Source: Pseudogemmobacter hezensis (lineage in GTDB: Bacteria > Pseudomonadota > Alphaproteobacteria > Rhodobacterales > Rhodobacteraceae). Taken from it: a stretch of 64,000 bases of DNA. Below the pieces are notes generated by a model. It was given only the letters and a program-made list of their open reading frames with translations. It had not been told where the DNA came from and made no database searches. Positions 1 through 64,000 of the stretch are shown in pieces. Where the stretch lies: NCBI RefSeq assembly GCF_013155295.1, contig NZ_JABJXT010000013.1, positions 62,001 to 126,000 of the forward strand, read 5' to 3'. The translations under genes and the position numbers were made by a program. Position 1 is the first letter of the stretch; the number at the start of each line of letters is the position of its first letter.

Positions 1-161
<161 letters not shown>

Positions 162-174
162 TGGGGGGGCAAAT

Positions 175-663
175 ATGGCCGATGCACGTTTTGAGGATGG
201 TGATGAGGGGCCGCTGAACCTGCTGGGCCAGTCGCCCGAGGATCTGACGGTCATGGCCAGCCTGCTTCAGGATGCGGTCCTGCCCGCATCCGAGATGAAA
301 TATGACCGCAAGCGCCGCCGTTTCGCGGCGCTGGTGAACCGCTTTCGCTGGGAAGATGCCCAGGCGGCCGAACGTGCGGGCCGCCCGTTCGAGCGGGTGC
401 GCAGCCTTTTGACCGTCGACGACGTGCTGGAAGTGCGCAGCCAGGGGATCACGCCCGGCGACGCCGATCAGGTGCTGTCGCTGCTGGATCTGACCTGGAT
501 CGCGGGCGAGGATGGCACCGGACGGCTGCAGCTGATCCTTGCAGGCGACGGGGTGATTGAGCTGGCGGTTGAGGTCATGGACATCACCCTGCGCGATGTG
601 ACGAAACCCTATCTCGCGCCCTCACGCAAAAAGCCCGACCATGGCGATGGGGCAGGGGCCTGA
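175..663 (+). CDS. DUF2948 family protein
   Basis: A 162-residue cytoplasmic protein without signal peptide or membrane segment. The sequence (LLGQSPEDLTVMASLLQD near the N terminus, then a conserved KRRRFAALVNRFRWE block and a VLEVRSQGI block) matches the alphaproteobacterial DUF2948 family, which is commonly found directly after murA. I chose the ATG at 175 because an upstream in-frame start at 55 would lie inside murA and would add residues foreign to the family. Function is not known; the murA linkage suggests, without proving, a link to cell-envelope growth. In related genomes hisD often follows, but here the next gene is the convergent livM. Confidence 0.85.
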   Translation: MADARFEDGDEGPLNLLGQSPEDLTVMASLLQDAVLPASEMKYDRKRRRFAALVNRFRWEDAQAAERAGRPFERVRSLLTVDDVLEVRSQGITPGDADQVLSLLDLTWIAGEDGTGRLQLILAGDGVIELAVEVMDITLRDVTKPYLAPSRKKPDHGDGAGA

Positions 664-757
664 TCCCCAGGGGCACCGGGCCGCATCATCTCGCGGTTAC
701 TGCGCCAGAGCACTGAAACAGCGCACTGAAACTGGCCCCTGAAACAGGGCACTGAGT

Positions 758-794
758 ATGAAAAGGGGCGCCCGTGAAAGGCGCCCCTTTTCAT
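758..794. terminator. Bidirectional intrinsic terminator
   Basis: A perfect 15-bp inverted repeat (758-772 and 780-794) with a 7-base loop. The GC-rich core is bounded by four A residues on one side and four T residues on the other, so it can work on both strands. It sits between the convergent DUF2948 gene and livM. The stretch just before it (700-755) carries three imperfect copies of GCACTGAAAC of unknown meaning. Confidence 0.88.
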
Positions 795-827
795 ATTCGG
801 CCTTTGCCTGAAGGCAGGCCCAGGTGC

Positions 828-2123
828 TTATTTCTCGGGTATCAGGCCCTTTGGCGCGAAGCGCAGCACCAGCAGCAGGATCAGCCCCAGCGTCAGCAGC
901 CGCATATGCGCCGCCGATTCCGCCAGCTGCGTCTTCAGCTGCCCCGCAGGCAGGCCCGAGGTCAGCCAGCCCATCAGCTGCGGCCCGAGGAACTCGACCG
1001 CCAGGTAAAGCCAGCCGATCAGGATGCCGCCCAGGATCGCGCCCTTGTTGTTGCCAGAGCCGCCGACGATCACCATCACCCAGATCAGGAAGGTGAACCG
1101 CAGGGGCATATAGCTGGTGGGCGTCAGCTGACCATCCAGCGAGGTCATCATCGCGCCCGCCAGCCCCACCACCGCCGAGCCGATCACGAAGATCTGCAGA
1201 TGGCGATATTTGACGTTTTTGCCCATCGCGCCGGCGGCGATCTCATTGTCGCGGATAGCGCGGGTCATGCGGCCCCAGGGGCTGTTCAGCGCCCGGTCGC
1301 AGAGCCACAAAAGCACCAGCAGCACCAGGATGAAGAGGGCAGAGTAAAGCAGTTTGACCACAATCGCCGAGGCCGTGACCGGGCTTGCGCTGAGCACATT
1401 GATCCACTCATTGAAAGTGGGGCTGCCCTGCAGCTCCAGCTCGTAAGGAACAGGCCAGGGGCGGGGCAGGTCGATCAGGTTCTTCACACCCCGCGCCAGC
1501 CAGTCCTCATTTCTGAGCATCGCAATGATGATCTCGCCGATCCCCAGCGTGGCGATGGCCAGGTAATCCTCACGCAGGCCAAGCGCCACCTTGCCGATCA
1601 CCCAGGCCGCACCTGCCGCCAGCAGCGCTCCCACCGGCCAGGCCCAGAGCGAGTTCAGCCCAAGCCCGCCGATATGGCCCGCTTTGGCGGAATCATTGGC
1701 CTCGACCGCCGCCACAGCCGGATCAAGGAAGGCGCGATAGATGAAGAAGGCGACCAGCAGGAAGATGATGGTGGCCAGGCTGCGATTGGTGCCTTTGGGC
1801 AGTTTTTTCTGCATCCAGACGGCCAGCGCGATGGCAATGGCGCCAAACACGAGGGCGCTGAAGATCTGCAGCGTGCCCGCCTCCCATGCGCCCGCAACGG
1901 GCTTGCCGGAAACCAGCACCACCGCCAGACCGCCAAGCGCCACCGAGCCGACGATCCCCGCCGAGAACAGCCCCGCCCAACCCCATTGGATATTCACCCC
2001 GATGGCCATGATCGCCGACAAAAGCGCAAGGTTCAGGATATTCAGCGACAGGTTCCAGCTTTGGAACACCCCGGTCAGCACGAACAAAAGCGCGACAGCC
2101 GCAAAAAGAAGTAGGTTGCGCAT
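828..2123 (-). CDS. livM: Branched-chain amino acid ABC transporter permease LivM
   Basis: A 431-residue inner-membrane permease of the HAAT (LivHM) type. Many hydrophobic segments run through the whole protein, and the cytoplasmic coupling region is visible as LRNEDWLARG and GRMTRAIRDNEIAAGAMG (the EAA-like loop that contacts the ATPase). It is longer than typical LivM (about 330-420 residues) because of an extended region around residues 70-150. Its start codon overlaps the stop of livH (TAATG), so translation is probably coupled. It is the last gene of the minus-strand operon SBP-livG-livF-small secreted protein-livH-livM. The substrate could be an amino acid, an amide or urea; sequence alone does not decide. 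Confidence 0.9.
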   Translation of the reverse strand: MRNLLLFAAVALLFVLTGVFQSWNLSLNILNLALLSAIMAIGVNIQWGWAGLFSAGIVGSVALGGLAVVLVSGKPVAGAWEAGTLQIFSALVFGAIAIALAVWMQKKLPKGTNRSLATIIFLLVAFFIYRAFLDPAVAAVEANDSAKAGHIGGLGLNSLWAWPVGALLAAGAAWVIGKVALGLREDYLAIATLGIGEIIIAMLRNEDWLARGVKNLIDLPRPWPVPYELELQGSPTFNEWINVLSASPVTASAIVVKLLYSALFILVLLVLLWLCDRALNSPWGRMTRAIRDNEIAAGAMGKNVKYRHLQIFVIGSAVVGLAGAMMTSLDGQLTPTSYMPLRFTFLIWVMVIVGGSGNNKGAILGGILIGWLYLAVEFLGPQLMGWLTSGLPAGQLKTQLAESAAHMRLLTLGLILLLVLRFAPKGLIPEK

Positions 2124-3127
2124 TATTTGCCCCCCATGATGCCATTGGGTTTGACCAGCAGCACGATGATCAGGATCACGAAGCTGACCGCCACTTTGTA
2201 ATCGGTCGAAAGCGCCTGGTAGAGGCCCTCACCCAGCCAGCCCTCGGGCGTCAGATAGCCAAGGATCTTGCTCCAGGCATTGGTGACCAGGATCTCGGAA
2301 AAGGCGATGACAAAGCCGCCGATGATCGCGCCGATGGGCGAGCCAAGGCCGCCGACAATCGCGCTGGCAAAGATCGGCAGCAGCATGCCGAAATAAACAA
2401 AGACGCGGTAGTTCTTGTCCAGGCCGTAAAGCGTGCCGGCAATCGTCGCCAGGGCCGCGGCGATGATCCAGGTTACCATCACCACCCGGTCGGGGTTGAT
2501 GCCCGAAAGCAGCGCCAGATCCTCATTGTCCGAAAATGCCCGCATGGATTTGCCGGTGCGGGTGCGGTTCAGGAACCAAAACAGCGCCGCCACACAGATC
2601 ACCGCAACCACCACCGTCACCGCCTGCGAGGTGCGGATGCCCAGCGGTTCGGCCAGGCCCGTGGCGGTGCGGAAGGCGGCAGGCGCCAGCAGAAACCGCT
2701 CGCCATCGGCGAATTGCACCTCACGCGTGCCAAGGATCATCCGCACAAGGCCGTTCATCACGAACATCACCCCAATCGAGGCGATCATCAGGATGATCGG
2801 CTTCGCCTTCTGGCGGCGGTAAAAGCGGTAGACCAGCCGATCCGTGCCCAGCACCATCACCGAGGTGGCGGCAATCGCCAGCGGCAGCGCCAGCAGGGCG
2901 GTGGGCAACGGCCCGGCGCTGATCCCCCAGGACTGCAGCATCCAGGTGAAAAGGATCGCCATAACGGTGCCAAAGGCCATGGTATCGCCATGCGCGAAGT
3001 TCGAGAACCGCAGCACGGCGAAAACCAGCGAGACACCAAGCGCCCCAAGCGCCAGCTGGCTGCCATAGGTCAGCCCCGGCACCAGCACGAAATTGGCAAA
3101 AGCCACGAGGGCGTTGAGAATATCCAT
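2123..3127 (-). CDS. livH: Branched-chain amino acid ABC transporter permease LivH
   Basis: A 334-residue hydrophobic permease. It opens with a membrane segment carrying the LivH-type LTYGSQLALGALGVSLVFA pattern, followed by NFAHGDTMAFG, a LivH signature, and has the coupling loop RTRTGKSMRAFSDNEDLALL near the middle. It pairs with LivM to form the membrane channel of a HAAT-family importer. It lies 65 bases after the small secreted protein gene and overlaps livM by one base. Normal length for the family, with no defects seen. Confidence 0.92.
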   Translation of the reverse strand: MDILNALVAFANFVLVPGLTYGSQLALGALGVSLVFAVLRFSNFAHGDTMAFGTVMAILFTWMLQSWGISAGPLPTALLALPLAIAATSVMVLGTDRLVYRFYRRQKAKPIILMIASIGVMFVMNGLVRMILGTREVQFADGERFLLAPAAFRTATGLAEPLGIRTSQAVTVVVAVICVAALFWFLNRTRTGKSMRAFSDNEDLALLSGINPDRVVMVTWIIAAALATIAGTLYGLDKNYRVFVYFGMLLPIFASAIVGGLGSPIGAIIGGFVIAFSEILVTNAWSKILGYLTPEGWLGEGLYQALSTDYKVAVSFVILIIVLLVKPNGIMGGK

Positions 3128-3192
3128 CGGTTACCTCGTCAGGATCTGGGACGTCAGCCGAGGCTGGGTGGTGTCATTTTGCGCGATCCGGT

Positions 3193-3606
3193 TCATGCTG
3201 CCCCCGCTTTGCAAGAGCCGCCCGAGACGGTTGCCTCTGCAATCGTCTCGCCGCTGCGCTGCAGCTCATGGGTCGATTCGGCAAAGTTTCCATGCCGATC
3301 AAGGGTCAGGAACGAATAGTAGATCAGCGTGACGGTCTCGGCGGGCGTGCTGATATAGTGATCACTGGCCGGGTCAGAGCGGACCAGCTGATACTCTGTC
3401 ACAAAGCCCGACTCATTGGTCAGGCTGAGTTTGCCATCGCCCAGGTGGCGCAGGATGACGACCGGATCGGGCTCGGGGTCATAGCATTCAGACCGCGTGC
3501 CGCATTGGTGGTTTTCAAGCCGACAATGCAGCACCTCAGCGGCCGATGCGGTCGCGCAAAGGGCGGTCAGCAGCAGCGCAAGGCCAGCGGGGCGCAGGGC
3601 TGTCAT
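3193..3606 (-). CDS. Small secreted protein of unknown function inside the liv operon
   Basis: A 137-residue protein with a clear N-terminal signal peptide (cleavage likely after ATASA, about residue 22). The mature part has four cysteines in its first third and at its end (CRLENHQCGTRSEC and a C-terminal GGSCK), which suggests disulphides and a periplasmic location. I recognise no family. It begins 3 bases after the livF stop and precedes livH, so it is in the transport operon. A link to the transporter, such as a periplasmic accessory protein, is inference from position only. Confidence 0.7.
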   Translation of the reverse strand: MTALRPAGLALLLTALCATASAAEVLHCRLENHQCGTRSECYDPEPDPVVILRHLGDGKLSLTNESGFVTEYQLVRSDPASDHYISTPAETVTLIYYSFLTLDRHGNFAESTHELQRSGETIAEATVSGGSCKAGAA

Positions 3607-3609
3607 CTC

Positions 3610-4323
3610 TCAGCCCCCCAGGAAGGACTTGCGGACCTCGGGGTCTGCCAGCAGCGCCGCGCCAGTGTCGGTATAGCGATTGGTCCCCTGGACCAGCACA
3701 AAGCCCTTATCGGCGATCTCCAGCGCCTGGCGGGCGTTTTGTTCGACCATCAGGATCGAGATCCCGGTGCGGGCGATCTCGATGATGCGGTCGAACAGCT
3801 CGTCCATCACGATGGGCGAGACGCCTGCGGTCGGCTCGTCCAGCATCAGAACCTTGGGGCGCGTCATCAGCGCCCGGCCCACCGCCACCTGCTGGCGCTG
3901 GCCGCCGGACAGCTCGCCGGCCGCCTGATTGCGCTTTTCCTTCAGGATCGGGAAAAGGTCATAGATCTGGGCGATGGTGTCCTGGATCGCCTCATCCTTG
4001 CGGATGAAAGCGCCCATCTCCAGGTTTTCCTCAACCGTCATGGTGGTGAAGATGTTATGGGTCTGCGGCACAAAGCCCATGCCTTTGCGCACCCGCGCCT
4101 GGGGGCTGAGTTTGGTGATATCCTCACCCTCCAGCCGCACCTGGCCCGAGCGCAGGGGCAGCATGCCGAAAACCGCCTTCATCGCGGTGGATTTCCCGGC
4201 GCCATTCGGGCCGACGATCACCGCGATCTCGCCTTTTTCCACCGCAAGCGTGCAGGAGTGCAGAATATCGACCGCGCCATAGCCGCCGGTCATGTTCTCG
4301 CCGATCAGAAAAGGATGCGCCAT
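3610..4323 (-). CDS. livF: Branched-chain amino acid ABC transporter ATPase LivF
   Basis: A 237-residue single-domain ABC ATPase on the cytoplasmic side of the importer. Walker A is GPNGAGKST (about residues 38-46), the signature is LSGGQRQQVAVGRAL and Walker B is VLMLDEPTAGVSP. The segment FVPQTHNIFTTMTVEENL is typical of LivF rather than LivG. It forms a heterodimer with LivG and is encoded directly downstream of it. Confidence 0.92.
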   Translation of the reverse strand: MAHPFLIGENMTGGYGAVDILHSCTLAVEKGEIAVIVGPNGAGKSTAMKAVFGMLPLRSGQVRLEGEDITKLSPQARVRKGMGFVPQTHNIFTTMTVEENLEMGAFIRKDEAIQDTIAQIYDLFPILKEKRNQAAGELSGGQRQQVAVGRALMTRPKVLMLDEPTAGVSPIVMDELFDRIIEIARTGISILMVEQNARQALEIADKGFVLVQGTNRYTDTGAALLADPEVRKSFLGG

Positions 4324-4390
4324 TACGCCTCCCCAGGGGTAAAGATGTTGAAACAGGGCTTGGCTGCGGGGCGGGGGCAGGGGCCGCGCC

Positions 4391-5173
4391 TCATGCTTCG
4401 GCCTTCAGCTTGTTCTTCAGGCCGCGGCCCAGATAGGCCTCGATCACCCGCTCATCTGCGCGGACCTCGGCGGCACTGCCTTCGGCGAGAACCTTGCCCT
4501 CTGCCATGACGATCACCGGATCGCAAAAGCGGCCGATGAAATCCATGTCATGCTCGATCACGCAGAAGGTATAGCCGCGCTCGCGGTTCAGCCGCACAAT
4601 CGCATCGCCGATGGTGTTCAGCAGCGTGCGGTTCACACCTGCGCCGACCTCATCCAGAAAGACGATCTTGGCATCGACCATCATGGTGCGGCCCAGCTCG
4701 ACCAGCTTTTTCTGCCCGCCCGAGATCTGACTGGCCTTATTGTCGGCGATATGGCTGATGGTCAGAAATTCCAGCACCTCATCGGCCTTTGCCCGCAGAC
4801 GCTCTTCCTCTTCGCGGATTTTCCCACGTGAGAAGAGGGCGTTCCACAGATGCTCGCCATGTTGCTGGGCGGGCACCATCATCAGGTTCTCACGCACCGT
4901 CATCGAGCCGAATTCATGCGCGATCTGGAACGTGCGCAGCAGGCCCTTGTGGAACAGCTCATGCGGGGGCAGCCCGGTGACATCCTCGCCATCCATGAAA
5001 ACCTTGCCAGAGGTCGGCGGCAGCCGCCCGGCGATCACGTTGAAAAGCGTGGATTTTCCGGCACCATTCGGCCCGATCAACCCGGTGATCGAGCCCTTGC
5101 GGATCTCAAGGCTGGCGCCATCGACGGCATGAAAACCGCCAAAATGCCGGTGAAGGTTCTCAACCCGGATCAT
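4391..5173 (-). CDS. livG: Branched-chain amino acid ABC transporter ATPase LivG
   Basis: A 260-residue ABC ATPase. It has Walker A GPNGAGKSTL, the LivG-type RTFQIAHEFGSMTVRENLM segment, the signature ISGGQKKLVELGR and Walker B KIVFLDEVGAGVN. The C-terminal VIEHDMDFIGRFCD block with the switch histidine is typical of LivG. It partners LivF and lies second in the operon, after the binding protein gene. Confidence 0.92.
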   Translation of the reverse strand: MIRVENLHRHFGGFHAVDGASLEIRKGSITGLIGPNGAGKSTLFNVIAGRLPPTSGKVFMDGEDVTGLPPHELFHKGLLRTFQIAHEFGSMTVRENLMMVPAQQHGEHLWNALFSRGKIREEEERLRAKADEVLEFLTISHIADNKASQISGGQKKLVELGRTMMVDAKIVFLDEVGAGVNRTLLNTIGDAIVRLNRERGYTFCVIEHDMDFIGRFCDPVIVMAEGKVLAEGSAAEVRADERVIEAYLGRGLKNKLKAEA

Positions 5174-5254
5174 GTTCTTCCCCTGACAGCCCCCGTTATT
5201 CTTACCGTCAGATGCGGCCGGGTGGCTTTGTAATTTTTAAACTTTGTATTTTCG

Positions 5255-5280
5255 CAGGCCCGCGCGGATGCACGGGCCTG
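5255..5280 (-). other. Stem-loop between binding protein gene and livG
   Basis: An 8-bp perfect stem (5255-5262 with 5273-5280) with a 10-base loop, lying in the 189-base gap between the HAAT binding protein gene and livG. On the minus strand it is followed by an A-rich and then T-rich stretch, not a clean T run. Such structures after binding protein genes often act as leaky terminators or mRNA 3' stabilisers that keep the binding protein in excess. This role is inferred. Confidence 0.5.
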
Positions 5281-5362
5281 GATCAATTGTCAAGCATTCG
5301 CCGGGCAAATTCCAGCGACGGCCGGGTGCGGGGCGGTCATTGTGGCCGCCTCGCCGCAGGAA

Positions 5363-6565
5363 TTAACGGTATTTCACCGTTTCCCACACGCCATCCTTGA
5401 TTTCATATTCGCGGTAACGCCCGGTCACATCGCCATTTTCCAGGAAGGTGACGCCGGTTGCGCCCTCATAGTTGATCGCTTTGCCTGCTGCGATCAGCTC
5501 AAGCGCCTTGCCCAGCTCGCCGGGGTTGATCACCTCGCCCGAGCCATCTGCCGGACCATTGGCGACTTCCATGATCTTGTCTTTGTAGACTTTCGGATCG
5601 GTCGATCCGGCGGCCTGCATCGCAAGGATCACGATGGCGGTTGCGTCATAGGAATTGGGCGCAAAGTTGGTCGAGCCATCGAACGAGGGGTCATAGGCCT
5701 TGGCCATATCCAGATAGGTCTGATAGCCCGCCGCATCCGACGAGGGGTGCTGACCGTAAGAGCCTTCCAGCGGCGCACCGATGGTCTGGGTCAGGCTTTC
5801 GCCGAACATGCCGCCCGGCAGGCCAAAGACGGTAAAGGCGCCGGTGTCGACGGTGGCCTGGATGATGCCCTTGCCGCCCTGGTCAACATAGCCCGCGACG
5901 ACCAGCACATCGCCGCCCGCTGCCGCCAGTGCCGCGACCTCGGCCGAGTAATCGGCTTTGCCGTCGTCATGGCTTGCGTTGATGGTGACCTTGATGCCCT
6001 TGGCTTCGGCCGCAGCCGCAATCGCATCGGCCTGGCCCTTGCCGTAATCCGAGTTGGAATAGGAAATCGCGATCGACTTCACGCCACGCTCGGCCAGGAC
6101 ATCGGCCATGATGACGCCTTCACGCGCATCCGAGGGCACGGTGCGGTAGAACAGGCCCTCATCGGGATCGTCCGAGAGCGCCGGCGAGGTGGCCGAGGGC
6201 GAGATCAGCACAAGCCCATTGGGGATTGCGACCGAGGACAGCACCGCGCGGGTCACGCCCGAGCAGTCTGCGCCGATGATGGCTTTCACGCCAGCCGAGG
6301 TGACCAGACGCTCGGCAGCCGAGGTGGCGGCAGAGGCGTCGATACAGGTGCTGTCGGCGCGCTCGGCGCTGAACACCCAGCCATTGGCGGCCTTGCCAGA
6401 GTCGTTGACCTCTTTGATGGCCATTTCTGCGGCCAGCGCCATATTCGGTGCAATGGTTTCAATCGGGCCGGTGAAGCCCAGCAGCACACCCAGTTTCACA
6501 TCTTCGGCCGAGGCCGATCCGGCCGCGAGCGCGCAGGCAGCAGTGGCCAGCAGAAACTTTTTCAT
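5363..6565 (-). CDS. HAAT-family ABC transporter periplasmic substrate-binding protein
   Basis: A 400-residue periplasmic binding protein. The signal peptide ends at about residue 20 (ASA before EDVKLGVLLGFTGP), followed by the Peripla_BP_6 fold typical of LivJ/LivK proteins. I chose the ATG at 6565 because it has a good ribosome site (AGGGAGA) and begins the signal peptide; an upstream in-frame start at 6667 would bury it. First gene of the liv operon, it captures the substrate and delivers it to LivHMGF. Sequence does not tell whether the ligand is a branched-chain amino acid, an amide or another small molecule. Confidence 0.9.
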   Translation of the reverse strand: MKKFLLATAACALAAGSASAEDVKLGVLLGFTGPIETIAPNMALAAEMAIKEVNDSGKAANGWVFSAERADSTCIDASAATSAAERLVTSAGVKAIIGADCSGVTRAVLSSVAIPNGLVLISPSATSPALSDDPDEGLFYRTVPSDAREGVIMADVLAERGVKSIAISYSNSDYGKGQADAIAAAAEAKGIKVTINASHDDGKADYSAEVAALAAAGGDVLVVAGYVDQGGKGIIQATVDTGAFTVFGLPGGMFGESLTQTIGAPLEGSYGQHPSSDAAGYQTYLDMAKAYDPSFDGSTNFAPNSYDATAIVILAMQAAGSTDPKVYKDKIMEVANGPADGSGEVINPGELGKALELIAAGKAINYEGATGVTFLENGDVTGRYREYEIKDGVWETVKYR

Positions 6566-6733
6566 TCTATTCTCCCTGATTGGATCTAGGTCCTGAAATG
6601 ACCCTAGCCGGGCCGTTTTCAAAAGAAAAGTGCGGAAAAAAGTAGCGGGCCAGGGCTTTTTTACCATTCACGCATAGGGATCTCTGTGCAGGACGCCTAT
6701 CTTGCGGGCAAGTGGCAGGATCAGGGGGACGCG

Positions 6734-7948
6734 ATGCCGAAGCGTGAAATGGCGGGAAAACGGAAGATATTCGCGGCGGCGGCTCTGGCGGTTTTGCCAG
6801 CGGCGCTGGGCCCGCAAAGCGCTTTGGCAGAAGGTGTGGCAGAGGGCGTGGCCGGGGATGTGGCTGCGGGCCGGATTGACACCTCAGCCGGGGTGATGGT
6901 GGTTGAGAAAGTCGCAGAGGGCCTTGATGGCCCCTGGGGCTTTGCCTTCCTGCCCGATGGCAGCATCCTGATCACCGAGCGTAAGGGCCATATGTGGCGG
7001 GCAATGCCCGTGCCGGGGGCGCTGGCGGACAAGCAGCCGGTGACCCATCTGCCAGAGGTGGTTGCCCTGGGCCAGGGCGGGCTTTTGGATGTGATGGTGC
7101 CCGCCGATCACGCCCAGAGCGGCCTGGTCTGGATGACCTGGAGCGCCCCTTCCGATGACGGCCCCCGAACCATGCTGGGCCATGGGCTTTTTGACGAGGC
7201 AAGCAATCATTTTTCAATCATCACCTCGGTTTTCGGGGGCGAATCGATGGTGGCGACGCGTCACTACGGCTCTCGCATCGTGGAAAATCCGGGCGATAAG
7301 GGGCGGGTCTTCGTGACGCTTGGCGACCGCGGCACCGGGCCTGCGGGGCTTGAGGCCCAGGATCCACGCCTCACTGTCGGCAAGGTCGTCTATATTGAGG
7401 CTGACGGCAGGCCCGCGATTTCCCAGGACGGGGCAGAGCCTGGCGTCTATTCCATCGGGCACCGGAATATCCAGGGCGCGGCCCTGCGCGAGGATGGGGC
7501 GCTTTTGATTTCCGAACATGGCGCGAAGGGCGGGGATGAGATCAACCTGATCCGCCCCGGCGCCAATTACGGCTGGCCGGTGATCTCTTACGGCGTCAAT
7601 TACAACGGCACAAAGATCGGCAGCGGCACCCATCAGGATGGGATGGAGCAGCCGCTGCATTACTGGGATCCCTCAATCGCGCCCTCGGGTCTGATGATCT
7701 ATTCCGGGGCGCTGGTGCCCGAATGGAAGGGCGATGTTTTCGCAGGCTCGCTGAACAGTGATTTCATCTCGCGCCTTGACCCGGACACGCCCGCAGCCAC
7801 CGGATGGGCCGAAGAGCGTATCGCCTCGGATGCGACAGGGCGGGTGCGCGATGTCAGAGAGGGGCCGGATGGCGCGATCTGGTTCCTGTCGGAAACCGAA
7901 GGGGCGCTTTACCGGATGCGCCCTGCCGGGGACGGGCTGGCGGAATAG
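6734..7948 (+). CDS. PQQ-dependent sugar dehydrogenase (glucose/sorbosone dehydrogenase family)
   Basis: A 404-residue predicted periplasmic beta-propeller enzyme. The signal peptide runs to about residue 33 (ALA before EG). The mature protein has the family blocks GLDGPWGFAFLPDGSILITER, SIGHRNIQGAA, SEHGAKGGDEINLI and GANYGWPVISYG; the H and R residues in GHRN and the HG in SEHG are the conserved ligands of this family. Soluble PQQ aldose dehydrogenases oxidise sugars in the periplasm. The ATG at 6734 was preferred over a GTG at 6686 because it has an AGGGGG ribosome site and starts the basic part of the signal peptide. It faces away from the liv operon and is convergent with tyrS. Confidence 0.85.
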   Translation: MPKREMAGKRKIFAAAALAVLPAALGPQSALAEGVAEGVAGDVAAGRIDTSAGVMVVEKVAEGLDGPWGFAFLPDGSILITERKGHMWRAMPVPGALADKQPVTHLPEVVALGQGGLLDVMVPADHAQSGLVWMTWSAPSDDGPRTMLGHGLFDEASNHFSIITSVFGGESMVATRHYGSRIVENPGDKGRVFVTLGDRGTGPAGLEAQDPRLTVGKVVYIEADGRPAISQDGAEPGVYSIGHRNIQGAALREDGALLISEHGAKGGDEINLIRPGANYGWPVISYGVNYNGTKIGSGTHQDGMEQPLHYWDPSIAPSGLMIYSGALVPEWKGDVFAGSLNSDFISRLDPDTPAATGWAEERIASDATGRVRDVREGPDGAIWFLSETEGALYRMRPAGDGLAE

Positions 7949-8016
7949 AGGCCCGGCCCTGTGTCGATCCCTGTGCTGGCCCCCGTGCCGATCCGGTGCC
8001 GTGCCTGTGAAAGCGT

Positions 8017-8050
8017 GATGGGGGCCTGAGCAGCCCCCATCGTGGTTTTT
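8017..8050. terminator. Intrinsic terminator between the sugar dehydrogenase gene and tyrS
   Basis: A 9-bp perfect stem (8017-8025 with 8033-8041), 7-base loop, then TTTTT at 8046-8050 on the plus strand. It best serves the plus-strand dehydrogenase gene. The T run overlaps the tyrS stop codon on the other strand. Confidence 0.8.
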
Positions 8051-9299
8051 ACGCGACCACAACCAGCGCGTGGCGCTTTTTGCCTGCGGTCAGCTTGACC
8101 GGATCGGCCAGCTCGCCCGCGCCAAGGCGCAGCCCCGCATCGAGAATGACTTCGTCATTCATCTTTGCGCCGCCCTCAGCGATCAGGCGTTTCGCGTCTT
8201 TGCCCGAAGCCGACAGCCCGGCGCGAACCAGAAGCTGCACGATGCTGATTCCATCGGCGATCTCTTCCACCGACAGCGTGACGGTCGGCAGATCATCCCC
8301 GATACCGCCCTTTTCAAAGACCTCACGCGCGGTGGCCTCGGCGGCACGCGCCGCCTCTTCGCCGTGCAAAAGCGCGGTGGCGAGATTGGCGAGGATGATC
8401 TTGCCCTCGTTGATCTCTGCGCCCTGCAGCGCGCCAAGGCGGTCGCATTCCTCGACGGGCAGCTCGGTGAAGATCTTCAGGAACTTCGCCACATCGGCAT
8501 CGGTCGTATTGCGCCAGAACTGCCAGAACTCATAGGCCGAGAGCATCTGGTCATTCAGCCAGACCGCACCATTGGCGGATTTGCCCATCTTGCGCCCGTC
8601 AGAGGTGGTCAGAAGTGGCGTCGTCAGACCGTAGATTTCCTTGTCGGCCACGCGGCGTGCAAGGTCGATCCCATTGACGATATTGCCCCATTGATCCGAG
8701 CCGCCCATCTGCAACAGACAGCCGTAGCGGCGGTTGATCTCAACGAAATCATAGGCCTGCAGGATCATATAGTTGAATTCCAGGAACGAGAGGCTTTGTT
8801 CCCGGTCCAGCCGCGATTTCACGCTCTCAAACGACAGCATCCGGTTGACCGAGAAATGCCGCCCGATATCGCGCAGGAAATCGAGGTAGTTCAGATTGTC
8901 CAGCCATTCGGCATTGTTCAGCATGATCGCACCATTCGGCGCGTCCGAATACTCCAGGTATTTCGCAAAGACCCGGCCCATGCCGTCGATGTTTTCCTGG
9001 ATCTTTTCCGGCGTCAAAAGCGGGCGCTCTTCCGAGCGGAACGAGGGGTCGCCCACCTTGGTCGTGCCGCCGCCCATCAGGGTGATCGGCTTATGGCCGG
9101 TCTTTTGCAGCCAGCGCAGCACCATGATGTTCATCAGATGGCCGACATGCAGGCTTGCCGCAGTCGCGTCATAGCCGATATAGGCGGGAACCACCCCCTT
9201 GATCAGCGCCTCGTCCAATGCCTGATAATCGGTGCAATCGGCGACAAAGCCGCGCTCGAACATCACTCGCAGGAATTCTGATTTCGGATGGTAGGTCAT
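8049..9299 (-). CDS. tyrS: Tyrosyl-tRNA synthetase
   Basis: A 416-residue class I aminoacyl-tRNA synthetase that charges tRNA-Tyr with tyrosine in the cytoplasm. The class I signatures are visible: HVGH at residues 51-54 and KMGKS at 237-241. The tyrosine-pocket block [11 protein letters not shown] lies near 197-207 and an S4-like RNA-binding domain occupies the last ~65 residues. The true start is the ATG at 9299; the reading frame stays open upstream to 10586, but that part is the antisense of anmK. Its start is 66 bases from that of anmK, so the two share a divergent promoter region. Confidence 0.96.
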
Positions 9300-9365
9300 G
9301 GTGGCGCTCCGCGCTCTCGTGCAAACAGTCACCGGGATATAGCCGGGCGGGGGAAAAAGGAAAAG

Positions 9366-10574
9366 ATGGGCAAGACGCTTGCGCAATCGGCGGGATCCGG
9401 GGAAAGACGCAGCCGCAAAGATGATGCCTGGCATCAGGGCCCGGTCTGGGCGCTTGGCACCATGTCGGGCACCTCGCTGGATGGGGTCGATGCGGCGATG
9501 GTGCTGACCGACGGGCATGAGGTGCTGGAGTTCGGCCCCTCGGCCTTCCGCCCCTATAGCGCGGCTGAGCGTAGGGTGCTGCAGGCGGCACTTGGCCGCT
9601 GGCCGGGTGAGCCTGGCGTGACTGAGGCCGCCGAGATCGTCGAAACCGCCCATGCCGAGCTGATGGCGCGGTTTGACGGCGTGCAGATCGCGGGCTTTCA
9701 CGGCCAGACCCTGGCGCATGATCCCGATGGCCGCCTGCAGGGTGCAAGGCGCACGCATCAGGCGGGCAATGGCGCGCTTTTGGCCGATACGCTGGGGGTT
9801 CCGGTCGTGTGGGATTTCCGCACCGCCGATGTGGCTCTGGGCGGGCAGGGGGCACCGCTTGCGCCCTTCTATCACTTTGCTCTGGCGAAGAAGATCGGGG
9901 CCGGGCAGCCGCTGGCCTTTCTGAACCTGGGCGGCGTTGGCAATCTGACCTGGATCGATCCTGGTCTGCCGCAGCCTGAATCGGACGGCGCTTTGCTGGC
10001 CTTTGACACTGGCCCCGCCAATGCGCCGCTGAATGATCTGATGCAGGCACGCCTTGGCAAAACCCATGATGCGGGCGGCGAGGTGGCCGCGCGGGGCCGG
10101 GTGAAAAAGCCGCTGATCCAGCGCTTTTTGCGCCACCCCTATTTCCTGCGCATGCCGCCGAAATCGCTCGACCGGGATGCCTTTGACGATCTGGTGCAAT
10201 CGGTGCGCAGGCTGGATACCCCGGCGGCGGCGGCGACGCTGACGGCGGCCGCGGTCGAGGCGGTGGTGGCGGGGGCCGCGCATTTCCCGCGCCCGGTTTC
10301 GCGGCTGCTGGTCACTGGGGGCGGGCGGCACAATCCGGTGATGATGAAGGGGCTGGCAAAGTGGCTTGGCGCCCCGGTCGAGCCGGTCGAGGCGGCGGGC
10401 CTGGATGGTGACATGCTGGAGGCCCAGGCCTTTGCTTTCCTTGCGGTGCGGGTGGCGCGTGGGCTGGCGACCTCGGGGCCATCGACGACCGGGGTGGCGG
10501 CCCATGTCGGCGGCGGCACATTGTCGCGCCCTGATACGGCCGCCGATCTGACGGCTGATCCGGCCGCCGACTGA
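9366..10574 (+). CDS. anmK: Anhydro-N-acetylmuramic acid kinase
   Basis: A 402-residue cytoplasmic kinase that converts 1,6-anhydro-MurNAc from cell-wall turnover into MurNAc-6-phosphate. The ATP-binding block [14 protein letters not shown] is at about residues 31-45, [11 protein letters not shown] and [11 protein letters not shown] follow, and the C-terminal [12 protein letters not shown] block completes the family pattern. The ATG at 9366 was chosen for its AAGGAAAAG ribosome site. Divergent from tyrS, an arrangement common in Rhodobacteraceae. The C-terminal tail is slightly enriched in alternating Ala-Asp and has no known role. Confidence 0.94.
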
Positions 10575-10991
10575 GGGCCCCTGCATCCGTTCTGGCGCGG
10601 CGGCTTGCCGGGCCGGAACCGGGGCGGCCGAGAGTTACGCCTTTCATGGGGGGCTGTCCCAGAGGGTCTGCCTTAGGGGGGGCTGCCTTAGGGCGCGTGC
10701 CAAGCGGGTGGCCGCAGGTCAGGCTGCGGGCGGGCCTGGTCGGGCCTGGTCGGGGCGGGTCTGGCCGGGCGGAAGCGCCGACATCTCCCCGATAATCCCC
10801 CGGGGTCGTTCCCCCGACACTTCCTTGTGGTGGCCATACCGCACAGGTGATGTGCGCTATGGGCAATTGCTGCCGTTGGTTGATTTTTCAATAACACAAC
10901 ATAAATGACGACCGTTGCCCGGTGGCCTGCGAGGAAGATCGCGCCGCCAGGATCGGGCCCTGCGGGGTGTGTGTGGTGATGGATAACCAGT
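10575..10991. other. Intergenic region, no gene seen
   Basis: About 417 bases between anmK and the Hint-domain gene. It contains G-rich microrepeats (two adjacent copies of GGGCCTGGTC near 10736-10755) and a possible CCCCGA/TCGGGG-like hairpin near 10795-10825. The last ~120 bases are less GC-rich (TTGATTTTTCAATAACACAAC near 10875-10900) and probably hold the promoter of the Hint-domain gene. No coding sequence could be supported. Confidence 0.6.
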
Positions 10992-12056
10992 ATGGCAACC
11001 TTCGAATTCTTCATAACCGGCGCGCAAATCGGCACCTACAGCTGGGCCAATGGCCAGGGCAATGGCAACGAGATGGTCGTCACGGTCAGCGGTGTTCAGC
11101 CCCTTGGCACTGCGAATGATCTTTATCGGGTCGTGGTGACCCAGGCCAATGAGGGCGACACCTCATTTCGCAATGGGCAATGGGTCTCTGTCTATACCTG
11201 GTCGGAAAGCAACCCCGCCGGAACGCTGGTGCTAAGCCAGCTGAACCCGCAGGACGACATGTATCAGGGGCGCGCCTCTGGCCATAGCTATCAGATCTTC
11301 AGCTACAGCCAGAATGTCATCATTGACCTGCGTGGCGTCGGACAGGGCACGACCCATTACGGCGCCGAGCAGAATGAAGCGCTGAGCGAAAAGCTGCCCT
11401 TCAGCGGGTTGGCCAAAACGCCGCAAGAGCTGTTGCCGCCCGTCATCCCCTGTTTCGTTGACGGAACCGGCATCCTGACGCGGCGTGGCATGGTGCCCGT
11501 CGGTGAATTGCGCCCCGGCGACAAGGTCTGGACGCGTGGCCATGGGATGCAACCGATCCGCTGGATTGGCTCCAGCCAGACCTGTGGCATCGCGCATCTG
11601 GCCCCTGTGCGCTTTGCGGCGGGGGTGCTGGGCAATGAACGCCCGGTCTGGCTGTCGCAGCAGCATCGGGTGCTGTTGTCGGGCTGGCAGGCGCAGCTGA
11701 ACTTCGGCGAGGATGAGGTGCTGGTGGCGGCGCTGCATCTGGTCGATGGCGACCGGATCCGGCTGGAATCGCGCCCGCTGGTGCGTTACTGGCACATCGC
11801 CTGCGCCAGCCATCAGATCCTTTGCGCCGATGGCATGCTGGCTGAAAGCCTTTATCCCGGTCAGATGGCGGCGGCTGCAATGGCCCCCGAGGCCCGGGCA
11901 GAGCTGCAGGCGCTGTTCCCCGATCATTTCCCGCCGCAGCCTGAGCATAAGGCAGTGCCAGGCCTGCTGCGCCCGGCCCAAAAGGGGCATGCGGTGCCGC
12001 AAACCTCGCGGCCCTGTCTGAACCGTCGTGAGGCGGCGCTGTTCAGCCTGGACTGA
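10992..12056 (+). CDS. Hint-domain (Hedgehog/intein-type) protein
   Basis: A 354-residue protein. Residues 1-148 are a polar, beta-rich region of no family I recognise. From residue 152 there is a Hint_2-type domain: PCFVDGTGILT with Cys154 in the place of the self-cleavage nucleophile, then VGELRPGDKVWT, IRWIG, and the SQQHRVLL block with His225. Hint domains of this kind are abundant in Rhodobacteraceae at the C-terminal side of secreted or surface proteins and may cleave or ligate the flanking peptide. There is no signal peptide. About 50 residues after the domain end the protein. The ribosome site before 10992 is weak, so the start is less certain. Confidence 0.8.
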   Translation: MATFEFFITGAQIGTYSWANGQGNGNEMVVTVSGVQPLGTANDLYRVVVTQANEGDTSFRNGQWVSVYTWSESNPAGTLVLSQLNPQDDMYQGRASGHSYQIFSYSQNVIIDLRGVGQGTTHYGAEQNEALSEKLPFSGLAKTPQELLPPVIPCFVDGTGILTRRGMVPVGELRPGDKVWTRGHGMQPIRWIGSSQTCGIAHLAPVRFAAGVLGNERPVWLSQQHRVLLSGWQAQLNFGEDEVLVAALHLVDGDRIRLESRPLVRYWHIACASHQILCADGMLAESLYPGQMAAAAMAPEARAELQALFPDHFPPQPEHKAVPGLLRPAQKGHAVPQTSRPCLNRREAALFSLD

Positions 12057-12254
12057 GACGGCGGGGCACCGCGACGTGTGACCATAGCGACGGTGCGGCC
12101 ACTGCGACGGCGGGCAGCAGACCGATGTGGTTCAGCGGCAGCGTTGGCCTGGTGGCCAGAGCTGTTACCAAAGCTGCTGTCTCGCCAGAACTCTTGCCCG
12201 TCCAGAACTGCGTTCGGTCAAAGCGGCGGCGTAGCCAAAGCGGCGGCTGGCAGA

Positions 12255-12848
12255 TCAGGCGTTCAGGAAGATCGGCTCTGACTGGCCCAGGGCAAAGCGG
12301 CGCAGCGCCTCGGGGTAGAGGCGGTGTTCCTGCACCAGCACCCGTGCCGCCAGCGTATCGGCGGTGTCACCTTGCAGCACCGGAACCTGGGCCTGACCCA
12401 GGATCGGGCCATCATCCAGCACCGCCGTGACCTGATGCACGGTGCAGCCCGCCAGGGTGTCGCCTGCATCAAGCGCCCTTTGGTGGGTGTGAAGGCCTGG
12501 ATATTTGGGCAAAAGCGAGGGGTGGATGTTCAGCATCCTGCCCTCAAACCGGGCGACGAAATCAGGCGTCAGCACCCGCATAAAGCCCGCAAGGCAAAGG
12601 ATATCGGGCTCTGCGGCCTCGATATGGCGCAAAAGCGCGGCCTCAAATCCGGCGCGGTCTTTGCCAAAGGGGCGGTGATCGACGGCTGCGGTCGAAACCC
12701 CCGCCGCCCGCGCCTTTTCCAGCCCCGAAGCCGCCGGATCGTTCGAGGCCACCAGAACCGGACGTGCCGGATGGTCGCCGGTCATCGAATTGACCAGCGC
12801 CACCATATTCGAGCCACCCCCGGAAATCAGGATGGCGACGCGCTTCAC
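12255..12848 (-). CDS. purN: Phosphoribosylglycinamide formyltransferase PurN
   Basis: A 197-residue cytoplasmic enzyme that transfers the formyl group of 10-formyl-THF to GAR, the third step of purine synthesis. The phosphate-binding ISGGGSNM block is at residues 8-15, [10 protein letters not shown] and [12 protein letters not shown] contain the catalytic Asn and His, and [13 protein letters not shown] follows with the catalytic Asp. Its ATG overlaps the purM stop, so the two are translationally coupled. Length is normal. Confidence 0.95.
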
Positions 12849-13930
12849 AACAGGCGTCCTTTGTAGATCACGCCTTCGCCGCCCGGCTGTTGCGCCACGA
12901 TGCGGCCCATGCGGACCGGCTCTTCGCCAGCCGCGCGCAGTTCTGCCTCAACCGCCTCGGCGCGCGCCGGGTCGACGACCAGCATCATGCCGATGCCGCA
13001 GTTGAAGGTTTTCAGGAGCTCTGGCTCGGACATGCCCGCCGTCTCGGCCAGCCAGCGGAACACCGCCGGAAGATCCCAGGTGGAAAGGTCGATCTCGCAG
13101 GCGAGACCGCCGGTTTCATCCGCAGCAGGCAGCACGCGGGGCGGGTTCTCGGTCAGGCCGCCGCCGGTGATATGGGCCAGGGCATGCACACCGCCCAGCC
13201 GCACTGCGGCCAGCGCCTGTTTGACGTAAAGCCGGGTAGGGGCCAGCAGCGCCTCGCCCAGGGTTGATTGCGCCCAGGGGCAGGGATCTGACCAGGACAG
13301 GCCCGAGATCTCGACCACTTTGCGCACGAAACTATAGCCGTTCGAGTGAACGCCGTTGGCGGGCAGGCCGATCAGCAGATCGCCCTCGGCAACGTCTGCG
13401 GGCAGGTGCTGGCCGCGCTCCATCGCGCCGACCGCAAAGCCTGCGAGGTCGAAATCGCCCTTGTGATACATGCCCGGCATCTCGGCGGTCTCGCCGCCAA
13501 TCAGCGCGCAACCCGAATCAGAGCAGCCTTTGGCAATGCCGCCGATGATGCGGGTCGCCTGATCGACATCCAGCTTGCCGGTGGCGAAATAATCAAGGAA
13601 GAACAGAGGCTCGGCGCCCTGGCAGACCAGGTCGTTGACGCACATGGCGACCAGATCAACGCCGATGGTGTCGACATTGTCGGTGTCGATGGCGATGCGC
13701 AGCTTGGTGCCGACACCGTCAGTGGCCGCGACCAGGATCGGATCCTGATAGCCCGCGCCCTTCAGGTCGAAAAGCGCCCCGAAGCCGCCCAGCCCCCCCA
13801 TCACGCCCGCGCGTGAGGTGGCTTTGGCGGCCGGTTTGATCCGGTCAACCAGACGGTTTCCGGCATCAATATCGACGCCCGCTGCCGCATAGGTCAGCCC
13901 TTGTTTTCCGGCATTCTCGCTGGTGGTCAT
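12845..13930 (-). CDS. purM: Phosphoribosylformylglycinamidine cyclo-ligase PurM
   Basis: A 361-residue AIR synthetase that closes the imidazole ring in the fifth step of purine synthesis. Family blocks visible are [16 protein letters not shown] near the N terminus, [21 protein letters not shown] and the C-terminal [12 protein letters not shown]. The ATG at 13930 was chosen over an in-frame start at 14047 because it matches the family N terminus and has a GGGAGACGGG ribosome site. Forms a two-gene operon with purN through a 4-base overlap. Confidence 0.95.
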
Positions 13931-14189
13931 TTGCCCGTCTCCCGGCCCGCTGATCGGATACGCCCGCTTAGACCAAAGCCCGGCAAAGCGCAACGCAACG
14001 TAAAGCGGAGCGGCGCGGCCTTTGCAGCGATTGGCCCCGGCAGGCATCCGGTTTGTGCAGGCTGCGCGCGGTGGCGGCTGTCTCTGGCCCTGGGCATCTT
14101 GCGGGATGTCTGGCCGGGGGCGAATCAGCCGGTCAGATCCGGCGCAACCAGAGAAAATCCCGTCCGCCAGTACAACGCGCTGATTTGAT

Positions 14190-14266
14190 TGGTGATCCCG
14201 ACAGGATTTGAACCTGTAACCTGCCCCTTAGGAGGGGGCTGCTCTATCCAGTTGAGCCACGGGACC
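14190..14266 (-). tRNA. tRNA-Arg (anticodon CCT)
   Basis: A 77-base cloverleaf: acceptor stem GGTCCCG with CGGGATC (one G-U pair), D arm GCTC/GAGC, anticodon stem GCCCC/GGGGC with loop CTCCTAA (anticodon CCT), T arm ACAGG/CCTGT with TTCAAAT loop, discriminator A and an encoded CCA. It reads AGG codons, which are rare in high-GC alphaproteobacteria. It lies between purM and the M3 peptidase gene with no integrase beside it. Confidence 0.95.
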
Positions 14267-14420
14267 AGCCAGGCTCTCAATGCACAACTTTGCCTGGAAT
14301 GACAACCATTCTCGGGCATTCTCAGCCCGCGCCCCGCAGTCCCGGGGGCAATAGGGGCCTGCGATGGCGGCAGATGTAATCCCGGGCGGGTCCTGGTGCA
14401 GAGCCGCCCGGGGGATGTGG

Positions 14421-16430
14421 TCAGGCAGGTTCCAGCAGGCCACGACCGCGCAGCAGCGCCTCGACCCCGGGCATAGAGCCACGGAACTGACGATACAGGC
14501 TTTCGGCATCCTGCGAGCCACCGGCCGAGAGGATGAATTTCTCAAGCCGCGCCGCTGTTGCCGGATCAAAGGCGTCGCCGGTTTCCTCAAAGGCGGCGAA
14601 GGCGTCGGCATCCATCACTTCTGACCACATGTAGCTGTAATAGCCCGAGGAATAACCGTCGCCCGAGAATACATGCGAAAACTGCGGCGTTGCGTGGCGC
14701 ATCACGATTGCATGCGGCAGGCCCAGCTCTGCCAGGACGGCGGCCTGTTTCTGCATCGGATCCTGGGGCGCGGGGCCAGAGTGGAACTCCAGATCCACCA
14801 TGGCCGAGGCGATGAATTCAACTGTGGCAAAGGCCTGGTCATAGGTGGCCGCGCCCAAAAGCCGGGCCTGCAAATCGGCGGGCATCGGCGCGCCGGTTTG
14901 GTAGTGGCGGGCGTATTGTTCCAGCACCTCGGGCACCTCAAGCCAGTGCTCATAAAGCTGGCTGGGCAGCTCGACGAAGTCCCGCGCCACGCTGGTGCCA
15001 GAAATGAAACCATAGGTCACATCCGACAGCATCTGATGCAGCGCATGGCCAAATTCGTGGAACAGCGTGCGGGCATCGTCATAGGACAGCAGGCAGGGGT
15101 CACCCTTGGCGAAATTGCACACATTCACCACGATCGGGCGCTGCTCGCCGCCCAGTTTGCGCTGGCTGCGCATCGCCGAGCACCATGCCCCCGAGCGTTT
15201 TGAGCCCCGCGCGAAGTAATCGCCCAGGAATACCGCGATATGGCGGCCGTTCCGGGTGACCTCCCAGCCGCGCACGTCGGGGTGATAGAAGGGGCCGTCG
15301 ATCTCGCGGAACTCCAGCCCGAAAAGCCGCGTCGCGCAGCCAAACATCGCCGCCAGCATCGCATCGAGCGAGAGATAGGGCTTGATCGCCGCCTCATCGA
15401 GGTCGTGCTCGGCCTTGCGGCGTTTTTCAGAGTAATAGCGCCAGTCCCAGGGTTCCAATGCGCCCTGAATGCCGTCTTTGTGCAGCATATCCGCCAGAAC
15501 CGCTGCATCCGCCTCGGCTTTTGCTTTGGCCGGGGCCCAGACCCGCATCAGAAGATCGCGCACCGCGGCGGGTGTTTTCGCCATCTCTGGTTCCAGCTTG
15601 AAATGCGCGAAATCGGCATAGCCCAGCAGATGCGCCCGTTCTTCGCGCAGGCGCAGCGTCTCGGCGGCGATTGCGCGGTTGTCGGTGGCACCGCCATTCG
15701 CGCCGCGCGAGATCCAGGCCTGCCATGCCTTCTGGCGCAAAGCCCGGCGCGGCGAGAATTGCAAAAACGGTACGATCAGCGAGCGGTTCAGCGTGATCAC
15801 CGGGCCAAGCCCGCGATCCGCCCCCGCCGCGCGGGAGGCGGCAATCAGGAAGTCGGGCAGGCCTTCCAGATCCTCTTCGGCCAGCTCCATGAACCAGGAA
15901 CGCTCATCGGCCAGCAGGTTCTGGCTGAACTGGGTGCCAAGGCTGGCAAGGCGCGATTTGACTGCCGTCAGCCGGGCGGCGGCATCGCCCTCAAGCCCCG
16001 CGCCAGAGCGCAGGAACATCTGGTGATAAAGTTCAAGCACCCGCAGCTGTTCGGCATTCAGGCCAAGGCTGTCATGGGTCTGCCAAAGGGCGGAGATCTT
16101 CGCAAAAAGCGCCTTGTTATTGGTGACTTCGCTGGAAAAGGCGCTCAGTTTCGGCGCCAGATCGCGCTGCAAGGCCTCACGTGCGTCATTGGAATCGGCG
16201 CCCGCCAGGTTGTAAAACAGCCCCGCCACCTGATCCAGTTCATGCTCGGCCAGTTCAAGCGCCTCGATCACCCCGGCGAAATCGGTGGCATCGCCCCCGG
16301 CAATCGCCTGGATCCGGCCCCGCGCGGCGTCAAGTGCGGCGTCAAAGGCCGGGCCGAAATCCTCATCCCGGATCCTGGCAAAAGGCGGCAGCCCGAAAGG
16401 CGTATCCCATTTTTCCAGCAAAACAGTCAT
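14421..16430 (-). CDS. M3 family metallopeptidase (oligopeptidase A / dipeptidyl carboxypeptidase type)
   Basis: A 669-residue cytoplasmic zinc peptidase. The HEFGH zinc motif is at residues 458-462, with the downstream glutamate ligand in the region ELPSQLYEHW. It has no signal peptide. M3 enzymes cut short peptides and take part in protein turnover; in this family Dcp removes C-terminal dipeptides and OpdA cleaves internally, and sequence alone does not fully separate them, although the N terminus looks Dcp-like. The ATG at 16430 was preferred to an upstream in-frame start at 16532 because it matches the family start. Downstream of the amino acid transporter genes and 108 bases from them. 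Confidence 0.9.
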   Translation of the reverse strand: MTVLLEKWDTPFGLPPFARIRDEDFGPAFDAALDAARGRIQAIAGGDATDFAGVIEALELAEHELDQVAGLFYNLAGADSNDAREALQRDLAPKLSAFSSEVTNNKALFAKISALWQTHDSLGLNAEQLRVLELYHQMFLRSGAGLEGDAAARLTAVKSRLASLGTQFSQNLLADERSWFMELAEEDLEGLPDFLIAASRAAGADRGLGPVITLNRSLIVPFLQFSPRRALRQKAWQAWISRGANGGATDNRAIAAETLRLREERAHLLGYADFAHFKLEPEMAKTPAAVRDLLMRVWAPAKAKAEADAAVLADMLHKDGIQGALEPWDWRYYSEKRRKAEHDLDEAAIKPYLSLDAMLAAMFGCATRLFGLEFREIDGPFYHPDVRGWEVTRNGRHIAVFLGDYFARGSKRSGAWCSAMRSQRKLGGEQRPIVVNVCNFAKGDPCLLSYDDARTLFHEFGHALHQMLSDVTYGFISGTSVARDFVELPSQLYEHWLEVPEVLEQYARHYQTGAPMPADLQARLLGAATYDQAFATVEFIASAMVDLEFHSGPAPQDPMQKQAAVLAELGLPHAIVMRHATPQFSHVFSGDGYSSGYYSYMWSEVMDADAFAAFEETGDAFDPATAARLEKFILSAGGSQDAESLYRQFRGSMPGVEALLRGRGLLEPA

Positions 16431-16538
16431 CGTCACACTCCGCCTTTCAGATTTCGTCTTTTCATAAATATCCCGGGAAAGGTGCGCCGCAAGGGGAGAG
16501 GGCGACAGAGTCTGCAAAAGCCGCGCCTGCAAAAGCCG

Positions 16539-17399
16539 CTAGCGCGGGGGGGCACGTTTCAGCCACCGCTCCAGCCCGCGCAGCATCAGCGAAAGGCCCA
16601 GCGTCATCGTCAGATAAAGCATCGCCGCGACATTATAGGTCTCCATATAGCGGAAATTCTGCGAGACCGCGATTTTCGCCAGCTGCGCAATATCGGTCAC
16701 CCCCAGGATCGCCACCAGCGAGCTGTCTTTCACCATCGCAATGAAATCATTGCCGAAAGGCGGCAGGATTATTCGGAATGCCTGGGGGAATATGACCAGC
16801 CGAAAGCGCTGCCAGCGGCTAAGGCCCAGGGCCTGGGCGGCCTCGCTCTGGCCTGCGTCAACCGCCTCGATTCCGGCGCGGAATATCTCGGCCAGAAAGG
16901 CGCTATAGGCCAGGATCAGCGCCAGCACCGCCCGCCACAACAGCGGCACATCGCGGCTGTTGAGGGGCTCGGCCCCGAAAACCGCCGTCAGGGCATTCAG
17001 CCCGGCAATCAGCATGGGCGTCAGCGCGAAAGCCACATAAAGCAGCAGCACAAGGATCGGCAGGCCGCGGATCAGCTCGATATAAAAGCGTGAGATCTGC
17101 CGCAGCCAGACCGCGCGTGACATCGCCATCGCGGCCAGGCCAAGCCCCAGAACACAGGCCCCCAGATAAGCGACGACCGAGACCATGGCCGTGATCCAGA
17201 TCCCGCCTGACAGCATCGAAAGCGCCGCCTTGTAGTGGCTGTCTGACAGCACGCCGAAAATTCCCGCGCCCAGCAAAAGCCCCATGGCCAGCAGCCACCA
17301 GGGGAAATCTGCGGGCGCATCCTGTTTTTTGCCTGTCACGGTTTTCTCTTGCCTGTTACGCCCGCCGCCTGTCTCTGGGGCCAGGTCTGGGGAAATCAT
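16539..17399 (-). CDS. Polar amino acid ABC transporter permease (HisM/GlnP type)
   Basis: A 286-residue inner-membrane permease. A cytoplasmic N-terminal tail of about 30 residues precedes membrane segments. The EAA loop GIEAVDAGQSEAAQALGLSRWQRF (its key residues E, G, A and the GLS motif) and the FIELIRGLPILVLL type segment place it in the His/Glu/Gln/Arg/opine permease family. It follows the binding protein gene by 15 bases. No cognate ATPase is encoded next to it, so the ATPase must be encoded elsewhere or be shared. Confidence 0.88.
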   Translation of the reverse strand: MISPDLAPETGGGRNRQEKTVTGKKQDAPADFPWWLLAMGLLLGAGIFGVLSDSHYKAALSMLSGGIWITAMVSVVAYLGACVLGLGLAAMAMSRAVWLRQISRFYIELIRGLPILVLLLYVAFALTPMLIAGLNALTAVFGAEPLNSRDVPLLWRAVLALILAYSAFLAEIFRAGIEAVDAGQSEAAQALGLSRWQRFRLVIFPQAFRIILPPFGNDFIAMVKDSSLVAILGVTDIAQLAKIAVSQNFRYMETYNVAAMLYLTMTLGLSLMLRGLERWLKRAPPR

Positions 17400-17414
17400 C
17401 GCCGCAAACGCGGC

Positions 17415-18275
17415 CTATTCCTCGAACTGCGCCTCAAAGAACCATTTGCGGTTCAGCGCAGAGAGCGTGCCATCTGCCATCATCTCATGGATGGCCGCAT
17501 CGAAAGGGGCCACCAGATCTGAGCCTTTAGGGAAGATAAAGCCGAATTCCTCGGCGCCGATCGGCGTGCCGATGATCTTCAGCGCCCCGCCAGAGGCATC
17601 GACATAGCCATGCGCGGCGGTGCTGTCGGACAGCGCCAGATCGACATCGCCAGCCCGCAGCGCCGCAAGGCCCGCGCCGAATGTCTCAAATTTCAGGATG
17701 CGCGGGTCGTCCTCGGTGCTGTTCAGCACATCATAGACGCCGATATAGAAAGGGGTCGTGCCGGGCTGGGCGGCCATCAGCAGCTTCGGATCGGCGGCGA
17801 AAGAGGCGGCATCGGTGAAACGTGTCTCATCGGCGCGCACCACCATCAGCATCTCTGACAGCATATAGGGGGTTGAGAAGTCGACAGCCTCCATCCGGTC
17901 CTCGCGGATGGTGATGCCATTCATCGCCATGTCATATTGCCCGGCACTGATGGCGGGGATCATCGCATCCCAGCTGGTGTTTTCATATTTCACCACCAGG
18001 TTCAGCCGTTTGGCGATCTCGGCCACCGCGTCATATTCCCAGCCGACAGCCATGCCCCCGGTATCCAGGAACTGCAAAGGCCGATAGGTATTCTCGGTCG
18101 CAACCACGATCTCGCGCCCGCCAAGGTCTGGCAGCTTGCCTGCCGCCCCGCCATCCGCGGTTTCTGCGCCCGCCAGCATCGGGGCCAGCATCGGGGCCAG
18201 CGCGAGGCTTGCGATGCCAAATCCCGTCAGAGTCAGCTGCCGCATAAGGCCCCGGATCGTGGTGGAAATATTCAT
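17415..18275 (-). CDS. Polar amino acid ABC transporter substrate-binding protein (SBP_bac_3)
   Basis: A 286-residue periplasmic binding protein. The signal peptide spans about residues 1-36 and includes a short repeat ([13 protein letters not shown]). The mature part shows the SBP_bac_3 blocks [45 protein letters not shown] and [19 protein letters not shown]-like sequence. The start at 18275 was chosen over one at 18377 because it begins the signal peptide. It works with the permease downstream. Ligand probably a polar or basic amino acid. Confidence 0.88.
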
Positions 18276-18452
18276 CTGGCTTTCCTCGTCTGGTGCCTGT
18301 CGCCTGGGGCCGATGGTCTGGCAATGGCGGCGACTATGCCGCGCAGGGCAGGGGCTGGCAAGGGCAGGGGCGGGCAAGGGCAGCGGGCGGCCCTCGCCGT
18401 CGCATCAGGCCCGGCTGGCAATTCCGCCGGGCCTGTCGCGCCTGTCGCGCTG

Positions 18453-19490
18453 TCAGCCGCCACAGGCCGCGCAGCCCTTGCGCTTTTTCACGCGGATCAT
18501 CCGGGTCTGCGCATAAAGCGCATCATGGATCATCAACCGCCCCATCAGCCCTTCGCCCGCCTGGGTGATATGTTTGATGGCCTCAAGCGCCATCATCGCG
18601 CCGATCACCCCGGGAAGGGGGGCAACCACCCCCGCCTCGGCGCAAGAGGGCACCAGGCCAGGTGCCGGGGTCTCGGGGAACACGCATTCATAACAGGGGC
18701 CGCCACGGGCCGGATCCCAGAGGGAAAGCTGCCCCTCCCATTGGGTCATCGCGCCCGAGATCAGCGGCTTTTCCAGCGCCGCACAGCAGCGGTTGACCAG
18801 ATAGCGGGTGGCGAAATTGTCGCTGCCATCCAGCACCAGATCGTAATCGGCAATCAGCGCCCCGGCCACGCCCTCATCAAGGCGGCGGTGATAGGGGCGG
18901 ATCTCGATGAAAGGGTTCAGCGCCCGCATGGCGGCCTCGGCGGAAAACACCTTGGGCATGCCCAGCGAGGCCTCGCGGTGGATCACCTGGCGTTGCAGAT
19001 TGCTGGCCTCGACCAGGTCATCGTCAATCACCCCGATGGTGCCCACCCCGGCGCCCGCCAGATATTGCAACACAGGCGAGCCCAGGCCCCCCGCACCCAC
19101 CACCAGCACCCGCGCCGCCTTCAGCCGCTGCTGGCCCTGGCCGCCGATTTCCCGCAGGAAGATATGGCGGGCATAGCGCTCGACCTCGGGCTTTGTGAAG
19201 GGGCCGCTTTCGTCGGGGGCAGGCCCGGGCGCGGGCTCTGTGCGGCTGGCCTTTTTGCGCAGCCAGCCAAGCCCCAGCCGATAGGCCTGAAAGGCAAGGA
19301 TCACGCTGCCGATGGTCAGCCAAAAGCGCAGATCGGTGCCCGCGCTTGCGCTGAGCCTGTCGATACCCGTCAGCGCCACCGCAATCAGCGTGGCCAGCCA
19401 GATCCCGCAGGCCGCCAAAAGGCCGGACAGGCCGCGCCCCATCGCCCAGGCCAGCGCCAGAATGAGGATCGAAATCGCCGCGCCAATCAT
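18453..19490 (-). CDS. ThiF/MoeB/HesA E1-like adenylyltransferase with N-terminal membrane anchor
   Basis: A 345-residue protein. Residues 1-75 contain three hydrophobic stretches (about 3-18, 22-42 and 58-76) that look like membrane segments. Residues 100-345 are an E1-like domain: nucleotide loop GAGGLGS at 132-138, LQRQVIHRE, DGSDNFATRYLVN, and two zinc CxxC pairs, CYEC and the C-terminal CAACGG. E1-like enzymes adenylate the C terminus of a ubiquitin-fold sulphur carrier such as ThiS or MoaD. Membrane anchoring is unusual for MoeB/ThiF. No rhodanese domain and no carrier gene is seen beside it. It is followed on the same strand by the SBP gene and preceded by dut. Confidence 0.85.
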   Translation of the reverse strand: MIGAAISILILALAWAMGRGLSGLLAACGIWLATLIAVALTGIDRLSASAGTDLRFWLTIGSVILAFQAYRLGLGWLRKKASRTEPAPGPAPDESGPFTKPEVERYARHIFLREIGGQGQQRLKAARVLVVGAGGLGSPVLQYLAGAGVGTIGVIDDDLVEASNLQRQVIHREASLGMPKVFSAEAAMRALNPFIEIRPYHRRLDEGVAGALIADYDLVLDGSDNFATRYLVNRCCAALEKPLISGAMTQWEGQLSLWDPARGGPCYECVFPETPAPGLVPSCAEAGVVAPLPGVIGAMMALEAIKHITQAGEGLMGRLMIHDALYAQTRMIRVKKRKGCAACGG

Positions 19491-19599
19491 CGAAAATCAC
19501 CGATCCGTTCGGGGTTCCGCATCGCTCGGGCCGGTATCAGGGCCAGCCAATGCGGCCCCGGTCCATTGCCCGTATCGCCAATCTGCCAGCCGTCAGTCG

Positions 19600-20055
19600 T
19601 CAGCTTCCGGTCGAGCCAAAGCCGCCCGCGCCGCGCGCCGTCTGGGTGTCGAAATTCCCGACCACCTCAAACTCGGGGCGCAGGATCGGCACAAAGATCA
19701 TCTGGGCGATCCGCTCGCCGGGCTCAATCACCACCGGATCCGATCCGGGCGGGTTGCGGTTCCAGACCGAGACCATGATCTCTCCGGTATAATCGGGGTC
19801 GATCAGCCCGGTGCCATTGCCCATCACAAGGCCGCGCTTATGCCCCTGGCCCGAACGCGGCAGCACCAGCGCCGCCAGCCCCATATCGCCAAAAGACAGG
19901 GCGATCCCCGATTTCACCAGCAGGGCCGGGGCCTGGGGCATGATGCTGAGGGGGGCCTCGATGCAGGCCATCAGATCGACGGCGGCCGCGCCCTCGCTTT
20001 GATAACGCGGCAGGCCCCATTCATGCAGGCGTGGGTCGAGTATCCTGACTTGCAT
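19600..20055 (-). CDS. dut: dUTP diphosphatase
   Basis: A 151-residue trimeric dUTPase that hydrolyses dUTP to dUMP and keeps uracil out of DNA. The five family motifs are visible: AVDLMA, PRSGQG, GNGTGLIDPDYTGEI, PGERIAQMI and the C-terminal RGAGGFGSTG P-loop-like arm. Length normal. On the minus strand between macB and the ThiF-like gene. Confidence 0.95.
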   Translation of the reverse strand: MQVRILDPRLHEWGLPRYQSEGAAAVDLMACIEAPLSIMPQAPALLVKSGIALSFGDMGLAALVLPRSGQGHKRGLVMGNGTGLIDPDYTGEIMVSVWNRNPPGSDPVVIEPGERIAQMIFVPILRPEFEVVGNFDTQTARGAGGFGSTGS

Positions 20056-20196
20056 ATCCGGCTCCTGTAAGGGGCGGCCAGCGGTGGGCCTGGCCCTGAA
20101 CGCCGGGAATCCCCGGCCTGTCAGCCGCCCTCATACCAAGGGGGCGGGGGACAGACAACCGAAGCGCCAGGCCGCTCATCCGGCAAGGGGGCGCGC

Positions 20197-22350
20197 CTAT
20201 TCCCGCGCCAGCGCCACCACCGGGTCAAGTTTTGAGGCCGATCTGGCGGGCAGAAAGCCGAACACAATGCCGATTGTGGTGGAAGAGAGGAACGCAGCCA
20301 GGATCGTCAGCGTCGAATAGCTTAGCCGGATCGTCAGCCCCAGCTGTGTTGCCAGCCAGCCGCCGCCCATCGCCAGCACCACCCCCAGCACGCCGCCGAT
20401 GAAACAGACCAGCACCGCCTCGATCAGGAATTGCGCAATGATATCAGAGCGGCGCGCGCCCACCGCGATCCTGACGCCGATCTCGCGGGTGCGCTCGGTC
20501 ACCGAGACCAGCATGATATTCATCACCCCGATGCCGCCGACGATCAGCGAGATCACCGCAATAGAGGCAATCAGCAGCGTCAGCATCTGGCTGGTGGCGG
20601 TGATATTCTCGCGGATGGTGTCGGAATTGGTCAGGAAGAAATCCTGCTTGCCGTGGCGCTGGGTCAAAAGCCGGGTGATCCCGGTTTCGGCCGCCGCCAT
20701 ATCGGCGTCATCATGCACCCGCACGGTGATCTGATCGACGCGGTTCTGGCCGGTGATGCGCTGGCTGACCGTGGTATAGGGCAGGAAAATCCGCGGGGTG
20801 CTGGGGCCAAACCCCGCCGAGGTGGTGCTGACGACGCCAATCACCTCGACCGGCACCCGCCCGATCAGCAGGATCGCCCCGACAGGATCCTCATTCGAGG
20901 CGAAAAACGCGCTGCGGGCATCGGTATCCAGCACCGCCACCTGGGCGCGGCTGTCGATGGCGACGCTGTTCAGCAGCTGCCCCTCATCCAGGGTAAAGCC
21001 GCCCACGTCGAAATAATCCGCCCCCACGCCGCGCACCGAAAGCGAGGCCGAGACCGCGCCCCGGATCACCGTCGCATTGGTCGAAATCTCGGGCGAGGCC
21101 GAGGCGGTATAGCTTTCGCCCGCCAGCGCGGTTGCGTCACTGTCAACCAGCGTATTGATCCGCCGCGCCTCACGGTCGCCCCAGCCCGATCCGGGCCGGA
21201 TGGTGATCGTCGAGGTGCCAAGCGAGGCGATATTTTCCAGCACCTGCTCACGCGAGCCCGCGCCAAGCGCCACCACCGAGACCACCGAGGCGATGCCGAT
21301 GATGATCCCCAGCATGGTCAGAAAGCTACGCAGCCGATGCGCGTTAAGCGAGCGCAGCGCCATTGCAAATGCATCGCGGAACCGCCCCATTCCTGCCAGC
21401 GGCCCGGTTTTCTCCTGGACCAGCTGAGGGGCGCTGGCTTGCTGCAGGCCGGGCTGAGGCTGGCTGATCTCTGGCTGCGCCGTGACCTGCTGCGCCGCAT
21501 CCGCCGGGCGCGGCTCTGCCGGGCTTTGGCCTGGGTCAGTCTTGGGGTCAGTCTTGGGGTCAGTCTGGGGGGCGGTCCTGGGGGCAGTCCTGGGGTCCGC
21601 CTTTGGGCTGGCATTGCGGCTGTCCGAGATGATTTCCCCGTCTGAAATCTCGATCACCCGCTGGGCGCGGGCGGCGACATCGCGGTCATGGGTGACGATG
21701 ATGATCGTATGGCCCTGGGCGTTCAGCTCATCCAGCAGCGCCAGCAGCTCTTTGCCCGAGCGGTTGTCCAGCGCGCCCGTCGGCTCATCCGCCAGGATCA
21801 CCTCGCCGCCATTCATCAGCGCCCGCGCCACTGAGACCCGCTGCTGCTGTCCGCCCGACAACTGCGAGGGGCGGTGATCGGCGCGATCGCCCAGCCCCAG
21901 CCGGGTCAGCAACTGCCGCGCCCGCCGGACCCGCTCGCCCGCCGGGCGCCCGGCATAGATCGCAGGCACCTCGACATTGCCGACCGCATCCAGCTCGGTC
22001 AGAAGCTGATAGCGCTGGAAGATAAAGCCGAAATGCAGCCGCCGCAGCCGCGCCCGCCCCTCTTCGGGCAGGGCAGTCACATCGGTGCCGCCGTAGTGAT
22101 AGCTGCCGGATGAAGGCCGGTCGAGGCAGCCGATCACATTCATCAGCGTCGATTTGCCAGAGCCAGAGGTGCCGACAATCGCCACCATCTCGCCCGCGCT
22201 GATCGTCAGGTTGATGTGTTTCAGCACCGTCAGCGTCTCACCGCCCGAGGTGAACTGACGGCTGACATCGCGCAAAACGATCAGCGGCTGCGATGCGTCA
22301 TCAGGCGTGCGGGCCCCGCTTATCGGGGGCTGGGGCATTTCGGTTGTCAT
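20197..22350 (-). CDS. macB: MacB-type ABC transporter, ATPase-permease fusion
   Basis: A 717-residue inner-membrane protein. Residues 1-250 are an ABC ATPase (Walker A GTSGSGKST, signature LSGGQQQRVS, Walker B VILADEPTGALD). After a long linker rich in a four-residue repeat of the type (D/A)P(K/R)T come a membrane segment, a large periplasmic domain (about 370-580) and three C-terminal membrane segments with the FtsX-like block MNIMLVSVTERTREIGVR. MacB proteins drive export of macrolides, peptides or siderophores through an outer-membrane channel with a MacA adaptor, which is encoded 8 bases upstream. No TolC gene is next to it. Confidence 0.9.
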   Translation of the reverse strand: MTTEMPQPPISGARTPDDASQPLIVLRDVSRQFTSGGETLTVLKHINLTISAGEMVAIVGTSGSGKSTLMNVIGCLDRPSSGSYHYGGTDVTALPEEGRARLRRLHFGFIFQRYQLLTELDAVGNVEVPAIYAGRPAGERVRRARQLLTRLGLGDRADHRPSQLSGGQQQRVSVARALMNGGEVILADEPTGALDNRSGKELLALLDELNAQGHTIIIVTHDRDVAARAQRVIEISDGEIISDSRNASPKADPRTAPRTAPQTDPKTDPKTDPGQSPAEPRPADAAQQVTAQPEISQPQPGLQQASAPQLVQEKTGPLAGMGRFRDAFAMALRSLNAHRLRSFLTMLGIIIGIASVVSVVALGAGSREQVLENIASLGTSTITIRPGSGWGDREARRINTLVDSDATALAGESYTASASPEISTNATVIRGAVSASLSVRGVGADYFDVGGFTLDEGQLLNSVAIDSRAQVAVLDTDARSAFFASNEDPVGAILLIGRVPVEVIGVVSTTSAGFGPSTPRIFLPYTTVSQRITGQNRVDQITVRVHDDADMAAAETGITRLLTQRHGKQDFFLTNSDTIRENITATSQMLTLLIASIAVISLIVGGIGVMNIMLVSVTERTREIGVRIAVGARRSDIIAQFLIEAVLVCFIGGVLGVVLAMGGGWLATQLGLTIRLSYSTLTILAAFLSSTTIGIVFGFLPARSASKLDPVVALARE
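21535..21602 (-). repeat. 12-bp tandem repeat in the MacB linker
   Basis: About five imperfect copies of a 12-base unit (GGGGTCAGTCTT on the plus strand) lie end to end. On the coding strand each gives a four-residue unit of the type DPKT or APRT. The repeat extends the flexible linker between the ATPase and the first membrane segment and keeps the frame, so copy number could vary without breaking the gene. Confidence 0.75.
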
Positions 22351-22358
22351 CGCAGACC

Positions 22359-23549
22359 TCAGAACATGCCGCCGGGCGGGCCCATGCCGGGGGCGCGACC
22401 GCCTGACGAGGTGCCCGAGCGCCCCGCAGCGGCGGTGCCGCTGAGGAATTGCTCGCCCTCTTGCAGACCATCAAGGATCACCGTCTGGCTGGCGGTTGCG
22501 GCCCCGGTTTCAACAGGGCGCACCTGGGTTTTGCCATCGGCTGCGTTCAGCACCCGCAGCATCTTTGCCCCATCACGCCCCGCGATCAGCGCCGATGTCG
22601 GCACCACCAGGGCATCTGCTATTTCCTGCTGCACGATCACCACCTCGGCGGTCATGCCGATCCGCAGGATCCCCTCGGGGTTGGGCACATCCAGCAGGGC
22701 GCGGTAATAGATCGCGGCACTGGTATCGACCTCATCGGCCGAAACGATCGAGGCGGGGGCCGGTTCGATCGCGCGCAGCACCGCCTCGAATGTCTGATCG
22801 GGGGCGCCGGAAAGGGTAAAGCTGGCCTTTTGCCCGGGCCGCACAGAGATCACATCGGCCTCGGATATATCGACCTTGATCACCATATGGTCGAGATCGG
22901 CGATTTTGATCAGCGTCGGGCTGGCCTGATTGGCGTTGATGGTCTGGCCCTCACGCGCGACCAGCGCCACCACCGTCCCGGCCGAGGGTGCGGTGATCCG
23001 GGTGCGCTCCAGCGCGATCTGCGCCGATTGCACCGCCAGTTCCGCCTGGGATTCGCTGGCTTTCAGCGCGGCCAGATTGGCCTCGGCCACCTTGAAGGTT
23101 GCCTGGCTTGCCTCCAGGTCCTGGGTGGTGGCCAGTTTGCGGCTGTTCAGCTCGCGTTTGCGCTCCAGCGCCAGGCGCGATTCCTCGATACTGGCTTCCT
23201 GGGCGGCGATCTGGGCGCGGATCTGCGCCAGCGAGGCCTCGGCGCGCAGCTGGTCGGTCTTTTGATCCTCGGGGTCGATCTGGGCGACAAGATCGCCCTG
23301 GGCCAGTTTCTGCCCCAGCTGCACCGGCAGCGACTGGATCTGCCCGCCGACCTGGGCACCGACCGAGACAAGGCTTGCCGCCTCAATCACACCTGTGGCC
23401 AGCACGGTCTTGCGGAAGGTGCTGCGATGGGCGGTTTCCGTGGCGGGCAGGGCGCTGGCCGAGGCCTCGCCGCTTTTATACTGCCAAAGGCCAAAGCCGC
23501 CCGCGGCGAGAAGGCCGATGAAAAGGGTGGACCACAGGATTTTGCGCAT
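22359..23549 (-). CDS. macA: MacA-like periplasmic adaptor (membrane fusion protein)
   Basis: A 396-residue adaptor. One N-terminal membrane anchor (about residues 5-22) precedes a lipoyl half-motif, a long coiled-coil hairpin (about residues 80-185, rich in Ala, Glu and Gln), the second lipoyl half (TAPSAGTVVALVAREGQ), and beta-barrel and membrane-proximal domains ending in a Gly-rich tail. It links MacB to an outer-membrane channel. The ATG at 23549 starts the anchor; an upstream in-frame start at 23663 would put a Cys-rich stretch before it and is less likely. Operon with macB. Confidence 0.88.
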   Translation of the reverse strand: MRKILWSTLFIGLLAAGGFGLWQYKSGEASASALPATETAHRSTFRKTVLATGVIEAASLVSVGAQVGGQIQSLPVQLGQKLAQGDLVAQIDPEDQKTDQLRAEASLAQIRAQIAAQEASIEESRLALERKRELNSRKLATTQDLEASQATFKVAEANLAALKASESQAELAVQSAQIALERTRITAPSAGTVVALVAREGQTINANQASPTLIKIADLDHMVIKVDISEADVISVRPGQKASFTLSGAPDQTFEAVLRAIEPAPASIVSADEVDTSAAIYYRALLDVPNPEGILRIGMTAEVVIVQQEIADALVVPTSALIAGRDGAKMLRVLNAADGKTQVRPVETGAATASQTVILDGLQEGEQFLSGTAAAGRSGTSSGGRAPGMGPPGGMF

Positions 23550-23632
23550 CTGGCATCGGCTCCGCTGGCTGGATTGCACGGCTTTTGCCAGGTGATACGC
23601 CAGGGGGCGGGGATTTCCGTCGCAGGTGCAGC

Positions 23633-23671
23633 AAAAAACTGCGGGCCCCGGGGCGGGGGGCATGCCCCGGG
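23633..23671 (-). terminator. Intrinsic terminator after the DUF454 gene
   Basis: An 8-bp perfect GC stem (23647-23654 with 23664-23671) followed on the minus strand by GCCCGCAG and then a six-T run (23633-23638). It lies just downstream of the FAD monooxygenase-DUF454 pair and upstream of macA, separating the two transcripts. Confidence 0.75.
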
Positions 23672-23687
23672 TTCCAGGGGGCAGACT

Positions 23688-24179
23688 TCAGGCGTCGGGC
23701 CGGCTCCAGACAAAGTAAAGCCCATAGCCCATCACCGCCAGCACCAGCGCGATCAGCGGCCAGCCGGGCTGTGAGCCCAGGACGAACAGCGCAAACCCCA
23801 GGGCCATGCCGCCCGCAGCCATCCATTTCGCCCGCCGCGGGATGGCCCCTTTCTCGCGCCAGTCGCGCAACAGCGGGCCAAACTGCGGATGCGCCAGCAG
23901 CCAGCGCTCAAGCCGCGTGGATGAGCGGGTGAAACAGGCCACCGCCAGGATCAGGAATGGCACCGTCGGCAGCACCGGCAGCAAGGCGCCGACAAAGCCC
24001 AGCCCGGTGAAAAACAACCCCAGGAGCAGGAAAAGCGCCCGGCTGAGCGGGGTGCCGGGCGGCGTGAGTGCAGTGTCCTGGCTGACCGCTTCGTCGGATG
24101 TTTCGGCGGTTTCCCGGACGGCGGCGGCATGCTGTGCCGCAGCGGCCTGCGGATTGTCTCGCTTCTCAGGCGTCGTCAT
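23688..24179 (-). CDS. YbaN / DUF454 family inner-membrane protein
   Basis: A 163-residue protein. The first ~45 residues are polar and rich in Ala, Glu and Thr. Then come membrane segments (about 48-64, 66-82 and a C-terminal pair 123-157) and the DUF454 blocks GFVGALLPVLPTVPFLILA and CFTRSSTRLERWLL. Its ATG overlaps the stop of the FAD monooxygenase gene by 4 bases. Function of the family is unknown. Confidence 0.82.
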   Translation of the reverse strand: MTTPEKRDNPQAAAAQHAAAVRETAETSDEAVSQDTALTPPGTPLSRALFLLLGLFFTGLGFVGALLPVLPTVPFLILAVACFTRSSTRLERWLLAHPQFGPLLRDWREKGAIPRRAKWMAAGGMALGFALFVLGSQPGWPLIALVLAVMGYGLYFVWSRPDA

Positions 24180-25405
24180 TTGCCAATCGCTTTCAACGGG
24201 TTGCGCAGTTGCGCAGACAGTTTCTCGGGGCGAAAGCCCATGCCGATCAGCCGCCCCATCCAGCGCGACAGGAACGGCCAGCGGGCGATCAGGCGCAGAA
24301 AGCCCGGCGGGCGGGGGGCGGCCTGACCATCGGGTTTGCGTTTGCGGCGCATCATCTTTTGCAGCCCCTGGGTGGCGCGGGTCGGAAACAGCCGGCGCGC
24401 CTGCACCCGGGCCAGGTCGCGCGGCTGCAACCGCCCCTCGCGCAAAGGCGTGCCGAGGATATTCGCCGCCGCCACCGCATCCTGGATCGCCAGATTGACG
24501 CCAAAGCCGCCCACCGGCGACATCGCATGCGCGGCATCGCCGATGCAAAGCACGCCGGGCGCCCACCATTTTTCCAGGCGGTCCATGCGGATCGACAGCA
24601 GATGCAGCTGGCTCCAGTCGGTCAGCTCATCAAGGCGGGCGGCGGGCAGGGGCGACAGCGCCGCCAGGGCCGCCCGCAGCGCGGGAAGGCCGTTCTCCTG
24701 CACGTCCTGCCAGCTGCCCTTGCGGATCACATAGCCGCATTGCCAGAAGTCGCCGCGATCAATCAGCACCAGCCCCTGGGCGGGGCCTGCGTGGCTCATG
24801 GCGGGGGCGGGATCATCCGGCAGACGGCTGAGGCGGAACCACAGCACATCCACCGGCGAGCCGAAGTCCAACGTGCGCAGCCCGGCGGCCTGGCGGACCA
24901 CCGAATTGCGGCCATCGGCCCCGATCACCAGCGGGGCGGTGATCTCCTGCGGCTGGCCGCCGGCATCAAGGCAGCTGACGCCCCTCACCTTGCCCTGGCT
25001 TTGCAAAAGCCCGGTGATCTGATGGCCCATCCGCAGCTCAAAGCCGGGCAGGGCGCTTGCCTTGCGGGCCAGAAAATCCAGGAAATCCCATTGCGGCATG
25101 AAAACGATATAGGGGCAGGCGGTTTTCAGGCGGCTGAAATCGGCAATCGTCACCTGAGCGCCTGCGATCTCTGCATGCAGCTGCGCCGCCTTCTGATGCG
25201 GCAGGGCCAGGAACTCATCCAGCCAGCCCAGGCTGTCAATCAGCGCAAGCGTCGCCGGGTGAATCGTATCGCCGCGGAAATCATGAAAAAAATCCGGGTG
25301 TTTTTCCAAAACGCAAACCCGGCAGCCTGCGCGGGCCAGCAAAAGCCCCGTCATCATTCCCGCCGGGCCGCCACCTGCGATGATACAGTCGTAATCTGAG
25401 GTCAT
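24176..25405 (-). CDS. FAD-dependent monooxygenase (UbiH/PheA-TfdB hydroxylase family)
   Basis: A 409-residue flavoprotein. The dinucleotide-binding GGGPAG is at residues 11-16, a DG motif (GADGRNSVVRQAAG) lies mid-protein and the FAD-ribityl block GDAAHAMSPVGGFG near residue 290-305. Such enzymes hydroxylate aromatic rings using NAD(P)H and oxygen; the substrate is not clear. The ATG at 25405 with AAGGCGAAG in front was chosen over one at 25471. Operon with the DUF454 gene; divergent from the KDG kinase gene across 335 bases. Confidence 0.85.
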   Translation of the reverse strand: MTSDYDCIIAGGGPAGMMTGLLLARAGCRVCVLEKHPDFFHDFRGDTIHPATLALIDSLGWLDEFLALPHQKAAQLHAEIAGAQVTIADFSRLKTACPYIVFMPQWDFLDFLARKASALPGFELRMGHQITGLLQSQGKVRGVSCLDAGGQPQEITAPLVIGADGRNSVVRQAAGLRTLDFGSPVDVLWFRLSRLPDDPAPAMSHAGPAQGLVLIDRGDFWQCGYVIRKGSWQDVQENGLPALRAALAALSPLPAARLDELTDWSQLHLLSIRMDRLEKWWAPGVLCIGDAAHAMSPVGGFGVNLAIQDAVAAANILGTPLREGRLQPRDLARVQARRLFPTRATQGLQKMMRRKRKPDGQAAPRPPGFLRLIARWPFLSRWMGRLIGMGFRPEKLSAQLRNPLKAIGK

Positions 25406-25740
25406 GGTTGCTTCGCCTTTGGACCGATCCCGCCTGGCCTGTGATTTGCCCTGTCCTGCCCGGCTTTGCATCCGGGGATTGCGACAGAATGGACGCGGCT
25501 GGCGGTCTGGCGGCTGGCCCTCGCCCGGCCAGGGTGACCGGATTGAACCTCGTGTCTGCCATGTTCAGCGGCGGGACTCCAGAGGCCGTGCTTACGGTGG
25601 GGCCTGGGATAGAGGCACTTGTGATCCTGCCCTGGTTCAGGGAAACACGGTTCGGGCCGGGATCTGCCGCAAATCAGGCAGCACCGCCCATAGCCGCGCA
25701 GCCAGATTGCGCAGGGAACAGCCCAAGGGAGGGGATAACA
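25406..25740. other. Divergent intergenic region, no gene seen
   Basis: About 335 bases between the divergent FAD monooxygenase and KDG kinase genes. It must hold both promoters. I see no clear operator or hairpin. A good GGAGGGGAT ribosome site for the kinase closes the region at about 25729-25738. Confidence 0.5.
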
Positions 25741-26658
25741 ATGCCACGCGCAATTTCGATCGGTGAGGCCATGGTCGAGCTGTCGCCGGCCCAGGGCGGG
25801 ATCTGCCGCCAGGGCTTTGCCGGAGACAGTTTCAACACCGCCTGGTATCTGCGGGCCCGGCTGGGGTCTGACTGGCAGGTGGGCTATTTCACCCGGCTTG
25901 GCCGCGACACTTTCTCGCAGCAGTTTCTGGGGTTCGCCAAAGGTGCCGGGATCGACACCGATGCCATCGGCATTGATGAGACGCGCAAGATCGGCCTTTA
26001 CGCCATCAGCCTGGATCAGGGCGAGCGCAGCTTTTCCTATTGGCGCGACAGCTCGGCGGCGCGGCAGCTGGCCGATCACCCCGAGGCGCTGGAGGCCGCG
26101 CTGCAGGGCGCGGATCTGGCCTTCTTCTCTGGCATCACCATGGCGATCCTCTCTGATCAGGGGCAGCAGAATTTGCTGACTGCGCTGAAACAGGTGCGGG
26201 CTGCGGGCTGTCTGGTGGCCTTTGATCCCAATATCCGCCCCCAGCTCTGGCGCGATCATGACAGGCTGCGGGCGATGATCAGCGCGGCGGCGGGCGTCAG
26301 TGACATCGTGCTGCCTGGCTATGAGGATGAGGCGGCCTGGTTTGGCGATGCAGATCCCGCCCAGACCTGCGCCCGCTATGCAGGCCTTGGGGCCAGTGAG
26401 ATCGTCGTCAAGAATGGCGGCGCCGATCTGACATTCTGGCAGGCATCGGCGGCGGCGCAGGGACCGCGCCATATGCGCCTTGATCCGGTGACCCCGGTGG
26501 ATACGACCGGGGCAGGCGACAGTTTCAACGGCGCCTATCTGGCGGCCCGGCTGCAGGGTGTCGCGGTGGAAGAGGCGGCGACACAGGCGCATGCGCTGGC
26601 CGCAAAAGTGGTTCGCCATCACGGTGCGCTTTTGCCGATGCCAGAGGCTGTGGGCTGA
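25741..26658 (+). CDS. kdgK: 2-keto-3-deoxygluconate kinase (PfkB family)
   Basis: A 305-residue cytoplasmic sugar kinase. The N-terminal SIGEAMVELSP and the substrate block GFAGDSFNTAWYLRARL match KDG kinases, and the C-terminal PfkB motif DTTGAGDSFNGAYLA contains the catalytic Asp. It makes 2-keto-3-deoxy-6-phosphogluconate, the product needed downstream of UxuA and UxuB, which are encoded at 48.4-51.1 kb. An upstream in-frame start exists at 25408, but the strong GGAGGGG ribosome site fixes the ATG at 25741. Confidence 0.88.
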   Translation: MPRAISIGEAMVELSPAQGGICRQGFAGDSFNTAWYLRARLGSDWQVGYFTRLGRDTFSQQFLGFAKGAGIDTDAIGIDETRKIGLYAISLDQGERSFSYWRDSSAARQLADHPEALEAALQGADLAFFSGITMAILSDQGQQNLLTALKQVRAAGCLVAFDPNIRPQLWRDHDRLRAMISAAAGVSDIVLPGYEDEAAWFGDADPAQTCARYAGLGASEIVVKNGGADLTFWQASAAAQGPRHMRLDPVTPVDTTGAGDSFNGAYLAARLQGVAVEEAATQAHALAAKVVRHHGALLPMPEAVG

Positions 26659-26720
26659 GCACGGCAGGCTGATGGCGGCTGGTTGCCAGGGGCTGGCGGC
26701 GGGCTAACGACGAATGCTGA

Positions 26721-26744
26721 GGGGGGCGATCCGAATTGCCCCCT
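26721..26744. terminator. Possible terminator between convergent genes
   Basis: A GC stem (26722-26727 with 26738-26743) and 10-base loop between the convergent KDG kinase and LysR genes. There is no good T run on either side, so its strength is uncertain. Confidence 0.45.
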
Positions 26745-26771
26745 GTCACTTTCAGCCAGTGATTTGCGCCC

Positions 26772-27659
26772 TCAGGCAGCGCCCTGTGGCCATTGGCGGG
26801 CCTTGTCTTTCAGCAGGCTGACAAAGGCCTGCACCTTGCGGGTGCGGTGCAGATCGACATGGGTCACGATCCACAGGGGCGAATCCCACTCGGGCCTTGG
26901 GGCCAGAACCTCGACCAGATCGGGGCGGGTTGCGGCCTCCCAGGCGGGCAGAAAGCCCAGTCCGGCCCCCTCTTCCAGCGCCGTATCCCAGGCCGCAGGC
27001 TCGGTCGAGCGGAAGGTCAGCTGATCGGGCGTCACCTTCTCGCGCAGCCAGCGGAAAAAGGCGGCGCGGCTGCCCTCGCTTTCGGCGATCACAAAGCGGT
27101 GGCCTGCGAAATCATGCTCGGATTCGGGTTTGCCATGCGCCTCGATATAGGCCTTTGAGGCGTAAAGCCCATAGCGGATGCGGATCAGCGGCTGCACGAC
27201 ATTGTCGGGCTCTTCGGGGGCGGCACCGGCGCGGATCGCCACATGCGCCTCGCCGTAATCCAGCCGGAAGATGCGCATATCGGTCAGAAGGCGCACGATA
27301 ACCGCCGGATGCTGGCGCTGAAACTCGGCCAGAACCGGCACCAGAAGGCCCGAAAGCCCGGCAATCGAGGTGATGATGAACTCACCCTGGACCGTCTCGC
27401 CATGGCCCTTGATGCGCGAGGCAAGCTGGGCGAATTGCTCTTCGGTGGTCTGGGCGACGGTCAGCAGATCGCGCCCGGCCTCGGTTGGGGTATAGCCACG
27501 GGTGTGGCGCTGAAAAAGCCGGGTGCCCAGTCGCTTTTCCAGCGCATCGATATGGCGGATCACGGTGGCATGGTGCACGCCCAGCACCTCGGCCGCGCCA
27601 GATACAGTGCCAAGACGCGCGACCTGAAAGGCGGTGCGGATCTCGTCCCAGTTTTCCAT
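26772..27659 (-). CDS. LysR-family transcriptional regulator
   Basis: A 295-residue regulator. The winged helix-turn-helix is at residues 4-62 (FQVARLGTVSGAAEVLGVHHATVIRHIDALE and LGTRLFQRHTRG), followed by a LysR effector domain (about 90-290). It is divergent from the trypsin-like protease gene across 394 bases and convergent with the KDG kinase gene. Target genes cannot be read from the sequence; LysR regulators usually control the divergent neighbour and themselves. Confidence 0.9.
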   Translation of the reverse strand: MENWDEIRTAFQVARLGTVSGAAEVLGVHHATVIRHIDALEKRLGTRLFQRHTRGYTPTEAGRDLLTVAQTTEEQFAQLASRIKGHGETVQGEFIITSIAGLSGLLVPVLAEFQRQHPAVIVRLLTDMRIFRLDYGEAHVAIRAGAAPEEPDNVVQPLIRIRYGLYASKAYIEAHGKPESEHDFAGHRFVIAESEGSRAAFFRWLREKVTPDQLTFRSTEPAAWDTALEEGAGLGFLPAWEAATRPDLVEVLAPRPEWDSPLWIVTHVDLHRTRKVQAFVSLLKDKARQWPQGAA

Positions 27660-28053
27660 GTCTTACGTCCTGCTGGATGTGCGTCAGCGCACAGGAAAGC
27701 CCGGATTGGTGCCGGGCGCAAGAGGCAGGGCCGGGAACCGGGCAAGAAGGTTAACCATTTCCGCTGTGCTGAGCAGAGACTGGGCGGGTTCCGGTTGATT
27801 TTGACGCAATTTGGCCGGAATGATGCGGGAAGATCCGACTCTGGCCTGGCAGCTGGCCCTGGCCGCGCGGCGCGATTGCGGCAGCCCTGCCCCGGGACGG
27901 CAGACGTGGGCGGTCGTCGTGGGCGACAGACGAGGGCGGTAAACAGGGACGCTGAACGGGGGCGGTAAAGCAGTGCCCTGGGCGGTGATCCCGGGCGGTG
28001 ATGAAGCATAAACCCCGGATTTCCGGGCAGACTATCGGAAAGATCAGGGTGAA
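27660..28053. other. Divergent intergenic region, no gene seen
   Basis: About 394 bases between the LysR gene and the protease gene. Four short GGGCGGT repeats occur between about 27918 and 28000. No coding sequence, hairpin with T run or classic LysR T-N11-A box could be assigned with confidence. Confidence 0.5.
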
Positions 28054-29037
28054 ATGATCAGATTGCGGCCCCGTCATATCCGGCGGCTTACCCTTGCGGC
28101 CCCGGCCCTGGCGGCTGTTCTGACCGCCGCTTTTGTGGTGGTCGCGCCACATCGGGCGCTGGCCGATCCAAAGGTGCTGAAGGGCATGCAGACCGCAGAT
28201 GAGGCGCGGGGCTGGCAGTCGGTCGGCAAGCTGGTCTTTGGCGAGCGCGGCTTTTGCACCGGGGTTCTGATCGCGCCAAAGCTGGTGGTGACCGCGGCGC
28301 ATTGCCTTTTCGACCGCGATACCGGGGCGCGGGTGCGCGACAGCACGATCACCTTCCAGGCGGGCTGGCGCAATGGCCGCGCCGAGGCCTACCGCGGCGT
28401 GCGCCGCTCTGTTGCGCATCCTGAATATGTCTATTCCGGCCGCGATCTGGTGGCGCGTGTTGCCTGGGATCTGGCCCTGCTGGAACTGGACCAGCCAATC
28501 ATGCTGCCACAGATCCCCCCTTTCGTGACCGGGCAGGCGCCCCGGCCGGATGCCGATGTCACGGTGGTCTCTTATGCCAAGGACCGCTCTGAGGTGCCCT
28601 CGATCGAGCGTGACTGCCAGGTCCTCGCGCATGAGGGCGCGGCGCTGGTGCTGACCTGTGACATTGATTTCGGCTCGTCAGGGGCGCCGGTCTTTGCGCT
28701 GCGCGATGGCAAGCCAGAGGTGGTTTCGGTCATCTCTGCCAAGGCAGAATATAACGGGCAAAAGGTTGCGCTGGCGGTCGCGCTGGATGGGGCGCTGGAG
28801 CTGCTGAAAAACGAGCTGAGCGCGACAGAGACCGGGCGTGCAGGGGCGGGGGCCGGGCTTGGAGCCGGGGTCGGGACTGAGGCCGGAGTTGGGGCCGGAG
28901 TTGAGGCCAGAACTGGCGCCGGGCGGGCAGGTTCTGGTGTGCGTGTACTGTCGGGTGGCGCGGCAGATCGCCCGGCCAGCGATGCAGACAGCGGTCAGGA
29001 CAAAAACCGGGGCGGTGCAAAGTTCCTGCGCCCCTGA
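28054..29037 (+). CDS. Trypsin-like serine protease, secreted
   Basis: A 327-residue S1-type protease. An N-terminal basic-hydrophobic signal sequence runs to about residue 37 (ALA before DPK). The catalytic triad is readable: His83 in TAAHC, Asp139 in AWDLALLEL and Ser209 in FGSSGAP, where GSSG replaces the classical GDSG. Residues about 265-300 are a low-complexity Gly/Ala/Val/Glu stretch (GAGAGLGAGVG and similar), encoded by a DNA repeat near 28845-28920. The protein is probably periplasmic or exported. Substrate unknown. Confidence 0.85.
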   Translation: MIRLRPRHIRRLTLAAPALAAVLTAAFVVVAPHRALADPKVLKGMQTADEARGWQSVGKLVFGERGFCTGVLIAPKLVVTAAHCLFDRDTGARVRDSTITFQAGWRNGRAEAYRGVRRSVAHPEYVYSGRDLVARVAWDLALLELDQPIMLPQIPPFVTGQAPRPDADVTVVSYAKDRSEVPSIERDCQVLAHEGAALVLTCDIDFGSSGAPVFALRDGKPEVVSVISAKAEYNGQKVALAVALDGALELLKNELSATETGRAGAGAGLGAGVGTEAGVGAGVEARTGAGRAGSGVRVLSGGAADRPASDADSGQDKNRGGAKFLRP

Positions 29038-29238
29038 ACGCCGCCCCTGAATGCCGCCTCAGGGACGCAAAGCGCGCCCCTCCGTCACCCATTGCCTGCG
29101 GACCGCAGGGTCTGCGCGAATGTCCGACGCGGGCTGCGGATACTGCTGCCTGCAACAGGGCCCAGCGGATGCGATCATGCGATAGGGCGGGCCGATCCGC
29201 ACACGTGGATGTGATCGCAGATCGGCATCCCCTGGCCC

Positions 29239-29267
29239 CTTGAATGGCCGCCCCCGCTTCCCCAGAT
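29239..29267 (+). promoter_or_regulatory. Likely heat-shock (RpoH, sigma-32) promoter of hsp20
   Basis: CTTGAA at 29239-29244 and CCCCAGAT at 29260-29267, separated by 15 bases, match the sigma-32 consensus (CTTGAA, 13-17 bases, CCCCATnT) except for one base. It lies about 98 bases before the hsp20 start and points towards it. Confidence 0.65.
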
Positions 29268-29364
29268 CACTGTCATGCCGGGTGCCAGAGTGGGCCCGGT
29301 GACAATGCCCGGCCCCGAGAAGGGGAGGGTTCAATCGTGACCATCGCTTCCCTGGAGGATGACT

Positions 29365-29838
29365 ATGCGTAACTTTGATTTTGCTCCGCTTTACCGCACC
29401 GCTGTCGGCTTTGACCGTGTGGCCGACCTGATGGACCGTGTGCTGTCCTCGGATGTGGCCCAGCCGGGCTATCCCCCCTATAACATTGAGAAAACCGCCG
29501 AAGACGCCTATCGCATCTCAATCGCGGTTGCAGGTTTCTCCCCTGAAGAGCTTTCGGTCGAGGTGCGCGATGGCAGCCTTTTTGTGACCGCCCGCAAGGC
29601 TGGTGACGAAAGCAGCCGCAGCTTCCTGCATCGTGGCATTGCGACCCGCGCCTTCGAGCGCCGCTTTGCGCTTGCTGATCATGTCCGCGTCGCGGGCGCC
29701 AGCCATGAGCTCGGCATGCTGCATATCGAGCTGACCCGCGAGATCCCCGAAGCGATGAAGCCCCGCCGGATTGAGATCAGCGGCAGCGAAAAGCCGGCGG
29801 CACCCGCACTTGAGGCTCGGGCCGAACAGATCAACTGA
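29365..29838 (+). CDS. Hsp20 small heat-shock protein (IbpA type)
   Basis: A 157-residue alpha-crystallin-type chaperone that binds unfolding proteins. The N-terminal FDFAPLYRTAVGFDRV block is typical of IbpA-like class A small heat-shock proteins, the alpha-crystallin domain spans about residues 36-130 (NIEKTAEDAYRISIAVAGF) and the C-terminal RRIEI carries the I-x-I motif. I chose the second ATG (29365) because GGAGG at 29354-29358 touches an ATG at 29359 but stands 6 bases before 29365. Confidence 0.92.
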   Translation: MRNFDFAPLYRTAVGFDRVADLMDRVLSSDVAQPGYPPYNIEKTAEDAYRISIAVAGFSPEELSVEVRDGSLFVTARKAGDESSRSFLHRGIATRAFERRFALADHVRVAGASHELGMLHIELTREIPEAMKPRRIEISGSEKPAAPALEARAEQIN

Positions 29839-29868
29839 GCCAAACCTTCCCTGAAACGACTCCACAAC

Positions 29869-29902
29869 AAACCGCCGCATCGGGATACCGTTGCGGCGGT
29901 TT
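29869..29902 (+). terminator. Intrinsic terminator after hsp20
   Basis: An 11-bp perfect stem (29869-29879 with 29892-29902), 12-base loop, followed by ACCTTTTC. It closes the hsp20 transcript 30 bases after its stop. Confidence 0.75.
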
Positions 29903-30205
29903 ACCTTTTCGCAGGCGCTGCCGCTGTCGCGATGGTCCTTGATCCGGGGCAGGGTGTCTGATGCGGGATCTGTCAGGCGGTGCCCTTCAAAGGATCAGAC
30001 GGCAGCGGCGAACAGCAAGATGCCGCGCTTCAATCTATGTGCGTCAGTCTATCCGCGACAGTTCATCCGCGACAGTCCATTCGCGACATGGGGGGGGGCT
30101 TTACGGGGCTGGCGCAGCGCGGAAATAGCCGGGCCTGTGAAACTGAAAGCATCTGCGATAAGCGCTTGACGCCCCCTGGCAAAAAACCTAATGAAACCGC
30201 ACGAC

Positions 30206-30281
30206 AGGGGTATAGCTCAGCTGGTAGAGCGACGGTCTCCAAAACCGTAGGTCGCGGGTTCGAGCCCTGCTGCCCCTGCCA
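30206..30281 (+). tRNA. tRNA-Trp (anticodon CCA)
   Basis: A 76-base cloverleaf: acceptor AGGGGTA with TGCCCCT, D arm GCTC/GAGC, anticodon loop CTCCAAA (anticodon CCA), T arm GCGGG/CCTGC with TTCGAGC, discriminator G and encoded CCA. In many alphaproteobacteria secE and nusG follow; here the 3' end is followed after 14 bases by the C-terminal end of a decayed tyrosine integrase, so the tRNA probably served as an attachment site. Confidence 0.95.
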
Positions 30282-30295
30282 ACAGAACCAGGGAT

Positions 30296-31265
30296 TTACG
30301 GTTCGCCCCTCCAAGCCAATACAGAGCAGATGGGAGGCCAGTTGGGAGTTTTTGTTCCCGACCTGTGTTTTTCCAGTTTCTGGATCGCGCTTTCTGCCAT
30401 GCGAGAATCACGGCTCAGATAGTGGGCGTCCAGGATCGCGCCAACGTCTTTCAGGCTGTGCCCGGTTATCGTTGCAATCTCAGCCTCAGAGCATCATGCG
30501 ACCGCAAGCCGCGTTTCGGCGGTGCCGCGCAGATCGTGGAATGTGAGGCCAGTCACCATCGAGGCGGCAACTGCCTTCCGCCAGCTCGCGCTGAACCCCA
30601 TGCTTGTCCATGCCGTTCCGGTGATCGTCGTCAGAATCGTCACAGCCGTTTTGGGCGTGGCGTCCAGCACGTCTTTCAGCGGCGCGCCGACAGGGATCAC
30701 CACGCGGTGCCCGGTCTTGCTCTGGCGCAGGCGGATATGGCTGCCGTCACAGGCCCCCCCCCCCAGGTCAGCCTGAGCAGATCACCCTGGCGCTGGCCGG
30801 TCCAGACCGCGAGGAACCAGGCCAGCCAAAGCCGGGGTGGCGCAGAGGCCCTGAACGCGGCTTCGCCGGCGTCCTGCCAGATGCTCTCTGCCCGCCCGCC
30901 GCGATAGACCTTTCCCGGCTTCTCGCAGGGGTTTGCAAGTGTGTGGCCCCGGTCATAGGTCCAGGCCAAGATTGAGGCGAAGGTGGCGAAGGTATAATCC
31001 GCCTGCGGACGCGATTTCAGCGCCATCTGGTCGCGCCATTCCAGGAACGCGGAGCGGGTGCGGCGATATCTCAGGGCGGGCAGTGAAAAATCCCCGAACT
31101 CGCGCTCGATCAGACGAATATGTTTGACGTAATCCTTGCGGGTGCGGTCGGCCAGATCGCCCCACTTTGTGGTCTCCTGATAAGCGTTCAGGATGCTCTG
31201 GATCGTCCCTGCGGGTTGTTGGGCCTTCTGGCGATATGCCTCGTCGTAGCAAGCCAGAAACTCGG
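30296..31265 (-). pseudogene. Decayed tyrosine integrase next to tRNA-Trp
   Basis: Read on the minus strand, a nearly complete phage-type tyrosine recombinase can be pieced together. The core-binding part starts at about 31262 (EFLACYDEAYRQKAQQPAG, different frame from the small gene overlapping it). The first catalytic Arg is in TGQRQGDLLRL, the HxxR box in TFHDLRGT and the second His plus Tyr in TITGHSLKDV and DAHYLSRD. Two lesions break it: an 11-base G tract (30754-30764) that shifts the frame by one, and an in-frame TGA at 30494-30496 in place of a usual glycine codon. The N terminus is missing or frame-shifted near 31260. The last residues end in TAA at 30296, beside the tRNA. Not expected to be active. 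Confidence 0.85.
30754..30764. repeat. Homopolymer tract of 11 C (G on the integrase strand)
   Basis: An 11-base run inside the integrase gene. With 11 G the frame is lost after LRLTW; with 12 (or 9) the downstream frame (DGSHIRLRQSKTGHRV) is restored. It could be a slippage site or a base-calling error. Confidence 0.85.
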
Positions 31266-31388
31266 CGCAAGATCCGGCTCGGACGCGCAGAGGCGTTCGG
31301 CATCATGCGCCAGTTTGAAAAGCTTCGGGCTGATCAGCAGCAGGCCCACGAAGCGGCTGCCAAGAACCTCTTCTGAAAGATCGCGCAT
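31188..31388 (-). CDS. Small hypothetical gene upstream of the decayed integrase
   Basis: A 66-residue frame with an ATG at 31388 that has an AAGGAA ribosome site at good distance. The first ~42 residues (MRDLSEEVLGSRFVG and following) look like a normal protein; the last ~24 are in the wrong frame for the integrase that overlaps them and are rich in Arg. It may be a truncated phage gene whose end was replaced, or the original integrase start after a frameshift. I recognise no family. Confidence 0.35.
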   Translation of the reverse strand: MRDLSEEVLGSRFVGLLLISPKLFKLAHDAERLCASEPDLAPSFWLATTRHIARRPNNPQGRSRAS

Positions 31389-31737
31389 AGTAATTCCTTC
31401 GGGCACCGGTAAGGGTGTCAATCATGATGATTGCTCTCTGACGTTGCGAAACGGTCACGGCAAAATTTTGACCCAATTGCGTTTCTGCGCACCTCAACCT
31501 TCAGTAAATGCGATCAGATCAGTGTTTTTTCGGGGTAAAGCACACGGTCGATGCCATCTCCACCGCGAGCTACTGCATGGCAGAGAAGAACTCATCACGC
31601 GAAGCAGCGCCCGCTGCCTGATCCTCGCTTCAAAATGGATGGCCGGGGCCGCGTCGATCTAGGTCACTTGATCCTCGTACATGGGTGCAGCATCGCGGCC
31701 TCTCACGACGCTCTGCACGGCTGCTCATGTGTGAAAT

Positions 31738-31824
31738 CCAGCCCCGATTCTCGATCCACGGGCCGGCAAGACCAAGACGGCATATCTCTGGACGCTGTTC
31801 CGGGACAGTTGCGGCTGGAGGGGT
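31738..31824 (+). mobile_element. IS66-family transposase fragment
   Basis: About 29 codons on the plus strand give PILDPRAGKTKTAYLW followed by TLFRD, which matches the conserved DDE-domain segment of IS66 TnpC transposases. The flanks do not continue the match, and no terminal repeats were found. The rest of 31400-32060 holds no gene I can support. Confidence 0.6.
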
Positions 31825-32073
31825 GGCGAGCTGCCCCGCACCGGAAGGTCTGGCAGTGCCTGCATTGGCAATATTCAGGCGTCGATGGACTTGTTTCAGG
31901 GGTTGCCACGAACCAGCGCTTTCAGAATTCCCGCAACTTAGCCTGTCTCGGATCTTGCCAAGATACACCGACAGGTTGTCAGATGCGGCAATGCCACCAG
32001 GTGGGCGCATTTTTACCATCGTGGATCTTTATGACCCCCTGGCCGCGCGACCATACGAAAGACATTTTTGACC

Positions 32074-35000
32074 ATGCCTGACCGCTCAGACCGATTGACG
32101 ACGAAAATTCTGGATGCCGCAAGGCGCAAGCTGCTTGAGACCGGGACGCGAAATCGGCTCATCCACGTCAATCGGGCCAACCAACGCGTCAATTGCCTTG
32201 GGATCATCAACGAGCGCTCTGATGATGTCTTTACGCTCTTGCGCGATGAGGGCAAGCGTATGCGCTTCAAGGCGACAGGTCGGGATCGTCGCAAAGACGA
32301 GGCTGAAGCCGAAGACCAGTTCGAGCTGCTGGCGACAGAGGCCGAAACCGACGCCCCAGCGGGACCGGAGCGTTATACCGACCAGTTCCTTGAAACGCCG
32401 CTTGGGCCCGAGGCGCAGGCGCGCAGGCTGCTGCGGCTGGCCAGCGATGCCCGCACGGCCGAGGAGGAACAGGGCCTCAACATCCTCTATCTGGCGCTTG
32501 GTTTCCTGAAATGGCGCGAGAGCGGCAGTTCTGATATCTGGCGCGAGGCGCCTTTGGTGCTTTTGCCGGTAGAACTGGTGCGAAATGAGCGCACATCGAC
32601 CTATGACATTCGCGCCCGCGAAGACGATATCACCACCAATTTGCCGCTGCAGGAACGGCTGCGTCAGGATTTCGGGATCATCCTGCCCGATATCGACGAA
32701 GGCGAGGATTGGAAGCCTTCGGCCTATTATGCGCAGGTCAGGGATGCAGTTTCCGGCCAGTCCGGATGGGCTGTGGATGCCGACGGGATGCAGCTTGGGT
32801 TCTTTTCGTTTGCCAAGCTTTTGATGCACCGGGATCTTGACCCGGCGTCGTGGCCTGACGGCGAGTTGACCGGAAACGATCTTCTGTCGGGCTTGCTGGC
32901 CGAAGGTTTCGACGGTGGCACATCGATATTCGGCCCCGAGGACAAGCTTGATGTGCTGCTTGATCCGGCGGATATCATTCAGGTCGTCGATGCCGATGCC
33001 TCGCAGACCAAGGTGATCGAAGAAGTCAGGCGCGGATCGAACCTCGTGGTTCAGGGACCGCCCGGGACCGGCAAGTCGCAGACCATTACCAACCTGATTG
33101 CGGCTGCCGCGCATGATGGCAAAAGCGTGCTTTTCGTGGCTGAGAAGATGGCCGCACTTTCGGTTGTGCATCATCGGCTGGTGCGCTCGGGCCTGCGCGA
33201 TGTCTGCCTCGAGCTGCACTCACGCAGCGCCAACAAAAAGGCCCTCGCGCAGGAACTGGGCCGGACCCTTATGGCCAGCGCAAGCGCGGTGCCAAATGTC
33301 GCCGATGCAGACGCTCTGCGCCAGGACCGCGATGCGCTGAACCGGATCTCGGATCTTCTGCACAAGCCATCAGGCCCACCATCAGGCCCAACGGGCGATA
33401 CCCCGTTCCGGGCGATGGCCGAGATCATCGGGCTGATCGGCAAGGGGGCGCAGCCGCCATCCATTCCATTGGATAATCTCGATAAGCTCAGTCTACCTCA
33501 GCGACGCACGGCGGCGCAGTCGATCAGCCGGTTTGTCGAGGCATTGGCCGTCATCGGCGCGCCCGAGGCCCATCCCTTCCGCGGTGTGCAGGACTATGAC
33601 CTTCAGCCGACCGACCTTTTGCGGCTTGAGGGCGATCTCTCGGCGGCCAGCACCGCTCTGAACGCACTTTTGACCGAAGGCGGACGCATCGGCGCAGAGT
33701 TGGCACGGCCAGCCCCACTGACACTCTCGGCAATAGACAACCTTGTGAAACTGCTCGAGGTTCTGGCATCCGCACCGGAGGCTGCGGCCAATGGCGTTAC
33801 GGACAGCCTATTCGAACGCGTTGGTCAGCCGCGCCTGAAAGAGGCGCTGTCAGCTGGAGCCGACTGGGCGCAAGCGCGCGCTGAGGCAGAGCCCCGCTTT
33901 GCCGATCAGGCATGGGCGACCGAGACGGGCAGCCTGCGTTCCGCGCTTGCGGCCGGGCAATCCTCATTCTGGGCGCGCCTCTTTGGACCTTACCGAAAGG
34001 CATCTGCATCCCTTGCCGGTTTGTTGCGTAACCCGCTGCCGAAATCGGCATCCGAGCGTCTGGATCTCATAGATCAGCTGGCATCTGTTCAGGGCCTCAG
34101 ACGGCGTCTTTCGGATGACGAGGCCTGGCTGCAGGCGACGCTCGGCGAAAACTGGCGCGGCGAGCGCACGGATTTTGCGGGAATTTCCAATCTGGCGGAC
34201 TGGCTGGAACAGGTGAAGTCAGCAGGTTTCGTCTCTGCGGGGGAGGCACTGTCTGCCCTGGCTGCAAGCAAGTCGCCCGCAGATCTTGCGCAAACCCTCA
34301 CGACCCAGGCCCGTGACTGTGAGGCAAAGGCCGCGAAGCCAATCGCAAGGCTGAAGCTGAACCTTGCTGAGGCAGAGCTTGGCGGCGATCTGCTTGAGGC
34401 CGATCTGGCTGAACTGGCCGCGGCCTTCGATGAGATGCGCACGGAAAGCTACAGCTATTCCGACTGGGCCGCGCTTGCCCGTGCCATGGCCAAGACGGTT
34501 GAGGCAGGCGCCGGCGATGTTATCGACGCGGTTGCGGATGGCAGGGTTCAGGCTGAGAAAGCGGTGGATGAATTCACCTATGGCTGTGCCGAGGCCCGCT
34601 GGAATGCCGCCCGCCAGGCAGAGCCGGAGCTTAGCCGCCTCGCGGGCCTTGATCGTCACGAGTTGGTGCGGATGTTCCAGGCAAAGGAACGCGCCCGCTT
34701 GAATGACGCGCAATCCCTGATCCTTGCCCGCCAGTTCGCGCAGATCCCGCGCGGCAGCATGGGTGAAATGGGGGTGATCCGCGGCGAGATCGGGCGCAAG
34801 AGCCGCCACAAGCCGATCCGCTGGGTGATGAAAAACGCGGGCTCGATGGTCCAGCGGATCAAGCCGGTCATGCTGATGAGCCCGATTTCCGTGGCCCAAT
34901 TCCTGCCGCCAGGCACCTTGACCTTCGATCTTCTGGTGATCGACGAGGCCTCGCAGATCCGCCCCGAAGATGCGCTTGGCGTCATCGCCCGTGCGCGCCA

Positions 35001-36792
35001 GATCGTCGTGGTCGGAGACCAAAAACAGCTTCCGCCGACCTCCTTCTTCGACCGCCTTGTCGACGAGGCCGATGACGCAGAGGAGGACGAGGATATGCCA
35101 GCCGGCGCCACGGCCGCCGATATGGAGAGCATCCTGTCGCTTTGCGAGGCGCGTGGTCTCCGTTCGCGAATGCTGGAATGGCATTACCGTTCGCGCGACC
35201 CTTCGCTGATCCGGGTCTCGAACGCCGAATTCTATGGCGACAACCTGGTGCTGCCGCCTTCGCCTTTGCAGCTTGACCCGAACTATGGGCTGAAATTTCG
35301 CCGTGTTCCTGGGGTTTATGCAAGGGGCAAAACCGGGACCGAGCGCGCAGGAACCAACAAGATCGAGGCCCAGCATGTCGTTAAAGCGGTGGCCGAACAT
35401 GCCCGCACCTGCCCTGACCTCTCGCTCGGGATCGTCGCGTTTTCAAAGGCACAATCCGATACGCTGACCGAGGCGCTTGAGTTTGAGCGGCGCAAGGATG
35501 CGGTCCTGGATGCCTTCCTGCGCGAAGGGCGTTCTGAGGGTGTTTTCGTGAAGAACATCGAAAACGTCCAGGGCGACGAGCGTGACGTGATCCTGATCTC
35601 GGTCGGATATGGCCCGACAGAGCCGAATGGCCGACTTACCTCGATGTCCTTCGGCCCGGTCAACGGCGAAGGTGGCGAGCGTCGCTTGAACGTGCTTTTC
35701 TCGCGCGCCAGGGTGCGCTGCGAGGTCTTTGCCTCGTTTGATCCCGGCGATATCGATCCCAGCCGTTCGACGCGTGTGGGGCCAAGGGTGCTTAAACGCT
35801 TCCTCGATTTCGCAAAGACCGGCGTTATCGAAGAGCGGGTTGTCACCTGCCTTGATGCCGACAGCCCCTTTGAAGAGGACGTCGCCAGCGTCATCCGGAG
35901 CCTCGGTTATGAGGCCGACCTTCAGGTCGGAACCGCAGGTTTCCGCATCGATATCGGCGTGCGCCACCCGGATCGCCCGGGCCAGTACATTGTGGCCGTC
36001 GAATGCGATGGCGCGGCCTATCACTCCGCCCTGTGGGCGCGCGAGCGCGATCGGTTGCGCCAGGACGTGCTGGAAGGCCTTGGCTGGAGCTTCCACCGGA
36101 TCTGGAGCACGGACTGGTTCCACCGCCGCGAGCAGGAAATCCGCCGCCTGGCCGATGCGCTGGCAGAAGCTAAGGACGCGAGCGCGGACGGGATTGCCGT
36201 GCGAGGTGCCAATACCGGCGGCTTCATCGCGCCGGTTTTGGAGGACGAAGCCCCTCCCGAGGCGATCGAAATCGGGCATCTGGAGCTGACAGCGCCCGCC
36301 TATATCCGTGCCGAGCTTTCGGTGCGCGCTTCCGTTGAGCCACATGAGGCACCCCAGGGCCAGATCGGGGATCTGATTGTCAGGATCGTCGATATCGAAG
36401 GCCCGATCCACGTCGATGAGCTTGCCCGCCGTATCACCGCGGCCTTTGGAAAGACGCGCACCGGGGCGCGGATCGTCGATACCACCATGCGCGCGCTGCA
36501 AGCCGTACAGAAGCGTAGCGACAATCGCCTGCGTCGGGTTGGTGAGTTTGTGCTGAACGAGGAGCAGCTTGCCACGCCGCCCGTCCGTGATCGGCGGGCC
36601 GAAACGGGTGCCATCCTGAAAGCCGAATACCTGTCGCCGATGGAGATCGCGGCCGCCGCCGCACGGATAAAGGCAGAAAGCGGCCTCATGCCGCCCGAGG
36701 AAATGACGCGCGCTGTGGCACGGCTGTTGGGTTTCCAACGCGTGGGGCCTGACCTTTCGGCCGCAATTCTGGCGATCATCTTGGCCGAATAG
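32074..36792 (+). CDS. DUF4011-helicase-Vsr-like nuclease protein (single-gene defence candidate, Hhe type)
   Basis: A 1572-residue multidomain protein, complete. An N-terminal DUF4011 domain (about residues 10-260, beginning KILDAARRKLLETGTRNRL) precedes a superfamily 1 helicase: Walker A GPPGTGKS at 328-335, DEAS Walker B near 956-959 and GDQKQLPP after it, with long coiled segments between. Residues about 1265-1370 are a Vsr/PD-(D/E)xK-like nuclease (MTES_1575 type): D in FRIDIGV near 1290 and the ECDG motif at 1310-1313. A DUF3320-like region lies near 1415-1500. This order matches a DUF4011-helicase-Vsr protein reported as phage-protective (called Hhe). ATG 32074 was preferred to a TTG at 32068; the ribosome site is weak. 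It lies between two decayed integrases and two tRNAs, which fits a defence-island gene. It ends in TAG. Confidence 0.88.
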   Translation: MPDRSDRLTTKILDAARRKLLETGTRNRLIHVNRANQRVNCLGIINERSDDVFTLLRDEGKRMRFKATGRDRRKDEAEAEDQFELLATEAETDAPAGPERYTDQFLETPLGPEAQARRLLRLASDARTAEEEQGLNILYLALGFLKWRESGSSDIWREAPLVLLPVELVRNERTSTYDIRAREDDITTNLPLQERLRQDFGIILPDIDEGEDWKPSAYYAQVRDAVSGQSGWAVDADGMQLGFFSFAKLLMHRDLDPASWPDGELTGNDLLSGLLAEGFDGGTSIFGPEDKLDVLLDPADIIQVVDADASQTKVIEEVRRGSNLVVQGPPGTGKSQTITNLIAAAAHDGKSVLFVAEKMAALSVVHHRLVRSGLRDVCLELHSRSANKKALAQELGRTLMASASAVPNVADADALRQDRDALNRISDLLHKPSGPPSGPTGDTPFRAMAEIIGLIGKGAQPPSIPLDNLDKLSLPQRRTAAQSISRFVEALAVIGAPEAHPFRGVQDYDLQPTDLLRLEGDLSAASTALNALLTEGGRIGAELARPAPLTLSAIDNLVKLLEVLASAPEAAANGVTDSLFERVGQPRLKEALSAGADWAQARAEAEPRFADQAWATETGSLRSALAAGQSSFWARLFGPYRKASASLAGLLRNPLPKSASERLDLIDQLASVQGLRRRLSDDEAWLQATLGENWRGERTDFAGISNLADWLEQVKSAGFVSAGEALSALAASKSPADLAQTLTTQARDCEAKAAKPIARLKLNLAEAELGGDLLEADLAELAAAFDEMRTESYSYSDWAALARAMAKTVEAGAGDVIDAVADGRVQAEKAVDEFTYGCAEARWNAARQAEPELSRLAGLDRHELVRMFQAKERARLNDAQSLILARQFAQIPRGSMGEMGVIRGEIGRKSRHKPIRWVMKNAGSMVQRIKPVMLMSPISVAQFLPPGTLTFDLLVIDEASQIRPEDALGVIARARQIVVVGDQKQLPPTSFFDRLVDEADDAEEDEDMPAGATAADMESILSLCEARGLRSRMLEWHYRSRDPSLIRVSNAEFYGDNLVLPPSPLQLDPNYGLKFRRVPGVYARGKTGTERAGTNKIEAQHVVKAVAEHARTCPDLSLGIVAFSKAQSDTLTEALEFERRKDAVLDAFLREGRSEGVFVKNIENVQGDERDVILISVGYGPTEPNGRLTSMSFGPVNGEGGERRLNVLFSRARVRCEVFASFDPGDIDPSRSTRVGPRVLKRFLDFAKTGVIEERVVTCLDADSPFEEDVASVIRSLGYEADLQVGTAGFRIDIGVRHPDRPGQYIVAVECDGAAYHSALWARERDRLRQDVLEGLGWSFHRIWSTDWFHRREQEIRRLADALAEAKDASADGIAVRGANTGGFIAPVLEDEAPPEAIEIGHLELTAPAYIRAELSVRASVEPHEAPQGQIGDLIVRIVDIEGPIHVDELARRITAAFGKTRTGARIVDTTMRALQAVQKRSDNRLRRVGEFVLNEEQLATPPVRDRRAETGAILKAEYLSPMEIAAAAARIKAESGLMPPEEMTRAVARLLGFQRVGPDLSAAILAIILAE

Positions 36793-36817
36793 CGGCGGCA
36801 CCCGCATATCATCGTGG

Positions 36818-36842
36818 TCCGTCCGGAAATCAGGCGGACGGA
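36818..36842 (+). terminator. Hairpin after the defence helicase gene
   Basis: An 8-bp perfect stem (36818-36825 with 36835-36842) and a 9-base loop 26 bases after the stop codon. No T run follows, so it may be a weak or factor-dependent terminator. Confidence 0.5.
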
Positions 36843-36984
36843 TCACGAAGAGCCCTCGGCCTGTAGCGCGTTCAGGATCCCACGCAAGGTGCGCGCTCAC
36901 CTCACGGATCAGACTTCTTCCTCATCAAGCTCCTCGCCCTCTTCAAACTCTCTGCCCGAATAGACCGCCTTGCCCATTCCGCCC

Positions 36985-37127
36985 GCATCTGACGACGCAG
37001 ATCAACCCCGAGGCAGATGCGCGTGCCGACTATGGCACATGGGTCACCCGCAATGTGGCCTATCTGCGGGGGCTTTTCGGCGATCAACTCATCAGCGTGA
37101 TCGAACATAGCGATGAAGAGCACCCAT
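36985..37127 (+). pseudogene. Plasmid relaxase/mobilisation protein fragment
   Basis: In the frame starting ACGCAGATC, about 46 codons give RADYGTWVTRNVAYLRGLFG and then LISVIEHSDEEHP. The VIEHSDE(x)HPH pattern is the strand-transfer/metal motif region of Pre/Mob-type relaxases, where histidines of HPH(I/L)H would follow. The match stops at about 37127, exactly where a capsid frame takes over, so this is an internal fragment joined to unrelated sequence. Confidence 0.6.
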
Positions 37128-37967
37128 CACGCCGGGGAGTCGTTCATCGACGCGCTGCGCCCCGAGGTGCAGGTCATGAACTTGGGCGCGACCGTGCTTC
37201 AGGGCCTTGTTGAAAACGTCAGCATCCCGCGCATGGTGTCGGGTCCCTCGGCCGAATGGGTGGCTGAAAACAGCGCTGTGACAGAATCCGACCCCGTGTT
37301 CGACTCGGTTTCGCTTACGCTGCACCAGCTTGCGGCCCGCACCCAAGTCAGCCGCAAGGTGCTGAAGCAGAGTTTGCCCGGAATTGACGCGTTGCTTCAG
37401 GCGGACCTTCGGAAAGCAATTGCCGTGGCGCTGGACGATGCAGCCGTCAACGGCAGCGGTGTCGCGCCGGAACCCCGTGGCATCCTTGCCACCTCTGGCA
37501 TTGGCAGCGTGGCCTTGGGGACCAATGGTGCCGCGCTGGCCTTCCCGAAGATCGCCGCTCTCATGGCCGAGGTTGAGGGCGAGAACGTGTCCGGCACCTC
37601 TTACGGCTGGCTCATGTCGCACAAGCTGAAGGCCGCGCTTATGTCGCAACTGACCGCAGACGCGGCGGTGGACATGATCCTTCAGAACACCGCAACGGCG
37701 GGCTGGCAGATCGCTGGTTACAAAGCCGCGTTTTCCTCGCTGGTGCCGTCGAATGGCACCAAGGGCACCGGAACCGGCCTCTCGACGCTGATCTTCGGCA
37801 ACTGGTCGGACCTGATTATCGGACAGTGGGGCGGAATTGACTTGGTTGTGGACAATGTGACGGAAGCGGCCAAAGGGGGCGTCCGTCTGATCGCATGGTC
37901 CGAGTGGGATATTGCCACCCGGCATCCCCAGTCTTTCGCCAAGGTTACTGACGCCGTGACCGCCTGA
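37113..37967 (+). pseudogene. HK97-type phage major capsid protein, N-terminally truncated
   Basis: The frame from 37113 has an ATG, but similarity to capsid proteins starts only at ESFIDALRPEVQVMNLGA (about residue 9). The HK97 fold then runs to the end: IPRMVSGPSAEWVAEN, SRKVLKQSLPGIDALLQADL, GSGVAPEPRGIL and the C-terminal DIATRHPQSFAKV. The N-terminal scaffold/delta domain is absent, and no portal, protease or terminase gene is nearby. It is a remnant, probably not translated usefully, although its frame is open for 284 codons. Confidence 0.8.
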
Positions 37968-38034
37968 CCGACGCTACACCCGCCCTTTCACGGTGAGCGG
38001 ATACGGGTAACGGTGATGTTGGTCTAATAGCGAA

Positions 38035-38060
38035 AAGCGCGTCCCTCACGGGGCGCGCTT
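38035..38060 (+). terminator. Hairpin after the capsid remnant
   Basis: A 7-bp perfect stem (38035-38041 with 38054-38060) with a 12-base loop, flanked by A residues on the left and TTA on the right. It may be the old terminator of the phage structural gene or of the opposite strand. Confidence 0.5.
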
Positions 38061-38242
38061 ACCCATTCCGGCCTTCTCCGCCTGCGACGGTGGGACCGGG
38101 CGGCCGTTCAGGTTCATCCGTGCCGCCCCTCTGAAGAAAAGTCGCTTCGAAAGAAAATGTCGTGTTGACGGATAAGATTGGTCGAGCGAACGTTGGACCT
38201 GCCTTGTGGTGGGCTGTCTAACCATTTGATAAGGAGGAGGAA

Positions 38243-38605
38243 ATGCTCGCGGCACCTGGTATGACCAACGAAACCTTGGCGCTGGCCGTGTTTGCCATGG
38301 GGGTGCATTGTTCCGTGCCTCTCATGGATGACGACGACGACATTGAAAACGCTGAAGATGTGCGGGGCTGGTTTGATTTATCCGTCGAGGCGTCACGGAT
38401 CGGCACGACGCCCGATGCACTGCGGCGGGGCTTCGACTCGGCGTCTTCGCTGGGGCGTCTGCACGTTGCGGAAGCCGCTGGACAGCCTCTCCGCATCTAT
38501 GCGGAAATGGCGACCGATCTGCGGCGCGTTTCCGGCTTTGGCAGCGCCACGATACGCTCCGCGATGGCACGGTGGCTGGCCGCGCGGGATCAGATGCGAG
38601 GGTAA
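38243..38605 (+). CDS. Small hypothetical protein in the island
   Basis: A 120-residue protein with a very good ribosome site (AAGGAGGAGG, 38231-38240) in front of ATG 38243. An acidic run DDDDD lies near residues 29-33. No signal peptide is evident. The pattern FDLSVEASRIGTTPDALRRGF in the middle and SGFGSATIRSAMARWL near the C terminus look helical and could bind nucleic acid, but I recognise no family. Its position upstream of a decayed excisionase-like gene and integrase suggests a phage or island gene. Confidence 0.6.
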   Translation: MLAAPGMTNETLALAVFAMGVHCSVPLMDDDDDIENAEDVRGWFDLSVEASRIGTTPDALRRGFDSASSLGRLHVAEAAGQPLRIYAEMATDLRRVSGFGSATIRSAMARWLAARDQMRG

Positions 38606-38860
38606 CGGCCGCACTACCTTATTTCGGTTAACGCGCGGTTAGCGGAAAAGCAGAAAATCGGCCCGGTTTTCCTCGAAACCCTTAAGCGGGGGTAAGCGGT
38701 TTATCTCGCATTGTTCCTTTTACAGCCAGAACGCTGGAGGGAACCGTTGTGCAATTCACTGTGATCAGAGCCTTTGCGCTCTGCGAGCCTCTCCATCCGA
38801 TCAATCTCCGCGCGGCCCTGCGGCCGCGCCTGTCCTTGGCAATCGTGCAAGGGGGTTCCC

Positions 38861-39109
38861 ATGGTTGAACTGATCTCTGCCGACGATCTTGCGCGCTAGA
38901 TGCTCTTTTCCGGCGTCAACGGCGCTTTCCGCGATTGGTGCGCCTTGATGAAAATTCACCCGATTCCGGGTCGGCGCGGCGTCTATGATCCGGCCTTGGT
39001 GCGCCGCAGGTTGGACGAAGCCCAAGGGCTTTCTGCCGATCCGACCGCTTCTGGCTTGGCAGCAAGTGGCCTCGTGGCCCAGCGGAGGGCGCGGCGTGGT
39101 ACGACATAG
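38861..39109 (+). pseudogene. Excisionase/AlpA-like small gene with an in-frame amber codon
   Basis: From ATG 38861 the frame reads MVELISADDLAR, then TAG at 38897-38899, then continues without a break through MLFSGVNGAFRDWCALMKI and PGRRGVYDPALVRRRLDEAQG to TAG at 39107-39109. The layout (short DNA-binding protein just before an integrase, overlapping it by 14 bases) is that of an excisionase-like regulator. TAG probably replaces CAG (Gln). An internal ATG at 38900 would allow a version lacking 13 residues. Confidence 0.6.
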
Positions 39110-40112
39110 GGGACACAAACTGCCCGCCGAGGTACACCGGGTCCGGGCGAAACTGGCAGACGACGCGGTGCGCTATTACTTCAACCTGCGCCATCAAAAG
39201 AAGTCATGCTTCTGGAAGGACGACAATCCTTTCCCGACTGATCCGGCGTTCTTCACGGCCTATCTGGCCGCGCGAGAAACCGGCAAGCCTAAGACGTGCC
39301 ACCTGGCATCCGCGATGGTGGACGCCTATCTGTCTTCGGCCGAGTTCAAAGACGATCCCGCCGCCATGTTTGAAGAGCCAGCCTCGCGGGGCGAGGTGAA
39401 CGAATGGCGGCAACAGTGGGCACATTCGGCCAAGCAATTTGACTATGCCGGAACGGTGGTCACGCTGATCCTGAATTGGGCGCGGGATGCCGGGAAGGTC
39501 GCGGAACACCATTGCGACCGTTTGCCCAAGGCATACAAAGTCGACCGGGCCGAGGTGGTCTGGACCGAAGCTGACCTTGCCACCTTCACCGCCCATGCGC
39601 CCGAATAGGTCTCGCGCATCCTTCTGGCCGCCTGCGAAACCGGGCTGCGGCCGGGCGATCTTATCAAGCTGTACCGTGCCCATGTCGAAGAGACGCCGGG
39701 CGGGCGGCGCATCCGCATCAAGACGAACAAGCGCGGCCGGGTGGCGCATATCCCGGTGCTGCCCCGTATGGCGGCCATTCTGGATGCTACGCCGAAGGAC
39801 CGATTGTTGATCCTGACCAATGCCAACGGCCAGCCCTTGACCGAACACCGGGCATCAGAAGGCGTCCGCCAGTGGCGCGACAAGGCCAAGCTGTCGGACA
39901 CGCTGCGGCTTCAGGATGCCCGAGGCACGGCCGCCACGCGGCTGTTGAACGCGGGCCTTAGCCTTGCGCAGATCGCGGGGTTTATGGGCTGGGGGCTGCG
40001 CCATGCGCAGAACGTCATCGGGCATTATGCCCGCCTGTCACCCGACGAGTCCGATACCGTTCTTGAGGCCCTGACGGCGGCCAAGAAGGCCAGAACGGGA
40101 ACAGGATTGTAA
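39096..40112 (+). pseudogene. Tyrosine integrase with an in-frame amber codon, next to tRNA-Cys
   Basis: A GTG at 39096 with GGAGG at 39083-39087 starts a frame that codes for a 338-codon tyrosine recombinase, interrupted only by TAG at 39606-39608 (after HAPE, before VSRILLAA). The two halves are in the same frame. Residues of the active site are the Arg in TGLRPGDLIKL, Lys in KTNKRGR, QDARGTAATR in place of the usual HDLR box, the GWG region and the Tyr in GHYARLS. Without read-through, a 170-residue N-terminal piece is made that lacks all catalytic residues. It points towards tRNA-Cys, 63 bases away, as expected for an integrase beside its attachment site. Confidence 0.85.
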
Positions 40113-40174
40113 AACGATCTGTAAAACGGGCCCCCGAAAAGGCCGCACGTTTCAGCTAAGTGATTGAAAAGATT

Positions 40175-40248
40175 TGGAGGCGGGTACCGGAATCGAACCG
40201 GTCTTCACGGATTTGCAATCCGCTGCGTAACCTCTCCGCCAACCCGCC
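40175..40248 (-). tRNA. tRNA-Cys (anticodon GCA)
   Basis: A 74-base cloverleaf: acceptor GGCGGGT with ACCCGCC, anticodon loop reading TTGCAAA (anticodon GCA), T arm CCGGT/ACCGG with TTCGATT-type loop, discriminator T (U73, the tRNA-Cys identity base) and encoded CCA. Its 3' end faces the decayed integrase, so it was probably the attachment site for that element. Confidence 0.94.
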
Positions 40249-40370
40249 GGAGCCTTGGCTTCATTAGGTATTTTCAGATCGCGCGTCAAGCGATTATCAA
40301 TGCAGCCTTCACCTTCGCGCTTCGGCTCTGTTCTGCTCATTGAGCTGCTGCTGGTTTCGTGGACCACGGG

Positions 40371-40470
40371 CTAAGCTGGTTTAGCGCGGGCTTCGAACTC
40401 CATGGGGCTGATGTCGCCCGGTTCCGAATGCTGCCTGCGCGTGTTGCAGAGGCTGTTGGCATATTCGCCT
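40371..40470 (-). mobile_element. IS3-family transposase C-terminal fragment
   Basis: The minus strand reads LCNTRRQHSEPGDISPMEFEA and ends in a stop at 40371-40373. This is the typical end of IS3-family transposases (the NTRR-HS-LG--SP-EFE pattern). Upstream similarity is lost within about 100 bases. Confidence 0.7.
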
Positions 40471-40549
40471 GATACTCCAATCGGATTTCCGCCAGTCCGC
40501 TTTGATCGCGGGCCAGTCGATGGTTTTTTCTGATCGGCCATTCAGCTTC

Positions 40550-40950
40550 GCATGCACCGGGTGCGCAGCGCCCTATCGGATCGCCCGCTTCTCGCGCTGC
40601 CTGTCCCCATCATGGAACCCCTAACAGAGACGCTGGATGTTGCCCGCGTCCCAGAACAGCACGGCATTGCCCCTGTCGGATGTCTTGTGGGCCGCTACCA
40701 TGTCGCGTCTGTCACCCCAGCGGGATGCAGCGCCACACATCTGGCATGTGAGCGGGTCAGCACCTGCCAGCGCATCCCACCGGGAAGGCCGGTGTGTGGG
40801 GTTATGTATCTGGGCTTACGCTTCCACCTGGCGAGGTTCTGCCAGGCGCGGCGCTCCTGGTCTCTGCCCGGAAACGGTCGCGGGCTTGTTCGCCTCTGTC
40901 CCGGCCAATGCGCGGGTGGCAGCTTCGCGATTGTGGCCTGCCACATCCCG
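40550..40950 (-). pseudogene. Phage-type HNH endonuclease remnant
   Basis: Pieces of an HNH nuclease can be read on the minus strand in shifting frames: AWQNLARWKR (about 40850), TCQMCGAA (zinc CxxC), GVTDAT, then MVAAHKTSDRGNAVLFWD and AGNIQRLC followed by TAG at 40621-40623 and GFHDGDRQREKRAI. The HK/NxxxLC and CHDGxKQRE-like pattern is that of small HNH nucleases encoded beside phage terminases. At least two frameshifts and one amber codon break it. Confidence 0.6.
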
Positions 40951-41311
40951 GGCGTGGGTCCGCCGCTGAAACTGAACCCGCGACAAGCCCAAGGGGAGTT
41001 GCCCTTATCTGGAAATGGGGCGAGAGCATCGCGTAGCGCAGCCTCAAGCGCCTTAGGCTCCAGCCTCATTAACTTTAGAGCGAGAAGAGGACGGTTGCTG
41101 CGAGGGCTATGGCCGAGAGGAAGACAATGGGGCACCTGTCGTATCGGGTTGCAACTCGTCGCCAGTCCTTGAGCCTGCCGAACATGATCTCGATGCGGTT
41201 GCAGCGTTTTTAGCGGCGCTTGTCGTATCGAACTTTCTTTTTGCGGGTTTTCCGCCCCGGGATGCAGGTGCTTATGCCTTTGTCTTTCAACGCATCTCTG
41301 AACCAATCGGC

Positions 41312-41352
41312 CCTCGCCGGTTCGCTTGAACCGGTGGCGCGTCACCGGCTCG
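41312..41352 (-). repeat. Palindromic insert, copy 2
   Basis: About 41 bases that interrupt the transposase between its DRGY codons and the usual ADWFRDAL codons. It can fold as two hairpins: CCGGTG with CACCGG and CCGGTTC with GAACCGG. It shares the core GCGCCAC-GGTTC-AGCG and both ends (CGAGCCGG, CCGGCGA) with the other copy. Confidence 0.55.
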
Positions 41353-41587
41353 ATAGCCCCGATCCGCCAGCATCCACTCTGCCTTTGGAAAGCTGCGCGA
41401 GCTGTGCAGCGGCTCCGCTGTAGTCGCTGACCGGACCGGCTGTAACAAACAGGCTGATCGGGCGGCCTTGGGCATCGGCAACGGCGTGAAGCTTGGTATT
41501 CATACCATCCTTCGTGCGACCGATCAGGCGACCACGCCCCCCTTTTTCACCCGCAGGCTGGAGGCCGTGCGATGAGCTTTCAGGTAC

Positions 41588-41629
41588 CCTTCGCCGGGGC
41601 GCTCGAACCAGTGGCGCTGCCCCGGCTCG
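41588..41629 (-). repeat. Palindromic insert, copy 1
   Basis: About 42 bases between the codons for MID and YLKAHRTA of the transposase, which are nearly adjacent in relatives. It carries an outer 8-bp inverted repeat (GCCGGGGC with GCCCCGGC) and the same core as copy 2. In the transposase frame it codes for EPGQRHWFERPGEG; copy 2 in the matching frame would give EPVTRHRFKRTGEG. Confidence 0.55.
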
Positions 41630-41970
41630 ACATCGATCATGATGGTCTTCTCGTCGGCAGCCTCCGATGCCAGACCGTGCATTATTCGGGTGAACACCCC
41701 CATCCGGCTCCAGCGCTTCCAGCGGTTGTAGAGCGTCTTTGATGGACCATACTCGCGAGGGGCATCACACCAGCGCAACCCATTGCGATTGATGAAGATT
41801 ATGCCGCTCAAGACACGGCGATCATCGACGCGTGGACGGCCATGGCTCGTGGGGAAAAACGGCTCGAGCCGCGCCATCTGCGCGTCAGTCAGCCAGAATA
41901 GATTGCTCATCAGAAGGGGCTCCTGACACCTGCTGAATCACCGAACAGCAGCACAATCAATGGGGCCTGA

Positions 41971-43137
41971 TCCTATATCCGTCGCGGCACGGCGAACTTT
42001 ACACGGGCCTGCATCGCCCTGATCGGTTCGGGATTTTCGGCGTTCGCCGTGCTCTATTGCCTGCAGCCCGCCCTGCCGACCCTTGTGGCGGATTTCGGGG
42101 TGACCGCCGCCGAAAGCAGCCTTGCGGTCTCGATCTCGACCATCACCCTCGCCGTCGGCCTGATCTTCACCGGGCCGATCTCGGATGCTCTGGGCCGCCG
42201 CAACGTCATGGCGGGTTCTATGCTGCTGGCGGGTCTGCTCAGCATCGCCTCGGCCTTTGCCAGTGACTGGACGACCTTCCTGCTGCTGCGCGGCGGCCTC
42301 GGGCTGGTACTTGGCGGGATCACGGCGATCAACATGACCTATCTCACCGAGGAATTCGAGCCGCGCGAGGTCGGTTTCGCGATGGGGTTGATGATCGGGG
42401 GGAATTCACTCGGAGGGATGCTGTCACGCCTGGCGGTCGGGGTATTGGCCGATTACGACATCTGGCGCGAGGCGGTGGCAGGGCTGGGGGCGATGACACT
42501 GCTCGGCGCAGTGCTTGTCTGGCGGTTGCTGCCGCCCTCGCGGCATTTCGAGCCGCGCCGATTGTCGCTGGGCAATGCGATTTCCGGCTATGCGCTGCAT
42601 CTGGGCAATCCGCTGCTGCTGCGGCTGTTCCTGACCGGATTTTTGATCATGGGCAGCTTCGTTGCCTTTTTCAATTACATCAGCTTTCATCTGATGCGCG
42701 AGCCGATTGCGCTCAGCCAATCTGCGGTGGGGTGGCTGAGCCTCGTCTATCTGCTTTCCACCGTCACATCGGCCCGCGTCGGGGCACTTGTCGACCGGCT
42801 CGGATCGCGCAGGGTCCTGATCGGGGCCCTTGGCGTGGCTGCCCTCGGCGTAGGCCTGACGGTAGTCGATCAGGTCGTACCGGCCATTCTGGGTGTGGCG
42901 GTCTTCATTTGCGGATTTTTCGCGGCCCATGCGGTGGTAAGCGGCTGGATCGGCCGCTCGGCCCGACAGGCACGGGCCCAGGCCACCGCACTCTATCAGA
43001 TCTTCTTCTACCTCGGTGCCAGTGTCGCCGGATCGCTCGGCGGCCAGGTCTGGCAACGCGCCGATTGGATGGGGGTCTGCCTGATGGTGACGGCGATGCT
43101 GCTGCTGAGTGCAGTACTGGCATTCCGGTCCCGCTAG
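41971..43137 (+). CDS. MFS transporter (YnfM-like), first codons lost
   Basis: The frame is open from 41971 (in-frame TGA at 41968-41970) and reads YIRRGTANFTRACIALIGSG with no ATG, GTG or TTG until GTG 42049. Relatives start only about five residues before IRRGT, so almost nothing but the start codon is missing. The rest is intact, with about 12 membrane segments, the MFS loop motif GPISDALGRRNVM and its half-repeat around LVDRLGSRRVL. It may be a proton-driven efflux carrier. If GTG 42049 is used, the first membrane segment is cut in half. The IS5 remnant is directly upstream and is the likely cause. A TetR gene follows. Confidence 0.8.
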   Translation, partial: SYIRRGTANFTRACIALIGSGFSAFAVLYCLQPALPTLVADFGVTAAESSLAVSISTITLAVGLIFTGPISDALGRRNVMAGSMLLAGLLSIASAFASDWTTFLLLRGGLGLVLGGITAINMTYLTEEFEPREVGFAMGLMIGGNSLGGMLSRLAVGVLADYDIWREAVAGLGAMTLLGAVLVWRLLPPSRHFEPRRLSLGNAISGYALHLGNPLLLRLFLTGFLIMGSFVAFFNYISFHLMREPIALSQSAVGWLSLVYLLSTVTSARVGALVDRLGSRRVLIGALGVAALGVGLTVVDQVVPAILGVAVFICGFFAAHAVVSGWIGRSARQARAQATALYQIFFYLGASVAGSLGGQVWQRADWMGVCLMVTAMLLLSAVLAFRSR

Positions 43138-43278
43138 GCTTCGCTGTCGCTGCGGATTCCCGCGAAGGTCGGCGCTGTTCGCTGGCGTTGGACTGCCTGC
43201 AGACCGGCCCGGGTTCCCCACAGACAGGACAAGCGGCCACTCGAATTCACTGAAAGCGCGCGCAGGGGCTTGAACAAG

Positions 43279-43293
43279 TAGACGACTGGTCTA
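43279..43293. promoter_or_regulatory. Palindromic operator before the TetR gene
   Basis: TAGAC (43279-43283) and GTCTA (43289-43293) form a perfect inverted repeat with a 5-base spacer, 10 bases before the TetR start codon. It resembles NemR/AcuR-type boxes (TAGACC-GGTCTA). Autoregulation of the tetR-ohr-oxidoreductase operon is the simplest reading. Confidence 0.65.
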
Positions 43294-43303
43294 TTTTTAT
43301 ATC

Positions 43304-43942
43304 ATGACGCAGACGACTCTCACCCCGAAGGCCACGGCAACGCGGCGCCACATTCTCGAAACCGGCCATGCGCTGGTTCTGCACAAGGGCTTTTCCGGCC
43401 TTGGCCTGCAGGAAATCCTTGCGAACTCGGGCGTGCCAAAAGGCTCTTTCTACCATTACTTCGCTTCAAAAGAGGCGTTCGGGACCACGCTGCTGCACCA
43501 TTACGTCGAGACCTATTCTGATCGGCTGACGCAGCTGCTGGCCACTCCGGGCACTGGCCATGATCGGCTGATGCGCTACTTCCGGGCCTGGATCAGCGAT
43601 CCCGGGGATCCGTCCTGCCCCGGCTGGGCCGAGGGCTGTCTGGTGGTCAAACTTTCGGCCGAGGTGGCCGATTTGTCCGAAGACATGCGGCTGGTCCTTC
43701 AGGGCGGCGTTACCCGTCTGATCAACCGCACCGCGGCGCTGATCATCGAGGGGCGCGACGACGGATCGCTGCCCGAAGGTGCCGATGCAGCACGGCTGGC
43801 ACAGGTGATCTACCAGATGTGGCTGGGAGCCGCGCTGCTGGCCAGGCTGAGCCGAAGCCCGGCGCCCATGGCGGCTGCGCTTTCTGCCACCGAAACCCTG
43901 CTGGCCTGCCCGGCCAGCCCTGACCCAGGAGCAATGCCATGA
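43304..43942 (+). CDS. TetR/AcrR-family regulator (NemR/AcuR-like)
   Basis: A 212-residue repressor. The helix-turn-helix is at about residues 13-60 (TRRHILETGHALVLHKGFSG, GVPKGSFYHYFASKEAFG). The C-terminal part, with CLVVKLSAEVADLSEDMR and a cysteine at the position used for electrophile sensing in NemR-like proteins, resembles the TetR_C_16/33 group. Its last codons overlap the ohr start (ATG at 43939), so the operon is coupled. It is likely to respond to electrophiles, quinones or peroxides and to repress the genes behind it. Confidence 0.88.
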   Translation: MTQTTLTPKATATRRHILETGHALVLHKGFSGLGLQEILANSGVPKGSFYHYFASKEAFGTTLLHHYVETYSDRLTQLLATPGTGHDRLMRYFRAWISDPGDPSCPGWAEGCLVVKLSAEVADLSEDMRLVLQGGVTRLINRTAALIIEGRDDGSLPEGADAARLAQVIYQMWLGAALLARLSRSPAPMAAALSATETLLACPASPDPGAMP

Positions 43943-44346
43943 AAATCTTCTATAAAACCCGCGCCACCGCCACCGGGGGCCGCTCGGGCCATACCGAGCT
44001 TGACGACGGCAGCCTCGGCTTCGACCTGACCCCTCCCGGTGCGGGCCAGACCGGGGTCAACCCGGAGCAGCTGTTCGCGCTTGGCTACGCCGCCTGTTTC
44101 GACAGCGCCTTTGCCATGATCGCCCAGCAGCGCAAGCTCAAGGTCACCGGCAAGACTTCGGTCGAGGTCGGCATCGGCCAGCGCCCCGAGGGCGGCTATG
44201 CGCTGGACATCGACATCCATGTCGAAACCCGTGGCGTCACCGAGGCCGAGGCCCGCGCACTGATCGAGGCGACACATCAGGTCTGCCCCTATTCCAATGC
44301 CACCCGTGGCAATATCGACGTGCGCCTGCATGTCACCGCCCTGTGA
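43939..44346 (+). CDS. ohr: Organic hydroperoxide resistance protein (Ohr/OsmC family)
   Basis: A 135-residue thiol peroxidase that reduces organic hydroperoxides, with lipoylated proteins as the usual reductant. Both catalytic cysteines are present: Cys53 in GYAACF and Cys116 in VCPYS. The conserved Arg of the family lies in the N-terminal part. Of the Ohr type by length and pattern. Operon tetR-ohr-oxidoreductase with overlapping ends. Confidence 0.9.
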   Translation: MKIFYKTRATATGGRSGHTELDDGSLGFDLTPPGAGQTGVNPEQLFALGYAACFDSAFAMIAQQRKLKVTGKTSVEVGIGQRPEGGYALDIDIHVETRGVTEAEARALIEATHQVCPYSNATRGNIDVRLHVTAL

Positions 44347-44357
44347 AGGAGCCCCCC

Positions 44358-45335
44358 ATGCGCAGTGCCATCCATAACGTGTTCGGCGATCCGGCCGGGG
44401 TTCTTGCCCTTGGCGACGCCCCACGACCCGAGCCGGGACCCGGCCAGGTGCGGATCAAAACCATCCTCGCGCCGATCCACAATCACGATCTCTGGACCGT
44501 GCGCGGCAGCTATGGCTACAAGCCCGGGCTGCCGGCGATCGGCGGCAGCGAGGCGGTGGGCACGGTCGAGGCGCTTGGCCCCGATGTCAGCGGCATTACC
44601 CTTGGCCAGCGGGTCGCCGTCGCCTCGGTACATGGCACCTGGGCCGAGTATTTCCTGGCGCCCGCCAATGGCCTGGTGCCAGTCCCCGAGGCCATTTCCG
44701 ACGAGGCCGCAGCCCAGCTGATCGCCATGCCGTTCAGCGCGCTCTCCCTGCTGGACTTCCTGCAGGTGTCGGAGGGGGACTGGATCATCCAGAACACCGC
44801 CAATGGCGCGGTCGGCAAGACGCTGGCGATGCTGGCGGCCGGGCGCGGCGTCAATGTGGTGAACCTCGTGCGTCGCGATGCGGGCATTGCCGAAATGGCC
44901 GCACTGGGCATAGCCAACACCGTCTCGACCGCATCGGACGGCTGGCAGGACCGGGTCCGCGCGCTGACCGGAGCCGCCCCGATCCGCGCAGCGGTCGATT
45001 CCATCGGCGGCAGCGCCAGCCGCGATCTGATGGGTCTGCTGGGCGAGAATGGCACGCTGGTCTCGTTCGGGACCATGGCGGGTGAGCCGATGCAGATCCC
45101 CTCGGGCGAGGTGATTTTCAAACAGGCGACGGTTAAGGGCTTCTGGGGCGCCAGGGTCAGCGCCGCGATGCCCGCCCAGAGGCGCGCCGCACTGATCGGC
45201 GAGCTGCTGCGGCTGGTTGCAGGCGGCGCGCTGAAACTTCCGGTCGAGAGCGTCTTCGGGCTGGACCGGATCGGCGATGCGGTTCAGGCTTCGCTGGCGC
45301 CGGGCAAGGCCGGCAAGGTGCTGCTGCGCCCCTGA
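44358..45335 (+). CDS. Zinc-free medium-chain dehydrogenase/reductase (quinone oxidoreductase-like)
   Basis: A 325-residue NAD(P)H-dependent enzyme. The N-terminal GroES-like fold has GLPAIGGSEAVGTVEALG, the nucleotide-binding segment is NTANGAVGKTLAMLAAGRG and no zinc-site cysteines are present, which is the pattern of quinone oxidoreductases/2-enoyl thioester reductases. The ATG at 44358 with AAGGAG in front was chosen over a GTG at 44343. It probably detoxifies quinones or enals, which fits the TetR and Ohr neighbours. Confidence 0.88.
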   Translation: MRSAIHNVFGDPAGVLALGDAPRPEPGPGQVRIKTILAPIHNHDLWTVRGSYGYKPGLPAIGGSEAVGTVEALGPDVSGITLGQRVAVASVHGTWAEYFLAPANGLVPVPEAISDEAAAQLIAMPFSALSLLDFLQVSEGDWIIQNTANGAVGKTLAMLAAGRGVNVVNLVRRDAGIAEMAALGIANTVSTASDGWQDRVRALTGAAPIRAAVDSIGGSASRDLMGLLGENGTLVSFGTMAGEPMQIPSGEVIFKQATVKGFWGARVSAAMPAQRRAALIGELLRLVAGGALKLPVESVFGLDRIGDAVQASLAPGKAGKVLLRP

Positions 45336-45362
45336 ACGGGCGCCGGGGGAAAGGACGGACCG

Positions 45363-45716
45363 ATGATCGCCGATATACTGATCGCCCTGATTGCGGCGCT
45401 GCATCTCTATATCCTCGTGCTCGAGATGTTCCTGTGGGACAAGCCCGCGGGGCTGCGCGCCTTTGGTCTGAAGCCCGAATTTGCCAGCGCCACCCGGGCG
45501 CTGGCCGCCAATCAGGGGCTTTACAACGGCTTTCTGGCGGCGGGGCTGATCACCGGGCTGGTGATGGGCGAGACGGGCGATGCCTTCAGGCTGTTCTTTC
45601 TGATCTGCGTGGCGGTGGCGGGCCTCTTTGGCGCCGTCACCTCCAGCCGCAAGATCCTGTTCGTCCAGACCCTGCCGGCGCTTGTCGCGCTGACTGCGCT
45701 GCAAACAGGTTGGTGA
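45363..45716 (+). CDS. DUF1304 family membrane protein
   Basis: A 117-residue protein with four hydrophobic segments (about 3-22, 52-70, 77-94 and 99-116) and the family blocks HLYILVLEMFLWD and NQGLYNGFLAAGLI. It lies 28 bases after the oxidoreductase gene with a GGACGG stretch before its ATG. Function unknown; likely cotranscribed with the detoxification genes. Confidence 0.85.
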   Translation: MIADILIALIAALHLYILVLEMFLWDKPAGLRAFGLKPEFASATRALAANQGLYNGFLAAGLITGLVMGETGDAFRLFFLICVAVAGLFGAVTSSRKILFVQTLPALVALTALQTGW

Positions 45717-45968
45717 AAGTCAGAACCGTAATTCCATAGGCCCGATGCCACAGCTCTCCGCAGGAAAAGTCGTTCAGAAGGGCGTGCCGTGCAGAGCAAC
45801 GGCCTGGCCAATGACCTGCGAGCCCTGACGAGTTGACGAGAGGGTCAGACGTGACAGCATCATCAGGAACGTCACAACGGGCGTAAACCGACTGTCGGCA
45901 CTGCAACTGAGGTGGCTCGATTGATCTGACCATACCCTGGGCGTTTTCCAGGTGGATTTCCGCCTCAG

Positions 45969-46188
45969 TTATGCCGCTGCCGCTTCGGGCATTGGCTGGC
46001 TGAACCAGGCCTGATCGAAGGCTTTCCCGCCAAGCGACGAATGCGGACGGCGGGTGTTGCAGAGGTTCAGATACCGCCCGATCCCGGCGCGGGCCTCGGG
46101 CACGCTGCACAGGCCCGCAGGCAGGCCTCCTCGTATTTGACGACCCGCCACAGGCGTTCAACGAAGAGGTTGTCACGCCAGTTGATCC
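45969..46188 (-). mobile_element. IS3-family transposase C-terminal remnant
   Basis: The minus strand reads WRDNLFVERLWRVVKYEE, then after a frameshift PEARAGIGRYLNLCNTRRPH followed by SSLGG, ending in TAA at 45969-45971. This is the C-terminal part of an IS3 transposase. The bases 45717-45968 before the remnant contain no gene I can support. Confidence 0.75.
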
Positions 46189-46190
46189 CG

Positions 46191-46308
46191 CCTCAGCTTC
46201 TTGCGCAGCACAGCTTGCCCGGAGGCGTTGGCACCATGCGCCTGGAACACAGTCTTCGGCAGATCCAGCCCGACGGTGTTAATCCCGGACACGACCGCTT
46301 TCCTGTGT
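46191..46308 (-). mobile_element. IS110-family transposase N-terminal remnant
   Basis: The minus strand reads GINTVGLDLPKTVFQAHGAN and then SGQAVLRKKLRR. The GLDLxKxxFQxH pattern is the start of IS110/IS1111 transposases, with the first catalytic Asp. It is joined directly to the IS3 remnant, so the two were fused by deletion. 46309-46514 holds only the promoter and ribosome site of the next gene. Confidence 0.7.
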
Positions 46309-46514
46309 GGATCCTCGCAGACCCGCCCTGGCACACCGATGCCGTCAGGGGGTGGTCACATCATCAGGGCCATATGGACCTTGCCGCCGGCATCCCGAAC
46401 TGATCTGCTCACGCGGCAGGAATACCTCCGTCGTGCGGCGCCGGGAAACCCGGGCTGCGCTGTCTGGATTGTGGCAGGTCTGCTACCCTGTTATCCCACC
46501 TTTCAGGAGGCCCC

Positions 46515-47348
46515 ATGATCTTTGACACCCATCTGCATCTCGTGGACCGAAGCCGCCTTCGCTATCCTTGGCTGGCCGGGGCTGGGCCGCTTGCGCGCGA
46601 CTGGAGCTATGAGGACTATGAGGCCAGCGCCCGGCGCATCGGCATCACCGATGTGCTGCATATGGAGGTGGATGTCGCGCCCGAAGATATCGACGCCGAG
46701 ACGGATTTCATCCGCGAGCTGATGGCCCGGCCCGACAGTCTGATCCGGGGTGCGATCAGTGCTGCCCGCCCCGAAAGCCCCGACTTCGCCCCCTGGCTGG
46801 AGCGGGTTGACCGCAAGGTGGTGCGCGGTATCCGGCGGATCTTGCATGAATCCCCCGATGAGCTGAGCACCAGGCCGGTCTTTCGCCAGAACATCCGCGC
46901 GCTTGGTGCGGCGGGCCTGCCTTTCGACATCTGTGCGCTGGCGCGTCAGCTGGCGCTGATGGTGGATCTGGTCGATGCCGCGCCGGATACCTGCTTTATC
47001 ATCGACCACTGCGGCAATCCCCGCATCGCAGACCGTGAGTTTGACGCCTGGGCCGCAGATATCCGCAGCCTGGCCGCACGCCCGCATGTCAATATCAAGC
47101 TTTCAGGGATTTGTGCCTATGGCGGGCCGGATTGGGTGCTGGCCGATCTGCAACCCTATGTCGATCACGTGCTGGATTGCTTCGGCCCAGAGCGCCTGGT
47201 CTGGGGATCGGACAGCCCGGTCTGCACGAACCATTCCAGCCTTGCGGAATGGGTGGCCGCCAGCCAGGCCTTGCTGGCGCGCTGCACAGACAGCGAGCGC
47301 CGCGCGGTATTCCAGGCGAATGCCCGGCGGATCTGGTCAGTCGCCTGA
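46515..47348 (+). CDS. Amidohydrolase 2 family, lactonase-like (COG3618)
   Basis: A 277-residue TIM-barrel hydrolase. FDTHLHLVD near the N terminus carries the HxH-type metal ligands, FIIDHCGNPRI the next histidine and VWGSDSPV the C-terminal aspartate. Members of this group include L-fuconolactonase and other sugar lactonases. The start is fixed by TCAGGAGG before ATG 46515. It converges on the aldo/keto reductase gene and is separated from it by a shared terminator. A sugar lactonase would fit the pathway encoded on the other side. Confidence 0.85.
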   Translation: MIFDTHLHLVDRSRLRYPWLAGAGPLARDWSYEDYEASARRIGITDVLHMEVDVAPEDIDAETDFIRELMARPDSLIRGAISAARPESPDFAPWLERVDRKVVRGIRRILHESPDELSTRPVFRQNIRALGAAGLPFDICALARQLALMVDLVDAAPDTCFIIDHCGNPRIADREFDAWAADIRSLAARPHVNIKLSGICAYGGPDWVLADLQPYVDHVLDCFGPERLVWGSDSPVCTNHSSLAEWVAASQALLARCTDSERRAVFQANARRIWSVA

Positions 47349-47351
47349 CAA

Positions 47352-47386
47352 AAAAGCCCCCCGGTTCATAAAACCGGGGGGCTTTT
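47352..47386. terminator. Bidirectional intrinsic terminator
   Basis: A perfect 15-bp inverted repeat (47352-47366 with 47372-47386), AAAA on one flank and TTTT on the other, with a five-base loop. It ends both the amidohydrolase gene and the minus-strand sugar-acid operon. Confidence 0.92.
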
Positions 47387-47389
47387 GTT

Positions 47390-48376
47390 TCAGCGGATCG
47401 CCAGGGCGTCCAGCCTCTCCAGCAGGCCGTCGGGCAGCACGGTGTCGAAGACATCGATATTGCGCTGCAGGCTTGAGGGTTTCGCGGTGCCGATCAGCAC
47501 GCTGGCCGTCAGATCCAGCGCCAGCGGGAAATGCAGCGCGGCGGCGGCAAGGCTGACGCCCGCGGCCTGGACCAGGGCCTCCATCGCGGCGACCCGTGCC
47601 ATCACCTCGGGCGAGGCCTCGGTATAGTTGAAGGTCGCACCCGGTTTTGCGCCGGTGGCGAGAATGCCCGAATTGAACACCCCCCCGATCACCAGGCTGG
47701 TGCCCAGAGCCTGACAACGCGCCAGCAGCTCGGCCTCGGCCGCGCGGTCCAGCAGGCTGTAGCGCCCGGCCAGCAGGATCCCGTCCAGCGGGAAATGATC
47801 CAGCATCGCAAGGCAGGCGGGCACTTCGTTGACGCCCAGCCCGACCGCTTTGATCGCGCCCGAGGATTTCAGCTGATCCAGCGCCTTTGCGCCGCCATCA
47901 AGGAAGCTGCGGAAATGGGCGGCATAGGCCTCGGCCCCCAGCGTCGCGGTCTCAAGATCGTGGATATAAAGGATATCGATGCTGTTCAGGCCCAGCCGCT
48001 GCAGACTGTCCTCATAAGAGCGCATGATGCCGTCATAGCTGTAGTCATGCACCTGGGCGAAGGGCAGCGGATTGACAAAGCCCTGATCGGGGATCTGATC
48101 ATAGGGCACCGGCTTCAGAAGCCGCCCGACCTTGGTCGAGATCACGTAATCCGCCTGCGGCTTGCTGCGCAGGTAATCGCCAAGGCGTCGCTCTGACAGG
48201 CCGTGGCCGTAATGGGGCGCGGTGTCGAAATAGCGGATGCCGCCCGCCCAGGCGGTATCAAGGGTGGCCATCGCATCCTCGCGCGGGATCTCGCGGTAGA
48301 GGTTGCCGATGCCGGCGGCGCCGAACGAGAATTCCGTCAGCTGCAGTCCGGTCTTGCCGAGTTCGCGGGTTTTCAT
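47390..48376 (-). CDS. Aldo/keto reductase, D-threo-aldose/L-fucose dehydrogenase type
   Basis: A 328-residue NAD(P)-linked AKR. The catalytic Asp and Tyr are in FDTAPHYGHGLSE, Lys in VISTKVGRLL and His in LYIHDLE. The VPYDQIPDQGFVNPLPFAQV insert is typical of the D-threo-aldose 1-dehydrogenase group, which oxidises L-fucose or similar sugars to lactones. Its ATG overlaps the stop of uxuA by 4 bases. With the lactonase-like protein it could form a sugar to aldonate route; this is inference. Confidence 0.85.
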   Translation of the reverse strand: MKTRELGKTGLQLTEFSFGAAGIGNLYREIPREDAMATLDTAWAGGIRYFDTAPHYGHGLSERRLGDYLRSKPQADYVISTKVGRLLKPVPYDQIPDQGFVNPLPFAQVHDYSYDGIMRSYEDSLQRLGLNSIDILYIHDLETATLGAEAYAAHFRSFLDGGAKALDQLKSSGAIKAVGLGVNEVPACLAMLDHFPLDGILLAGRYSLLDRAAEAELLARCQALGTSLVIGGVFNSGILATGAKPGATFNYTEASPEVMARVAAMEALVQAAGVSLAAAALHFPLALDLTASVLIGTAKPSSLQRNIDVFDTVLPDGLLERLDALAIR

Positions 48377-49569
48377 GCTGTGGCCTCTTCTTTGTCCAGC
48401 TGGCGGGTCAGGGCGCGGATTGCGCCGCGCAATTCGGCCAGCCCCTTGAGCCGCCCGATATAGGAATAGCCCGGATTGGTTTTCCTGCCGATATCCTCGC
48501 CCAGCAAATGCCCGTGATCCGATCGCAGGGGCACCGCGAAAGTGCTGCCTTTGGCCTGGGCCGCGCGTTCGGCGCGCAAAAGCGCCTCGATCACCGCGAC
48601 CATGTCGGTGCCGCCATCGAGATGGTCATCCTCGAAGAACGAACCATCATCCTCGACCGTGACATTGCGCAGATGGGCGAAATTGACGCGATGGGCAAAT
48701 TCCTGCGCCATGGCGGTCAGGTCATTGTCGGCCCGCGAGCCATAGGATCCGGTGCAAAGCGTGATCCCATGCATGGGGCTGTCCGAGACCGCCAGGATAT
48801 TGCGCACATCCTGGGGCGTCGAGACCACACGCGGCAATCCGAACAGCGAGAAGGGCGGGTCATCGGGGTGAATGCCAAGGCGGATGCCGAAGTCCTCGGC
48901 GACCGGGATCACCTCTTTCAGGAAGGTCAGCAGATTGGCCTGCATTTCGGCATGTCCAATGCCCTGGTAAGACGCGATCAGCGCCGCGATCGAGGCGCGG
49001 CTTTGCACCAGCGCACCACCCGGCAGACCGGCGATGATATTCGTCTCAAGCGCCAGCTTTTCCGCCTCGGTCATGGCTTTGAAAGCGATTTCCGCCTTTG
49101 CCACCAGGCCCGCGTCATAGTTATCCGCCGCATTGGCGCGGCCCAGGATAAAGACGTCATAGGCGATGAAATCGACCATTTCGAACCGCAGCGCAAGGCC
49201 GGTGCCGCGTGCCGTGCGCCAGCGCAGATCGGTGCGGGTCCAGTCAACCACGGGCATGAAGTTGTAGCAAACAACCGGGATCCCGGCGCGGCCAAGATTG
49301 GCCAGGGTGTCTTTCCAGCGGCCAATGGCGGAGGGCGCATCGCTGTCGCCGCGCTTGACGCATTGCTCCATCGGGATCGACTCGCAGACGGTCCATTCGA
49401 GGCCCGCTTTCTCGATCAGGCCCTTACGGGTGGCGATGTCCTCAGCCGTCCATGAGGTGCCGTCGGGCACCTCATGCAGCGCGGTGACAACCCCGGTCGC
49501 GCCGGTCTGGCGCACATGTTCCAGGGTGATCGGGTCTGGCTCGCCATACCAGCGCCAGGTCTCTTTCAT
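48373..49569 (-). CDS. uxuA: Mannonate dehydratase
   Basis: A 398-residue cytoplasmic enzyme that dehydrates D-mannonate to 2-keto-3-deoxygluconate. Family blocks are ETWRWYGEPDPITLEHVRQTGA at the N terminus (key residues W, P, D), ESIPMEQCVKRG, IHPDDPPFSLFGLPRVV and the metal-site FAHLRNV, HLLGEDIG region near the C terminus. The ATG at 49569 has AGGAGATCACC before it; an in-frame start at 49614 lies inside uxuB's end and is unlikely. Operon order: GntR, SDR, uxuB, uxuA, AKR. Confidence 0.93.
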   Translation of the reverse strand: MKETWRWYGEPDPITLEHVRQTGATGVVTALHEVPDGTSWTAEDIATRKGLIEKAGLEWTVCESIPMEQCVKRGDSDAPSAIGRWKDTLANLGRAGIPVVCYNFMPVVDWTRTDLRWRTARGTGLALRFEMVDFIAYDVFILGRANAADNYDAGLVAKAEIAFKAMTEAEKLALETNIIAGLPGGALVQSRASIAALIASYQGIGHAEMQANLLTFLKEVIPVAEDFGIRLGIHPDDPPFSLFGLPRVVSTPQDVRNILAVSDSPMHGITLCTGSYGSRADNDLTAMAQEFAHRVNFAHLRNVTVEDDGSFFEDDHLDGGTDMVAVIEALLRAERAAQAKGSTFAVPLRSDHGHLLGEDIGRKTNPGYSYIGRLKGLAELRGAIRALTRQLDKEEATA

Positions 49570-49579
49570 GGTGATCTCC

Positions 49580-51067
49580 TTACAGGATCCGGTCGATGGC
49601 GCCGGCCACGCCATCTTCGCTAAGGCTGCGATATGCGGCGGTCAGCGCCGCCGTGAAAGCGGGGTCTGCCGCGCCCTCGGGGCCAAAGACCCGCTCGAAT
49701 GTCAGGAACTGCGCGACCACCGCCTCGGCGGGCAGGGCGGTCTGATCGGGGGCCTCCCAGGCGTTGAAGGCCGGGTCATGGATGGTGATCGCCTCGCCGG
49801 CCTCAGAATGCGCCGCACAGGAGCGGATCCAGAGCGCCAGCGCCAGAAACACCGCATCCGAGGGTTTTCCTGCCGCGAAAAGCTCGCGCAGGGGGGCCAG
49901 AATGCGCTGCGGCACCTTTTGCGAGGCGTCAGAGGCGATCTGCACCGCCTTGTGTTTCAGCGAGGGGTTGGCGAAACGCTGACGCAGCCCGGCGACATAG
50001 GTGGGCCCGTCCACCTGGGGGGAAAGGGCGGGGTCTACCTCTTGCCAGTAGCGGTCGATAAAGCGGCGAAAGCGCGGCTCGGCAAAGACATCGGCCACGG
50101 TGGCAAGGCCGGTGATCTGGCCGATCGCCGCAATCGCGGTATGCGCGCCATTCAGCATCCGCAGTTTCATATGCTCATAGGGTTCGACATCGGTGACGAT
50201 CTCGGCGCCCGAAAGCTCGATGGCGGGGCGGCCATGGGGAAACTCGTCCTCGATCACCCAGCGGAAATAGGGTTCGGCCACCACGGGCCAGGCATCCTCG
50301 GCCTGGAGCGCCCCGGTGATCGCGGCGCGGTCCTCATCGGTGGTGGCGGGCACGATGCGATCCACCATCACGCAGGGCGCGGCGATGGTCTCGCGGATGT
50401 AATCGGCCAGATCCGCATCGCTTTTTGCGGCAAATTCCGCCAGCAGCGCCTTCAGCACCGGCCCGTTCGAGGGCAGGTTGTCACAGGACAAAAGCGTCAG
50501 CGGCACCGCGCCTGCGGCGCGTCGGGCCCGGATCGCGGCGGTCAGATAGCCGTGGATGGTTTTCGGCCGGTCAGGGTGTTCCAGATCATGGCGGATATCG
50601 GGGTGATCCGACAAAAGCCGCCGCTCGGCCAGATTGGCCAGATAGCCCTTTTCGGTGACGGTCAGCGTCACGATCCGCACCCGCGGATCGCTGAGCGCCG
50701 CGATCAGGCGGGCGGGATCTTCGGGGGCGACGATGGTCTCCAGGATCGAGCCGATCACCCGCAGGCTTTCGCTTTCGCCATTGCGCTCGCAATAGGTGTA
50801 AAGCTGGTCCTGGGGGGCGATGGCGTCGCGGGTGTCGCGGCTGCGCAGGGATGCGGCGATGATGCCCCAGCCGGTTTCGCCCCGCCCGAGACAATCGTCG
50901 ATGAACACCGCCTGATGCGCGCGGTGAAAGGCGCCGATGCCAAGATGCACGATGCCGGGTGTCACGGCGGCGCGGTCATAGGCGGGGCGGATGATGTCTT
51001 CTGGCAAGGCGGCAAGGCCTGCCATCGACAGGCGCGGGCGGGTCTGAGGATTTTTGGGGGCCGTCAT
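49580..51067 (-). CDS. uxuB: D-mannonate oxidoreductase / mannitol dehydrogenase family
   Basis: A 495-residue NAD-dependent polyol dehydrogenase. The Rossmann part contains IVHLGIGAFHRAHQAVFIDD near residue 40, and the C-terminal domain has the catalytic Lys region NGAHTAIAAIG. Placement 10 bases before uxuA supports the UxuB role, reduction of fructuronate to mannonate; a mannitol or other polyol role is possible. Length is normal for the family. Confidence 0.88.
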   Translation of the reverse strand: MTAPKNPQTRPRLSMAGLAALPEDIIRPAYDRAAVTPGIVHLGIGAFHRAHQAVFIDDCLGRGETGWGIIAASLRSRDTRDAIAPQDQLYTYCERNGESESLRVIGSILETIVAPEDPARLIAALSDPRVRIVTLTVTEKGYLANLAERRLLSDHPDIRHDLEHPDRPKTIHGYLTAAIRARRAAGAVPLTLLSCDNLPSNGPVLKALLAEFAAKSDADLADYIRETIAAPCVMVDRIVPATTDEDRAAITGALQAEDAWPVVAEPYFRWVIEDEFPHGRPAIELSGAEIVTDVEPYEHMKLRMLNGAHTAIAAIGQITGLATVADVFAEPRFRRFIDRYWQEVDPALSPQVDGPTYVAGLRQRFANPSLKHKAVQIASDASQKVPQRILAPLRELFAAGKPSDAVFLALALWIRSCAAHSEAGEAITIHDPAFNAWEAPDQTALPAEAVVAQFLTFERVFGPEGAADPAFTAALTAAYRSLSEDGVAGAIDRIL

Positions 51068-51153
51068 ATCAGCTTACTCTCATGCATGCTGGGCCAGCCG
51101 TGGCGGATTTGCACGGCTGGCCGGAATGGCAAAGGGGGGCGTTCGGTCCGGCC

Positions 51154-51894
51154 TTAGCCGAATTGCAGCCCGCCATTCATGTCGATCACGGTGCCGGTCA
51201 TGAAACCTGCCAGCGGTGCCGCAAGGAAGCGCACCGCATGGGCCACCTCTTCGGGCTCGCAGAAGCGGCCCACGGGGATCGCGGCCAGCTGGCGGTCGCG
51301 GTCTGCCTGCGAAAGCTGCTCCATGATCATCGGCGAGACGACATAGGCCGGGGCAATCGCATTCGAGGTGATGCCGGTCGCGGTCAGCTCGCGGGCGGCG
51401 GAATAGGTCAGCCCGACCAGCGCCGCCTTAGAGACCGAATAGCCGGTGCCCGCCGTCAGCCCGCCCGATTTCCAGGCGTAAGAGGCGATATTGATGATAC
51501 GGCCCCAGGCCTTTGCCTTCATCCCCGGCACCACCGCCTGGACCAGCAAAAGCGCGGCATCCAGGTTGATCGCCATCAGCCTGTGCCATTCTTCCAGCGT
51601 GGTGCCTGCCAGTTTGTTCGGCGACAGGATGCCCGCATTGTTCACCAGAATGTCTATGGTGCCGACCTGGGCCAGCACTTCGGCGATCCGGGTTTGCAGC
51701 GCTGCGGAATCGCCCAGATCCGCCAGCATCGGCACGCAGGCCGGGCCGCATTCCGCCACCAGACGATCCAGCGCGGCCGCGTCACGGTCGCAGGCGATTA
51801 CGGTTGCGCCCGCCTCGATCAGCCCGCGCAGGATCGCACTGCCAATCCCGCCTGCCGCCCCGGTCACCAGCGCGTTCTTGCCCTGAAGTTCCAT
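51154..51894 (-). CDS. SDR family oxidoreductase
   Basis: A 246-residue classical short-chain dehydrogenase. The cofactor motif TGAAGGIG is at residues 11-18, NNAG at 85-88, and the active site is Ser138, Tyr152 and Lys156. C-terminal NGGLQFG is normal. It is in the sugar-acid operon between the regulator and uxuB; it could oxidise a sugar, an aldonate or a 2-keto-3-deoxy acid. Substrate is not fixed by sequence. Confidence 0.9.
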   Translation of the reverse strand: MELQGKNALVTGAAGGIGSAILRGLIEAGATVIACDRDAAALDRLVAECGPACVPMLADLGDSAALQTRIAEVLAQVGTIDILVNNAGILSPNKLAGTTLEEWHRLMAINLDAALLLVQAVVPGMKAKAWGRIINIASYAWKSGGLTAGTGYSVSKAALVGLTYSAARELTATGITSNAIAPAYVVSPMIMEQLSQADRDRQLAAIPVGRFCEPEEVAHAVRFLAAPLAGFMTGTVIDMNGGLQFG

Positions 51895-51920
51895 ACATTA
51901 TCTCCCTTTGATCCCTGCCC

Positions 51921-52670
51921 TTACAGGGACAAATTCCTGCGCTGATCCTCGGGCATCTGCCCGAAGATCACGAAAACCATGTCGAGATGGGTGGTCAGCG
52001 CCTGCTCGGCGCCCGCCACATCGCCGCGATCCAGGGCATCGACCACGGCCAGATGCTCGCGGATCACATCGGGAAGCCGCTCGGGCTTGGCCCAGTAGCG
52101 GTGAAACCGGGTCAGCGTGACCTTGGCCGCCATGATCGCCTGCCAGACCCCCTCGCGCCCGGCAAAGGTGCCCAGCAGATGGTGAAAGGCCTCATCGGCG
52201 TGGAAGAAACCGTCGGGATCATTGCCCGCGATCACCCGTTCCTGCTCTGCCACCGCCTCGCGCATGGCCCGGCTCATCTCGGGGGTCCATTTCGGCGCGA
52301 CCTCACGCAAAAGCGCGACCTCAAGCGAGCGGCGAATGAAATGGCTGTCCTGCAGCCCCGCCAGGCTGATCGGCGCAACAAAGCTGCCAAGCTGGGGGAA
52401 GACATCGACCAGCCCCTCTTCGGCAAGGCGCTGGATCGCCGTGCGCACCGGCGTACGCGAGACTGAAAACTGGCGGCAAATGGAATTCTCGCTGATCGGC
52501 GTGCCCGGCAGCAGCCGCACCTCGACAATGGCACGACGCAATACGCTGTGCAGCTGATCCGAGACCGAGAGATGGCGATCAAGCGTGAAAGCCAGCCGTT
52601 CCAGCCCCGTTTCCCCCAGGGCCGAGTTGGCCCAGGCGGACGATTCTGGTCTGGCGGAAGGATGCTTCAT
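51921..52670 (-). CDS. GntR-family (FadR subfamily) regulator of the sugar-acid locus
   Basis: A 249-residue regulator. The winged helix is at about residues 35-100 (ISENSICRQFSVSRTPVRTAIQRLAEEGLV), followed by an all-helical FCD effector domain whose metal/ligand His and Asp residues lie in FFHADEAFHHLL and LREHLAVVDAL-type blocks. ATG 52670 was chosen; the frame stays open far upstream, but that is antisense to the binding protein gene. It is divergent from the transporter genes, with a palindrome in between, and probably represses both directions until a pathway intermediate binds. Confidence 0.9.
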   Translation of the reverse strand: MKHPSARPESSAWANSALGETGLERLAFTLDRHLSVSDQLHSVLRRAIVEVRLLPGTPISENSICRQFSVSRTPVRTAIQRLAEEGLVDVFPQLGSFVAPISLAGLQDSHFIRRSLEVALLREVAPKWTPEMSRAMREAVAEQERVIAGNDPDGFFHADEAFHHLLGTFAGREGVWQAIMAAKVTLTRFHRYWAKPERLPDVIREHLAVVDALDRGDVAGAEQALTTHLDMVFVIFGQMPEDQRRNLSL

Positions 52671-52715
52671 GCAAGTTTCCCTGTTTTTTCCGTCACTTAC
52701 AAATTTCATTTGCGA

Positions 52716-52727
52716 CTTGTATACAAG
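52716..52727. promoter_or_regulatory. Palindromic GntR/FadR operator
   Basis: CTTGTATACAAG is a perfect 12-base palindrome, fitting the TTGTATACAA half-sites known for FadR-subfamily GntR regulators. It lies 45 bases upstream of the regulator start and 105 before the transporter start, in the divergent promoter region. Confidence 0.8.
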
Positions 52728-52832
52728 CATACTAGGGTCCAGCCCGCAAATGCAAGCGAAGCGTTGTGATGAGGAGCCAGCGTCTGGCCCGGGGAACACG
52801 CAGCGATTTCTTTGCTTCCTGAGGAGGACATC

Positions 52833-53864
52833 ATGACTGATTTTGCGCGCCGCATCGCAGCGGCCAGCCTGCTGAGCCTTGGTCTTGCGGGAGCCGCAAG
52901 CGCCGAGAGCGATTCGATGATCGCCCTGGTGCCGGGCGGGCCGAACCCCTATTTCACCGCCTGGGAACAGGCCGGTGTCGATGCTGCCGCCGAGTTCGGC
53001 CTTGCGGCTTCGGATTTCAAAGTGCCCCAGAAATGGGAGCTGTCGCAGCAAAACCAGCTGCTCGAAAGCCTGCTGAGCCAGGGCTACAACGGCTTTCTGA
53101 TTTTCCCGGGCGATCCGGTCGGCTCGATCTCGATCGCAGAAGAGCTGGTCGCCAATGACGCGCAGGTGATCGCGGGCGCTGGCTGCTTCCAGGACCCGTC
53201 GCCTGCGGCTTTCTGCCTTGGCACGGACACCGGCAATTCGGCCTATCTGGGCATGCAGGCGCTGGTCAAATCCTTTGGCGAAGAGGCAAAGGGCAAGAAA
53301 GTCGCGCATTTCACCGGCTTCCTGGTCGATCCGAACACCCAGCTGCGTATCGACGCGGTGAAGAAAGCCGCTGATGAGGCCGGGATAGAGATCGTCCAGG
53401 TCATCGCCGATATCGACGCGCCAGAGCCGGCCGAGGAAAAGATCAACGCCTATCTGGCCGCCCATGCCGGAAATATTGACGGCATCATCACCACAGCCTG
53501 GGTGCCTTCGGTTGTTTCGGCCAATGCGCTGCGCAAGATCGGCGACAAGCGGATCCATATGGTCGGCATCGACCATGACGAGGTGGTCCTGCAGGCGGTG
53601 CGCGATGGTTTCGTGCATGGCACGATGATCCAGAACCCCTATGGCCAGGCCTGGCTGGGCAGCTTCGCGCTGGACAAGCTGCGCTCGGGCTGCACGGTGA
53701 AAGAGGATGCGCCCTTCATCGCCAATGCGCTGACCACCAAATTCATCGACTCGGGCACGGCGCTGATCGATGCCTCGAATGTCGATGGCTATGTCGATGT
53801 GATGCGTGAGCAGACCGCCAAAATCTATGACGGCTTCGAAGCCAGCTATCTGAGCTGCAACTGA
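52833..53864 (+). CDS. Sugar ABC transporter substrate-binding protein (CUT2, Peripla_BP_4)
   Basis: A 343-residue periplasmic protein. The signal peptide ends at about residue 25 (ASA before ESD). The mature protein has the RbsB-like fold: IALVPGGPNPYFTAWEQAG, QNQLLESLLSQGYNGFLIFP and the second-domain TGFLVDPNTQLRIDAV. ATG 52833 with GAGGAGGA in front fixes the start. First gene of the transporter operon, divergent from the regulator. The substrate is presumably a hexuronate or aldonate, since the neighbours degrade such acids. Confidence 0.9.
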   Translation: MTDFARRIAAASLLSLGLAGAASAESDSMIALVPGGPNPYFTAWEQAGVDAAAEFGLAASDFKVPQKWELSQQNQLLESLLSQGYNGFLIFPGDPVGSISIAEELVANDAQVIAGAGCFQDPSPAAFCLGTDTGNSAYLGMQALVKSFGEEAKGKKVAHFTGFLVDPNTQLRIDAVKKAADEAGIEIVQVIADIDAPEPAEEKINAYLAAHAGNIDGIITTAWVPSVVSANALRKIGDKRIHMVGIDHDEVVLQAVRDGFVHGTMIQNPYGQAWLGSFALDKLRSGCTVKEDAPFIANALTTKFIDSGTALIDASNVDGYVDVMREQTAKIYDGFEASYLSCN

Positions 53865-53888
53865 CCACGGGGCATGCGGCCGGTCCTG

Positions 53889-53910
53889 CCCTGCGTTTAA
53901 CCGCGCAGGG
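53889..53910 (+). other. Stem-loop between the binding protein and permease genes
   Basis: A 7-bp perfect stem (53889-53895 with 53904-53910) with an 8-base loop, 25 bases after the binding protein gene and without a T run. Such hairpins often protect the 3' end of the binding protein message. Role inferred. Confidence 0.5.
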
Positions 53911-54091
53911 AAGGATCGGCCCGCCTTTCCCCCTGCGGTCCCGGATCACAGCGGGGCCGCTGTTCAGGGGGTGATATTTACAGGTTTTCGCGCCCGAAAG
54001 GGGCGGCGCGTGCGTGTTCCGGGCCAGCAACCCGTGTGAAAGGCCCGTCAGAGAGGGCCGCGCCAGACATCCATTCTACAGGACCCATCAC

Positions 54092-55162
54092 ATGACATCG
54101 CATGATGTATCGCATGGCTCGAACGGCCCGATATCAACGCCAGCCCCATCCTCTGGCGCGCCCTCTTCCGGCGCACCTGCCCAGCTTTCGCCCCTGCGGC
54201 GGTTTTTGCTGACCAATGAATTCGGCCTGATCCTGCTGATCGTGCTGTTTGCGGTGCTTTTCGCGGTGACGACGCGCGGCTTTACCACGCCTTTCAGCCT
54301 TTTCACCCTGGGGCGCAGTGCCGCAGTCAATATCATGATCGGCCTGTCGATGATGGCGGTGATCGTGACGGGGGGGCTAAGCCTTGCGGTGGGGGCCATT
54401 GGTGTCTGCGCGGCGATGTTTCTGGGCTATCTGATCCAGAGCCTGGGCATGCCCTGGCCGCTGGCGATTCTGGCGGCCATTGCGATGGGCGCGGCGCTTG
54501 GTTTCATCAATGGCTTTGCCGTGGTGCGCACCGGGCTGCACAGCTTCATCATCACGCTGGCGACCATGAGCATCTTCTTTGGCGTCATGGTTTTCCTGAC
54601 CCGCGCCGAGGCCTTCCGTGGCCTGCCGCCGGTCTTTGCCGATTTCGGCAAGATGAAATTCGCCACCTATTTCTCGCCTCTTCTGCTGGTGACGCTGGCG
54701 GCGGCCCTGGGTCTTGGCTGGCTTTACCGCTACAGCGTGCTGGGGCGTGAGATGCTGGCCGCAGGCGCGCGCCCCGAAGCGGCCGAGCTGTCGGGCATCC
54801 GCGTCGGCCGTATGATCATTTATTGCCACATGCTTTCGGGAGCGCTGGCGGCGCTGGCCGCTTTGATGCTGGTCGCGCGCAATGGCGCGGCGATCCCCTC
54901 GATGGCAGGACAGCTGGGCCAGGACTGGCTTTTGCCTGCCTTCCTTGGCCCGGTACTGGGGGGCACGCTTTTGAACGGGGGCCGGGCCGCAGTGCTGGGA
55001 ACCTGCCTTGGGGCGTTTCTTGTCACCATGCTCAGCTCGGGCCTGCTGCTGATGCGGGTGGGCGAGTTCTGGGTGCAAAGCTTCCTGGGTCTTCTTCTTC
55101 TGCTGGCCGTGCTGATGGACAAATTGCGCCGCAGCTATCTGGCCCGCCGCAATCTGGTCTGA
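54092..55162 (+). CDS. Sugar ABC transporter permease (RbsC family), first of two
   Basis: A 356-residue inner-membrane permease with about ten hydrophobic segments and a polar, Ser/Pro/Gly-rich N-terminal tail of about 35 residues (PSSGAPSSGAPAQ). The CUT2 permease signatures GGLSLAVGAIG and the coupling loop YSVLGREMLAAGARPEAAELSGI are visible. Start 54092 was chosen; 54014 would extend into non-family sequence. Works as a heterodimer with the next permease. Confidence 0.88.
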   Translation: MTSHDVSHGSNGPISTPAPSSGAPSSGAPAQLSPLRRFLLTNEFGLILLIVLFAVLFAVTTRGFTTPFSLFTLGRSAAVNIMIGLSMMAVIVTGGLSLAVGAIGVCAAMFLGYLIQSLGMPWPLAILAAIAMGAALGFINGFAVVRTGLHSFIITLATMSIFFGVMVFLTRAEAFRGLPPVFADFGKMKFATYFSPLLLVTLAAALGLGWLYRYSVLGREMLAAGARPEAAELSGIRVGRMIIYCHMLSGALAALAALMLVARNGAAIPSMAGQLGQDWLLPAFLGPVLGGTLLNGGRAAVLGTCLGAFLVTMLSSGLLLMRVGEFWVQSFLGLLLLLAVLMDKLRRSYLARRNLV

Positions 55163-55169
55163 GGTTTCC

Positions 55170-56138
55170 ATGACACCCTTCTCCCGCATCCTCAGAACCG
55201 ACTGGTTCGGCCCGCTGATCATCGTGATCCTTGCCGTGGTGGTGATCCGCGCCTTCAGCCCGCAATTCCTGTCGCCCCTGAATATCCAGGTTCTGCTGCT
55301 GGCCATCGCGGTCAATGCGCTGATTGCCTATGCGCAGATGATGATCATTGCGATCGGCCAGATGAACCTTTCGGTCGGCGCAATCGGCGGCCTGGCCGCG
55401 ATCTCTTTCGCCGGCATGATGGAGGTCTGGGGCATCCCCGCGCCCCTGGCTGCCGCTCTTGCGCTTCTGATCGGGCTGCTTTGCGGCTTTGTGAACGGGG
55501 TGATGATTGCGGTGACCGGGATCTCGGCCTTTGTGATCACGCTGGCGACGCTGGCGATCTATAAGGGCATCAACCTGGGCATCACCGAGGCGCAGCCCTT
55601 CTACGGCATTCCTGCCAACGTGAAGGCCTTCGGCAATGGATCGCTGTTCAACCTGATCCCGCTGATCGCGCTGCCGACCCTGGTGGCGGCTGTCGGCCTG
55701 TGGTTTTTGCTGTTCCGCCTGCCCGCCGGGCGCTTTATCCTGGCGGTGGGTGGCAATGAACATGCAGCCCAGCTGTCAGGCATTAAGGTTGGTCGCACCA
55801 TCACGCTGGCCCATGCGATTTCGGGCTTTCTGGCGGCAGGCGCGGGGATCCTGGTGGTGGCGCGGGTGCAGGTTGGCCAGCCCTCGATCGGCGATGACTG
55901 GCTGATCCTGTCCTTTGCGGCCCCGGTGATCGGCGGTGCCATTCTGACCGGCGGCCATGTCAGCGTTGCCGCCACCACGCTGGGGGTGGTGATTGTTGCG
56001 CTGATCACCCAGGCGCTGGTTCTGTTCAATATCGACCCCTTCCTTGTGCAGGTGGTGATGGGTGGCCTGATCCTTGTCGCGGTCGGCATCAACCGCCTGC
56101 GCGAGACCCGGATGCAAGCCCTGAAGCGGAGCGTTTGA
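55170..56138 (+). CDS. Sugar ABC transporter permease (RbsC family), second of two
   Basis: A 322-residue permease, with GQMNLSVGAIGGLAA in the substrate-path signature position and the coupling loop LPAGRFILAVGGNEHAAQLSGI. It starts 7 bases after the first permease gene. Two different CUT2 permeases in one operon indicate a heterodimeric channel. Confidence 0.9.
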   Translation: MTPFSRILRTDWFGPLIIVILAVVVIRAFSPQFLSPLNIQVLLLAIAVNALIAYAQMMIIAIGQMNLSVGAIGGLAAISFAGMMEVWGIPAPLAAALALLIGLLCGFVNGVMIAVTGISAFVITLATLAIYKGINLGITEAQPFYGIPANVKAFGNGSLFNLIPLIALPTLVAAVGLWFLLFRLPAGRFILAVGGNEHAAQLSGIKVGRTITLAHAISGFLAAGAGILVVARVQVGQPSIGDDWLILSFAAPVIGGAILTGGHVSVAATTLGVVIVALITQALVLFNIDPFLVQVVMGGLILVAVGINRLRETRMQALKRSV

Positions 56139-56139
56139 C

Positions 56140-57672
56140 ATGGATGTGACCCCCATCTTCGAGGCGAAAAACATCGTCAAAACCTTCCCCGGCGTGCGCG
56201 CGCTGAAGGGCGTGTCGCTTTCGCTGCTGCCCGGCTCGGTGCATGCGCTGCTGGGCGAGAACGGCGCGGGGAAATCGACGCTGATCAAGGTGATCACCGG
56301 CGTGCACCGTCAGACCTCGGGCCAACTTTTGCTGAACGGGGAAGAGGTCAGCTTTGGCTCGACCCATGATGCGGTCGCCAAAGGCATCGGCGTGGTGCAC
56401 CAGGAGCGCAATCTGATCCCGCGCTTCTCGGTCGCAGAGAATATCCACCTTGAGCAGCTGGCCAACAGCTGGCTGCGCCCGGTCAATTATACCGCCCTGA
56501 ACCAAAGCGCCCGGCGCTGGCTGGAAGAGCTGAACCTCGACATCGACCCGGCCATGCCGGTCTCGGATCTGTCGGTGGCGCAGATGCAGCTGGTCGAGAT
56601 CGCAAAGGCGCTGTCTTTGCAAAGCCGGGTGCTGCTGCTGGATGAGCCGACCGCCTCGCTGACCTCCAGCGAAGCGGCGAACCTTTTCACCATCCTGCGG
56701 CGGCTGCGCGACAATGGGGCAAGCCTGGTCTTTGTCAGCCACAAGCTGGAAGAGGTGGTCGAGATCTGCGACCGCGTCACCGTGCTGCGCGATGGCGACA
56801 ATGCCACCGAAAGCCGCCCGATGGCGGGGCTGGGGCGGCAGGATCTGGTGCAGATGATGATCGGCCGCGCCGAAAGCGGCGGCACCTGGCGCAAGCGCGA
56901 CAGCGCGGCCCAGCCGGTCGTGCTGCAGCTGAAGGATCTGGCCACTTCGGTCGGGCACAAAGACATCAGCATGAACGTCCGCAAGGGCGAGATCGTCGGG
57001 CTTTACGGCCTGGTCGGCGCGGGCCGCTCAGAGCTGGCGAAGGCGATCATGGGGCGCTTTCGCGTCACCTCTGGCACGGTTGAGGTGGCGGGCCAGACGG
57101 CGCGCATCACCTCGGTCGCCGATGCGATCCACAAATACCGGCTGGGCTATGTCAGCGAGGACCGCAAGACCGAGGGGCTGATCCTGCCGCATTCGGTGCT
57201 GGCCAATGCCGGGGTGCCGATCTGGCGCAAGCTCTCGGGCTTTTTGGGCGGGCTGCGGGACAGCACGGTCCGCCGCGCGGTCAGCCCCTATCTGGAAAAG
57301 CTGGAGGTCAAGACCCCCAGCCTTGCGCAGACCGTGGGCAATCTTTCCGGCGGCAACCAGCAAAAGATCAGCGTGGCGAAATGGCTGGCGGCGGGTGTGC
57401 AGCTTCTGATCGTCGACGAGCCCTCGGTCGGGATCGATATCAAGACCAAAGCCTATCTGCATGATCTGTTGCGCGAGCTGGCCGACAGCGGCACCTCGGT
57501 GATCGTGATCTCCAGCGATATGCCAGAGATCATCGCGCTGGCCGACCGGATCGTGGTGATGAATGATTACCGCATCCAGGGCGAGGTTGCGAACATCGGC
57601 ACCTATGACACCATGAGCCAGGCCATCATGGGCCTGATCCATCGTGATCCGCACAGGGCACAGGTTGCCTGA
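56140..57672 (+). CDS. Sugar ABC transporter ATPase, double-domain (RbsA/XylG type)
   Basis: A 510-residue cytoplasmic ATPase of two fused ABC domains. Domain 1 has Walker A GENGAGKST and Walker B VLLLDEPTASL; its signature is the altered LSVAQMQLVEI. Domain 2 has a degenerate Walker A GLVGAGRSELAK and a standard LSGGNQQKISVAKW and LIVDEPSVGID. This asymmetry is normal for CUT2 ATPases. It starts 1 base after the second permease stop and ends the operon. Confidence 0.92.
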   Translation: MDVTPIFEAKNIVKTFPGVRALKGVSLSLLPGSVHALLGENGAGKSTLIKVITGVHRQTSGQLLLNGEEVSFGSTHDAVAKGIGVVHQERNLIPRFSVAENIHLEQLANSWLRPVNYTALNQSARRWLEELNLDIDPAMPVSDLSVAQMQLVEIAKALSLQSRVLLLDEPTASLTSSEAANLFTILRRLRDNGASLVFVSHKLEEVVEICDRVTVLRDGDNATESRPMAGLGRQDLVQMMIGRAESGGTWRKRDSAAQPVVLQLKDLATSVGHKDISMNVRKGEIVGLYGLVGAGRSELAKAIMGRFRVTSGTVEVAGQTARITSVADAIHKYRLGYVSEDRKTEGLILPHSVLANAGVPIWRKLSGFLGGLRDSTVRRAVSPYLEKLEVKTPSLAQTVGNLSGGNQQKISVAKWLAAGVQLLIVDEPSVGIDIKTKAYLHDLLRELADSGTSVIVISSDMPEIIALADRIVVMNDYRIQGEVANIGTYDTMSQAIMGLIHRDPHRAQVA

Positions 57673-57711
57673 AGACGGGCCTGAAGACGGGGTTGCCGGC
57701 TGGCGACCCGA

Positions 57712-57752
57712 CCCGTCCCGGAAAGCTGCCCTCTCCGGGACGGGCCCATTTT
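57712..57752 (+). terminator. Intrinsic terminator of the sugar transporter operon
   Basis: A perfect 10-bp GC stem (57712-57721 with 57735-57744), 13-base loop, and TTTT soon after (57749-57752). 40 bases after the ATPase stop. Confidence 0.8.
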
Positions 57753-58452
57753 CCGGGGAGGAAGGTATCGCCATGAAACTGGCTCGGTTCAGGGCCGCTG
57801 GCGAGGGGGCAGGTCGATAAGACCGTTCAGGATGGCCGGCGCCAGCTCTGGCAGACAGTGCCGGTCTTTGCTGGTCTGGCGGGACTGAACAGCTGGCCGG
57901 ATGAGCATCCTGTTCGTCTTTGGCATAAGACGCCACACGGCACCTTGCCGGGCACGATTGCCGATATATTGAAGGCAGAGAAAGAAGCGCTGATAACGCT
58001 TCCGCCGATATTCGATGGGTTCATCGAGCATGGCAAGCACGTCTCCCTGAGGCGCGGCTAAATCAGCACCCTACCAGGTGTTCATCAAACGACATGAAGT
58101 CCTGCGCCCCAGAGAAGAAGCCCTCGACAAGGCGCGTCAGAACGCAGGGCCCCATCGTGATCCCGGGCATCACGCCAGACTTACCGTCGATTTTGACCGT
58201 GACCGGGGCAGTGCCGGGGTCAGATGCGGCGCTCAGGGCATGATATTCAGGAATACGTAGCAATTTCAACTATCTCCAGCGATGCAGCCCGTCGGAAGCG
58301 GGCGTTACAAACTCCATACTGACGAGGCGCGAAAAATTCGGTCGCATCAGTGGCGACTACCTCGCCCTGACCGGCAGATATGCCAGCTGGGCGGGCACGT
58401 CCAAATCTGTCGCATGCCACCCTTACCTCTCTGTCAACCGATGGAGAGCCGC
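57753..58452. other. About 700 bases without a recognisable gene, before the AAA-WYL-nuclease operon
   Basis: Open frames on the minus strand (57789-58040 and 58063-58269) have protein-like stretches such as DEPIEYRRKRYQRFFLCLQ and LVEGFFSGAQDFMSFDE, but no ribosome sites or family matches that I can support. Base use differs from the transporter operon. I read it as decayed accessory sequence and the likely left edge of an insertion that brought the following operon. The promoter of the operon should lie in 58250-58440. Confidence 0.5.
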
Positions 58453-60456
58453 ATGAGCTTTGAGCACTATCTGACCCTTGACCTGATCGCCCGTCTTGCA
58501 GGCCGTTTCGGACCTGCAAGCCGCGTGGCCAGGGAACTGCCCGGCTGGCTGGAGTATCTGACCGAGATCGAATGTCCCGAGCGGCCGCGCACACGGCCCG
58601 GTGCGGTCTGGTGGGAGAAGATCCGTCAGATCAGCCGCAATCTGGTGCCGAAATCCGGCGGTGGTGAGGGCGATATCCTGAACCGGAACTGCGCCATTCT
58701 CGGCGCGCATTTCGGCCTCTCGGAGGTTGAAGCCGGTATCCTGACCTTCGTCGGGCATTATAAAGTGTTCGACGGGTTCGAACATGTGGTCGATGGTGCG
58801 CTCGACACGAAAGAAGTCACGGTTCCGCTGTTGCTTTCGTGGTTCTGCAAAGCGGCGGAGCCAGAGATCCGCGCGGCCCTGCGGCCTTCGGGCCGGCTCA
58901 TTTTGTCCGGGCTGGTTCAGCGCAATCGCCCGGGGCGTCATAACCGCATGCCCTTCGATCTGTCCGACAGGCTGCTGGCTGCCCTTATGGCGGATGTTGG
59001 GGGCGTCAGCGATCTGATCGGCCTGATGTTCCCCGTGGCGCCCGCCCCTGAGGCCGAATGGCAGGATTTTGAGGGGCTGGGCAAAGATGCCGGGATCATG
59101 CGTGACCTGATCGTCCAGGCAATGGCCATGCGGGAAAAGGGGGTGAACATCCTGCTCTATGGCCCGCCCGGCACCGGCAAGACCGAATTCGCGAAAGTGC
59201 TGGCACATGATATCGGCGCAGAGCTGCGGGCTGTGGGCGAGACCGATGATGAGGGCGGCGAACCCTCGCGCCGCGAACGTCTGGCCGAGATGGGCATGGC
59301 CTGCCGCATGCTTGCCGAACGCCGCGACACGATCCTGCTGTTCGACGAAATGGAGGATCTGTTCGGGGCCGCGAACCCGTTCTTCGGCAATGATCGGCCG
59401 TCCAAGGTCCATACCAACCGGATGCTGGAGAGCAATCCGATCCCGGTGATCTGGACCACGAACTCGGTGGAAAGCTGCGATCCCGCCTTCCTGCGCCGGA
59501 TGAGCTATTCGGCGCTGATGCGGCCCCCTTCCGGCCGGGTGCGGTCGCGGATCTGGCAGCGGCTGGAGGCCCGGCATGGGGTGGGGATCACGGCTACCAG
59601 CCTGCCGGATCTGGCAGAGCGGCACGATCAGGCCCCGGCGCTGGTTTCGGATGCGATGCGCGTCGCCCGGCTGTGCGAGGGCGGTGCGCAAATGGTCAGC
59701 ACGGTGCTGGACGCCGCGGTCCGGCTGGCGAAGGGCGGCGTGGATGCACCGCCGCGCCACCATTCCGAAGTGCCGTGGCAGTCGGAACTGGCCAATGCCG
59801 ATATGGACCTGGCGCTGATCGGGGCGCGGCTTGCGGCCCCGGATGCACCGAGGCGGGTCAGCTTCTGCCTCGACGGCCCTGCAGGCACCGGGAAAAGCGC
59901 CTGGGCACGGCATCTGGCGCGACAGATCGGCATGCCGGTGGTCGAGAAACGCGCCTCGGACCTGATCTCGAAATGGCTGGGCGAGAGCGAGCAGAACATC
60001 GCCCGCGCCTTTGCCGAGGCGCGGGCCGAGGGGGCACTTCTGATCTTCGACGAGGCCGACAGTCTGCTCGCAGATCGCCGTAACGCCGAACACAGTTGGG
60101 AGGTGTCCCAGGTGAATGAAATGCTGACCTGGATGGAAAGCCACCCGCTGCCCTTCGTCTGCACCACCAATCTGGTGGAAAAGCTCGACCCGGCAACGCA
60201 GCGGCGCTTCACCTTCCGCATCCGTTTCGACACCCTCTCGGATGCGCAGATGGAGGCGGCCTGGCGCGCGCATTTCGATGCGGCACCGCCTGAGGGCCTC
60301 ACGCGGCTTGAACGACTGGCGCCGGGTGATTTCGCCAGTGTCGCCCGCCGGATGCAGGCGATGGGCGAGACGCGGCCCGCGCAGATCCTGCATGAACTGA
60401 CCCGCGAAGCTGCCGCGAAAGAGGGGGCATCGCGCCCGATCGGCTTTGGCCGTTGA
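58453..60456 (+). CDS. Tandem AAA+ ATPase of a putative three-gene defence operon
   Basis: A 667-residue cytoplasmic protein. Residues 1-200 are of no recognised family. Two AAA+ modules follow: module 1 with Walker A GPPGTGKT (237-244), Walker B LLFDEMED (D298 E299) and sensor TTNSVE; module 2 with Walker A GPAGTGKS (475-482), Walker B LIFDEADS (D533 E534) and a sensor and Arg-rich TTNLVEKLDPATQRRF block as in CDC48/FtsH-like unfoldases. No protease domain or transmembrane segment. ATG 58453 was chosen because GGAGAG lies just before it. A WYL regulator starts 49 bases downstream. It may act as a motor or sensor for the nuclease-like third protein; this is inference. Confidence 0.85.
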   Translation: MSFEHYLTLDLIARLAGRFGPASRVARELPGWLEYLTEIECPERPRTRPGAVWWEKIRQISRNLVPKSGGGEGDILNRNCAILGAHFGLSEVEAGILTFVGHYKVFDGFEHVVDGALDTKEVTVPLLLSWFCKAAEPEIRAALRPSGRLILSGLVQRNRPGRHNRMPFDLSDRLLAALMADVGGVSDLIGLMFPVAPAPEAEWQDFEGLGKDAGIMRDLIVQAMAMREKGVNILLYGPPGTGKTEFAKVLAHDIGAELRAVGETDDEGGEPSRRERLAEMGMACRMLAERRDTILLFDEMEDLFGAANPFFGNDRPSKVHTNRMLESNPIPVIWTTNSVESCDPAFLRRMSYSALMRPPSGRVRSRIWQRLEARHGVGITATSLPDLAERHDQAPALVSDAMRVARLCEGGAQMVSTVLDAAVRLAKGGVDAPPRHHSEVPWQSELANADMDLALIGARLAAPDAPRRVSFCLDGPAGTGKSAWARHLARQIGMPVVEKRASDLISKWLGESEQNIARAFAEARAEGALLIFDEADSLLADRRNAEHSWEVSQVNEMLTWMESHPLPFVCTTNLVEKLDPATQRRFTFRIRFDTLSDAQMEAAWRAHFDAAPPEGLTRLERLAPGDFASVARRMQAMGETRPAQILHELTREAAAKEGASRPIGFGR

Positions 60457-60505
60457 CGCCGCCAGGCCGCGCCGCGAAGGTGGCGCGGTATTGCCCGGAG
60501 GCCCC

Positions 60506-61453
60506 ATGCGCTACGCCCGTCAGGAAGATCTGTTGATGCTCGCCGTGAAGATGCAGGGATCGGCTGACGGAATGTGTCTTGCCGATATCGAGCGGGAGTT
60601 CGGCGTCTCGCGCCGCACGGCAGAGCGCATGCGCGACGCCGTCAGCCGCGCCTATCCGCAGATCGAGGAAATCCCGGGCGATGGCGGTCGCAAATACTGG
60701 CGCTTTCCGCCGGGCGCATTGGGGCGGATGGTCGAGCCCACTCTTGACGAACTGACCGCAGGCCACCGGGCCGCAGCCATCACGCGGCGCGAAGGCGATA
60801 TTACGACCGCCGAGACGCTGGAAAGGTTGCTTACAAAAGTGCAGGCCATGTTTCGCGCGGATCGCCGCCGGATGATTGCGGCGGATCTTGAGGCGCAGCT
60901 CATGGCCGATGGCGTCGCCTTCCGCCCCGGCCCACGAGAGAACATCGCGCCCGGGATTCTGTCAGCCCTGCGCGAGGCGATCCTTGCCGGCGTCATGGTA
61001 TCGAGCGACCACCGTTCCCGCCGCACCGGCAAGCTGTCGCGCAACACGCGCCTTGGCCCCATCGCCATGCTGTTCGGCCAGGGGCGGCAATACCTGCTGG
61101 CCTGGAGCGAATATCAGGACGACTTGCGGCTGTTTGCCCTTGCGGGATTTGAAAAGGTTGCGCTGGAGGCCGACAGCTATGCCCGTCCGGAAGACTTCGA
61201 TTTGCAGGACTGGCTGTCAGAGAGCTTCGGCATCTGGCGCGAAGAGCCGCAGGATGTCGAGTGGCGCTTTCACCCCGATGTGGCGGAGGAGGCTGCAGGA
61301 TATGTGTTCCATCCGAAGCAAAGGATAGAACGGCTGGGGGACGGGTCTTTGGTGGTGCGGTTCAGAGCCGGCGGGCAGCAGGAAATGGAATGGTATCTCG
61401 CCCGATGGGGAGATAGGGTTGAGGTGAAATTTTTTAATGGAGGCGAGAGATGA
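60506..61453 (+). CDS. WYL-domain transcriptional regulator
   Basis: A 315-residue protein with an N-terminal helix-turn-helix (LADIEREFGVSRRTAERMRD, about residues 25-44) and a WYL-type ligand domain (about 150-230, with QYLLAWSEYQDDLRLFAL in place of the WYL core), then a WCX-like C-terminal domain (about 240-315). The ribosome site CGGAGG fixes ATG 60506. WYL regulators are frequently encoded with phage-defence genes (for example BrxR and CapW) and are thought to sense nucleotides or nucleic acid. It sits between the ATPase and the nuclease-like gene, whose start overlaps its stop. Confidence 0.9.
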   Translation: MRYARQEDLLMLAVKMQGSADGMCLADIEREFGVSRRTAERMRDAVSRAYPQIEEIPGDGGRKYWRFPPGALGRMVEPTLDELTAGHRAAAITRREGDITTAETLERLLTKVQAMFRADRRRMIAADLEAQLMADGVAFRPGPRENIAPGILSALREAILAGVMVSSDHRSRRTGKLSRNTRLGPIAMLFGQGRQYLLAWSEYQDDLRLFALAGFEKVALEADSYARPEDFDLQDWLSESFGIWREEPQDVEWRFHPDVAEEAAGYVFHPKQRIERLGDGSLVVRFRAGGQQEMEWYLARWGDRVEVKFFNGGER

Positions 61454-62139
61454 GTTTCGAGAGAGATGTTAATAATTTTCCAGAAGACTGGCGGGGAATA
61501 GTGAAAAAATGGGCAAGTCTTAATATTGGATATTATGATCGCCATTCCGACCTCCCTGCGTGGTATGTCGAAAACTCCAACTCGGCACTTTTCGCCGCTG
61601 CGGCCTGGGCAGAGGGCCATTATGCGCTTTGCGAGGTTGATGTAGAAAAGAAATATTATACTGGACGGGCGGGGCGGCCTGCATCCTATGCCGGAAGAAT
61701 GGATATTGAACTGACAATTGGTGAGGAGGTTTATTGGATCGAGGCCAAGCGCCGTGCATTCTCTTTGGGTGAAGAATCGAATTACTCGTTTCGCCATTCA
61801 TTTATGAATGCATCCGTGGAAGAGGCATATGCCAATGCGCGACAATGTAGGCCAGCCGCAAGAGATATGGGTGCAAAGGTGGCGTCTCTGGTATTCTTTT
61901 CGGGCCATATCGAGCCCGACATGGCCGAGCGCGGAGCAGGCGCCACCCCCCGATTGCGAGAGCAACTGATAGCGAGTGAGGTTGCGGCACTGAGGCATAA
62001 GATGAGAGAACTCTCTGACAAAATGAACGGAAGAGTATTTCACGCGATATTCAGTCAGCGCGACTGCAGGATCTATGCAAACTGGCAAGGTTATTATTGG
62101 CCTGCGGCATTTGGTGTTGCCGCTGTTATCGACGATTGA
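61450..62139 (+). CDS. Putative PD-(D/E)xK-type nuclease, third gene of the operon
   Basis: A 229-residue protein of no family I can name. Asp85 (in RMDIELTI) and Glu98-Ala-Lys100 (in VYWIEAKRR) form D-x12-E-x-K, the core of PD-(D/E)xK nucleases, preceded by a hydrophobic strand and followed by helices. Other parts are polar with several Tyr and Trp. Its ATG overlaps the WYL stop (ATGA), so it is translated as part of the operon. The gene is clearly lower in GC than its neighbours (for example AATAATTTTCCAG near its start), a sign of transfer. A nuclease acting with the tandem ATPase is the attractive reading but is not proven. Confidence 0.65.
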   Translation: MSFERDVNNFPEDWRGIVKKWASLNIGYYDRHSDLPAWYVENSNSALFAAAAWAEGHYALCEVDVEKKYYTGRAGRPASYAGRMDIELTIGEEVYWIEAKRRAFSLGEESNYSFRHSFMNASVEEAYANARQCRPAARDMGAKVASLVFFSGHIEPDMAERGAGATPRLREQLIASEVAALRHKMRELSDKMNGRVFHAIFSQRDCRIYANWQGYYWPAAFGVAAVIDD

Positions 62140-62429
62140 AGTAATCTCTACTGCCGGCATCCGTCCGTATTTGGCGTATTGACCGGCCATCCTGCCCCAA
62201 ACCACCTGACCTGCCCCCCGGTCGTCCCTCGGTCTGGTTCAGAGTGATGCCACACGGCCGGTCATGGACGATGAGCCCTACGCATTCTCGGGCCTGCTTC
62301 TGGCGCTTCTCTGTCCATCCGGGCAAAGATCATCTTGCCTAATGCTTTGAAATCATAACCATCCTCGTTACAGTTTTCCTGATCAGCAGATTGTGGGCCA
62401 TTCATGCATTACCCCTTTCTCGTCAGTGA
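62140..62429. other. About 290 bases with no gene seen, after the operon
   Basis: No hairpin with a T run and no supported gene. A minus-strand frame (62126-62326) has no ribosome site or family match. Probably the right edge of the inserted operon. Confidence 0.45.
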
Positions 62430-63051
62430 TCCACGTTCCGGCTTGCAATATCGCTGACCGATACCAGCCTGGCGGACCTGACCCTCGCGCCCATGGCCAC
62501 TGAATGGGCGCCGGGGCTCGCCATTGCCGAGGCGCCTGACCCGGTCTGGGCGGAAAGCCTTGCCAATGCGCCGGTTGAGACGATCTCGGCGGTGACAATG
62601 GCGCTGATGGATCTGATATTGGCCACGCCGGATCTGAAAGTGCCGAGCGTTGATCACCTGCCCGAGAGCCGCGTCAGGCGGCATTTCCTGGCGCTGGTCG
62701 GGCTGTGGCAAAGGCCGGGGGATGCGCTGCCAGCTTGCCCGGGCCTTTGCCGCCTAGGGCGTGGCCCTGTCGGGCCTGCCGGGCCATTTGCCCGAGCGTG
62801 ATGTCATTGGCGGGACCGCGCTGCACCTGGCGCGGTCCAGGCGCCCGCCGACCCCGGCGATGGTTCTGGCGCGCCTCTCGCTTTCACCGCTGATGCCCTG
62901 GTCCGCCCAGACTGGTCGTGATCGGACCGAGCGCGATCTGGCCGAAAGCCTGATGGGCGGCGATTTCCGGGGCACCATCCTTACTGCCACGCCCGCGCAT
63001 AAAGACCTGTGGCACGATGCCCGGCAGCTACAAACGCGGCATGCAAACTGA
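62430..63051 (+). pseudogene. Broken gene of unknown family
   Basis: Two frames read as one protein. From about 62430 (in-frame TGA just before) the first frame gives SLADLTLAPMATEWAPGLA and continues to about 62718 (HFLALVGLWQRPGDA). A frameshift then leads to MRCQLARAFAA, a TAG at 62755-62757, and GVALSGLPGHLPERDVIGG through to TGA at 63049-63051. The start, one frame junction and one amber codon are defects. I do not recognise the family. Confidence 0.5.
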
Positions 63052-63264
63052 TCTTCCACAGCCTGGGTTCGATCATGGCGCAGACTGTGCTGCGGTGGCC
63101 GTCAAATAGCCGCTTCGGGGAATACAGCAAAGCCACACCTGATGCGTCTGCCCGGCGATTAAGGGGTGCAGGCGACGCCCTGTCGGTATCGCCACCCTGT
63201 TGCCGGGCATTACGCAGTCTTGCTGCAATGAAGCTGGATCTGCAAACAGAGCATTCCTGGGCCG

Positions 63265-63603
63265 TTACAACGCCGTGAGATGCACCAAATGGCTGCCCAT
63301 ACTGACGCCTTCGCCGGCAGCATTGATGGTTGCGAAATAGTCATTCCAGCCTGAGGCCGAAATGCCGGATACCAGTGCAGCGATGGCGGCAGCGTCCGGT
63401 GCGCGCCAGATCGCAAAGAACTTCTGATCCGCCGCATGAAGGGTTTCCGCCTCTGTCTCGCCGAAAGCGAGCGCCTCGACGCCAAGCGCCGTAAGGGCCC
63501 CCATCCCAGCACCAACGGTCTCGAAAAACCGGCGACGCCCGTTTTGGTCCAGCGCCAGCCATGCGGGTTTCGGCGAGTAGAGTTCGGCCAGATAATGTGC
63601 CAT
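63265..63603 (-). CDS. DUF6616-like small protein
   Basis: A 112-residue cytoplasmic protein. The pattern YLAELYSPKPAWLALDQNGR at the start, LTALGVEALAFGETEA in the middle and a C-terminal GWNDYFATINAAG resembles the DUF6616 family, a small alpha-beta dimer fold near the YCII/ABM proteins. I am only moderately sure of the name. Not seen to be in an operon, although the DNA repair gene lies 18 bases upstream on the same strand. Confidence 0.65.
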   Translation of the reverse strand: MAHYLAELYSPKPAWLALDQNGRRRFFETVGAGMGALTALGVEALAFGETEAETLHAADQKFFAIWRAPDAAAIAALVSGISASGWNDYFATINAAGEGVSMGSHLVHLTAL

Positions 63604-63621
63604 GTGCAGTCCTTTCCTGTA

Positions 63622-64000
63622 TCAGCCCTTGCTGTCAATGGTGCGCAGAGCGCGTTTGCAGATGCGGGCGGTCGCTGCTGTCGGGCTTTGCACCGACCAG
63701 CGGGCACAAAGCGCGCGCACCCAGTCAGGCTGGTCTTTGCTGGCGTCATTCAGCCAGTTCCCCACCGAATCCTGCACATATACGGCGGGATCGGCCCGCA
63801 GGGGTTCCAGCACCGGCAGCGCCTTTTCAGGCTGCTGGCGCAGCAGGCGAAGGTGCGCGCACCAGACGCCGCGCGGGCGGATCGCCTCGCTGGCGAAACG
63901 CCGCAGGCGCTCGGACGGCTCGCCCGCCCAATGTGAAAGCAGCGCAATCGCGGTGTCGGGATCCTCGGCGATATGGGGTCTGACGGCCATCCACGACCAT
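63622..64000 (-). CDS. HEAT-repeat DNA alkylation repair protein (AlkD-like), partial
   Basis: The last ~126 residues of a protein that continues past the window edge. Visible repeats: [31 protein letters not shown] (key residues A, L, W), [12 protein letters not shown] and [20 protein letters not shown]. The [20 protein letters not shown] block, with Trp and Asp, is typical of AlkC/AlkD-like glycosylases that excise 3-methyladenine. The N-terminal DNA-contact residues lie outside the window. It ends in TGA at 63622-63624. Confidence 0.7.

Follow-up and report, generated by a model that had tools for sequence, protein, structure and literature searches.

The genes at 58453–62139 of the window (the whole analysed stretch of 64,000 nucleotides from Pseudogemmobacter hezensis) may be the surviving 5' half of a longer operon, Azaca-like and predicted to act against phages. 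We give an even chance to this reading, in which a WYL-controlled, Cdc48-like module is joined to an exchangeable, embedded effector. The full operon is predicted to run AAA2 – WYL – slot – AddB-like nuclease – UvrD helicase (– hypothetical protein – PLD-like protein – SNF2 helicase), and we infer a role in anti-phage defence for the locus. Its features are as follows.

58078–58254, minus strand: decayed small divergent gene (tblastn E 1e-17; 55% across 60 residues)
58393–58417, plus strand: near-palindromic element, candidate operator (centre 48 bp before the AAA2 start; 47–49 bp in close loci)
58453–60456, plus strand: AAA2, tandem AAA+ ATPase, Cdc48-like, 667 aa (Pfam AAA, PDB profile matches, model, Foldseek)
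60506–61453, plus strand: WYL–WCX regulator (WYL), 315 aa (Pfam WYL and WCX above cut-off)
61427–62403, plus strand: exchangeable slot, from the WYL 3' end to the AddB start (nucleotide homology to locus L013 missing inside, present on both sides)
61450–62139, plus strand: NUC3, predicted PD-(D/E)xK nuclease, slot cargo, 229 aa (motif, model topology)
62157–62181, plus strand: second copy of the near-palindromic element (matrix score 24.7; exact pattern match)
62213–62344, plus strand: remains of a free-standing paralogue of the AAA2 N-domain that spans 198 aa in L014 (tblastn E 4e-11; 53% across 47 residues)
62404–63024, plus strand: AddB-like pseudogene pieces (residues 1–17, 14–110 and 238–330 of 848; frame changes, internal deletion, stop)

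The gene order was observed directly. As the first-pass annotation had claimed, AAA2, WYL and NUC3 are tightly packed, and their ORFs are all open and intact. The 49-base gap between AAA2 and WYL and the ATGA overlap between WYL and NUC3 were both verified. A TTG start for WYL within the gap was rejected: although its frame is open, the residues it would add vary between loci, and GGAGG precedes the ATG. The third gene was indeed low in GC (0.503, against 0.636 for the window). Six of 6331 sliding 690-bp segments fell below NUC3, and the lowest, starting at about 61411, itself overlapped the gene. The reading of the three genes as AAA+ protein, WYL protein and nuclease was supported, and PADLOC and NCBIfam gave nothing at a useful score for the trio, in agreement with the view that it matched no named system. 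The decayed sequence reported to flank the trio could be identified: a small divergent gene remnant upstream and AddB-like remnants downstream.

The 667-residue AAA2 is a double AAA+ protein, with motifs kept in both modules. Walker A motifs were located at 237–244 and 475–482, Walker B motifs at 295–302 and 530–537, and paired arginines at 348/349 and 584/585. Two AAA+ modules, intact Walker motifs and an aromatic pore loop in the second ring (motif KWLGESE) liken AAA2 to the tandem AAA+ unfoldases Cdc48/p97, Rix7 and NVL. Foldseek of the AAA2 model against Cdc48/p97 and Rix7 gave E of about 2e-17, but TM-scores against Cdc48/p97, Rix7 and NVL were only 0.26–0.45 by query length among the 50 matches listed. 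Unlike in this group, no aromatic pore loop was seen in the first ring when the alignment was read, and the N-domain differs, with a weak PF22977 winged helix below the cut-off. Membership in IetAS was rejected. In that system, the subtilisin-like protease IetS is adjacent to IetA. The second AAA domain of AAA2 resembles IetA (PADLOC E 3.8e-30), but AAA2 scored 95.3 bits against the NCBIfam anti-phage ATPase model, far under the cut-off of 510. Pfam detected no protease family in the trio, nor in nine flanking ORFs at E 1e-5.

The second protein exceeded the Pfam cut-offs for WYL (33.7 vs 21.8 bits) and WCX (38.6 vs 23.9 bits), identifying it as a WYL regulator. At its N-terminus, HTH_23 gave E 0.26, and 0.0035 in the L047 relative, both under the cut-off. 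The available passages of PMC9122601 describe WYL domains of other proteins that bind ssDNA or ssRNA. A near-palindrome shared by the loci was observed and is a candidate operator for WYL. Its spacing is fixed before AAA2, the N-domain gene, the small gene and DSP-ARG (phosphatase/ADP-ribosylglycohydrolase), a cargo of related loci. A matrix scan returned 40 sites at a score of at least 16, where 10 permuted matrices averaged 3.0. Of the 40 sites, 15 had served to train the matrix, and the loci include near-copies, a single site being common to L048, L110 and L111. The strict pattern was not enriched in its own genome (three sites, against four for the reversed control). Only its clustering stood out there, with two of the three sites at the present locus.

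We compared 14 close loci, counting the window as one and L016 and L109, which share a contig, once. L058, whose short contig does not show the slot, and G100, whose AAA2 lies in pieces on different contigs, were omitted. For most genes in the compared loci, the calls come from a simple ORF script rather than a gene finder. Exchange in the slot was directly observed: AAA2 and WYL were constant, and the third gene varied. DSP-ARG took the third position in nine loci, NUC3 followed WYL in three (one of them truncated), and a different PD-(D/E)xK nuclease with a partner occupied it in two. Between loci with differing cargo, homology broke at about WYL codon 307 (61426) and returned at the AddB-like gene. 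L110 and L111 are sisters on the AAA2 tree, with nearly identical AAA2 (end branches of about 0.01, support 100/100); the former carries NUC3 and the latter DSP-ARG. The proposal that the trio is itself the system did not hold, and a conserved stand-alone trio was dropped since the third gene is variable and embedded. A neighbourhood survey was to show whether the homologues rarely occur together. This was true of the trio but untrue of AAA2 and WYL, and all four NUC3 members seen adjoined AAA2 or WYL.

In all 14 same-family genomes carrying AAA2, a WYL gene lay at most 8 kb away, and in 12 at most 1.5 kb, against a background of 2.5 WYL matches per genome. Beyond the family, AAA2 relatives without WYL within 8 kb were common (6/6 in the class set, 23/33 in the phylum set), though these linkage counts pool searches with differing E-value limits and short contigs may conceal neighbours. 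The wider ATPase family is therefore not tied to the locus.

Intact relatives span five to nine genes, and the window retains the front of such a locus; one natural intact locus sits on a Fuscovulum blasticum plasmid. AddB-like and UvrD genes lay downstream in 11 of the 14 close loci, and the hypothetical/PLD/SNF2 set was found in four of the six with enough downstream DNA. In relatives the small divergent gene is also longer, with 127 aa in L018 and about 121 aa in L015. In tblastn, the L048 hypothetical, PLD and SNF2 proteins matched nothing in the window or in the next 15 kb, and own-genome searches for UvrD and SNF2, run without a positive control, did not find these genes. Loss of distal genes was observed at this locus: AddB is reduced to a remnant and the others were not found, indicating that the window locus is a truncated copy.

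Such a copy might be a decaying relic, in which AAA2, WYL and NUC3 have been idle since the loss of AddB and UvrD and are merely unbroken so far. Remnants of AddB, the small gene and the N-domain gene flank the trio, AddB was likewise absent from what was read of L110 and L112, and L017, L018 and L048 have a split or frameshifted AAA2. However, all three window frames are intact, and purifying selection on AAA2 and WYL was observed against the Pseudogemmobacter faecipullorum copy (dN/dS 0.06–0.16 by two methods). These values lie below that of the first AddB piece (0.21–0.38), although they include history preceding the loss of the distal genes. We regard the relic as unlikely. For WYL, dN/dS was somewhat higher between the window and L013 (0.14–0.16) than between L013 and L047 (0.08–0.10). 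Values were obtained for AAA2, WYL and the first AddB piece; dS of NUC3 was not estimable.

NUC3 is predicted from its motif and model to be a PD-(D/E)xK nuclease. D85, E98 and K100 were found at the spacing first described, and D85 and E98-x-K100 are kept in all four members seen. The low-confidence model (pLDDT 62.7) has the order helix–strand–strand–strand–helix–strand, and its second and third strands carry the motif residues; Foldseek with this model gave no significant match. It was built from the two-row alignment A3, as A1 and A2 misplaced the L059 active site; hhalign gave the right register. No Pfam, PADLOC or NCBIfam model matched NUC3 above cut-off, and DUF5324 (Pfam E 0.027, under cut-off) was rejected as its identity. 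Spread in sequenced phages, plasmids and viral contigs was also dropped, as no match or relative was found there. Two weak matches appeared in the class-level search (E 0.006 and 0.00996).

NUC3 could be an independent, single-gene defence nuclease in a permissive operon site, needing neither AAA2 nor WYL. Its low GC and the clean slot exchange are consistent with this, and precedent exists in DarTG2 embedded within a type I restriction system, as passages of PMC12255303 describe. The present locus is similar in that one gene set lies between another's genes with a dedicated repressor (RptR island, same passages), but its host operon, regulator and cargo are unrelated. Moreover, the adjacency of every member seen to AAA2 or WYL, the ATGA overlap with WYL in both the window and L110, and the palindrome common to AAA2 and DSP-ARG cargo argue against independence, which we consider quite unlikely.

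The proposed link to defence gained support from relatives, where neighbours of the trio homologues are defence-type genes. Azaca was reportedly described by Millman et al. in 2022 as a three-gene system. In L098, WYL–AddB–UvrD of the same families, without AAA2, directly precede ZacA, ZacB and ZacC (PADLOC E 1.5e-118, 8.6e-165 and 3.2e-189), and L097 and L099 also carry ZacA and ZacB, at 64–69% identity. Loci with AAA2 share the hypothetical/PLD-like/helicase set in the same order. Passages of PMC10952713 class Azaca under a PLD-like domain. However, AAA2 was not seen in L097–L099 as far as these were read. The hypothetical protein of AAA2 loci could not be aligned with ZacA by hhalign and was rejected as ZacA, while the PLD-like protein aligns with ZacB only locally. 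The L048 distal genes matched ZacB at 4e-9 over a short stretch, with no ZacA match, and hhalign probabilities of the distal PLD-like and hypothetical proteins against ZacB and ZacA were 0.1 and 4.8. PADLOC found no ZacA, ZacB or ZacC in the trio, and the window locus is not itself Azaca.

In Rhodoferax, AAA2–DUF2779–WYL precede the genes of the PADLOC candidate PDC-M27 (A, B and C), and the L048 SNF2 helicase weakly matches PDC-M27C (8e-22), but no AddB or UvrD lies between WYL and the PDC-M27 genes there. In openly licensed PMC literature, the name PDC-M27 was not found, nor, mostly at title and abstract level, was a description of the AAA2–WYL–slot–AddB–UvrD locus. The available passages on YprA/ARMADA (PMC12458937) and BREX (PMC12839542) describe nothing like it, and both were set aside.

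Rather than defence, the locus might serve DNA-damage repair or stress, with an AddAB-like helicase–nuclease under a damage-responsive WYL regulator. The AddB/UvrD composition fits, and such WYL regulators are described in PMC10693628 and, for DriD, named in PMC9122601. Its patchy distribution (7/244 genomes of the order), plasmid-borne copies and exchangeable cargo, together with relatives whose operons also hold ZacABC or PDC-M27 genes, make this very unlikely. A toxin–antitoxin-like arrangement, with a NUC3 toxin restrained by AAA2 and WYL, would suit the coupled expression suggested by the WYL–NUC3 overlap in the window and L110, but it is extremely unlikely because AAA2 and WYL persist with DSP-ARG in most close loci and are thus not NUC3-specific.

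Against the Azaca-like operon reading, we counted the weak NUC3 model, the lost AddB and UvrD, the WYL-less AAA2 relatives, the cut NUC3 of L110, the unenriched palindrome and the higher window–L013 dN/dS of WYL. Under that reading, the WYL protein would bind the palindrome and keep the operon down until infection or DNA damage is sensed through a nucleic-acid signal. A Cdc48-like AAA2 hexamer might then thread protein through its second ring, remodelling or releasing the effector or the effector's target. The slot protein, here NUC3, would be the effector, a metal-dependent nuclease cutting phage or cell DNA, and the three window proteins would act without the AddB/UvrD part.

More tentatively, AAA2–WYL and the palindrome may form a portable control module, an unfoldase with a ligand-sensing repressor, for an interchangeable effector, with the window trio as a working minimal version lacking AddB and UvrD. 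If true, the effector could be a nuclease, a phosphatase/ADP-ribosylglycohydrolase or a HEPN-type protein, and a swap would re-arm the same sensor. The locus links a little-studied bacterial Cdc48-like ATPase family to WYL control, to AddAB-like and Azaca-like machinery and to an effector-exchange position. NUC3 is a predicted nuclease family new to Pfam, PADLOC and NCBIfam at cut-off. The palindrome offers a testable candidate repressor–operator pair and a handle for finding more cargo genes.

The AAA2, WYL and NUC3 genes form the leading part of a larger operon, predicted to serve in defence, in which the effector position is exchangeable. The first-pass annotation had proposed a new three-gene system. 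Its description of the genes was accurate: all three frames are open, 49 bases separate the first two genes, the last two overlap by ATGA, and the stated motifs and the lower GC of the third gene were recovered. AAA2 (58453-60456) encodes two complete AAA+ modules, the second with the pore-loop motif KWLGESE at residues 507-513. Its AlphaFold2 model from a 13-row alignment (pLDDT 84.6, pTM 0.61) was matched in Foldseek by Cdc48, p97, Rix7 and NVL at E about 2e-17 with TM-scores below half, and the family profile picked up Cdc48-type chains by sequence. Residues 1-200 were mostly helical in the model and matched winged-helix family PF22977 weakly (E 4.8e-4, under the family cut-off). Pfam identified the second protein as a WYL-WCX regulator. 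For NUC3, no family above cut-off was found in Pfam, PADLOC or NCBIfam.

The slot between the WYL 3' end and the AddB-like start was visible in 14 close loci (the window, L013-L018, L047, L048, L056, L057 and L110-L112). AAA2 and WYL were constant and the next gene varied, so the AAA+ and WYL parts of the proposed system stood and the trio as a unit did not. The cargo was DSP-ARG, in which a dual-specificity phosphatase and an ADP-ribosylglycohydrolase are fused, in 9/14 (L013, L015, L016, L018, L047, L048, L056, L057 and L111); NUC3 in three (the window, L017 and L110); and a PDDEXK_4 nuclease together with another protein, roughly 200 residues long, in two (L014 and L112). In L013 and L047, the protein encoded next after DSP-ARG carries the annotation HEPN, a name that a Pfam scan did not confirm. 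An AddB-like PDDEXK_1 nuclease and a UvrD helicase lay downstream in 11 of the 14, the exceptions being the window, L110 and L112; the AddB-like gene of L017 was frameshifted. Six of these 11 loci show at least 2 kb past UvrD. A hypothetical protein, a PLD-like protein and an SNF2 helicase followed in L047, L048, L016/L109 and L111, and this set did not follow UvrD in L056 and L057. Fusions near AAA2 carried a dual-specificity phosphatase in L048:18074-19642 (+) and an inositol monophosphatase in L050:18919-20856 (-); since two unrelated phosphatases are each joined to an ADP-ribosylglycohydrolase, they hint at an ADP-ribose phosphate substrate.

Comparison of the sequences indicated that the slot is exchanged between loci. 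The window and the Pseudogemmobacter faecipullorum copy (L013) were 89.6% identical over 58077-61426, ending in the last WYL codons, and identity returned at 62404, the AddB start codon. At 12 printed junctions, loci with different cargo diverged past the conserved WYL end, and DSP-ARG loci stayed alike beyond it. In the AAA2 tree, L110 and L111 were sisters (support 100/100, end branches about 0.01) carrying NUC3 and DSP-ARG, respectively. The GC of NUC3 and the L014 cargo was low (0.46-0.50, versus 0.60-0.64 for the sources); that of the L013 DSP-ARG was 0.647, not low.

The D and E-x-K residues were retained in all four NUC3 members seen (window, L017, L110 and L059). L017 was 58% identical to the window copy, L110 was 78% identical over 105 residues and then cut off, and L059 was distant. 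A two-row model (pLDDT 62.7, pTM 0.69) gave one helix and three strands followed by a second helix and a fourth strand; D85 lies on strand two and E98/K100 on strand three. The proposed PD-(D/E)xK nuclease fits this motif and topology, on which the reading rests because the model had no Foldseek match at E ≤0.001. The family is rare: 2/292 genomes of the order at E 0.001 and 3/289 of the class at E 0.01 (own genome included in both, the other two in the class very weak). No match was found in the plasmids or phages searched, and no relative was confirmed among viral contigs. All four members adjoin AAA2 or WYL. The NUC3 start overlaps the WYL stop by ATGA in the window and L110; L017 instead has a 45-base gap.

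The window copy is truncated. The following features lie around the trio, including a second copy of the palindrome, a 25-bp element that also precedes AAA2.

Window 58078-58254 (-), L018:2292-2675 (-), L015:7456-7821 (-), L014 and L013 near 7490-7810 (-): small divergent gene upstream of AAA2, no family label, a remnant in the window
Window, behind NUC3: second palindrome (matrix/pattern match)
Window 62213-62344, behind NUC3: remains of a paralogue of the AAA2 N-domain, 198 aa long in L014
Window, behind NUC3: AddB pieces, shortened by a deletion and interrupted by frame changes and a stop

Queries with UvrD, the hypothetical protein, PLD-like and SNF2 found no match in the next 15 kb past the window, and UvrD and SNF2 found none in the own genome in a search without a positive control. 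Between the window and L013, dN/dS was 0.06-0.08 (AAA2), 0.14-0.16 (WYL) and 0.21-0.38 (first AddB piece); between L013 and L047, it was 0.10-0.12 for AAA2 and 0.08-0.10 for WYL.

The palindrome (consensus approximately TACGTCC-N5-TGACGCAT) is near-palindromic, self-complementary at zero offset only, and centred 47-49 bp before AAA2 in close loci. A matrix from 15 AAA2 sites was scanned over 54 loci (1.07 Mb), with 10 column-permuted matrices as controls. It found 40 sites at score ≥16 (permuted mean 3.0), 37 at ≥18 (1.7) and 30 at ≥20 (0.6). Twenty of the 40 preceded AAA2 (15 being the training sites) and seven preceded DSP-ARG, six at 52-56 bp and one at 76 bp. Three preceded the small divergent gene upstream of AAA2 (L014, L015 and L018; 42-46 bp), one the stand-alone AAA2 N-domain gene whose remnant is in the window (L014:12424-13020 (+); 48 bp), one a WYL gene, and two AddB at 178-234 bp. 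The remaining six had no labelled gene behind them in the scan. Such sites, as at L060:13288-13348, L112:10433-10457, L057:13201-13225 and L015:7266-7290, possibly mark further cargo genes. Among nine close DSP-ARG loci, five had the palindrome, three had a weaker site in the same place (scores 13.1-14.2), and L056 had none before DSP-ARG in the matrix scan. NUC3 had no palindrome of its own in the window and L110. The exact pattern matched twice in the window (0.15 expected); the strict pattern matched three times in the whole genome, two of them in this locus, versus four in the reversed control. The WYL protein is a candidate binder of this putative operator.

AAA2 relatives occurred in 7/244 genomes of the order (E 1e-30), 10/394 of the family (E 1e-100) and 41/398 of the phylum (E 1e-40), own genome included each time. 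For WYL linkage, 53 AAA2-positive genomes were searched. A WYL gene lay within 8 kb of AAA2 in 14/14 genomes of the same family, 0/6 other genomes of the class and 10/33 other genomes of the phylum, and within 1.5 kb in 12/14, 0/6 and 4/33. Three close relatives had a split or frameshifted AAA2 (L048:15001-17004, L017:8001-10002 and L018:2836-4831), and therefore the gene is often broken or these are assembly errors. Genome G011 had tandem or paired AAA2 genes (L059:2104-5522 (-) and L060:1689-9525 (-)) with genes of the NUC3-like, HEPN-like and DSP-ARG types next to them. A TM0106 RecB-like nuclease recurred along with HEPN-like genes and WYL in L048:3186-8714, L061 and L113, in the latter two also together with AAA2; in these loci the same parts are combined in a second way.

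The locus did not match any named system exactly: IetAS was rejected, and the window locus did not belong to Azaca. In L097-L099, WYL-AddB-UvrD stood directly before ZacA/ZacB(/ZacC), and AAA2 was not seen in the stretch examined. L098 gave strong PADLOC matches to ZacA, ZacB and ZacC; ZacA and ZacB of L097 and L099 were 64-69% identical. A Druantia DruE-like gene lay upstream of the set in L097. In Rhodoferax, AAA2-DUF2779-WYL was followed by PDC-M27A/B/C. One defence gene set embedded in another is described in a published account (PMC12255303). In profile comparison, the hypothetical protein of AAA2 loci was analogous but did not align with ZacA, and the PLD-like protein aligned with ZacB only locally. 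Since AAA2 loci carry analogous genes, they may, by analogy, work like Azaca.

Published work describes WYL domains as sensors of ligands or nucleic acids and as defence regulators (PMC4012209; PMC9122601). Gene order, cargo exchange, the palindrome and the motifs are established in the loci. Most likely, WYL would bind and repress palindrome-bearing promoters and let go on a nucleic-acid signal, its putative ligand, and AAA2 would thread a protein partner as its substrate. The slot protein would most likely be the effector, here NUC3 with its predicted nuclease activity, and the operon may thereby protect its host against phages.
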